From positions 63,491-96,262 of the forward strand of contig PLSP01000077.1 of assembly GCA_003165195.1 (NCBI GenBank): a stretch of DNA of 32,772 bases, written 5' to 3'. The position numbers were made by a program, and so were the translations under genes. Each line of letters starts with the position of its first letter. The first letter of the stretch is position 1. The notes below the pieces were generated by a model, which saw only the letters and a list, made by a program, of their open reading frames with translations, searched no databases and had not been told where the DNA came from. This DNA is from Candidatus Bathyarchaeota archaeon (GTDB lineage Archaea; Thermoproteota; Bathyarchaeia; Bathyarchaeales; Bathycorpusculaceae). Below are positions 1-32,772 of the stretch, in pieces.

Positions 1-24
1 TGGGTTCAAATCCCAGCGGGCCCG
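1..24 (+). tRNA. 3' end of a tRNA gene (truncated by window edge)
   Basis: The first bases give the T-arm 3' half and acceptor strand of a tRNA. TGGG, loop TTCAAAT and CCCAG form the T stem-loop (the first stem base lies outside), then CGGGCCC is the 3' acceptor strand and G24 the discriminator. The 5' acceptor strand would therefore be GGGCCCG. No CCA is encoded. A GGGCCCG acceptor with discriminator G would suit an archaeal tRNA-Arg, but the anticodon is outside the window, so identity is not established. A T-rich stretch (26-35) follows and could end transcription. Confidence 0.85.
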
Positions 25-47
25 CTTTTCTTTTTTCACCTGGCGTT

Positions 48-2435
48 TTAGCGATTTTTACGGTTTAGATGCCGGGTGAATTGGGACACTTTCTTTGCCA
101 ACTCGTAGACTAAGCTTGCGATGGCGATGGCAAACGCTGGAAAAACAGGCATTATGTACCAATAAATTTTTGTTTGTGCAAAACTGAAAACTATCAACAC
201 AATTGCAACCCATAGGAAAATCAAGGTATCTGATTTGAGGCCCTTGACGAAGGCGTTGAATGCGCACAGGCCAACCCCAAAAGGCAACAGAGCCAGCCAA
301 ACCCAGTTTTCGTTATGGGCTAAATAGTTAAAATAGAAGAGGTAGTTTGCGGAGTGCCCTTCAAGGACGCCGGTTGTGCGGGCAACGTCTGAGTAGATGA
401 AGTATCCTTGCCAAAACGGTGACCCAAAACTAACAGCCATGCTGATTAACCAGGGCAAGAAGACCAAAAATCCGACTGCCCAAAGAAGGGTAAAATGTTT
501 TTTGAAAAGAAACCGAATACTTCTCTTTGTCGTCAACAAATATGTAAAGACGATTAATGGAATGAGCAGGGCATCAATCTGCTTTGTCATCAATGCTAAA
601 CCAAAAAACAAGCCACTCAAAGCGGTGTATCGATTAGGCTTTTCTTTTTCCTCACTTATAACAAAAAAGTATATGCTAGCCACAACAAAGCATGTCAGAG
701 GGACGTCAGTCATGGCGTACCTTGCAAAAGTGTAGTATGTTACAAACGTGCCTAGAACTATCGCGGCTAGGAAACCTACGTATCGGTTGTAAAGTTTCCT
801 GCCCAAATAAAGGACAACGACTAAGGATAGAGCGCCGAATACAGCACTCCAGATTCTTGACGCAAAATTGGTAACCCCGAAGACTTGGTATGCAAAAGAC
901 ATTAGCCACATCAGAAGTGGCGGCTTACTCAGCATAAAATTTATAGCGCCGTCAGTCCAAGGGGTAAAGTAATCTCCCGTTCTAAACATGTGATATGCCC
1001 ATTGAGTATACGTTTGTTCATCGGCAGCCTGCAGAACCCCTTTTCCCAGATTAACAAAGAAAATAACCGAGAAAGCCAGAATTATCAAGACAAAAATGGC
1101 GTCGGCGTGGGATTTGAACCAAGAGTATTTTTCATTTGATTTGTCGATTGGTTCTGCGATTTGTTTAAGCTTTCTTGTATTGTAGAAGTATCGGACTACA
1201 GTAAAAATGGTCAGTGCACCTATGGCGAGTGTTATGGCGTCAAAGATAATGGTGGTTATTGGTATCGAATTGACAGGTTGTGAAAGTTGCGTTTGAGTCG
1301 TTGAATTATATAAGGCTAAAGCGTAGATGTTGCTGTCATCTGAACCGACATATAAAATGTCGTTTACGACAGCTGGAGAAGACTCTATGTTGTTGCCTGT
1401 TTGGTAACTCCATTCTCTGGCTCCTGTAGTAGCGTTAAAACAATAGATGTCATTGTCACGGGAGCTCACAAACACATTGCCGTCTGAGATTGCTGGAGAC
1501 GAGGTAACCCAGAATCCAGTTGAACTCTGCCAGATTTTACCGCCTGTTGAAGCGTTAAGACAATAAACGCTATTGTCCTGGGAGCCCACGTAAACGCATC
1601 CGTAAGCAACAGCCGGAGAAGAATCCACCTCATCTGCCGTCTGATACCTCCAAATTTGAGCGCCTGTGGTAGCATTCAAACCGTAAACGTAGCCGTCGTA
1701 TGAACCAACATAAAGGAAATCATCTTGAACAGCAGGTGAAGAGACAGTGGTTCTTATTTGGTGGCTCCATATCTGACTGCCTCTAGATGCGTTAATAGCG
1801 TAAACGTAGTCGTCGCCAGTGGAAATATAAACTACTCCACTTGAAACTGCAGGCGATGAATTTACTCTGGATAAAGTTGGGAAAACCCACATTATGCTTC
1901 CGTCTGTGGCATTGAGAGCGTAAACGTCCTGTTTTCCTGAACCTATGAAGACAACGCCATTCACGATTGCGGGTGATGACCGCACTTCTCCTCCAATATT
2001 TGTTCTCCACAAAGGCTGTCCCGTCATAATGTCAAAACAGTAAACGTAGCCGTCGTCTGCGCCAACATAGACACTGGCGTTAAAGATTGCTGGCGATGAC
2101 CACACTTCACTTCTGATTGCATATGCCCAGTATAATTTCCCGTTTGAGGCGTTGAGACAGTAAACTTCGCTGTCTCTGGAGCCGACAAAAACGTAGCCGT
2201 AAGCCACTGCGGGCGAAGACTGCACCATTCTTCCAGTTGTATAATTCCACAATAATTTGGCGGAATTCGCTGAGCCATTGTCGGCAATGTAGCCATTGTG
2301 GCTTGGGTCTTGGCGAAACATTGCCCAGTCTACGTTACTGGAACTGGTACTGCTGCATAGAACCGGCGGGACAAAGCATGATGAAATCAAAATAGTCGTT
2401 ATCAGGGTGATTAGCTGCCAGTTACGTTTTCGCAT
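48..2435 (-). CDS. PQQ-like beta-propeller fused to PMT/ArnT-type membrane glycosyltransferase
   Basis: A 795-residue protein with two halves. Residues 1-27 look like a signal peptide. Residues about 38-376 hold eight near-identical 40-residue blades, each with SSPA[VI] (serines at 73, 113, 153, 193, 232, 272, 312, 352), YVG, then a LNA[ST]xG turn and a W; this is the PQQ/BamB-like eight-bladed propeller pattern. After transmembrane segments near 392-416 and 444-462 comes a multi-pass region with ADEQTY (D472-E473), SKPPL near 503 and further membrane helices. That is the hallmark of GT39/GT83-type lipid-phosphosugar glycosyltransferases (PMT/ArnT), whose acidic pair in the first outer loop is catalytic. 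The propeller would face outside and carries many N-x-S/T sequons. The transferase half (about 350 residues) is shorter than typical ArnT. Start ATG follows AAGGAT; a TATA-like AACTTAAAT lies near 2458-2468. Inference: the propeller recognises the acceptor protein, glycan or cell wall. Substrate is unknown. Confidence 0.85.
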   Translation of the reverse strand: MRKRNWQLITLITTILISSCFVPPVLCSSTSSSNVDWAMFRQDPSHNGYIADNGSANSAKLLWNYTTGRMVQSSPAVAYGYVFVGSRDSEVYCLNASNGKLYWAYAIRSEVWSSPAIFNASVYVGADDGYVYCFDIMTGQPLWRTNIGGEVRSSPAIVNGVVFIGSGKQDVYALNATDGSIMWVFPTLSRVNSSPAVSSGVVYISTGDDYVYAINASRGSQIWSHQIRTTVSSPAVQDDFLYVGSYDGYVYGLNATTGAQIWRYQTADEVDSSPAVAYGCVYVGSQDNSVYCLNASTGGKIWQSSTGFWVTSSPAISDGNVFVSSRDNDIYCFNATTGAREWSYQTGNNIESSPAVVNDILYVGSDDSNIYALALYNSTTQTQLSQPVNSIPITTIIFDAITLAIGALTIFTVVRYFYNTRKLKQIAEPIDKSNEKYSWFKSHADAIFVLIILAFSVIFFVNLGKGVLQAADEQTYTQWAYHMFRTGDYFTPWTDGAINFMLSKPPLLMWLMSFAYQVFGVTNFASRIWSAVFGALSLVVVLYLGRKLYNRYVGFLAAIVLGTFVTYYTFARYAMTDVPLTCFVVASIYFFVISEEKEKPNRYTALSGLFFGLALMTKQIDALLIPLIVFTYLLTTKRSIRFLFKKHFTLLWAVGFLVFLPWLISMAVSFGSPFWQGYFIYSDVARTTGVLEGHSANYLFYFNYLAHNENWVWLALLPFGVGLCAFNAFVKGLKSDTLIFLWVAIVLIVFSFAQTKIYWYIMPVFPAFAIAIASLVYELAKKVSQFTRHLNRKNR

Positions 2436-2630
2436 TGCTATCCTTACAAGAAATCAGATTTAAGTTAACAATAATTAAACTTGTGGGCTTTCGATCGAAT
2501 GCCTCCTGCCTGTCAGCTTTTCCTGTTTTGCCCGCTTTCCAATGCCTTAGCTTTGTGGTTGTGCTGTTGTGACCACTAGTTCTCTTATAGTCGTTTAGCA
2601 ATTTCGTTATCCTGCAAGTAGTGTAGATGA

Positions 2631-2756
2631 ATGGTTAGCTGCCAAAATTGTGGTAAACATCTATCCAAACCAGATAGGAAAATTGAGAACAACTGTTTCT
2701 GTGTCGCATTGTATAATTGTAATGAGTGCGGTGCCAGCTTCAAAGTAGTTTACTAG
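2631..2756 (+). CDS. small zinc-ribbon protein (41 aa)
   Basis: A short ORF starting ATG at 2631 codes for 41 residues with SCQNCGK near the start and CFC plus CNECG near the end, i.e. two Cys-x2-Cys knuckles of the sort that bind one zinc ion. No clear Shine-Dalgarno site is seen; a TATA-like CTCTTATAG lies near 2581-2590. It ends 4 nt inside the 3' end of the opposing decayed gene. Function unknown; single zinc ribbons of this size are common in archaea as DNA, RNA or protein adaptors. The cysteine pattern is the main support, so the call is tentative. Confidence 0.5.
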   Translation: MVSCQNCGKHLSKPDRKIENNCFCVALYNCNECGASFKVVY

Positions 2757-3102
2757 TTTGCTTTAACGGGTTCTCTGGGGCGATAGATAACTACTGCCCC
2801 TTGCTCTTCTTTTAACGCTAAGTTGTGTTTCTTAGCGATGTTCTAAATCTGCTGTCTAGTTTCACTGTCAAGAACCGTTTTTATATGAACCTGATGTCTA
2901 ACCGAGTTGAGATCGTTAATTTCAGAAAGGCGTAAAGTTACCGCGTCTGACGTCATGGAGCTGTAGACTGTGGTAATTTCCTTTAAAAAAGAAATTGCTT
3001 CATCTCTCTTCACACTGCAAATCAGACATGTCTGTTGTCTGATGTTTCAATATAAGCTTTCTCCCACTTCCTTACCCGTACAACAACTGTACACTTGAAA
3101 GC
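2753..3102 (-). pseudogene. decayed gene, about 115 codons, with frameshift and in-frame TAG
   Basis: On the minus strand two overlapping frames read as one protein. The first frame (from about 3101) gives AFKCTVVVRVRKWEKAYIE and onward to DNRHV, then stops at TGA 3022-3024. The next frame continues CLICSVKRDEAISFLKEI and so on, with a well-formed helical/strand composition. It is interrupted by TAG at 2843-2845, after which NIAKKHNLALKEEQGAVVIY and RPREPVKAN finish at the stop 2753-2755. The TAG most simply derives from AAG (Lys). No ATG, GTG or TTG start is in place at the 5' end, where TGA sits just upstream. Two independent lesions plus a lost start indicate a dead gene rather than recoding. 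I do not recognise the family; a Cys-x2-Cys (CLIC) is present. Confidence 0.65.
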
Positions 3103-3136
3103 TCAAAAGATGGACACTCAGGAAATCTAACAAAGT

Positions 3137-4621
3137 TCAATTAAACAGATTTTTGACATATTTCAAAATGAGCTGCGGTTGATCAAGCGCCGTCTTTAAC
3201 GCCTTCCTTGGATTCTTAATGTGGTTAAGCAGCGATAATTTCTTGTACTCCTCAAGAGCACGAGCAGCTATATCTTTAACTTCCTGAGGTGTGAAGTCCC
3301 CCGTTGTAATCAAAGGCAAGCCTTTTGGCTGACGCGCAGCTGCAAACGAGTTCCATGTTAAATCCTGCCCAATGTAACCTTTTTCTTTGCATTCATCATA
3401 CAGCTTTGTTCCATATGAGGGCGTTGCCATGAATAGGTGCATACCCACATCGTAATCGCGCTTTAGTCTGAGTGCAAAATCAACTGTTTTCTGCATGTTC
3501 TCTTTTTTTTCGCCTGGAAAACCAATAATGTAGAAGCCGCCCGCTTTCAAACCGATTTTTCTGCAGTTTTTCGCCACTTCGACTACGCGGTTCAAGTCCA
3601 AGCTTTTGCATATCACATTGTCAAGGATTTGTTGGTCGCCTGATTCCACCCCGAAGAACACGCTCTGGCAACCTGACTTCTTCATTTTCTGCAGCAAATT
3701 CAGGTTTAAACAGTCAGCCCGGACGCCATTTGGTGTTTCCCACCCTATTTTTAATTTTTTCTCGATTAATCCATCGCAGATTGCTTCAAACCTTGCGAGA
3801 TCAAGGGTTAAGTTGTCATCTTCAAAGAAAACATTTTTGACATCATACTTTTCTACCACGTGTTTTATGTGGTTTAGCACATAGCTTGATGAATGGGCTC
3901 TAAATTCTCTGCCCATATGCAAGTGGACCGCGCAGAAACAGCAGTTAAATGGGCATCCTCGGCTTGTAACCATGGATATTGCCCTGCTACGAAAGCTGCG
4001 GTAGCCTATCTTTTTGGGGCTCAAATACTTCTCCATATCCACGAGTTCGTAGGCTGGATAAGGGAGCTCATCGAGGTTCTTAATTAAAGGTCTCGGAGGG
4101 TTCACATTAACTTCCCCGTTTTTACGGTAGGCGATACCTAAGACTTCATTTAGCTCTTCTTTGCCTTCAAACGCCTTGGCGACATCGACCATCGTGTATT
4201 CGCCTTCACCGCATACAACAATATCCACGTTTTCTACTTCTTCAAGAAACATTTTTGGAACAATAGAGACGTGAGGTCCACCTACAACCGTCAAGATGTT
4301 TGGATCAACTTGTTTAACTAAACTGCTTATTTGCACTGAATTACCTATTTGAGAAGTAAACGGTCCAGCAATGCCGACAATGCCTGGTTTGCGTTGGGTG
4401 ATCTCTTGTTTTATTTGTTCAAGGGACAAACCTACGTTTATGACTTCCCCATTCCTCTGAAAAGAGGAGTCGCCACCCAGGAAAGCATCTAAAATTTCAG
4501 CGGTGTACCCTGCATTTGTTAGGGTTGCGGCGATGTGCATTAAGCCCAAAGGTAAATTGCCTGCTGGCGGTTCGGAGCCTTGATAAAATGTCTGTGGCGG
4601 ATTGATAAGGAGTACTTTCAT
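3137..4621 (-). CDS. B12-binding domain radical SAM protein
   Basis: A 494-residue class B-type radical SAM enzyme. Residues 1-150 form a cobalamin-binding-like Rossmann domain (MKVLLINPP start, VVGGPHVS at 112-119, CGEGEYT at 137-143). The radical SAM core follows with RGCPFNCCFC at 221-230: C223-x3-C227-x2-C230 holds the [4Fe-4S] cluster that cleaves S-adenosylmethionine. Later motifs (FFEDDN, NGVRAD, FGVESGDQ, GFYIIGFPGE) match the TIM-barrel strands of this family. Members modify lipids, hopanoids, tetrapyrroles, antibiotics or tRNA; nothing here fixes the substrate. It stands alone; a TATA element at 4659-4668 (minus strand CTTTAAATAT) is about 38 nt upstream of ATG. Confidence 0.93.
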   Translation of the reverse strand: MKVLLINPPQTFYQGSEPPAGNLPLGLMHIAATLTNAGYTAEILDAFLGGDSSFQRNGEVINVGLSLEQIKQEITQRKPGIVGIAGPFTSQIGNSVQISSLVKQVDPNILTVVGGPHVSIVPKMFLEEVENVDIVVCGEGEYTMVDVAKAFEGKEELNEVLGIAYRKNGEVNVNPPRPLIKNLDELPYPAYELVDMEKYLSPKKIGYRSFRSRAISMVTSRGCPFNCCFCAVHLHMGREFRAHSSSYVLNHIKHVVEKYDVKNVFFEDDNLTLDLARFEAICDGLIEKKLKIGWETPNGVRADCLNLNLLQKMKKSGCQSVFFGVESGDQQILDNVICKSLDLNRVVEVAKNCRKIGLKAGGFYIIGFPGEKKENMQKTVDFALRLKRDYDVGMHLFMATPSYGTKLYDECKEKGYIGQDLTWNSFAAARQPKGLPLITTGDFTPQEVKDIAARALEEYKKLSLLNHIKNPRKALKTALDQPQLILKYVKNLFN

Positions 4622-4658
4622 TTATTTTACCTAATAACCAAAAATTGACAGATTAGTG

Positions 4659-4668
4659 ATATTTAAAG
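4659..4668 (-). promoter_or_regulatory. TATA box for the radical SAM gene
   Basis: The minus strand reads CTTTAAATAT in an AT-rich setting, about 38 nt before the ATG at 4621, a suitable distance for an archaeal promoter with a short leader. No operator-like palindrome is visible beside it. Confidence 0.5.
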
Positions 4669-4839
4669 CAATTTATGATCAAGCCACGCGTTTGTTTCCA
4701 TTCGTGGTAAGCAGTCAGCCCTGCTTCCGAACATATTAGTTTCCGTGTTACTGCTACGCTACAATCACATAAGTTTATGAGCGGTTATTCGGCACTTATG
4801 TTGATTACTTTTCAGTAGTTTACTAAGGAGGTGATGTTT

Positions 4840-5157
4840 TTGAGTATGCGACAGGAAGGAAAGAAGGGCAAGATGACTGTTGCTGAAGCAGGCAGAAAAG
4901 GCGGAGAAAAAACGGCCCAAACTCACGGACGAGACTTCTACGAGCAAATTGGACGTAAGGGCGGCGAAAAGGTTTCTTCTGAACGAGGTCCCGAATTTTA
5001 CAGTGAGATAGGCAGCAAAGGCGGTTCAGAGCGAGCTAAGCAGCATGAAGGCACATCTGAGGCAATGGGGAAAACAAGCTTAGAAGAGGCGGGTCACCGA
5101 GGCGGACAGAGAGTCCGAAAACTGATCCAAGCCGGCAAAGAGCACGAAGAAGAATAA
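4840..5157 (+). CDS. KGG-repeat stress protein (Em/GsiB-like), four repeats
   Basis: A small, hydrophilic protein (105 aa) built from four repeats of about 20 residues: AGRKGGEKT, IGRKGGEKV, IGSKGGSER, AGHRGGQRV. This is the KGG motif family shared by Bacillus GsiB and plant group-1 LEA (Em) proteins, which accumulate in desiccation, salt or general stress and are largely unstructured. The start is chosen as TTG at 4840. The perfect ribosome site AAGGAGGTGA (4825-4834) overlaps the GTG 4831 and ATG 4834 alternatives, so those cannot be used with it. The next in-frame ATG is 4846. A paralogue with the same layout follows 78 bp downstream. Regulation is not visible beyond a weak TATA-like AAGTTTATG near 4771-4779. 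Confidence 0.88.
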   Translation: MSMRQEGKKGKMTVAEAGRKGGEKTAQTHGRDFYEQIGRKGGEKVSSERGPEFYSEIGSKGGSERAKQHEGTSEAMGKTSLEEAGHRGGQRVRKLIQAGKEHEEE

Positions 5158-5235
5158 ACCCTCTTTATTAGAGGTTAATTGTTTTTCTTTTAATGAGCAT
5201 CAATTTTATCATTTATTTTAGCGGAGGTGAATGTT

Positions 5236-5424
5236 TTGGCTGAACGAAAGGGTAAGATGACAGTTGAAGAGGCTGGAAGGAAAGGTGGTCTCAGAACTTC
5301 CGAAAATCACGGAGAAAAATTCTACAGTGAAATAGGACGCAAAGGTGGAAAGATCGGCGGACCTAAAGTTGGTCAAAGAGTACGCAAACTTATTCAAGAG
5401 GGAAAGGCGTACGAAGACGAGTAA
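5236..5424 (+). CDS. KGG-repeat stress protein, short paralogue
   Basis: A 62-residue paralogue of the preceding protein with AGRKGGLRT, IGRKGGKIG and the shared C-terminal GQRVRKLIQ ending. It looks like the upstream gene with the middle repeats deleted. The start is TTG 5236 for the same reason as its neighbour: GGAGGTGA (5223-5230) overlaps the GTG at 5227. The conserved N-terminal KGKMTVEEAGRKGG lines up exactly with the first paralogue, confirming frame. It is probably co-expressed with its neighbour, although about 75 bp of AT-rich DNA between them could hold its own promoter. Confidence 0.85.
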   Translation: MAERKGKMTVEEAGRKGGLRTSENHGEKFYSEIGRKGGKIGGPKVGQRVRKLIQEGKAYEDE

Positions 5425-5766
5425 ATTAGCCGTTTGATTTTAGGTCGTCTTCTAAACCGTTTTTTATTGCGTTTGTTTTTTCAATGTGAGCCACAATTCC
5501 CTTTTAATGATGAAAAAGGGCTTGTCTGACAGTTTTTTGCTGTTGCTGCCTATAAGACGACAATATAGGTTTAGAAACTTTGTTTGATCTAGAACTTGAG
5601 AAAAACAGGTTGTATTTTCAGAAAAGAACGTTGTAACTTGGTTTTTATTATTCGAATCGGTTTTTTAACCATGATTTTCATGGTTAAGTACAATTTTCTC
5701 AACGGTAGGGCACGATTCTTTTTCTTAGGGTAAGGTTGAAATAATTTTAAACTGTATATTGTTTTT
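5425..5766. other. 342-bp gene-free region with hairpins
   Basis: No convincing ORF is seen. T-runs at 5459-5481 probably terminate the KGG genes. A hairpin CCCTTTT/AAAAGGG (5499-5505 with 5514-5520) follows. A perfect 10-bp inverted repeat lies at 5665-5687 (listed separately). TTTTAAA at 5745-5751 and TATATT at 5755-5760 are TATA candidates for the flavodoxin gene, whose message would have almost no leader. Confidence 0.5.
5665..5687. promoter_or_regulatory. perfect 10-bp inverted repeat upstream of flavodoxin gene
   Basis: TTAACCATGA, a 3-nt TTT spacer, then TCATGGTTAA gives a perfect 23-nt inverted repeat about 80 nt before the flavodoxin start. It could be an operator for a dimeric regulator or an RNA hairpin; it is not followed by a T-run, which argues against a terminator for plus-strand transcription. 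Confidence 0.5.
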
Positions 5767-6210
5767 ATGAAGAAAATATTGGTTCTCTATTATAGCCGAA
5801 CCGGTAACACTGAAAGGATGGCCAATGCAGTAGCTAAAGGAGCGAAAATCAACGACAACATAGCTGTGGAATTAAACTTCCACGTTGAACCACAAGACCT
5901 GAGTTCCTTTGACGCCATAATCATCGGAGCCCCCACATACCATCATGAGATGCCGGTTGACTTCAAAAACCTCTTTGAGGAAGCCGCAGTAGCTGGCATA
6001 AGTTTGAAGGGCAAAGAGGGTGCAACATTTGGTTCGTATGGGTGGAGCGGTGAAGCGCCTAAACTTATTTTGGAAATCATGAAAAACAAGTTTCAGATGC
6101 AAGTTACCGAGCCCCCGCTACTTGCGAATTATCTGCCGAACGAAAAAACACTTAGTGCCTGCGAAGAACTCGGGAAAAAAGTTGCCGAAAACTTATTGAA
6201 CCCCCCTTAA
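5767..6210 (+). CDS. flavodoxin family protein
   Basis: A 147-residue FMN-binding flavodoxin fold. YYSRTGNTERMA near residues 8-19 is the phosphate-binding loop. GAPTYHHEMP and FGSYGWSGEAP are the two loops that clasp the isoalloxazine ring; the GSYGWSG form resembles the flavodoxin domain of flavodiiron proteins. It likely carries one or two electrons between ferredoxin-like donors and reductases in the cytoplasm. It is followed after 22 bp by a ferritin-like gene with its own ribosome site (GGAG), so the two form a likely operon. Little or no leader is expected given the TATA-like sequence only 16-22 nt before ATG. Confidence 0.9.
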   Translation: MKKILVLYYSRTGNTERMANAVAKGAKINDNIAVELNFHVEPQDLSSFDAIIIGAPTYHHEMPVDFKNLFEEAAVAGISLKGKEGATFGSYGWSGEAPKLILEIMKNKFQMQVTEPPLLANYLPNEKTLSACEELGKKVAENLLNPP

Positions 6211-6232
6211 CATTAACCAAACGGAGAAATTT

Positions 6233-6715
6233 ATGCAGCAACCTGACAAAACCCTAATTGATTTTCTAAAAAATCAGGTGACAGTTGAAAAATCAATTGT
6301 GGCTTCGCTTGAAAAGCCGGTCCTTAGCCTGAAAAACCCGGTCGTTAAGGGTGTCCTGAGAGGAGTCTCGCTTGATTCTATTAAGCATGCGGATCTTTAT
6401 TTGGCATCCATAACACTTCTTACAAACGCTTCCACAGCTTTAAAGCAGGAGAATCTTGACGAGCAAAAAGCTCTCATTGAGAAGCACATCGAAATTGAAT
6501 CAAAACTGATAGTAAAACTTGAAGAAATGATTCCCAAAATCGAAAACAAGAAAGTTGTGTTCCTTTTAAACGCCATATTATCTGACGAAAGAAGGCACCA
6601 TGAAATGCTAAAAATGATGTTAGAAATCGTTGTTAAAGGAGAAACTATCACTGAAGAAGATTGGTGGAAGCTTCTCTACGAAGATGTACCGTTTCATGGA
6701 ACACCTGGCGGGTAA
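6233..6715 (+). CDS. ferritin-like / rubrerythrin-type helical protein
   Basis: A 160-residue all-helical protein. Acidic/histidine motifs are spaced as in diiron ferritin-like bundles: E19 in helix 1, H52 in helix 2, HIEIE at 85-89, and SDERRHHE at 117-124 (E-R-R-H-H-E). No rubredoxin domain is attached. The likely role is iron binding with peroxide or oxygen consumption, fitting the upstream flavodoxin as electron donor. The exact ligand set cannot be fixed by eye, so an iron-free structural role is possible. GGAG precedes the ATG at good spacing. Its stop lies only 4 nt from the end of the convergent regulator gene. Confidence 0.75.
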   Translation: MQQPDKTLIDFLKNQVTVEKSIVASLEKPVLSLKNPVVKGVLRGVSLDSIKHADLYLASITLLTNASTALKQENLDEQKALIEKHIEIESKLIVKLEEMIPKIENKKVVFLLNAILSDERRHHEMLKMMLEIVVKGETITEEDWWKLLYEDVPFHGTPGG

Positions 6716-6719
6716 AAGC

Positions 6720-7667
6720 TCAAGAGTTAACGTTGTTCTGCATGACTTGCTCTGAAGAGCTCCATGTGTCTTCAACGATTTTCTCAAGCTCCTGTAACAC
6801 TGATGCTAGCATTTCGCCTTTGCAGGTTAAACCGTAAGCCTTTGGTGTTCTTCTGATGAAAATCAGTTTTTTACCCTTTAACCCTCTTAGGTACTTGTAG
6901 GTTCTCCTCATTGAGAGCTCAGTTTCTTTTGCGAGTTTTCCTGCGGAGATGCCGTCTGAAGGGATCGAGTCATAAACTTTCTTTTCTGTTTCTGTGAAGC
7001 TTTCCTTGTTTGGGTCTCTCTTGGACTTAAAGAAGAAAATATAATCTCTTTCTTCAGGAGTTTCTATTAATCCGACTGAGCGTAAACGCTTCAGGATTCG
7101 TGAAGCAATTTTGGGAGATATTAGCGCTTCTATGTTCTCAAAGGTTTTTGGTCCTGACAGTAAATATTGCAGGACGGTTTCTTCATAGCATTCTGAGTGG
7201 GCGGGTAGCATGTCGGCGAACTCTGGGAAAGTATCCAGCAGCTCGGTTAGGCGACCGCCAAAAGTTGTTGCGTAGTATTCATCTCTCGCTTCGGTTGCAA
7301 GCCCTACGGCCATTAATGGGCCGAGATACTCTTCGCTGATGGTGTCTTGACTGTGGTTGTGCCCAGATCTCTTTAGTTCCTGTTGAAGTTGGCTTACCGA
7401 GTATCTGCCCTTTCCGATTGCCTGCAGGATGTGGAGTCTAGTTTCGTTTTTTAGGACATTGAAAAGTTCTTTTATGTAGTTCGGGTTATCCATGGTTCCC
7501 CGAAGCTTTCTTAGCTCATTTTTTAATTTGTATGTTTGGCATCGGTTTATGCATTGCAGAGGTGTTATTGGGGCGCAGTTTCTGCATTCTGCGTCAAGTT
7601 TTCTTAACATTTCAACTAAGTCGCAGTTATTTTCCGTTTTTCGGGTTGATATTAGGACATTTCCCAT
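6720..7667 (-). CDS. winged-helix (ArsR-like) transcriptional regulator with N-terminal Cys cluster
   Basis: A 315-residue regulator. Residues 28-50 carry CRNC and two later cysteines (LQCINRC), which could bind a metal or Fe-S cluster or sense redox state. Residues about 66-135 form an ArsR-type winged helix (ELFNVLKNETRLHILQAIG and a VSQLQQEL recognition region). A second winged-helix-like segment occupies about 180-205 (ISPKIASRILKRLRSVGLI) and a third is at 230-275 (SAGKLAKETELSMRRTYKYL). ATG 7667 has a good AAGGGAGAG ribosome site. It is divergent from another HTH gene across the twin palindromes at 7754-7786 and convergent with the flavodoxin/ferritin-like pair, so it may control this oxidative-stress block. 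Its target is not known. Confidence 0.8.
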   Translation of the reverse strand: MGNVLISTRKTENNCDLVEMLRKLDAECRNCAPITPLQCINRCQTYKLKNELRKLRGTMDNPNYIKELFNVLKNETRLHILQAIGKGRYSVSQLQQELKRSGHNHSQDTISEEYLGPLMAVGLATEARDEYYATTFGGRLTELLDTFPEFADMLPAHSECYEETVLQYLLSGPKTFENIEALISPKIASRILKRLRSVGLIETPEERDYIFFFKSKRDPNKESFTETEKKVYDSIPSDGISAGKLAKETELSMRRTYKYLRGLKGKKLIFIRRTPKAYGLTCKGEMLASVLQELEKIVEDTWSSSEQVMQNNVNS

Positions 7668-7750
7668 TTTTCTCTCCCTTCCAAGCGTGAATTATGCCGG
7701 GGATGGTTGCAGGGGATTGATGTAGATTACTGTGTCGTGTTTGGTAACCC

Positions 7751-7795
7751 GTCATGACACGCGTCATATATTATGACAAGCGTCATATTTAAATA
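7751..7795. promoter_or_regulatory. bidirectional promoter with twin ATGAC-N4-GTCAT operators
   Basis: Two copies of a 14-bp palindrome sit 19 bp apart: ATGACACGCGTCAT (7754-7767) and ATGACAAGCGTCAT (7773-7786). An extra GTCAT at 7751-7755 makes a third overlapping half-site. ATATATT lies between them and can act as TATA for the minus-strand regulator; ATTTAAATA (7787-7795) just right of the second copy is the TATA for the plus-strand regulator. A protein bound here would block TBP/TFB on one or both sides. The natural candidates are the two flanking HTH proteins. Confidence 0.75.
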
Positions 7796-7821
7796 AGTTT
7801 TCCCCAAAGTATCCCTAATCG

Positions 7822-8205
7822 GTGACTAACTTGATACTTCCGTGCGAGGTCGGAGTAAAAACTGTTTTGCCAGCTGTAAAGGCTAGAATGGCAAAATCAA
7901 TCGTCGAAAACCATGGATTTAACGAACAACAAGCAGCAAAACTACTCGGGCTCTCACAGTCAGCAGTCAGTCGATATATCAGCAAAGAAAGAGGCAACGC
8001 ACTTTCTATAGAAAACTCAACTGAAGTCTTAGCATTAATTGAGCAAATGGTAATTTCACTCATAAAAGACCCCGCAAACAAAGAACAAACGTTGAATCTT
8101 TTCTGCCAAATATGTTCAGCCATAAGGCAAAAAGGCTTAATGTGTCCATACTGCAAAAAAGAAATGCCCCCCGAATGGGCAGAAAACTGTTTGTTCTGCC
8201 GCTAA
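7822..8205 (+). CDS. HTH transcriptional regulator with C-terminal zinc ribbon (COG2522-like)
   Basis: A 127-residue regulator. Residues about 20-75 form a lambda-repressor/Xre-like HTH: AARxx-type helix, FNEQQAAKLLGLSQSAVSRYIS with the classic QxxAxxLGxSxxAVS signature. A linker follows, then a zinc ribbon CPYC...CLFC at 108-126. Length and layout match archaeal COG2522 regulators. The GTG start at 7822 lies about 27-35 nt from the TATA box, so the message is essentially leaderless. The twin palindromes overlapping its promoter suggest autoregulation (inference). Confidence 0.85.
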   Translation: MTNLILPCEVGVKTVLPAVKARMAKSIVENHGFNEQQAAKLLGLSQSAVSRYISKERGNALSIENSTEVLALIEQMVISLIKDPANKEQTLNLFCQICSAIRQKGLMCPYCKKEMPPEWAENCLFCR

Positions 8206-8265
8206 GTCTAAAACCAATTAATATTTATTAAAAACGGAGTTCCTCTGTTTTTTGAGGAAACCCTT

Positions 8266-9207
8266 TTGTCAAACTACAATGAGAACGCTATTTTGGACAC
8301 CATCGAAAAGGTAACCAAAAGCACAGTTAACATAAGCACAATCAGGCTTATACACAACTTGTTCTATCAGGCGGTTCCAGTTAGTGGCATGGGCTCCGGA
8401 ACAATAATTGACCCAACAGGCTTAATTTTAACAAACAATCACGTTGTTGGAGGCGCTCAGAAAATCAACGCCACCTTGGCCGACAACGAAGTGGTTGAAG
8501 GAACCATCGTAGGATCATGTGCCATCCATGACATAGCAGTAGTCAAAATTAACAGCAATAGGCGGAAGCTTCAGGCAGCAGAATTAGGAAACTCCGACAA
8601 GCTGCGTGTAGGCCAGCGTGTCTACGCAATTGGTAATCCGTTTGGATTGGCGGGTGGACCAAGTGTAACTTCTGGAGTTATTAGTGCAATTAATAGAACC
8701 ATCGAGGCTGAACGCGGATTAATCGAGAACCTCGTTCAAACTGATGCCTCAATCAACCCTGGAAACAGTGGCGGCCCACTAGTAGATGTAACAGGAAAAG
8801 TTATCGCGATAAACACGGCCATCATTCCATATGCCCAGGGAATCGGTTTTGCCATTCCCATAAACGCAGCGAAAAGCTGCACAGACGAAATTACCGCAGG
8901 CGGAGAAGCTAAATGGCCATGGATAGGAATTGTTGGTTTAAGCTTAACTCGAGAAATCACACGATACTACAACATGCCAGTAGATCACGGCGTTCTTGTA
9001 ACCAAAGTTGCAGAGGGGAGTCCTGCCGACGCTGCTGGGTTAGCGCAAGGAGACATAATTCTCGAAATAAGCGGGGTGGTAACCAATAGGATTGAAGATT
9101 TAGTTCTCGAGATTCAGAAGAAAAAAATCGGTGCCGTAGTCAGAGTCTTGGCGGTTCGCAGTGGCAAGGAAGACTTTTTTGAGTTGCAACTAAGTGAGGC
9201 GCCATAA
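8266..9207 (+). CDS. HtrA/DegP-type serine protease with PDZ domain, cytosolic
   Basis: A 313-residue trypsin-like protease with the full catalytic triad: H59 (TNNHVV), D89 (HDIAVVK) and S168 (NPGNSGGP). A PDZ domain spans about 215-310 (GVLVTKVAEGSPADAAGL). There is no signal peptide or membrane helix, so it acts inside the cell or on the inner face, unlike bacterial DegP. It should refold or cleave damaged proteins. TTG 8266 is taken as start because GAGG sits about 9 nt upstream. The CoA-binding protein gene begins 5 nt after its stop, indicating one operon. Confidence 0.93.
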   Translation: MSNYNENAILDTIEKVTKSTVNISTIRLIHNLFYQAVPVSGMGSGTIIDPTGLILTNNHVVGGAQKINATLADNEVVEGTIVGSCAIHDIAVVKINSNRRKLQAAELGNSDKLRVGQRVYAIGNPFGLAGGPSVTSGVISAINRTIEAERGLIENLVQTDASINPGNSGGPLVDVTGKVIAINTAIIPYAQGIGFAIPINAAKSCTDEITAGGEAKWPWIGIVGLSLTREITRYYNMPVDHGVLVTKVAEGSPADAAGLAQGDIILEISGVVTNRIEDLVLEIQKKKIGAVVRVLAVRSGKEDFFELQLSEAP

Positions 9208-9212
9208 CGCCT

Positions 9213-9680
9213 ATGGAGTCTTCTTCAAGACAAGAACAAATCAAAAACATCCTCCTAAGAAACAGGGTTATAGCAATCGTTGGTTTGTCCAAAGAGGCGG
9301 AAAAAGATAGCCACAAAGTGGCTGCCTATCTGCAACGTTCCGGCTACAGAATCATACCTGTCAATCCCTTTGTCGACGAAGTGCTCGCAGAAAAAAGCTA
9401 CAAAAGTCTACTTGACATTCCGCCTGAAATTCAGAAAACAATCGAAATAGTTGACATTTTTAGGAAAACGGCAGATGTTCCGACAGTTGTTGATCAAGTT
9501 ATCCAGCTTAGGCTGGTTTGGGTGAAACCTCTTGTGGTTTGGATGCAAGTTGGAATCATCAATGAGGAGGCTGCACAAAGGGCTCGGCAAGCTGGGATTA
9601 TTGTGGTTATGGACCGCTGTTTGATGGTTGAGTATGCTGCCTTTCATAGGGCTGGACCCATTTCAATAGGCGGCAGGTAA
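9213..9680 (+). CDS. CoA-binding domain protein (YccU/COG1832 type)
   Basis: A 155-residue single Rossmann-fold protein of the succinyl-CoA-synthetase-alpha-like CoA-binding family. It has VIAIVGLSKEAEKDSHKVA near residue 20 (nucleotide-binding turn), IIPVNPF, YKSLLDIP, VDIFR, VWMQVGI and MDRCLMVE near the end, all in family order. Members of known structure bind CoA; in bacteria some respond to redox stress. It is translationally coupled to the protease gene: only 5 nt separate them and no independent ribosome site is seen. Confidence 0.9.
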   Translation: MESSSRQEQIKNILLRNRVIAIVGLSKEAEKDSHKVAAYLQRSGYRIIPVNPFVDEVLAEKSYKSLLDIPPEIQKTIEIVDIFRKTADVPTVVDQVIQLRLVWVKPLVVWMQVGIINEEAAQRARQAGIIVVMDRCLMVEYAAFHRAGPISIGGR

Positions 9681-9726
9681 AGAGCTTGTTCTCTGGCTAC
9701 TTTGACTTTCTGGAAATAGACATTAC

Positions 9727-9740
9727 CCCTCTTTAGAGGG
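9727..9740. terminator. hairpin between convergent genes
   Basis: CCCTCT (9727-9732), TT, AGAGGG (9735-9740) forms a perfect 6-bp hairpin in the gap between the plus-strand operon and the minus-strand peroxiredoxin locus. It is symmetrical and could serve both strands, though no long T-run follows directly. Confidence 0.4.
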
Positions 9741-9793
9741 CGATTGTGCCCTTAGATTCTTCTTCATGGCATTAATGAAAAAGAAAGCTGAAC

Positions 9794-10273
9794 CTAAGTG
9801 ATTTTCTCGAGTTTGCTTTGTATTTCCTGATAGTTAGGTTCGACAGTCGGGTTGTCAGAAACCCACACATACTGCACTATGCCTTTGGGGTCTAATATAA
9901 AAATTGACCGTTTAGCAACTGTGTAACCTATGAGGCCTGCGAAATCAGTTGACTTGAGTCCGTAGGTCTTGATGACCTCGCGATTGTAGTCGCTTAGAAC
10001 TGGAAAGGGCAGCCTGTTTTTTTCTGCGAAAGCCTTGTTTGCAAACGGGTCATTAACACTTATCCCGATAACTTGTGCCTCCAAATCAATCAGCCGATCC
10101 ATCGAATCACGGAACTCACACATTTCCTTGGTGCAAACTGAAGTAAAAGCGCCAACAAAAAAGGCTATAACAACTTTTTGCCCAGAGAATTATTTTAGAC
10201 TTCTAGGTTTCATATTGGTGTCTGGTAAGGAAAAATCCGGTGCCATGTCTCCGACTTTAACTTTGGTCGACAT
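9794..10273 (-). pseudogene. peroxiredoxin (AhpC/TSA) interrupted by in-frame TAA
   Basis: From ATG at 10273 the minus strand reads MSTKVKVGDMAPDFSLPDTN..KPRSLK, then TAA (10190-10192), then continues in the same frame FSGQKVVIAFFVGAFTSVCT.. through SDYNREVIKTYGL and GIVQYVWVSDNP to a normal end at 9794. This is an almost complete 159-residue peroxiredoxin with the peroxidatic cysteine in FTSVCTKE. TAA probably replaces GAA (Glu) of the usual LxxF loop. The internal ATG at 10123 would give 109 residues that start after the catalytic cysteine and could not reduce peroxide. There is no frameshift. Either a recent nonsense mutation, strain variation or a single base error in the assembly explains it. 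Confidence 0.85.
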
Positions 10274-10326
10274 AAAAGCTAACCTTCACTTTAGCAGAGA
10301 CAAGCGTCTATAAATGCGTAATGCTT

Positions 10327-10986
10327 TCATCCGAAGGCAAATGCACACGGGCAAATCTTGTTTAAAACGCATGCTTCACATTTGGGCTTTTTTGCAATGC
10401 AAACTTGCCTGCCGTGAAAAATCAACAGGTCGGTGAACGTCATCCATTTCTCATTCGGTGTAATCGGCATTAAAGCCTGCTCTATTTTGGTGGGGTCATC
10501 GGTTTCCGCAAGCCCAAGCCGCTGCGAAAGCCGGCGGACATGAGTATCGACCGCTATACCTGCGGTTACGCCATAAGAGTTGTAGAGCACTATGTTGGCG
10601 GTTTTCCTAGCCACGCCTGGAAGCTCCAACAATTCGTCCATCGTTTTAGGTACTTGCGAATGGTATTTTTCCACAAGCATCTTGGCGGCTCCCTGCAGGT
10701 TTCTGGCTTTGTTGTGGTAGAACCCTGTTGAATGAATATCTTGCTCGAGTTCCTTTATGTCTGCTTTGGCGTAGTCTTCTGCTGTACGGTACTTCTTGAA
10801 GAGGCTTTGCGTTACAATGTTGACTGTTGCATCGGTTGTTTGGGCAGAAAGCATAGTTGCTACGAGCATTTCGAGCGGGGTATGGTAGTTTAATGCAGTC
10901 TTGGCATCTGGGTACTGTTTTTCAAGGAGTTCGATGATTTTTGCTATTCGCTGTTTTGGTTCAAGGTACATTTCTGGTCTCTTCAT
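10327..10986 (-). CDS. nth: endonuclease III (DNA glycosylase/AP lyase)
   Basis: A 219-residue HhH-GPD glycosylase that removes oxidised pyrimidines and nicks abasic sites. It shows LSAQTTDA in the N-terminal helices, the helix-hairpin-helix LPGVARKTA with the catalytic lysine, VDTHVRR with the catalytic aspartate, and the C-terminal [4Fe-4S] loop Cys-x6-Cys-x2-Cys-x5-Cys. ATG 10986 is preferred over TTG 10992 because GGGG lies 7 nt before it. Length is normal. It follows the broken peroxiredoxin on the same strand order (nth is upstream), with a 53-bp gap. Confidence 0.95.
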   Translation of the reverse strand: MKRPEMYLEPKQRIAKIIELLEKQYPDAKTALNYHTPLEMLVATMLSAQTTDATVNIVTQSLFKKYRTAEDYAKADIKELEQDIHSTGFYHNKARNLQGAAKMLVEKYHSQVPKTMDELLELPGVARKTANIVLYNSYGVTAGIAVDTHVRRLSQRLGLAETDDPTKIEQALMPITPNEKWMTFTDLLIFHGRQVCIAKKPKCEACVLNKICPCAFAFG

Positions 10987-11130
10987 CGTCAAGCCCCATC
11001 TAAGTTAACAACTGAAAAGAATGAAGTAAACTCTAAGAGAAAAGTGTTTTGACACTTAATCTGCCATTTCTTTTTACATTTGTTTACTGTTTATGTTTTA
11101 TTCTTTAAACTTGCTGATTATATCAAATAT

Positions 11131-11153
11131 ACATTGGCGCAATGTTTATATAA
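11131..11153 (+). promoter_or_regulatory. 15-bp palindrome abutting a TATA box
   Basis: ACATTG-GCG-CAATGT (11131-11145) is a perfect palindrome joined directly to TTTATATAA (11145-11153), the TATA box of the ribbon-helix-helix gene. A dimer bound to it would cover the TFB-recognition element and prevent initiation. Autoregulation by the downstream RHH protein is the simplest reading. Confidence 0.65.
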
Positions 11154-11200
11154 TTTTCAATAATGTGAAAAGATGTTAGCATAGTGTAAAGTGAACGGGT

Positions 11201-11758
11201 ATGGTAAATCCCACAAGAATAACCGTAGCATTCGACAAAAACACAGCCGACTTACTGGAAAAAATAAGCACTGAAGCCGACGTGTCACAGAGCGAAGTCA
11301 TGCGGCGCGCCCTAAAATTCTACAGCGACAACAAAGCCCTCGAAGACCCCACAACCAAGAAAAAAATCCTCGCCTACATAGACATGCTCCTGACCGGCGA
11401 ACACATAATCTTAGACGTTGACCATTGGTTAATGTTCCTGGGGTTAATCGCCACTTCGCCCGAAAGAGAAAAATTCTGGAGCGAACACAGGGAAGTAGCA
11501 AAAGCTCATTGGGAACAGCTTAAGTCTAAAGTTCATTCGCCAGAGGAAATGCTGGCAAGGCTTGAAATCTGTAACTTTTATCGCCTAACAAAAAACGCGC
11601 CAAACGATTATACACTAGTTCTTGTCTCGGAAGCCTCGAAAGAGTTCATAAGAATATTTCTCGAAGAATACTTCTCGGCGATGGGCGTTAAAGCTGAGAT
11701 AAAAGAGAACCTGACCAAACTCAGAGTCACGATAAAGCCATCTACATTAAGAATGTAA
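11201..11758 (+). CDS. ribbon-helix-helix (CopG-type) regulator with extra C-terminal domain
   Basis: A 185-residue protein. Residues 5-48 fit a ribbon-helix-helix DNA-binding fold: strand RITVAFD, helix NTADLLEKISTEA, turn DVSQSEV, helix MRRALKFYSDN. The remaining 130 residues are an alpha/beta domain of unknown type (LILDVDHW.., FYRLTKNAPNDYTLVLVS, a KVxVTIKPS end), perhaps a ligand or dimerisation module. Start ATG follows about 50 nt after the TATA box. A perfect palindrome at the promoter suggests self-repression. The target gene is otherwise unclear; the next plus-strand gene is a 49-residue protein. Confidence 0.8.
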   Translation: MVNPTRITVAFDKNTADLLEKISTEADVSQSEVMRRALKFYSDNKALEDPTTKKKILAYIDMLLTGEHIILDVDHWLMFLGLIATSPEREKFWSEHREVAKAHWEQLKSKVHSPEEMLARLEICNFYRLTKNAPNDYTLVLVSEASKEFIRIFLEEYFSAMGVKAEIKENLTKLRVTIKPSTLRM

Positions 11759-11847
11759 GACTTCAACATTTTATACGGAAACTTGCAACAAGGCCTATAA
11801 GCCTTTTATCTTTCACTGTAAGTTAAACAAACTCTAAGGTGACATGA

Positions 11848-11997
11848 GTGAGTTTAAAACTAAAGGTTGATGGAAAAGAAATACCGTTAAATGAGTTCGT
11901 TGAAAAATTTATGAATGGAAGTATCACAGGAGCGCTATCTTCGCTGCACGGCATAAATGAGAATTGGAAAAAAATAGAGATTGAAATCCAAAAATAA
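11848..11997 (+). CDS. conserved-looking small protein (49 aa)
   Basis: A GTG-started ORF codes for 49 residues beginning SLKLKVDGKEIPLNEFVEKF and ending in a basic/acidic KKIEIEIQK strand. AAGGTGA (11836-11842) gives a good ribosome site 5 nt before. The pattern (strand, turn, helix, strand) with V-x-G-K-E-I-P-L-N-E-F-V resembles a small archaeal protein family I have seen often beside housekeeping genes but cannot name. Tandem stops TAA TGA end it, 5 nt from the convergent FTR gene. Confidence 0.65.
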   Translation: MSLKLKVDGKEIPLNEFVEKFMNGSITGALSSLHGINENWKKIEIEIQK

Positions 11998-12002
11998 TGA
12001 GG

Positions 12003-12551
12003 TTAACCCATAAACTCAACTTTACTTTCTATTTCAGCGAACACTTCTCGTTTCGCCTTGCATATTGGGCAAATGTAGGGTGGGTCCTCACGGTAAACCA
12101 CATAGCCGCATTGTTTGCAGTACCATAACTTCTTTTTGACAGTCGTCTGGGTGGGTTGGATTTTTTGTTGGCCTGCTTGTGTTGACGCTTGTTTGGCTGC
12201 GGCTGTTTCAGCGCTGTACGCTCTCTGTTGCTTATCTTGGGGTCTTCGCTCGGGAACTTCGGGGAGATTTTGGCTTTCGTAAACCTGTTTATTGACATAG
12301 AGTCTGCAGTAGCATGCGCCATATTGGGCAACGTCTGGGTCTCGGTAGTCGCAAGGGCAAATGATGTCTCGGTCAAACTCGTAAATACCTGAAGCCAAAC
12401 GGCAGGGGCACAAAGGGTAACCATAGCGGTCCTCGTTAGTTTTCAAGCCATCAAGAAAACCTTGTAGCAGGTCAGGCTGAGGCGTTAGATAGTAACCGTA
12501 GGTTTTAGCGTCCATTTCAGCTCTGCGACGAACTTCCTCAACGGTGATCAA
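12003..12551 (-). CDS. ferredoxin:thioredoxin reductase catalytic subunit-like domain fused to rubredoxin
   Basis: A 182-residue protein in two parts. Residues 1-90 are FTR-beta-like with C48-P-C50, C65-P-C67 and C80-Y-C82, the six cysteines that hold a [4Fe-4S] cluster and an active-site disulfide. Spacing is CPC-x14-CPC-x12-CYC, against CPC-x16-CPC-x8-CHC in plant/cyanobacterial enzymes, with Tyr in place of the active-site His. A Gln/Ala-rich linker (95-138) leads to a rubredoxin module C145-x2-C148...C161-x2-C164. The rubredoxin could pass electrons to the cluster, which reduces disulfides of thioredoxin or glutaredoxin. A comparable fusion is known as FDR in Methanosarcina. TTG 12551 overlaps the stop of the glutaredoxin gene (TTGA), preceded by GGAGG, so the two are coupled. 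Confidence 0.9.
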   Translation of the reverse strand: MITVEEVRRRAEMDAKTYGYYLTPQPDLLQGFLDGLKTNEDRYGYPLCPCRLASGIYEFDRDIICPCDYRDPDVAQYGACYCRLYVNKQVYESQNLPEVPERRPQDKQQRAYSAETAAAKQASTQAGQQKIQPTQTTVKKKLWYCKQCGYVVYREDPPYICPICKAKREVFAEIESKVEFMG

Positions 12552-12832
12552 ATTTCAAGCGCCTCCTTAAGTTGGTCTTTGCGAAAACCAGCAATCACTT
12601 TTTTGTCGTCAACAATAATTGTCGGGTAGCTTAGACTGCCGCCTTTGTTGGTGATTGTTTCACGTATCTTCTGTTTGTCGTCTTCTTCAGCTAAGTCCAC
12701 ATCAACAAATTGGTATTCGATTTTGTTATCATTTAGATATTGTTTGGTTAATTTGCACCACACGCAAGTACTGAGTGCGTAAACGAATACTTTGTGTTTA
12801 TTATTTTGTCCAGAGACCTTAGAAACATTCAT
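12548..12832 (-). CDS. glutaredoxin-like protein
   Basis: A 94-residue thioredoxin-fold protein with the active site STCVWCKLTK (C-V-W-C) near residue 23, the cis-proline SYPTIIVDD and the C-terminal GFRKDQLKEAL helix. This is a NrdH/glutaredoxin-like disulfide carrier. It overlaps the FTR-rubredoxin gene by 4 nt, making it the probable partner that this reductase reduces. With the flavoprotein disulfide reductase just upstream on the same strand it forms a thiol-redox group. Confidence 0.92.
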   Translation of the reverse strand: MNVSKVSGQNNKHKVFVYALSTCVWCKLTKQYLNDNKIEYQFVDVDLAEEDDKQKIRETITNKGGSLSYPTIIVDDKKVIAGFRKDQLKEALEI

Positions 12833-12882
12833 AACAAAACAGCTCTTGCTAGGAACAGTTGCTTACAGGCAAATATAACTTT

Positions 12883-14256
12883 TTATGCAGGTCTAAGGTT
12901 GCCGAAGGCATTTTGAACAACCTCTGACAAGGCTGGGTGAATATGCATGCCCTGGGCGATAGACGCGTAATTGCCCTCTTCAGAAACCATTGCACCGACG
13001 ATTTCTTGAATTAGTATCGCTGCTTCTGGGCCAATGATGTGACAGCCTAAAATCTTGCCTGTTTCTCCTTCAACAATCACTTTCACAAAGCCTTCAGGGA
13101 ATCCCATAGCCGCACCCATGGCAGTCTCATGATATGGTGCCATCCCAAAAAACACATTTTTGTGTCTTTCTTTTGCCTGCAGCTCCGTTAAGCCAACGCT
13201 GGCAACCTGGGGGTGACTAAAAACAGCATGAGGCGCCGCTGAAAAATCCATCTTGACTTTATGATCGTGAATAGAGTTATGCCATGCAATGCCCGCTTCA
13301 TGGTTGGCGACATGTTTGAACATTTGGCTGCCGATGGCGTCGCCGAAAGCCCAAATGTTCTTCTTACTCGTTTCCAGATACTCATTAACTTCTATAAATT
13401 TCTGGTCATTTAATTTTACGCCAGTTCTTTCAGGTTTCAAAATGTCAGCGTTAGATACTCTTCCAGTGGCAATCATAACCGCCTCAGCTGAAAACTCATG
13501 TAGACTCCCGTCCACTCGGTTTCTGGCAACAAGCGTCTTAATAGCTCCTTCCTGCCTTGCCTCAACAACTTCAAAGCCCGTATAGATTTCCATTCGTTGC
13601 TGCATCTGTTTTTGTAGCAACTCGGAGATTTCTGGCTCTTCATCTGGCAGCACTCGATTTGGCCGCTGCAGGATCGTGGTTTTTGTGCCGATTCCTGAGA
13701 AGAAGTGGCCATACTCCATGCCAACGTAGCCTCCGCCGACGATAAGTATGCTTTTTGGCGGCGTCTGCAGTTGCAGAACAGTGTCGCTTGTTAGGTAACC
13801 TATTTTGTCTATGCCCTTGATTAAGGGTAGGGCGGTGCGAGCGCCTGAAACAATAAAAATTGTCTCCGCCGTAATGGTGTGCCCGCCAACTTGCATTGTG
13901 TAATCGGATACGAATTCTCCTGTTTCCTTGAACCACACCATGTTTGGTGTAGCCTCAACTGCATGCGCTTGCTGCTCAGAGTCATGATTAACCAATTCAT
14001 GCATTCTGGACATTATGCTACCAAAGTCGATCGAGTTGATCGTCGCATGAATGCCTAGAGCCTCGGCTCCTTTAATGGCCGTGATAATATCAACTGGGTA
14101 AATTAGCATTTTTGAGGGAACACAGCCTACGTTTATGCATGTGCCCCCCATTCTGCCGTGCTCAACCAGCGCCACTCGAAAGCCTTGATCAACGGCGGCT
14201 GAAGCAACAAGCATTCCTGAACCCGAACCGATGACGATAACGTCAAAGTGCTCCAT
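12883..14256 (-). CDS. dihydrolipoamide dehydrogenase / MerA-type flavin disulfide reductase
   Basis: A 457-residue class I pyridine nucleotide-disulfide oxidoreductase. It has the FAD-binding GSGSGM at 10-15, redox disulfide C40-INVG-C45 in GGTCINVGCVPSK, a NAD(P)-binding ILIVGGGYVGMEY near 172, WAFGDA-type second FAD motif near 300, and the C-terminal H440-P-x3-E445 catalytic pair. No biotinyl/lipoyl or 2-oxoacid dehydrogenase genes are next to it, so it may reduce another disulfide or act in defence rather than in a decarboxylase complex. GAGGTTC precedes ATG. A 50-bp gap separates it from the glutaredoxin gene, so co-transcription is possible. Confidence 0.9.
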   Translation of the reverse strand: MEHFDVIVIGSGSGMLVASAAVDQGFRVALVEHGRMGGTCINVGCVPSKMLIYPVDIITAIKGAEALGIHATINSIDFGSIMSRMHELVNHDSEQQAHAVEATPNMVWFKETGEFVSDYTMQVGGHTITAETIFIVSGARTALPLIKGIDKIGYLTSDTVLQLQTPPKSILIVGGGYVGMEYGHFFSGIGTKTTILQRPNRVLPDEEPEISELLQKQMQQRMEIYTGFEVVEARQEGAIKTLVARNRVDGSLHEFSAEAVMIATGRVSNADILKPERTGVKLNDQKFIEVNEYLETSKKNIWAFGDAIGSQMFKHVANHEAGIAWHNSIHDHKVKMDFSAAPHAVFSHPQVASVGLTELQAKERHKNVFFGMAPYHETAMGAAMGFPEGFVKVIVEGETGKILGCHIIGPEAAILIQEIVGAMVSEEGNYASIAQGMHIHPALSEVVQNAFGNLRPA

Positions 14257-14337
14257 AACAAGAACCTCAATAATACTTTAACAAAGCCTTAAATGCAAAT
14301 AAACCTTTCAACGCCCAAATTTTGGCATTGAAGGGTC

Positions 14338-15114
14338 TCAAAAAGTGGCTTTATTCAAAAATCTTGGGAGCACCCTTGGGTCGTGGACTGTGTCGAATTT
14401 TTTCAATTCTCCTCTTGTTAGAGGCAACACAATTCTTGAAACCAACCCGTTTAAACTGAAAGGTAGCCTGATTAACCTCATTTCGCCAGCAGTAACCCAG
14501 TCGTCAATATGGATGCCGGTCGCTTTCACTTCTTCGGCAAGTTTCTGACGCTGTTGAATGGTAAAGGCATAGGCTTCTTTGTCTAAAACATGCAAGTGAA
14601 AGCCCCTGCCTGAATAAACCGCTTTTATTTCCCTAAACCGCTTTAAAAGAAAATCAAACAATCCTATTGCCTCTTTTTGGACCATTTCCAGCTCCAACTC
14701 ACAGAAACTCAACCCCTGCAGCCGTTTCATTTTATCGGCGAGGGTGCCGTGGATTGGGCACGTGATGTTTTCGGGGTCAAGGTCAAAGGCGAGTTCTTGG
14801 CCAATGCACTGGTCGTTTTGATTGTAGACGTTTCGGTCGTAGTAGACGGCTTCAGGCAAAAACTCCAGGACCTGTGATCGAACATCCTTCAAATTCTTGT
14901 ATTCATCGACTATTATGGTAGTGGAAGCGTCTTCCCTATATTTTTCGGGATAAATCTTTGTGTGCCTGCCTATGATTACTGCAAACTTGATCCTGCCGGT
15001 CTGGGTGCCGAGCCACTCTGAGACTTTGAAGAGGTCAAATTCGTTCGTGTAGAATTCTTTGCGTTCCTCCAAGCTGGCGTATCTCATGCCGACTGGTAGG
15101 TAATACTGAACCAT
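14338..15114 (-). CDS. archaeo-eukaryotic primase small-subunit (PriS-like) protein
   Basis: A 258-residue AEP-superfamily protein. RYASLEERKEFYTNEFDL and KFAVIIGRHTKIYP open the fold. ELAFDLDPEN carries the DxD metal-binding pair, YSGRGFHLHV the substrate loop and RLIRLPFSLNG the C-terminal catalytic loop, matching COG1467 (PRI1) order. It is shorter than typical PriS and no PriL gene is nearby. It may be the replicative primase or a repair-type stand-alone relative. The start is ATG 15114 with GGTGAT upstream; the reading frame stays open a further 64 codons to 15306, but that part overlaps the divergent ferredoxin gene and lacks family features. Confidence 0.82.
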   Translation of the reverse strand: MVQYYLPVGMRYASLEERKEFYTNEFDLFKVSEWLGTQTGRIKFAVIIGRHTKIYPEKYREDASTTIIVDEYKNLKDVRSQVLEFLPEAVYYDRNVYNQNDQCIGQELAFDLDPENITCPIHGTLADKMKRLQGLSFCELELEMVQKEAIGLFDFLLKRFREIKAVYSGRGFHLHVLDKEAYAFTIQQRQKLAEEVKATGIHIDDWVTAGEMRLIRLPFSLNGLVSRIVLPLTRGELKKFDTVHDPRVLPRFLNKATF

Positions 15115-15182
15115 AATTATCACCACAAAGATTGTAGCCGAACCCAAAATGTTTTGTGGCACACAAGTTGCAGAAAGCCTAA

Positions 15183-15533
<351 letters not shown>

Positions 15534-15602
15534 ACTAGTGCTTTTTTTTAACTGACAAGCATTATATTAGCAGACGCACCATTAATTGCCTAGGAACCGC
15601 TC

Positions 15603-16265
15603 ATGAGCCAAGATTTCAACAGCAACTTCATAATTATTGGGTCCCCTGATGTTTCATTAAAAACCAGCGATGTGGTTGAAAGAATAATCTCAGGCATAAT
15701 GCAAGCAGGCGAAGTCGACATAGTGGGAATAAACGACGGAATATATTTGGTATGTTCCGCCCTTAATATGGCCACGGAAATCGCCAAAGTCTACCTTGAT
15801 GACGCCTGCTTAGCCAACCTTCAAGCTCCTGCTCTGGGTAGAGCATCTGCCCTTTTAGCGCATCTCACACAAAAACAAAGCTTAGACAACTATAACAAAA
15901 TGGCTGAACTGGAGGAAAAAACACTTGAAGATGCTGTAGAGCAAACAGTTAGCGTCAGCAGAACCGCTCCCATGGAGCGGCTTCTCACAATAAGCCTCCT
16001 GCGGCTTGCAAAATATGATAAAATAAAGATAGCTGCCGCCGGCGGCTCAATTAATGATGCAGTTGCCCTTGCATTGAAGCTAACCACTGGACAAATTTCT
16101 AAAGAAATAGTTGGAATAAAACTGCTCCATCTTTACTCTATCGTTATGAGAAACGACCCTACAAAAAGTATAGCTGCAGCTTCTATCTACCTTCAAAAAA
16201 AGGTGCCTACAGAATACTCTAAGAGACAAAATTTGTTACTTCAGAAAATAGAGAGCGGAAAATAA
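15603..16265 (+). CDS. putative tandem Alba-like domain protein
   Basis: A 220-residue cytoplasmic protein without signal or membrane helices. Residues 8-70 (FIIIGSPDVSLKTSDVVERI ... VDIVGINDGIYLVCSALNMATEIA) and 135-180 (KIKIAAAGGSINDAVALALK ...) each show strand-loop-helix-strand order of the Alba nucleic-acid-binding fold, including an I-G/A-G loop, a long amphipathic helix and a middle helical linker. Alba proteins bind DNA or RNA and pack chromatin; a double-domain form would act as a built-in dimer. This assignment rests on pattern only. AGGAAC precedes ATG at close range and ATTATATTAG near 15562 is a TATA candidate. Confidence 0.5.
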   Translation: MSQDFNSNFIIIGSPDVSLKTSDVVERIISGIMQAGEVDIVGINDGIYLVCSALNMATEIAKVYLDDACLANLQAPALGRASALLAHLTQKQSLDNYNKMAELEEKTLEDAVEQTVSVSRTAPMERLLTISLLRLAKYDKIKIAAAGGSINDAVALALKLTTGQISKEIVGIKLLHLYSIVMRNDPTKSIAAASIYLQKKVPTEYSKRQNLLLQKIESGK

Positions 16266-16323
16266 AAAAAGTTCCAAAAAGAGTTGGGAACACTAAAAAC
16301 AGCTTTTCGGAAGTTTCTAGTGT

Positions 16324-16938
16324 TTATTTTACGAGACTGAGGTTTTTGTTTACTCTGTCCCAGTTGACGACGTTCCAAAACGCCTCTATGAATTTGGGGC
16401 GCTCGTTTTTGTAGTCAACGTAGTAGGCGTGCTCCCAGACATCCAGAACCATCAAAATGTGAAACGCTGGGAAAACATTGACGTTATGTTTCTCTATTTG
16501 CATAATCAATGGTCGACCGATGCATGGATGCGCTACCAACGCCGCCCAACCTGAACCTTCAGTGCTTGCCGCCGCCATCGTGAACTCTTTCTTGAATCGC
16601 TCGAAACTCCCGAATCCCATGTTAATCACGTCTGCAACTGCTCCGCCAGGTTGTCCGCCGCCACCTTTACCTGCTGGCGCCATGTTCTCCCAGAAAATCG
16701 AGTGCAGCAGATGTCCGCCGACGTTGAAGGCCAATTCTTTAGAGATTGCTTTGACATCGATGTCAGTGTTTTCGCTGTGGGCTTTGTCTAGTTTTTCAAA
16801 AGCTGCGTTGGCTGCATTCACGTAGGCTTGATGGTGCTTGTCGTGATGCAATTTTAGCTGTTGCTCTGAAATATATGGAGCCAGAGCGTTGTAGTCGTAT
16901 GGTAGTTTGGGTAGAGTAAAAGTTTTTATTTTTTCCAT
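16324..16938 (-). CDS. sod: iron/manganese superoxide dismutase
   Basis: A 204-residue Fe/Mn-[16 protein letters not shown] carries the first metal His (H31), [10 protein letters not shown] the second, and [11 protein letters not shown] the Asp and last His. It converts superoxide to oxygen and peroxide in the cytoplasm. The start is set at ATG 16938, preceded by GGTGAATTTT; the frame remains open 28 more codons upstream but the added residues do not fit the family. The metal (Fe or Mn) cannot be told with certainty. It is divergent from rubrerythrin, which can consume the peroxide it produces. Confidence 0.96.
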
Positions 16939-17066
16939 AAAATTCACCGAAAAACTAATAAACCCAAAGGAAAACACAACTAATATACTTTGCTTTAAGC
17001 GAGATTCAGGCAAAATTCGCATACCTTATAACCAGCGAGCCACTTACTTTGTTGTAGTGATTTTTA
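16939..17066. promoter_or_regulatory. divergent SOD / rubrerythrin promoter region
   Basis: A 128-bp gap between divergent starts. CCTTATAACC (17024-17033) is a TATA candidate for rubrerythrin, about 35-43 nt before its ATG. AGTATATTAG on the minus strand (about 16979-16988) is the counterpart for SOD, some 40 nt from its ATG. No strong palindrome stands out, so shared regulation is only suggested by arrangement. Confidence 0.45.
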
Positions 17067-17570
17067 ATGACCAAAACTGATGACAACCTAAAAGCTGCTT
17101 TCGCAGGCGAATCCCAAGCAAATAGGATGTATTTGGCTTTCGCTAAAAAAGCAGACGAAGAAGGATTCCCCCAAATTGCTAAACTGTTTAGGGCAGCTGC
17201 AGAAGCAGAAACGGTTCATGCCCTTAACCACCTGCAAGTGATGGGACAGATAAAAACAACCAGCGACAACCTCGGCACAGCCGTGTCAGGCGAAACCTAC
17301 GAATTCAAAAAAATGTACCCCGAATTCATTGCCGACGCCAAAAAAGACGGAAACAAACATGCTGAAATGAGTTTTGATTACGCAAACAAAGTGGAGCAAA
17401 CTCACGCGGCTCTCTACCAGAAAGCGCTTGACGCTTTGAAAAGCATGGTTCAGCCGGTGACAGTGGAGTACTGGGTTTGCCCTATCTGCGGAAACACCTT
17501 TGAAGGTTCAGCCCCAGACAATTGTCCAATCTGCTGGACTCCCAAAAACAAATTCATGGCTATAAAATAA
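17067..17570 (+). CDS. rbr: rubrerythrin
   Basis: A 167-residue rubrerythrin. The N-terminal diiron four-helix bundle has FAGESQANRMY, AEAETVHALNHL, SGETYEF and KVEQTHAALY, which supply the Glu/His ligands. The C-terminal rubredoxin domain has CPICGNTF...CPIC. It reduces hydrogen peroxide in anaerobes with electrons from rubredoxin/flavodoxin-type donors. Full normal length. The message ends in T-runs between it and the convergent flavodiiron gene. Confidence 0.97.
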   Translation: MTKTDDNLKAAFAGESQANRMYLAFAKKADEEGFPQIAKLFRAAAEAETVHALNHLQVMGQIKTTSDNLGTAVSGETYEFKKMYPEFIADAKKDGNKHAEMSFDYANKVEQTHAALYQKALDALKSMVQPVTVEYWVCPICGNTFEGSAPDNCPICWTPKNKFMAIK

Positions 17571-17575
17571 TTAGC

Positions 17576-17617
17576 TTTTTGTTTTTCGCTTTTTCTTTTT
17601 TTAAAAATAAAAAAAAG
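17576..17617. terminator. bidirectional poly-T/poly-A terminator
   Basis: Four T-rich runs (17576-17602) follow the rubrerythrin stop, and an A-rich run (17602-17616) supplies T-runs on the other strand after the flavodiiron gene. Archaeal RNA polymerase terminates on such oligo-T stretches without a hairpin. Confidence 0.65.
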
Positions 17618-18805
17618 TTAGGCTTTGATTTTGTGGGCGATTTGCACGCCAAAGTTAAAGCATTTTTTGAGGTCTTCCTCGTCTGGGACATATTTGACTT
17701 CAACTGTAGGTTCATAGACGTCAAAGCCTGCTTTTTTCGCCATTTCAACCATGCCTTTGACAGCGCCGCCACCCCAGCCGAAGGAACCAAAGAAACCCCA
17801 CACTTTACCTTTCGGTTTTAACCCTGTGATATAGGTTAAGAAACCGCCCACGGTTGGGAACATTTGATTGTTCATTGTCGGCGAACCCATCACAACCGCC
17901 TTAGCATCAAGGATCTCAGCAACGATGTCTGTGTTTTCTCTGTTTCGCAACTTGAAAACCCTAACTTCGACACCTTGGCTTGCAATGCCAGCCTCTATAG
18001 CTCGCGCCATTGCATCGGTGCTTCCCCACATGGTGTCAAAGACAATTATTGCTCTCTGTTGTGCGTTATCTGCACTCCATTGTAGATAGGCTTTGATGAT
18101 TTTGGATGGGTCTTTGCGCCAGATTACTCCGTGGTCTGGGGCAATTATATCGATGGGGATGCCCATTTGCACGACCTCTTGTATCTTGCGCGTTATCAAA
18201 GGGGCGAAAAGCATCAGGATGTTTGCATAGTAGGTCGCCGCTTCTTCCCATAGCCGTTGTTGGTCAACTTCGTCGTCGAATCGTTCGCTGCTGGCAAAAT
18301 GTTCGCCGAACGCGTCATTGGAAAACAAGATTTTGTCTTCTACCATGTAGGTGAACATACTGTCGGGCCAATGCAGCATAGGCGTTTCTATGAAACGAAG
18401 AGTACGTTTTCCCAGTTTTAGCTCGTCGCCGGTCTTGACGGTTTCTACCCTATCAAAATCATGACCGAAATGCTCAATTAAGGCGTCTTTTCCTCTTTCA
18501 GAAGCAATTATTTTGGCGTTTTTGGCTAGTTTGGCGATATGTGGGAGGCTACCTGAGTGGTCCATTTCTACGTGGTTAACGATTATGTAGTCGATCTTTT
18601 CGAGGCTCATGAGCTCTTCGACGTTTTGTACTAATTCGTCTGCGAAAGCACATTTTACCGTATCTACGAGCGCTATTTTTTCGTCTCTAATTAGATAGGC
18701 GTTGTAGGTTGTTCCTCTGCTTGTAACATAGCCGTGAAAGTCACGTATGTTCCAATCGACGACGCCAACCCAGTTTACTCCTTCTTTTAAAACAACTTGT
18801 GGCAT
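17618..18805 (-). CDS. fprA: flavodiiron protein (FprA, A-type flavoprotein)
   Basis: A 395-residue two-domain enzyme. The metallo-beta-lactamase domain has all diiron ligands: H78-x-E80-x-D82-H83 in NHVEMDHSG, then His in MLHWPDS, Asp in FSNDAFGEH and His in APDHGVIW. The C-terminal flavodoxin domain (about 250-395) binds FMN via DTMWGSTDAMA, GSPTMNNQ and GSFGWGGGA. It reduces oxygen to water (or NO to N2O) and protects anaerobes. ATG 18805 is preferred to TTG 18814 because AAGGA lies 9 nt upstream. It follows the OsmC gene by 5 nt, so the two are one operon. Confidence 0.95.
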   Translation of the reverse strand: MPQVVLKEGVNWVGVVDWNIRDFHGYVTSRGTTYNAYLIRDEKIALVDTVKCAFADELVQNVEELMSLEKIDYIIVNHVEMDHSGSLPHIAKLAKNAKIIASERGKDALIEHFGHDFDRVETVKTGDELKLGKRTLRFIETPMLHWPDSMFTYMVEDKILFSNDAFGEHFASSERFDDEVDQQRLWEEAATYYANILMLFAPLITRKIQEVVQMGIPIDIIAPDHGVIWRKDPSKIIKAYLQWSADNAQQRAIIVFDTMWGSTDAMARAIEAGIASQGVEVRVFKLRNRENTDIVAEILDAKAVVMGSPTMNNQMFPTVGGFLTYITGLKPKGKVWGFFGSFGWGGGAVKGMVEMAKKAGFDVYEPTVEVKYVPDEEDLKKCFNFGVQIAHKIKA

Positions 18806-18810
18806 AACAA

Positions 18811-19230
18811 TCAATCCTTTATTACTGTGATTTTGTAGGTTATTTTTACTCCCGCCTTCTCAAAAAGTATTCCAACGGGGCAGGTCTCTAACGTCAGTTT
18901 GTGCAACCTATCTATCCTGTCTTGGGGTGCATCGATTTTGTATTCGATGTCAAAGGTTTCCTCGCCGATAGTTCCAGTCTCATTCGACTTTACGGCTTCA
19001 ACTTTGACCTTCAACCCTTTAAGGGTCAAGCGCATTTTTTTAGCTGCTAAACAAGCGATTGTTACATAGCAACCTGCATGACTCATGACGCAGAGCTCAA
19101 GAGCTGACGGTCCAAAGCCTGTTCCAAGATCTGGGGCAAGGTCCACAATGGTGCTGTGTGATTCGCCATCGTCTAAGATGATTTGGAAGCCCTCAATTAA
19201 CTTGGCGTTTGCATACATCTTTGTGGTCAA
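18811..19230 (-). CDS. OsmC/Ohr family protein
   Basis: A 139-residue OsmC-fold protein. The two reactive cysteines appear in ALELCVMSHAGC and LETCPVG, separated as in the family; the second context (CPVGILFEKAG) is typical of archaeal OsmC. Such proteins reduce organic hydroperoxides with thiol or lipoyl donors. TTG 19230 is used, with GGAGTG 9 nt upstream; ATG 19218 is an alternative. The gene leads the operon with the flavodiiron gene. CATATAAGCGCTTAAA on the minus strand near 19280-19295 is a promoter candidate. Confidence 0.88.
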   Translation of the reverse strand: MTTKMYANAKLIEGFQIILDDGESHSTIVDLAPDLGTGFGPSALELCVMSHAGCYVTIACLAAKKMRLTLKGLKVKVEAVKSNETGTIGEETFDIEYKIDAPQDRIDRLHKLTLETCPVGILFEKAGVKITYKITVIKD

Positions 19231-19410
19231 AGCTCAGTACACTCCGAATGAGAACTCAAAAATCAAACTTTCAGATGGCTTTAAGCGCTTATATGCATTT
19301 TGTTTGAAACTCAAGCCCTCAAATCAATGGACTCATCGATTGCCAAGCCAAAGTTTCGTTTCAAAAGCCAACCTGAAATCAACTCAAACCAAACTCGATC
19401 TTGAACCTGA

Positions 19411-19937
19411 CAGAGGGGAGGTCTACTATTTGCATCAAGCTTCAATAGGTAAGAAGGAGCGTGTTAACCATACATAATGATGCCCTCTTATCTAGCGAAC
19501 TCGGCAAGAGGGTTAAAGCGCTCAAATGTGGCGGATAGGGATCTTGTTTACACAGGTTTCTATAGAAAACTGATGTAAATTGTAGACCCCTTCTCTTCTA
19601 TTAGGCAGAGCGTTGGTTAATTCAGTTCGCCTATTTGTATATAGAAAACGGTTACAAATAGTAGACCCCTATCCCTCCTATCTTTTTCTCGGAGAACAGC
19701 AGGACTGAACCATTTTTACCTAAAGAAACCTGGGGTAAAATTTAGGCCCCTTTCCTCCTTTAGGCGATTTGAGCGAGTTGCCGATGAAGTCTCTGAGAAA
19801 CAGAACACACCAAAAGAACGACACCTAAACCGCCTATTTACCTATAGGTGAGAGTGGGAGGATTCACTATCCATCCTGGCTGCCTCCGAGTTGGATAGGG
19901 GTTACTTTTTGTAACCAAAAACATATGTAAAAAAAAG
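19411..19937. repeat. cluster 1 of about 50-nt intergenic hairpin repeats (six units)
   Basis: This gap between the OsmC and PDO genes has no ORF but holds six related units: 19411-19454 (minus), 19546-19597 (plus), 19631-19678 (plus), 19711-19758 (plus), 19834-19876 (plus, shortened), 19890-19937 (minus). Each has a 5' arm like CTATTTACC, a loop with TATnGAAA, a 3' arm like TGTAAATAG and a pyrimidine tail like GTAGACCCCTATCC. Arms pair in most units: TTTACA/TGTAAA (19547-19552 with 19574-19579), CTATTTGTA/TACAAATAG (19631-19639 with 19653-19661), TTTTACC/GGTAAAA (19714-19720 with 19734-19740). The second unit also has an inverted tail on its left (GGATAGGGATC, 19533-19543). The minus unit at 19411 is nearly identical to the one at 26940. 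Confidence 0.8.
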
Positions 19938-19971
19938 TTTGTACACTCTGGGGGTAAAGAAATAAAAAATC

Positions 19972-20009
19972 GTTATATGCTTCTGTTCGCTTACTTTCCT
20001 TGCGGAAAG
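19972..20009 (+). promoter_or_regulatory. promoter and leader hairpin of the PDO gene
   Basis: GTTATATGC (about 19972-19980) is the TATA candidate. It is followed by a perfect hairpin CTTTCC-TTGC-GGAAAG (19994-20009) that falls near the transcription start or early leader, 25 nt before the ATG at 20035. Confidence 0.45.
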
Positions 20010-20034
20010 GAAACGCTTTGTGGAGTTTGTGTTT

Positions 20035-20685
20035 ATGAGTTTAATTCCTGATGACAAGAAAGAACTTCTTAAAAACGACTTTAAGATTCAGCTGATTGAC
20101 CCAGTAAAAATTGTCATGTTTACTCAAGAAGTTGAGTGCCGATTCTGCTCTGACACCCGTAAGTTGGTCCAGGATTTAGCCCCTCTTAGCGAGAAGATAT
20201 CAGTGGAAGTCTATGACTTTGTAGCTGACGCTGCCAAAGCCAAGGAGATGGGCATCGACAAGATTCCCGCCTTGGCAATTATTGGCAAAAAAGACTACGG
20301 AGTCCGCATTTACGGGATACCCTATGGCTATGAATTACAAACCCTCATCGAAGCCATCATCAACGTATCCAAAGGACCAGGACACACTGACCTCTCAGAC
20401 AAGACAAAAGCGGTTCTAAATGATGTTAAAACACCAGTCAACATCAAGGTCTTTGTCACCTTAACATGCCCTCATTGCCCAGCGGCAGCGGCCGTCGCAC
20501 ACAAACTAGCCATAGAATGTGACCTCATAAAAGCAGACGTTATAGAAAGCAGCGAATTCCCCGACCTTGCCCTGAAATACAACATAATCGGAGTACCAAA
20601 AATAATCATCAACGAAAAAATAGAGTTCGTCGGAGCATTCAGTGAAGACTTGTTTGCCGAACACGTGCTGCTAGGCGCTTTCTAG
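20035..20685 (+). CDS. protein disulfide oxidoreductase (PDO), double thioredoxin fold
   Basis: A 216-residue glutaredoxin-like PDO with two thioredoxin folds in tandem. The N-terminal site is ECRFCSD (C35-x2-C38) and the C-terminal site is LTCPHCP (C145-x2-C148); IPALAII and GVPKIII supply the cis-prolines. Archaeal PDO catalyses disulfide formation, reduction and isomerisation in the cytoplasm and is common in thermophiles. ATG 20035 is chosen because GTGGAG (20019-20024) fits as its ribosome site; the in-frame GTG 20020 would overlap that site. Confidence 0.95.
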   Translation: MSLIPDDKKELLKNDFKIQLIDPVKIVMFTQEVECRFCSDTRKLVQDLAPLSEKISVEVYDFVADAAKAKEMGIDKIPALAIIGKKDYGVRIYGIPYGYELQTLIEAIINVSKGPGHTDLSDKTKAVLNDVKTPVNIKVFVTLTCPHCPAAAAVAHKLAIECDLIKADVIESSEFPDLALKYNIIGVPKIIINEKIEFVGAFSEDLFAEHVLLGAF

Positions 20686-20751
20686 AAAACTAAGCTTCTA
20701 ACAGAAAAAGCAAAAATCAAAAAAGGAAAAAACAGTTAAACGGTTTGCGGT

Positions 20752-20940
20752 TTAATGTCCACCGCAGCCGCAACCGTGTGGATGCCCAGTAGACGAGTCG
20801 CCGATGTATTTTTGGGGGTTAACTTCGAATTGTTTTTTGCACCCTGGAGCACAGAAATAGTAGGTTTTTCCCTGGTAGGCGGTCTTCCACTTCGCCGTTT
20901 TCTCGTCAACATCCATATCGCATACAAGATCCTTTGCCAT
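20752..20940 (-). CDS. YHS-domain metal-binding protein with His/Cys-rich tail
   Basis: A 62-residue protein: a YHS domain (KDLVCDMDVDEKTAKW, YYFCAPGCKKQFEVNPQKYI) with conserved cysteines, followed by a GHPHGCGCGGH tail that can chelate copper. YHS modules accompany heavy-metal ATPases and mercuric reductases. It lies 35 bp downstream of copA on the same strand and has its own strong GGAGGTGA site before ATG 20940, so the start there is firm. Likely role: cytosolic copper delivery or buffering for the ATPase (inference from context). Confidence 0.88.
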   Translation of the reverse strand: MAKDLVCDMDVDEKTAKWKTAYQGKTYYFCAPGCKKQFEVNPQKYIGDSSTGHPHGCGCGGH

Positions 20941-20975
20941 ATTTTTCACCTCCATACTGTGGTGTAGGGTGTTAC

Positions 20976-23399
20976 TTAGATTTTTGGGCGGAACCGTTTG
21001 AGCAGAGACGCGTTGGTCACTACGGTGACTGAACTGCTTGCCATGGCGGCAGCTGCATAAACTGGGTCAAAGAGTACGTGTATTATTGGGTAGAAGGCGC
21101 CTGCCGCAAGTGGAACGAGGGCGATGTTGTAGAAGAATGCCCAGAACAGGTTTTGTCGGATTTTTCTCATCGTGGCTTTACTCAGCTGGATGGCTACAAC
21201 CACGTCTCGTAGGTCGTTTTTAATTAAGACTATGTCACCTGTTTCCATGGCTATGTCGGTTCCGCTGCCCACGGCTATTCCGATGTTTGCCTGGGCAAGT
21301 GCTGGAGCATCGTTTATTCCGTCTCCAACCATCGCGACGACTTTACCCTGAGCCTGCAGCCTCTTAATCTCAGACGCTTTATCATTGGGCAAAACCTCAG
21401 CTAGAACCCGATTTACGCCTGCTTGCTTCGCGATAGCTTTGGCTGTTCTCTCGTTGTCGCCTGTAATCATGACTACTTCAAGCCCCATCCCCTGAAGCGT
21501 TGTCACAGCCTCAGCGGAATGATCTTTTAAAGTGTCAGCCACAGCTATCAACCCAACAGGCTCATTTTCAACCGCCATAAGCATAACTGTTTTCCCTTCC
21601 TCCTCTAACATCCGCATTTTCTCTTCAAGCGTGTCGATTTTTAGGTTGTTTGTCTGCATGAGTTTGCGGTTTCCAAGCAAAATTTTGGTGCCCTTGTATT
21701 CTACTTCAACGCCTTGTCCTGGAATAGCATTGAAGAAGTCGACTTCGCTTACCTCAATTTTCTTCTCGTTTGCTTTCTTTACTATGGCTTCTCCGAGAGG
21801 ATGTTCCGAGTTTTTCTCAGCAGCAGCGGCAAACTGCAGGAACCGGTCTTCACCGAAAGTTGATGGATTAATTGTCATGATATCGGTGACTTCAGGTTCG
21901 CCTTTGGTGAGGGTTCCTGTTTTGTCGAAAACTATCACATTTAGATTGTGAGCTGTTTCGAGGGCTTCTCCACTCTTGATCAAGACTCCGTTTTCTGCTC
22001 CTTTGCCGACGCCGACCATGATGGCAGTTGGAGTGGCGAGTCCGAGGGCACAGGGGCATGCAACGATTAAAACAGCTATGAAAACGGTTAGGGAAAAGAT
22101 GAAGTTTGCTCCAGCTAGGGTGTACCACGCAAGAGCAGAAATAGTGGCAGTCAGTATAATGGTTGGGACAAAATATCCCGAGGCAATGTCTGCCAATCTT
22201 TGAACAGGCGCTTTGGAGCTTAACGCGTTTTCAACCATGCTTATTATTTGAGCCAAAACCGTGTCGGCTCCAACTTTAGTGGCTTCAAATTTGAGGACGC
22301 CTGTTTTGTTGAAGGTTGCGCCGACAACTTGGTCGCCCTTCTTCTTTTCAACCGGTATGCTCTCGCCAGTTATGACTTTCTCATCGACAGCCGAATAGCC
22401 CTCAATTACAATGCCGTCAACCGGAATTTTTTCTCCAAGTCTAACAACTACTACATCGCCAACTTGGACCTCTTCAACTGGGATTTCCTGTTCATCTCCA
22501 TTTCTAATAACTCTTGCAATTTTGGCTTGAAGCCCCATGATTTTTCTTATGGCTTCTGAGGTTCTGCCTTTGGCGATGGCGTCCAATACTTTGCCCGCCA
22601 AAATAAATGTCATTATCATTGTTGCGGTGTCGAAGAAGACACCTGCGCCCGGGAAGACATTCGGTATGAAGGTGATTACTGTGCTGTATATCCAGGCGGT
22701 GGAGGTTCCCATTGCAATCAAAGTGTCCATGTTGGTTGTTCTGTTACGCAAGCCCTTGTAGGCGCCAACATAGAAAGTCCAGCCCACCACAAACTGGACG
22801 GGAGTTGCCAAAAGAAAAAGTAAGATGTTATTGGGCAGTTTAGCCAGGATAGGGATCCATGTAAAGATGACGGTGGGGATGGTCAGCGCAGTGCTGGCGA
22901 TCAACAGGTTTTTTAGGTGTTGAATGTGGCGCTGCCTTTCTTTACTTTCGGTATCCTGAGCGGCTTTTTCAGCTTCGATAACTTGGTACCCGACATCTTT
23001 TACGGTTTTTTTGATACCAGCAACGCTAATCTGTTCCGAATTAAACTCGACAGATAGCGTCTCCATGGCAAAATTGATTGTTGCGTCGTAAACTCCTTCT
23101 CGGCTGTTTAATGCTTTTTCTATGGTTTTGGCGCAGTTGACGCAGCTCATTCCACCTATTTGTAGCGTGACTTTTTCATGGATAACTTGGTACCCAGCGT
23201 CTATGATGGCATCTTCTATGGTTTTCTGGTTGATGACGGCTGGGTTGTATTCAACGATTGCTTTTTCAGCCGCTAGGTTAACGGTGGCGTTGACGACGCC
23301 TTCTAGTTTCGAGAGCTGCTTTTCTATGGTTCGTGCACAGTTAATGCAGCTCATGCCGCCGACGTCTAGAACAATTTTTCGGGTTTTCTCTTGGCTCAT
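20976..23399 (-). CDS. copA: copper-translocating P-type ATPase
   Basis: A 807-residue P1B-ATPase. Two N-terminal heavy-metal-associated domains each have GGMSC-x2-C (near 15-21 and 83-89). Membrane helices surround a CPC motif (448-450) that marks Cu(I)/Ag(I) transport. The actuator has TGES (345-348), D492-KTGT is the phosphorylated site, EHPLG the nucleotide-binding His-Pro and [10 protein letters not shown] the hinge. It pumps copper outward. ATG 23399 is preferred over TTG 23411, which would touch the AAAGGA ribosome site. The downstream YHS protein gene completes a copper operon; a promoter with a palindrome lies at 23447-23478. Confidence 0.95.
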
Positions 23400-23719
23400 T
23401 TTAGCCGTCAATCCTTTTTTCTGTTAGGTTTATTGGCGTTTAATGCAAATATAAATATTTCTTTAAAAGATATATCTTCAGTCAGACCATCAATATGGTT
23501 TCCTTAGCTATTATACAAAAATATTGGCGCTTAATTGTTAACTGTAACATTCAGTGAGTGAAACCTTGGGTGAAAATTGCGACCAGAAGGGAAGCCGCGA
23601 AAAAAATATGCAAACCAATGTAAGCACTCTCTTGCTTAATTTTAGTTTACCCATAAGAAGTCACCCTAACTTTCTTCAGAAGCGACCAGCGACTGCAAGA
23701 GTGAGCCTAATAGACTGGG
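23400..23719. other. 320-bp gap upstream of copA
   Basis: Besides the copA promoter no gene is supported. A 60-codon plus-strand frame (23554-23736) runs into the PPIase gene, has no ribosome site and no recognisable composition, and is not called. Confidence 0.4.
23447..23478 (-). promoter_or_regulatory. copA promoter with upstream palindrome
   Basis: On the minus strand AAATATTTATATTTGC (23445-23460) gives the TATA box, about 50 nt before ATG. Immediately upstream is the 12-bp palindrome AAGATATATCTT (23467-23478), and ACCAT-CAAT-ATGGT follows at 23486-23499. Either could bind a copper-responsive repressor; low-complexity AT palindromes also occur by chance. Confidence 0.4.
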
Positions 23720-23995
23720 TCATTCTAACCTTTTAATTATATGGTACCCAAACTGGGTCTTGACAGGCACTGAAGTCTGCCCTTTCTCGAGCGCAAAAGC
23801 AGCCTTCTCAAAATCCTTAACCATCTTGCCCTTTGTGAAGGTCCCAAGGTCTCCGCCTTTTTTGCCAGAGGGGCACATGGAAACGTTTTGGGCTATGGTA
23901 GCGAATTTTTCTCCCTTGTCCAAGCGGGCTTTGACGTTTTTTGCTTCTGTTTCTGTCTTGACTAATATGTGGGCACAGTGAATTTTATCTGCCAT
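23720..23995 (-). CDS. parvulin-type peptidyl-prolyl cis-trans isomerase
   Basis: A 91-residue stand-alone parvulin: KIHCAHILVKTETEA at the start, SMCPSGKKGGDLGTF in the middle and TQFGYHIIKRLE at the end are the rotamase signature, including the two conserved His. It speeds folding at Xaa-Pro bonds in the cytoplasm. ATG 23995 is chosen because family members begin at this point; ATG 24022 and 24040 would add up to 15 residues without family match. No neighbour is obviously coupled. Confidence 0.92.
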   Translation of the reverse strand: MADKIHCAHILVKTETEAKNVKARLDKGEKFATIAQNVSMCPSGKKGGDLGTFTKGKMVKDFEKAAFALEKGQTSVPVKTQFGYHIIKRLE

Positions 23996-24284
23996 GAAAC
24001 GAATAAGCTCATTTCTTGCCATATATCTTTTACCCAACATTTGCGACCATTTCTTATGTGAAATAACGTTTCATGCGTGCCTCTTTGCCTGAAATACAGT
24101 CTAGACAGCCTTACGCAAAGAATCGCAAACATGAATACCTAAATCTTGCCTCTAAAATGTTTACAAATAATCATAAAAATGTCAAAATAGTCTTCCACTA
24201 TTTCACCAGCACTTCGAAGTTCGAACAAACCTTTGACATAATTGTTATAACAAAAGTAGGCTATAGGTGGGTGTGGTAACCGTT

Positions 24285-24383
24285 ATGCAGCTCAGAAATA
24301 TGGAAGAAGAACAAAAAACTGACCGTTCTACAGTAGAGCAAATCTCAAAGATTATCCGTTTTTTACAAAATATAGAAGATTAA
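24285..24383 (+). CDS. possible small protein (32 aa)
   Basis: A short ORF MQLRNMEEEQKTDRST.. ending in SKIIRFLQNIED forms a charged, helical peptide. GTG 24273 would add four residues; AGGTGG (24266-24271) lies close before that GTG. There is no homology I can recognise, so it is kept only as a candidate. Confidence 0.3.
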   Translation: MQLRNMEEEQKTDRSTVEQISKIIRFLQNIED

Positions 24384-24433
24384 ATCTTTTTCTTCAAATA
24401 ATGACCAACGTGCACCAAAAAGGCAAATGTTGC

Positions 24434-24536
24434 ACTTTTCTAAAAAAGAAAAGTCGTTCAAACAATTTTTCAACTTTCTAAAAAAGTTAGGCTAATAAAA
24501 AAGGAAGTCCTCTCTCTCTCAACATAAAGCTGAGAG
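24434..24536. terminator. three successive hairpins in the 24.0-24.56 kb gap
   Basis: ACTTTTCT/AGAAAAGT (24434-24441 with 24447-24454), AACTTT/AAAGTT (24472-24477 with 24483-24488) and CTCTCA/TGAGAG (24516-24521 with 24531-24536) are perfect stems within 100 bp. They lie just past the end of the ferredoxin gene on the minus strand and past the small plus-strand ORF, and likely end transcription. The rest of 23996-24559 shows nothing else. Confidence 0.45.
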
Positions 24537-24559
24537 CATGGGCAATTCATTAAATGCGT

Positions 24560-24739
24560 TTACTCGATTACTTGAATTGCGCCCTCAGGACATTGAGCTT
24601 CACATGCGCGGCAAACTAAGCATTCGCTAGATTTGCTTGGAGTTGATTTGCCTTCTTTGATTTCGTAGACGCCGACTGGGCAAGTGTTTACGCATGTTTC
24701 GCATCCGGTGCATTTTGGATCGACAACTATTTTTACCAT
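24560..24739 (-). CDS. 2x[4Fe-4S] ferredoxin (59 aa)
   Basis: The minus strand encodes MVKIVVDPKCTGCETCVNTC and onward, with two complete CxxCxxCxxxCP motifs (CTGCETCVNTCP and CLVCRACEAQCP). This is a clostridial-type 8Fe ferredoxin, a low-potential electron carrier for reductases in this redox-rich region. The length is normal for the family. ATG 24739 follows GAGGTAAAG at proper spacing. It lies 60 bp downstream of the large anchored protein gene on the same strand. Confidence 0.95.
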   Translation of the reverse strand: MVKIVVDPKCTGCETCVNTCPVGVYEIKEGKSTPSKSSECLVCRACEAQCPEGAIQVIE

Positions 24740-24799
24740 TTTTCTTTACCTCTGATTTTCAAAAAAAGCATATCTATAAAATATAAGGTTTTAGGTGTT

Positions 24800-26608
24800 T
24801 TAACGTGCTTTTTCACGTAATCGCAGCAGAATTCCATTCATCGTTGATTCGGCTTTGTCTCTGCGTTTCTGCATGTCTCCAATTGATTTTTTATAGGTTT
24901 CAAGCGAAATTTCTCCTCTGCTTTGCTGGTACTCGATTTTCTTGAGGTTTTCGTCTGCGTCGTTTAAGTCTGCTTCTGCTGTGTCAAGTTGCTTCATTAG
25001 GTCAGCGTAAGCTGGACTTGAGGCTTTAAATGTGTTTTTCAGGCGGTTGGTATTTTTCTCTATGGTTTGGAGGCGCGTCTCAATTGCTTTGCGTTGGACC
25101 TTGTATTGTCTACGTTGAATTTTGCCTTTCTGTGCCTTGGAATCCAATGACTTTATTTCGGCTGTTAACTCCTTTTTCTCCTCGTAGTCATCAGTAAATT
25201 CTTTTAGTTCTTCTTGTGAAACATATTGACCGGTTCCGGTTTGAGTGGTTTGCTTCCCCTGGGTTGATGCTGTTTCTGCTGCTTTAGCGGTTGAGGACCG
25301 TGTGGTTGTTGTTGTGATTGATTGTTTTTCGTTTGGTTTGCGTTGTTTATAGATAACGGCTCCGATGCAGCCGATTACTGCTAAGGCTGAAACCCAGAAG
25401 GTAGGCAGGAAAGAAACCCAAACTGGATTGTAATCATAAGCGAATTGTATTATGCTGCCTTGGGGCATCTCATAATCTATGTAGCTTACGCCATCTTTGT
25501 TAATGGTGAGGGTGTCTTGGAAAGAAGACCTTGTAACCGAAGATGAGGAGCCAAGAGATGAGAGTTGCGGTGTAACGATTGTTGCTCCTGTTGGTGGGTT
25601 AAAAGAGAAAGTTGCGTGGTCAATATAGTAGTAGACGTCTGGGAAAACGCTAAAGTTCTGGAGAGTGTATTGGGATCCTTGGACGGTTGCGCTTGGAAGA
25701 TTGTAGGCTGCTGTCAGGGTTGTTAATTCTCCATTTGTTATTTGTGTTTCCAACGTGGCATTAGCGATCAAGATGTCGCGGGTTGTGCTGATGCTGGTTG
25801 AAAGGGTAACTCCCGACTGGTCTTTTACGATGACGTTTTGGGCGTTGCTTGGCAACTCCAAAGCAAAGCCTGTCATCACGTCTGTTGAGTTGTTAATGAT
25901 TTGGTAACTGTCAACGGCGTTCACTTTGCCGGTTGGATCGATATTTATTTGACGATCCAGCTGGCTGATGTCAGCTAAAACTATAGTTCCATTTGCTATC
26001 GTAATGTCTGCTGACCCCACCGAGTAGGTGTAAGCCGGAAGGTTTTGAGCCATGTAATTGTCTCCTTCTATGGCGCCGTCGTCTTTGGTGATTAGTATAT
26101 CTGTAGGTGTGCCTGGAAGAGTCAAAGTTACATTGCATGTTGCAACATTTTGCGTGAGGCCTGGGTATGCTGGGTAATCAAGAATGTAGTCGCCTGAGTT
26201 TGGGTCAACGCTAAGGACGCTATTGGACAGGATAAAGACTACCGTGAAGACGCTGGGCGAATGACCGTTAAAATTTATTTCAGCCCCGTAGAACCCGCCT
26301 TGGCTGCCTAGTTGCACGCCCAGATTCACTTGATAAACGTTGTTTGTATCGTAGGCAACTGCTTCCAGTATGTCTACGCTGTATTTTGCCGGTAACCCGA
26401 TTGTGAAGCCGTCAGTTACTTGCCCTGTTACGTGGATGGTGTCTCGAATGATGACTTGCCCAGTGTATGTTACCTCGATTGAATGGTCAACATCCGTGAT
26501 AGTGTACCCTGAGGTTTGGGCAAAAACCGTTCCCAGCGGCAAAACAAGGGGTACTAACACGAGTAAAAAGAAAACCACAAATATGAAAGCTGTATGAGTT
26601 CGCTTCAC
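24800..26608 (-). CDS. membrane-anchored protein with ribophorin-I-like layout
   Basis: About 602 residues. Residues 1-31 are a signal peptide (long hydrophobic run ending VFAQ). Two similar beta-rich ectodomains follow: one near 36-205 starting with HSIEVTYTGQVIIRDTIHVT, the second near 215-385 starting with DRQINIDPTGKVNAVDSYQI. Several N-x-S/T sites are present. One membrane helix lies near 398-420. A Thr/Ser-rich linker and a 150-residue basic/acidic helical region (about 465-602) follow in the cytoplasm. This order and length match eukaryotic ribophorin I (OST1), a 607-residue subunit of oligosaccharyltransferase with two luminal beta domains, one helix and a cytosolic helix bundle. That is a layout argument, not proven homology. 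GTG 26608 is chosen because GGTGAT lies 4 nt upstream; TTG 26620 is possible. Confidence 0.75.
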   Translation of the reverse strand: MKRTHTAFIFVVFFLLVLVPLVLPLGTVFAQTSGYTITDVDHSIEVTYTGQVIIRDTIHVTGQVTDGFTIGLPAKYSVDILEAVAYDTNNVYQVNLGVQLGSQGGFYGAEINFNGHSPSVFTVVFILSNSVLSVDPNSGDYILDYPAYPGLTQNVATCNVTLTLPGTPTDILITKDDGAIEGDNYMAQNLPAYTYSVGSADITIANGTIVLADISQLDRQINIDPTGKVNAVDSYQIINNSTDVMTGFALELPSNAQNVIVKDQSGVTLSTSISTTRDILIANATLETQITNGELTTLTAAYNLPSATVQGSQYTLQNFSVFPDVYYYIDHATFSFNPPTGATIVTPQLSSLGSSSSVTRSSFQDTLTINKDGVSYIDYEMPQGSIIQFAYDYNPVWVSFLPTFWVSALAVIGCIGAVIYKQRKPNEKQSITTTTTRSSTAKAAETASTQGKQTTQTGTGQYVSQEELKEFTDDYEEKKELTAEIKSLDSKAQKGKIQRRQYKVQRKAIETRLQTIEKNTNRLKNTFKASSPAYADLMKQLDTAEADLNDADENLKKIEYQQSRGEISLETYKKSIGDMQKRRDKAESTMNGILLRLREKAR

Positions 26609-26788
26609 TGAAATCACCAAGTCAAGAGTTTCCCTAATGTTGTGTGCCGCTATTTATTTACTTTACAGTAAACCATAATCCATTTAAAGGCTAAAGCGGG
26701 GGAAGCAAAAGAACGGCGTTTACCTTTGAGATTTAGTTTTTTTTATAAATCTTCCTGGGTCTAAAAAACTGAGGCATGTAAGGTTAAA

Positions 26789-26987
26789 CCATTTTACATG
26801 TGTTTTTGGTTGTAAAAAGTGGATCCCTATCCTACTCTGTCTGCTGAGGTTGGCTTGCAGATACCCATTTTTACCTATTGCGGTTTGTTGTAAATACTAG
26901 AACCCTATCCCCTTGCGAGGTTGGCTAGTTTGGATTTGCCTATTTACCTATTGAAACTTGATGCAAATAGTAGACCTCTCCTCCTAC
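26789..26987 (+). repeat. cluster 2 of intergenic hairpin repeats (three units)
   Basis: Three plus-oriented units of the same family as cluster 1 start at 26789, 26865 and 26940, a spacing of 75-76 bp. Arms: TTTTACA/TGTAAAA in the first (26792-26798 with 26810-26816), TTTAC/GTAAA in the second, CTATTT/AAATAG in the third. Each ends with a pyrimidine tail of the CCCTATCC or CCTCTCC kind. Part of the spacer also recurs: GAGGTTGGCT appears after the first two units. The gap from 26609 to 27157 holds these units and a promoter (AGTAAATAAATAG near 26650-26664) for the gene to its left, and no ORF. Confidence 0.8.
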
Positions 26988-27157
26988 TCTCTTCTATGGC
27001 TTACTTGATTGGTTTGCTATTTTGTTAGCGATTTTTTAAAAATGAGAGTACTCTATACGTCAGGGTCTGCGTCAGCGGCTGTTTTGAGTTGCTTTTCTGT
27101 TTTAGGCACAAGTTTATTGCAGATTGACGTAAAATAGTCATATTACTAAAAGTTAAG

Positions 27158-27400
27158 CTATCGATTGATTGCCTTGAGTGTTTTCTCCGCTGTAGAGGAA
27201 CTGAAGAGCAGATCATCGATAGTGGCAATGAAAGTTGCAAGTTTACCTTCACAGTTAACCTCAGAAACCACCAGGCAGCCTATTCTCGTAGTCTTAACCT
27301 GCACCCCAACTGGCGTTTTGAAATTATCTGGCGAAACTGCGTCAGCCACAGCCTCAGCCGTCCTCTCATTACTGTACTCAAGCGTTATCGTTGCCAGCAA
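27158..27400 (-). CDS. pcc1: KEOPS complex subunit Pcc1
   Basis: About 80 residues of the CTAG/Pcc1 family: ATITLEYSNERTAEAVADAV, SPDN, then VxxxRIGCLVVSEVNCEGKL and ATIDDLLFSSSTAEKTL. Pcc1 is the dimerisation subunit of KEOPS, which with Kae1, Bud32 and Cgi121 makes t6A at tRNA position 37. The start is TTG near 27400, which gives family length; TTG 27427 would add nine residues. Either way the gene overlaps the 3' end of the DHH nuclease gene by 23-50 nt, so translation is coupled. The other KEOPS genes, kae1 and bud32, lie 3.5 kb away. Confidence 0.85.
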   Translation of the reverse strand: MLATITLEYSNERTAEAVADAVSPDNFKTPVGVQVKTTRIGCLVVSEVNCEGKLATFIATIDDLLFSSSTAEKTLKAINR

Positions 27401-28844
27401 GCTTTTCGCCCCGCAGCTGTTTCCCAATCAACTCATCAACAGACTTAACAAACAACTCCACCTTATCTATGGGCACTTGGGCTCCAGCCGCAATATTGTG
27501 TCCTCCCCCCTTACCGCCATACGTATCAGAAGCCAAATGCATAACTTCGCCAAGGTTGACGCCTTTACGTATTGCTGCCTCGGTTGTTCGCGCTGAAAAC
27601 TTTGCTGCCTGTTCTTTCTCAACGTTCGCGAAGGCGATAAGCGGTTTTTCATTGTTCGCTAAGCTTGAAACAATAATGGAGGATACAGTGCCAATGATTT
27701 TTTCGTTGATGAAGCTTTCTCCGTTGATGACGTAGATGTTTTGGAGTTCGCGAAGGCGTTCAGGTTTCTCGTTGACCCAGCCAAGATACTTGTTGATGTT
27801 TTTGCGGTAATCTTCCAGTATCTTGTTTGATTCTTCTAGGGCTGCTTTGCGGTCGCCCATACAAATCGCGATTCCTAGACTCGGGCGATCCATTCGTCCC
27901 GTCGAATTCAGCAGGACGGCGAATTCTCGTCCATCCCTGAGGGCAGTGTTAGGTTCTTCTTTAGTTAAGGTGTATACGTAGCCGATTAGATTTTCAACTG
28001 CAAGATGCAGCCCCTTGGAGAGTAAGTGGTCGGCTAAAGCTGAGCACAGACGCTTTCTTTCCTCGTCGGTAAGGTCGCGGAGTGCCCGCCATTTTTCGCC
28101 TTGTTTGATTGGGATGTTTAAATTCGATAGGAAGACGAGTGCTTTATCTTCTTCGCCGCTTAAGCCGGGAATAAACGGGTTAGTTGTAGTTGCTAGGGTT
28201 TTGTGAATGGCGCGGGTTTCTCTTCCGAAAAAGGTCAGATCTTTCTCAACCTTTAGCAAGCCTGCGGCGACGCCGTCGTTAACTATTATCTCGTTTAGGC
28301 TTTGCATGCTTCTCTGGTCATACTTGTCTTGCATATCTCCTAAAGCACCAACCAGAGCTATTGGCGCCAAATCCACATTCGCCTGACTCGCAGCTTTAGC
28401 AACAAAGTAAGCTATGCCTGAACCGCTAACATTCGAGGCGCCGTCTATGCCGAAAACATGAGGGTTCACCTGGACAAAGTTGGGGTTGCTTATTGTTCCG
28501 TTTACTTGGTGGTGGTCAAGGACAAGGACTTTGGAGCTAGGTAGCTTCTGTTGAAGCATATCAAGGTAGCCGCTGCCGAAATCTGTCAAAATAACCAGCT
28601 GGGGTTTATCGCCAATTATTTCATCGATGATTTTCTCGTCAAGCTGCTGAGTAATTCGGATTCTGAACTTTGCATCGAGACGGGCGAGTGCTTTTCCCAT
28701 GACGCCTGCCGCTGCAATCCCATCAGCGTCCAAATGGGAGAACACATGAATAAAACCGCCTTTTTGGGCTACTTCCAAAATTACTTTTGACGCCTCACCG
28801 GCTTGAGATAAGAAGCGTTCAATGGGGTCTTGCTGCGGTGCCAT
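27378..28844 (-). CDS. DHH-family exonuclease, archaeal RecJ/GAN
   Basis: A 488-residue DHH phosphoesterase. FSHLDADGIAA, LTDFGSGY, LDHHQVNG and GALGDMQD are the metal-binding motifs I-IV, and the C-terminal DHHA1 domain carries GGKGGGHNIAAGA. Archaeal proteins of this type are single-strand exonucleases; GAN binds GINS and CMG at the replication fork. It sits between S15 and Pcc1, an arrangement common in archaea. A TATA-like CTTTAAATG on the minus strand lies near 28879-28887. Confidence 0.92.
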   Translation of the reverse strand: MAPQQDPIERFLSQAGEASKVILEVAQKGGFIHVFSHLDADGIAAAGVMGKALARLDAKFRIRITQQLDEKIIDEIIGDKPQLVILTDFGSGYLDMLQQKLPSSKVLVLDHHQVNGTISNPNFVQVNPHVFGIDGASNVSGSGIAYFVAKAASQANVDLAPIALVGALGDMQDKYDQRSMQSLNEIIVNDGVAAGLLKVEKDLTFFGRETRAIHKTLATTTNPFIPGLSGEEDKALVFLSNLNIPIKQGEKWRALRDLTDEERKRLCSALADHLLSKGLHLAVENLIGYVYTLTKEEPNTALRDGREFAVLLNSTGRMDRPSLGIAICMGDRKAALEESNKILEDYRKNINKYLGWVNEKPERLRELQNIYVINGESFINEKIIGTVSSIIVSSLANNEKPLIAFANVEKEQAAKFSARTTEAAIRKGVNLGEVMHLASDTYGGKGGGHNIAAGAQVPIDKVELFVKSVDELIGKQLRGEKLAGNDNA

Positions 28845-28939
28845 GCAGATTTCACTCTTTGCCTAAAAGTGCCTGATTACATTTAAAGCTAGAGTATCGA
28901 CAATAAACCTGAAAAGATAAAACGAAAGGAAAAAAGCAC

Positions 28940-29380
28940 TTAGGTTACGGAAGCGATTTTTGCTTCGTACTTCCAGTTCTTGGCTACTACACCTTCACGC
29001 TTGTAGTATCGCGAAAGCTTGTGGATTCTAGCCTCGATGATTTGCATGTTGCGTTTATTGTGCAGGTCTTTCTTGTTTTTGTCAAGGTGAACGGCTAGGC
29101 TCTGTGCTTTCTTCATAAGGTTTGTGAGATCTTCTGGCATTGTTGGAGCTAAGCCTGCGCTCTGGAGAACGTCGCTTATGCTTTTGCCGACTATAGGCTT
29201 CACAAGTGGAATTGCATATTGATCCCTCAGAATGGTGCCTATGCTGCTCATTGAGTGACCTTCCTTGGCCAATTTTATTATGAATGATTCTACTTCTTCA
29301 GGCTGATATTTGCACCAGCTTGGGGGCCTTCGGCTTACAGGTCGTATTGAATGTGACTTTCCTTTTTCCTGCTTTGGCAA
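28940..29380 (-). CDS. rps15: 30S ribosomal protein S15
   Basis: A 146-residue archaeal/eukaryotic-type S15. RRPPSWCKYQPEEVE, LAKEGHSMSSIGTILRDQYA, then the bacterial-like core DLTNLMKKAQSLAVHLDKNK, and a basic RIHKLSRYYKREG end are all present. It binds 16S rRNA in the platform of the small subunit. TTG 29380 is used, with GGTG 7 nt before it. The minus-strand TATA CTTTTAAATA (29421-29430) lies about 40-50 nt upstream. First gene of the S15-GAN-Pcc1 series. Confidence 0.97.
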   Translation of the reverse strand: MPKQEKGKSHSIRPVSRRPPSWCKYQPEEVESFIIKLAKEGHSMSSIGTILRDQYAIPLVKPIVGKSISDVLQSAGLAPTMPEDLTNLMKKAQSLAVHLDKNKKDLHNKRNMQIIEARIHKLSRYYKREGVVAKNWKYEAKIASVT

Positions 29381-29508
29381 ATGTTACACCTTAAACTGCA
29401 CCTAAACCACACTGCACCAATATTTAAAAGTAGCTACATCCAGAGAAACGAATATTTCAAATTTTGACTCGGAATTCAGAGTTTTTAAGAGTTTAGGAAG
29501 GCTCTATT

Positions 29509-29622
29509 TTGAGTAAGATGACTGACTCACTTCAAGAGTGGATCTTCAATTCAATAGTGGAATGGCTTGGTTTAACAAATTGGCTTCTCAAACCACTAAG
29601 AATACTTATTTGCCTAACTTGA
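29509..29622 (+). CDS. possible small membrane peptide or gene remnant (37 aa)
   Basis: TTG 29509 after AGGAAGG opens a 37-residue frame: SKMTDSLQEWIFNSIVEWLG followed by a hydrophobic LLKPLRILICL end. After the stop the +1 frame continues YLPNLKKYCTWAKKNPEYKR before stopping, so this may be the remnant of a longer frameshifted gene. It lies in an AT-rich stretch with the next gene. The remainder of 29381-29762 shows only the S15 promoter. Confidence 0.35.
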   Translation: MSKMTDSLQEWIFNSIVEWLGLTNWLLKPLRILICLT

Positions 29623-29762
29623 AAAAGTATTGCACTTGGGCAAAAAAGAATCCAGAGTATAAACGGTTTTAAGATTATTACCAATTACATTCAAGGGTTA
29701 GAAACTTGGCTATATTACAGAGTGAATAAGTTTTAAATCTGCAAAGCATAGAATAGCCTAAC

Positions 29763-30248
29763 ATGGCAAATCTGCTAACTATAACGAATATTACCCTTTT
29801 CATAATTTTGTGCGGTGTGGTCTTTTTAGCGACAAAGGTTCTTTTTGACTATTCAAATAAGAGATGGAAAATAAAAGTAGAAATTGGTCATACTTCTGAC
29901 AATTCAATATTAATAGCTGCTACAAATATTGGATATGAAAATGTAACATTTAGTATTGTAGGTTTCATATTACCAAATAACAAACTCTTTTGGAACCAAT
30001 TGGATGCACAAAAATTTCAGATTCCATACACATTACATGTTGGAAAATCGATCACTATGACTCAGGGAACTCCAAAACAACTTGCTACAGAGCTTAAGGA
30101 TAACGGCTATTCTGGAAAGATTACGTTAAGAGGATTTTTTAAAACTGATACTGATAAAATTTTAAAAAGTAAGCCATTTGATTTTGACGTAGAGAAGGCT
30201 CTAGGCAAAGCGGAATGGCGTACCCTTTTTTATTTTTTGACTTTTTGA
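29763..30248 (+). CDS. AT-rich orphan protein with N-terminal membrane helix
   Basis: A 161-residue protein. Residues 5-28 are a membrane helix (TLFIILCGVVFLATKVLF), then a beta-sandwich-like domain (WKIKVEIGHTSDNSILIAAT, GYENVTFSIVGFILP, YSGKITLRGFF) facing the cytoplasm or outside. I do not know the family name; similar single-helix-plus-sandwich proteins occur scattered in bacteria and archaea. Base use is markedly AT-richer than neighbours (many ATA, AAA, TTT codons). It interrupts a run of minus-strand housekeeping genes, which points to acquired DNA. Confidence 0.7.
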   Translation: MANLLTITNITLFIILCGVVFLATKVLFDYSNKRWKIKVEIGHTSDNSILIAATNIGYENVTFSIVGFILPNNKLFWNQLDAQKFQIPYTLHVGKSITMTQGTPKQLATELKDNGYSGKITLRGFFKTDTDKILKSKPFDFDVEKALGKAEWRTLFYFLTF

Positions 30249-30358
30249 AAAATTGAGTGTTAGCAATGAAATAATATTTTTGAGCAACTGAGTAATTAAA
30301 CCTACGCAGTGACCTAAAATGAAAACAGAGACAGATATGTTCTTCAGTGGTAACCGCG

Positions 30359-30976
30359 TTAAGCAGGCTTCAACTTGTACCATTCAACGAATTTTCGTAT
30401 CGCCATTGCCCTGTGAGAGTAACTGTTCTTTTCGTCGATAGTCATTTCCGCAAATGTTTTTTCGTTTCCAGTTGGCTTAAAGATAGGGTCAAAGCCGAAG
30501 GCTGTTTTGCCAGTGGGGTTGTGCTCAACTGTGGTTATTTCGCCTTTTGATTCGCCGCTGAAAATTTTTGGTTCGCACAGAGTTTCGTCAAGGTAAGCTA
30601 TAACTGACTGGAAAATGGCTTTCCTATCTTTTTTGTCGTCCATCAGCTTGACTACGCCGGTGTTATGTATGGTCTTGTATACGTAGGCCGCGTATGGACC
30701 TGGAAAACCCGATAGAGCGTCGATGAATAAACCTGCGTCCTCAACGAAAATAGGCAGCCCCGTCTTTTTGAAGGCGTTGGTGGCTGCTTTTTCTGCGATT
30801 TCTTTAAGGCTCTCCGACTGGATTTCGTCGCCCTTCACTTTTAGCATGGCAACCGCGTACCCGAGTGGGCTGAGGATGCTTTTTGCCTCGTTGAATTTGT
30901 GCATGTTACCAGTTGCGAAAAAGATGATTTTGCTGTTAATGTTGCAGGCTTTTTTACTGTTTTCTTTCTTCAACAT
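30359..30976 (-). CDS. XTP/dITP pyrophosphatase (RdgB/HAM1)
   Basis: About 205 residues of the Ham1 family: FFATGNMHKFNEAKSIL (substrate pocket), VEDAGLFIDALSGFPGPYAAYV (catalytic metal site), GFDPIF and SHRAMAIRKF. It hydrolyses non-canonical ITP, dITP and XTP to keep them out of DNA and RNA. ATG 30976 is taken, with GAGAGG 10 nt upstream; GTG 30985 is possible. The gene overlaps the end of bud32 by about 23 nt, so kae1-bud32-ham1 is one operon. Confidence 0.93.
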   Translation of the reverse strand: MLKKENSKKACNINSKIIFFATGNMHKFNEAKSILSPLGYAVAMLKVKGDEIQSESLKEIAEKAATNAFKKTGLPIFVEDAGLFIDALSGFPGPYAAYVYKTIHNTGVVKLMDDKKDRKAIFQSVIAYLDETLCEPKIFSGESKGEITTVEHNPTGKTAFGFDPIFKPTGNEKTFAEMTIDEKNSYSHRAMAIRKFVEWYKLKPA

Positions 30977-31613
30977 AGCGGCCACGCCTCTCTATTTCCC
31001 GAATTTTCTCATAAACCTTTTCCGTAGTCTCTGCACCCACAACACATTGGTAACCCGACAGCACATCTTTGAAGCATTCCTCCCAAAATCGGTAATGCGT
31101 ACTCTGAAGAGCCCGCTTCATCAAATGCAAATCTACACCCTGCGCCTCCAACTCACTGTTTTTTTCGCCAAGTCCAAAGTCAACAAAAACGATTTTGCCT
31201 TCGGGGGTTTGAATCATGTTTGAGGTTGTTAGATCCCCGTGGATTAAGCCGTGATTGTGCAGTTTGGCTATTAAGTTGCCAATTTGGAAACAGACTTCTT
31301 TTCTCTTTTCAGCCGATGAATTGTTTAGCAGCTGCTTAACTTGTTGCCCCTCAATGTATTGCATTGTGATGGCGGCTTCATTCACATTTACCATGTATAT
31401 CAGCGGAGTAGTTACCCCTGCTGCTTTGGCTTCATGCATCAGCTGCGGCTCATGAACCGTGCGGTAACTGCGAATTCGATCATCCAGCGCTGGCGGGCGG
31501 TACCTTTTGGGGATACGGATTTTGACGATGACTTTTCGTTCGTTCCAGTTGGCTAGGTAGATGCTTGCTTCGGCGCCTTTCTTCAGTAGTGTTTGCTCGG
31601 TTAATGTATCCAT
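30954..31613 (-). CDS. bud32: KEOPS kinase Bud32
   Basis: A 219-residue small atypical kinase (piD261/Bud32). KKGAEASIYLA at 11-21 is the nucleotide loop, VIVKIRIPKRYRPPALD the lysine and basic motif, LIHGDLTTSNM the catalytic loop (D127) and VDFGLG the metal site (D145). It ends with the basic RRGRYVEERK tail that contacts tRNA. Bud32 works as ATPase beside Kae1 in t6A synthesis. Kae1 and Bud32 are separate genes here, overlapping by 13 nt; in some archaea they are fused. Confidence 0.96.
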   Translation of the reverse strand: MDTLTEQTLLKKGAEASIYLANWNERKVIVKIRIPKRYRPPALDDRIRSYRTVHEPQLMHEAKAAGVTTPLIYMVNVNEAAITMQYIEGQQVKQLLNNSSAEKRKEVCFQIGNLIAKLHNHGLIHGDLTTSNMIQTPEGKIVFVDFGLGEKNSELEAQGVDLHLMKRALQSTHYRFWEECFKDVLSGYQCVVGAETTEKVYEKIREIERRGRYVEERKQ

Positions 31614-32635
31614 GGCACATCCACCTTATCGACACGCCAACGAAGCTTTACATAACTCTCATCTATAGGCGTCACCAACCCATGACTAAAAGCCAAAACG
31701 CCTGTCCATGCAATCATAGCTCCATTGTCGGTTGCAAACTCAAGCGGAACTACAGAGAACTTCGCGTTATGATCCTCGGCAATTACGTTTAGCATGCTTT
31801 GTAACCGTTTGTTGGCTGCTACGCCTCCAGTCAACAGAACCTCCTTTTTCTCGGTGTGTGCCAACGCCCGCTCAGTCACTTCGGTAACCATGGAAAAGGC
31901 GTGTTCTTGAAGGCTATAGCACACATCCTCTAAGCAACAGCTGCCCATCTTTATCTGAGTAGTAGCCGCAGTCAGCAAGCCGCTAAGAGACATGTCCATG
32001 CCTTTCACGACATAGGGCAAAGAAACCAAGTTTTTTCCCTTAGCTGCCAACCGCTCTACAGCAGCACCAAGCGGCAAACCCTTTTGGTTTTTAAGCCCAG
32101 CCTCTCTGGCAAAAACATCTAAACAGTTGCCCAGTGCGATATCGAGAGTTTCCCCAAAAACCCGGTAGCGCCCAGCCTCAAAAGCGGTGACCATGGTGTT
32201 GCCTCCTGACGCGTAAAGTGTCACGGGGTCGGTTACACCTGTTTTTAGTTTGCCAATTTCAATGTGTGCCACAGAATGGTTAACCCCGACAAGTGGGATT
32301 CGAAGGTATGAAGCTAAAGCTCTTGCAACGGTGGCGCCTGTTCGCAAACTCGGTCCTAAACCTGGGCCCTGAGCAAACGCGATGCTGGACAAGTCACTTG
32401 GCTTTAGGTCTGCAGCATTTAACGCGTCTTTGAGCACTCTGTCTGCTACTTCCGCATGGTGCCTTGCAGCTTCTCTTGGGTGAATCCCGCCTTCAATCGG
32501 GATGTAGCTATCTGATTTGTTAGCAAGTATCTCTCCGTCGAAGCCAGCGATTCCTACACCGAAGTCATCTGCTGAAGATTCTATCCCTAAACAGTAACCT
32601 TGATGTTTCTGATGCATTTCCTGCGGTTTTTTCAT
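31601..32635 (-). CDS. kae1: KEOPS catalytic subunit Kae1 (TsaD family), t6A synthase
   Basis: A 344-residue ASKHA-fold enzyme that transfers threonylcarbamoyl to A37 of ANN-decoding tRNAs. It shows GIESSADDFGVGI, FAQGPGLGPSLRTGA, the iron-binding His pair H120 and H124 in VNHSVAHIE, SGGNTMV, MSLSGLLTA, LTGGVAANKRL and FATDNGAMIAW with the third metal ligand. The C-terminal YVKLRWRVDKVDVPW is archaeal. The first ATG 32635 is used; M7 is an alternative. First gene of the kae1-bud32-ham1 operon. Confidence 0.97.
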   Translation of the reverse strand: MKKPQEMHQKHQGYCLGIESSADDFGVGIAGFDGEILANKSDSYIPIEGGIHPREAARHHAEVADRVLKDALNAADLKPSDLSSIAFAQGPGLGPSLRTGATVARALASYLRIPLVGVNHSVAHIEIGKLKTGVTDPVTLYASGGNTMVTAFEAGRYRVFGETLDIALGNCLDVFAREAGLKNQKGLPLGAAVERLAAKGKNLVSLPYVVKGMDMSLSGLLTAATTQIKMGSCCLEDVCYSLQEHAFSMVTEVTERALAHTEKKEVLLTGGVAANKRLQSMLNVIAEDHNAKFSVVPLEFATDNGAMIAWTGVLAFSHGLVTPIDESYVKLRWRVDKVDVPWIH

Positions 32636-32719
32636 GTCTTTACACGTTTCTTTGGGGATACATATTTTTATGTGGATTCAACGCTTATATTCTAATTGCA
32701 TTATCTGGAATTGATTTAG

Positions 32720-32772
32720 ATGCCTAAACGTAATGACCTTGAACAGAAAGCACTCCATTATGTGGTAAACAC
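32720..32772 (+). CDS. 5' end of a gene, possibly an HTH protein (truncated by window edge)
   Basis: ATG 32720 opens a frame still open at the right edge: MPKRNDLEQKALHYVVN. The start resembles archaeal winged-helix proteins related to Rpc34/TFIIE or Lrp-type regulators, which begin with a charged LEQKAL helix, but 17 residues are too few to decide. CTTATATT (32683-32690) is a TATA candidate about 30 nt upstream, so the message may be near-leaderless. It is divergent from kae1. Confidence 0.5.
   Translation, partial: MPKRNDLEQKALHYVVN

Follow-up and report, generated by a model that had tools for sequence, protein, structure and literature searches.

The window, a stretch of 32,772 nucleotides from a Candidatus Bathyarchaeota archaeon, carries hairpin repeats at 19411-19937, in the gap between a minus-strand OsmC-like gene (18811..19230; Pfam PF02566, E = 9.3e-14) and a plus-strand protein disulfide oxidoreductase (PDO) gene (20020..20685; NCBIfam TIGR02187, E = 2e-73). 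Bacteria have mosaic palindromic repeats, many of them linked to RAYT transposases, and the locus raises the question of whether repeats of this kind live as parasites, arise as by-products of recombination, or organize the chromosome as sites that change together with a protein binding them. The family is a good test case, being a head-to-tail archaeal version for which a RAYT-type enzyme was not found and which is spelled differently in a sister genome. In the explanation that fits best, it probably consists of non-coding palindromic DNA repeats that form mosaic arrays and represent an archaeal counterpart of the REP/BIME elements of bacteria.

The preliminary description had placed six units in the OsmC-PDO gap, four inner ones on the plus strand and two outer ones on the minus strand. 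The orientations stood, and two of the inner units were complete, at 19627..19688 (arms CTATTTG..CAAATAG, foot GTAG; covariance model R1, 70.2 bits, E = 3.9e-17) and at 19708..19769 (arms ATTTTTACC..GTAAAATTT; R1, 52.8 bits, E = 3.3e-12), while the other two were only halves: a right half with loop end, 3' arm, and tail at 19561..19600 (R1, 25.9 bits over 19549-19609; rank 2 among right halves of the window), and an orphan left half at 19830..19847 that terminates in CCTATAG (position weight matrix [PWM], 22.8 bits, rank 1 in the window). Both minus-strand units were recovered, the left one at 19399..19460 (R1, 44.0 bits, E = 1e-9) and the right one, at 19884..19939, as a weaker "start"-type unit with the loop ACATATGTTTTTGGTT (nhmmer, 11.9 bits, E = 0.045), the loop class of which, or a similar one, also opens several other arrays. 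The second array of the window lies on the plus strand and consists of a "start"-type unit at 26785..26837 (nhmmer, 14.3 bits) and units at 26863..26924 and 26936..26997 (R1, 56.6 and 58.6 bits). The units at 19411 and 26940 had been called almost identical, which was too strong, with 6 of 43 positions differing. ARAGORN found no tRNA gene in the window, and the KEOPS genes of the window are of the archaeal type.

The units exceeded chance expectation by far. The tail pattern GTAGACCCCTATCC, with up to three mismatches, had nine matches in the window, six of them inside the two arrays; in 100 shuffles of the window the mean was 1.15 and the maximum 5, so that equally good units in shuffled sequence, named beforehand as an outcome that would speak against the family, did not appear. 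The pattern AATNGTAGACCCCT, with up to two mismatches, matched 84 + 86 times (170) in the whole genome (G000; 3.16 Mb, assembly 95% complete), compared to 31 + 35 (66) for the reversed control. Model R1, built on an alignment of 64 of the 68 units above 25 bits, assigned E ≤ 1 to all 150 candidates scored in G000, which makes 150 a minimum, and gave 157 matches at E ≤ 0.01 in 37 stretches comprising 366,897 bases; the best 150 of these 157 were fitted to the model as a second alignment. The covariance search of this and related genomes, as had been proposed, found many units outside the window and confirmed the family, and the prediction of a new intergenic hairpin repeat was borne out with at least 150 units at 50 or more sites.

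For the array listing, the 162 nhmmer hits (of 171) that scored 11.5 bits or more were used; they fell into 53 strand-wise groups at 50 sites after merging groups that share a gap. The number of sites is a lower bound, since three weaker R1 matches (C27, C75:59999, and C168:11791) lie outside the examined stretches. Fifteen groups held a single unit, and 9, 11, 5, 6, 3, and 4 groups held two, three, four, five, six, and seven units, respectively; units thus followed each other head to tail in one direction in 38 of the 53. Groups were formed strand by strand, and one-directionality therefore rests on the positions, by which only the window site, 1 of the 50, contains both directions. Neighboring genes were tandem for 27 groups, divergent for 13 (the window gap being counted three times among them), convergent for 11, and undetermined for 2, compared to 212 tandem, 72 divergent, and 68 convergent background gaps, with genes called by a simple longest-ORF rule; this gave no clear bias for arrays. 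Mechanical ORFs of at least 70 codons spanned more than 40% of the group in 13 of the 53 and were taken as chance. Some short contigs were crowded with arrays, namely, C113 (L091, 13 kb) with four groups, and C128 (L095, 9 kb) and C86 (L087, 13.5 kb) with three each, possibly an effect of assembly breaks at repeats.

A unit forms a palindrome interrupted by a loop; the A+T stem has 8 bp, the loop measures about 15 nt and in most cases contains GAAA, the foot lies 3' of the hairpin, and the tail is C-rich, as in ACCCCTATCC. The foot is NTAG or TGAG, and among 150 units GTAG occurred in 88 (59%), CTAG in 24, and TGAG in 17. The stem arms vary among different complementary sequences, with CTATTTAC, CTTTTTG, CAATTTTAC, and GTATTTAC as examples of the 5' arm, each facing a complementary 3' arm. 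Pairing was kept in 88.3% of 512 stem cells in the sequence-based alignment of 64 units and in 88.0% of 1,194 cells in the model-fitted alignment of 150 units; double-sided changes occupied 74 cells in the former, where shuffling gave a mean of 28.5, and 168 cells in the latter (shuffled mean, 67.7; about 2.5-fold), and sliding the partner abolished the signal in both. Related units inflate such counts, which are therefore read as kept pairing and not as many independent events; the covariation may derive from a few ancestral stem types.

Kept pairing could reflect DNA or RNA. The arrays could be structured non-coding RNAs built of tandem hairpin domains, as suggested by the compensated stem changes, by some spacer segments that appear complementary, and by single arrays with folding z scores down to -3.5 on one strand. 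G-U pairs were nevertheless rare in G000 stems (13 of 1,194 cells), though somewhat less so in the sister family of genome G004 (7 of 198), and across 16 arrays the z score averaged -1.19 on the sense and -1.16 on the antisense strand (range, -3.53 to 1.92). Rfam gave no match at the gathering score in the window and none at E ≤ 5 in 19300-20050, and the arrays had no clear relation to gene orientation. Rare G-U pairs and weak, strand-symmetric folding point to DNA rather than RNA, and the structured RNA put forward in the preliminary description is disfavored as improbable. The rejection of an RNA gene also draws on nine module groups, whose consensus folds had weak sense-strand energies (-4.8 to -14.0) and, in eight cases, a lower energy on the antisense strand. 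In the preferred reading as DNA repeats, the pairing would be maintained at the DNA level, as a hairpin or cruciform.

Hairpins and spacers recurred as modules in varying order and number. Measured from the tail start, the 109 spacers were 20 to 131 nt long, and 74 of them fell into 11 single-linkage similarity clusters, with 35 singles; since spacers recur between arrays, the arrays are mosaics. The module AATTTTACC..GTAAAATTGAG, for instance, comes after units with CTTTTTG arms or with CTTTTTAC arms. Arrays shared one segment of 334 nt at 89% identity, others being longer and less alike (438 nt, 72%), and the best array-to-array segments of at least 80 nt reached no more than about 92%, one same-locus overlap being left out, so the amplification as a whole is not very recent. 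The view of a young, spreading family held only for isolated units, of which two pairs were identical over 50 nt.

Array ends had modules of their own. A 40-nt "start" module, AAAATCTGGTTTTTCATAGC..GCTTGCTTTATGAGATTTACC, was common to arrays in L071, L087, L091, L097, and L098; it precedes the first unit in arrays 3, 23, 29, and 41 and the second unit in array 43. The loop class ATGTGTTTTTGGTT marks the opening unit of some other arrays, and array ends repeatedly carried GCTTGCTTGTTTGG, with its near reverse complement CAAGCAGCCAAGC farther away, and GATTAAGTCTTGATAAACGCGTCAG. Flipping of the loop between the stem arms was considered and rejected: 11 of 118 array-near hairpins scored better flipped, most of them poorly both ways, and these were assigned to a loop class of their own and not taken to prove flipping. 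In G004, the loop of one hairpin (L128, 4028-4072) runs opposite to the linkers, as if flipped between the arms.

Head-to-tail repeats with spacers are also the layout of CRISPR and integron arrays. In contrast to these, the units of G000 vary, many of the spacers recur, and the spacers are short; a CRISPR array, with near-identical repeats and unique spacers, was rejected on the first two grounds. The BOX elements of pneumococcus, which are bacterial modular repeats of several subunits, resemble the arrays in their modular build and differ in being bacterial.

The exceptional orientation of the window site is associated with a 287-nt segment (19561..19847) that, compared with the outer units, is inverted or inserted and that has its two ends in loops at CTATAG. 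Its junctions, TTTCTATAGAAA and ACCTATAGGT, were absent from all other arrays and found once each outside arrays. The half units at 19561 and 19830-19847 were the top-scoring orphan right and left halves of the 37 stretches, both terminate at the palindrome CTATAG, and together they would make one unit with seven of eight stem pairs. Orphan halves ending at CTATAG within loops indicate that the segment was inverted, or inserted in reverse. The minus-strand halves outside the segment that match its ends are weak; a possible degraded right half of a minus-strand unit, near the left breakpoint at 19531..19567, scored -3.9 bits by PWM and ranked 11th on both window strands. At L103, a single unit starts abruptly at loop CTATTG. 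Overall, 17 left and 9 right orphan halves were counted in the 37 stretches against 89 full pairs, several of the orphans being chance matches or products of N gaps.

The loop breakpoints in the window and at L103 fit recombination between units, as in the preferred reading, and bear on two further readings. The units could be folded recombination sites of integron-like hairpin cassettes, with the spacers as gene-less cassettes; the shuffled head-to-tail modules and the loop breakpoints at CTATAG or CTATTG at two loci are consistent with this, but spacers of 20 to 131 nt are too short for the usual genes, and the breakpoints are few and located in the loop, which makes cassettes of this kind very unlikely. 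A dedicated archaeal hairpin-recombination system is something of a long shot, too. In it, a putative recombinase acting at or near the loop palindrome would build directional arrays by shuffling cassettes that hold no gene, and the enzyme would change along with its site, giving species-specific spelling at partly shared positions.

The distribution among relatives shows how narrowly the family is confined. G000 was the sole genome, of 256 in the class, to contain it in numbers, in a search whose strict filters lose weak matches, that scored few candidates per genome, and that yields 22 matches even in G000, so that it is a rough guide to abundance. Exact-pattern scans of a genome-contig and a viral-contig collection gave 0 matches each, with patterns that miss many true units and records of the own genome possibly excluded. 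In 40 relatives, R1 gave weak matches only, in G004, G020, G034, and G039, the best in G004 having a weak score with an E value of 9.0e-5.

G004 contains a family of its own, with TTTTTAGCTAGTGAAACTAGGTCTAAAAA and related hairpins and G-rich linkers such as GGTAGGGTAGGC. Its pattern matched 10 times in G004 and nowhere in 31 further genus genomes, including G000. A second model, R2, built from 29 G004 units, found 43 matches in G004 (26 at places that supplied the model and 17 new) and none in G000; elsewhere in the genus, G045 and G019 had a single weak match apiece. The two families have similar stems and feet (CAATTTT..AAAATTGAG, CATTTT..AAAATG, and CTTTTT..AAAAAGTAG); we think that they are homologous and that their linkers were replaced, the direct scores being weak. 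The family is all but confined to the G000 species and probably has a diverged counterpart in one sister, G004. In G039, from another family of the order, two similar copies of hairpins AATTTAC..TAAATTGGAGGCCCCC with C-rich tails (L106, 3247-3307, and L107, 1373-1433) may be a further relative.

The array stretches of G000 were checked against all 25 G004 sites (R2, 24; R1, one), five of which adjoin a G000-array gene. Both neighbors match for L121 with the window and for L140 with L099, one flank aligns for L179 with L072 and for L183 with L101, and L104 and L074 lie between the same two genes with extra ORFs in the G004 gap. The gap is demonstrably the same, with no extra genes, for two of the five. 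Assuming 2,800 gaps, the chance of sharing is P ~ 0.002 for five of 25, 0.013 for four, and 0.07, which is not significant, for the two same-gap sites; with these values, the sharing of positions is likely, not firmly shown. Both inheritance in place with respelling and repeated use of the same gaps fit the shared positions, and conserved positions could equally reflect a host function. At the second window array, the G004 gap is shorter and lacks an R2 match.

A host function is central to the reading of the arrays as binding sites for a chromosomal protein, such as a nucleoid, domain-boundary, or replication factor, with the palindrome as a dimer site and with site and protein changing together between species. 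The five shared sites, two in demonstrably the same gap, the presence of more than one unit in 38 of the 53 groups, and the rare G-U pairs, which fit a DNA site, all agree with it. A single recognized half-site, however, would not easily allow stem arms of different complementary sequence, and 255 of the 256 class genomes lack the family in numbers under the strict filters, which argues against a general need. We consider such binding sites unlikely as the main explanation, with a real if minor chance; under the preferred reading as REP/BIME-like repeats, a host use such as chromosomal-protein binding is possible and not needed.

The comparison with bacterial repeats supports a likeness in make-up, not an assignment to a known class. 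According to the available parts of the source, members of the GTAG-REP superfamily are mostly intergenic and frequently clustered, with stems of 5 to 13 bp, loops of 2 to 20 nt, GTAG at one foot, frequently observed GT pairs, alternative complementary stems by subfamily, some structured spacers, and an uneven distribution between species (PMC3733652). The unit palindrome fits in size (8-bp stem, loop of about 15 nt), and the G000 repeats are likewise intergenic and clustered, with complementary stem variants and GTAG at one foot. The difference lies in the share of GTAG, 59% of units compared to more than 90% of members in most REP families, in its side, 3' of the hairpin compared to 5' in the REP table of the accessible text (PMC2817692), in the rarity of G-U pairs, and in the archaeal host. 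The same text describes REPs as usually exceeding 100 copies and BIMEs as composite (PMC2817692). The mosaic of palindromes and recurring linkers, with 74 of 109 spacers clustered, is BIME-like, whereas the alternating orientation of BIMEs is absent, both directions being found at 1 of 50 sites. The family is thus an archaeal mosaic palindromic repeat of BIME-like make-up that stands outside the GTAG-REPs by foot share and side and outside the alternating BIMEs by orientation. RepRanger predicted intergenic palindromic elements in archaeal genomes, as general hairpin counts and motifs; the available passages share the archaeal host and intergenic location and lack mosaic arrays, and the main text as available contained no word beginning with "bathyarch" (PMC12306157). 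The titles and abstract openings of the literature gave no description of these arrays.

An enzyme that could move the units was sought by PF01797 only. No RAYT was found by this search in the 95% complete G000 assembly; one Y1_Tnp gene, also detected by Pfam, was present. The units could accordingly be REP/RAYT-like or IS200/IS605-derived miniature elements that a Y1 (HUH) transposase mobilizes in trans; the single Y1_Tnp gene and GTAG, the foot of 88 of the 150 units, speak for this. The hairpin behind the gene, however, is G+C-rich and unlike the units, and the distribution of Y1_Tnp, present in 15 of 32 genus genomes and in 13 besides G000 and G004, does not follow the repeats, since R2 found no numbers in those 13 genomes and neither did R1 where searched. 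We give mobilization by Y1 enzymes only a slight chance. Of the TnpA subclasses, according to passages of PMC6006769, 1.1 (IS200 type) alone has been seen in Archaea. An identity of the units as RAYT or IS200 ends was rejected as unsupported.

A non-autonomous element, one of the candidates proposed initially, or a selfish repeat remains the best fit, the link to an enzyme being the part that was not found. As REP/BIME-like DNA repeats, the arrays would grow and change by copying and by recombination between units, perhaps assisted by hairpin formation in single-stranded DNA, and each species would homogenize its own spelling, some positions perhaps being inherited. The initial copying into a new gap would need an additional factor or illegitimate recombination. 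An enzyme, target duplications, and a clean empty site were all looked for and not found; the corresponding gaps in G004, G017, G043, and G013 were too diverged to place the array ends.

A second dispersed intergenic repeat was observed, with the core TGTTTTGGGTTGCTTTTTTGATTTAG (up to three mismatches), often followed by degenerate repeats, e.g., GAAAAGTAT. It is located at 27080-27105 of the window and in L099, L202, L203, and L210, with 23 copies in G000, 28 in G017, one to three in four other genomes of the genus, and none in 26. This repeat comes after some of the hairpin arrays and is also found within the OsmC-PDO gap of G017.
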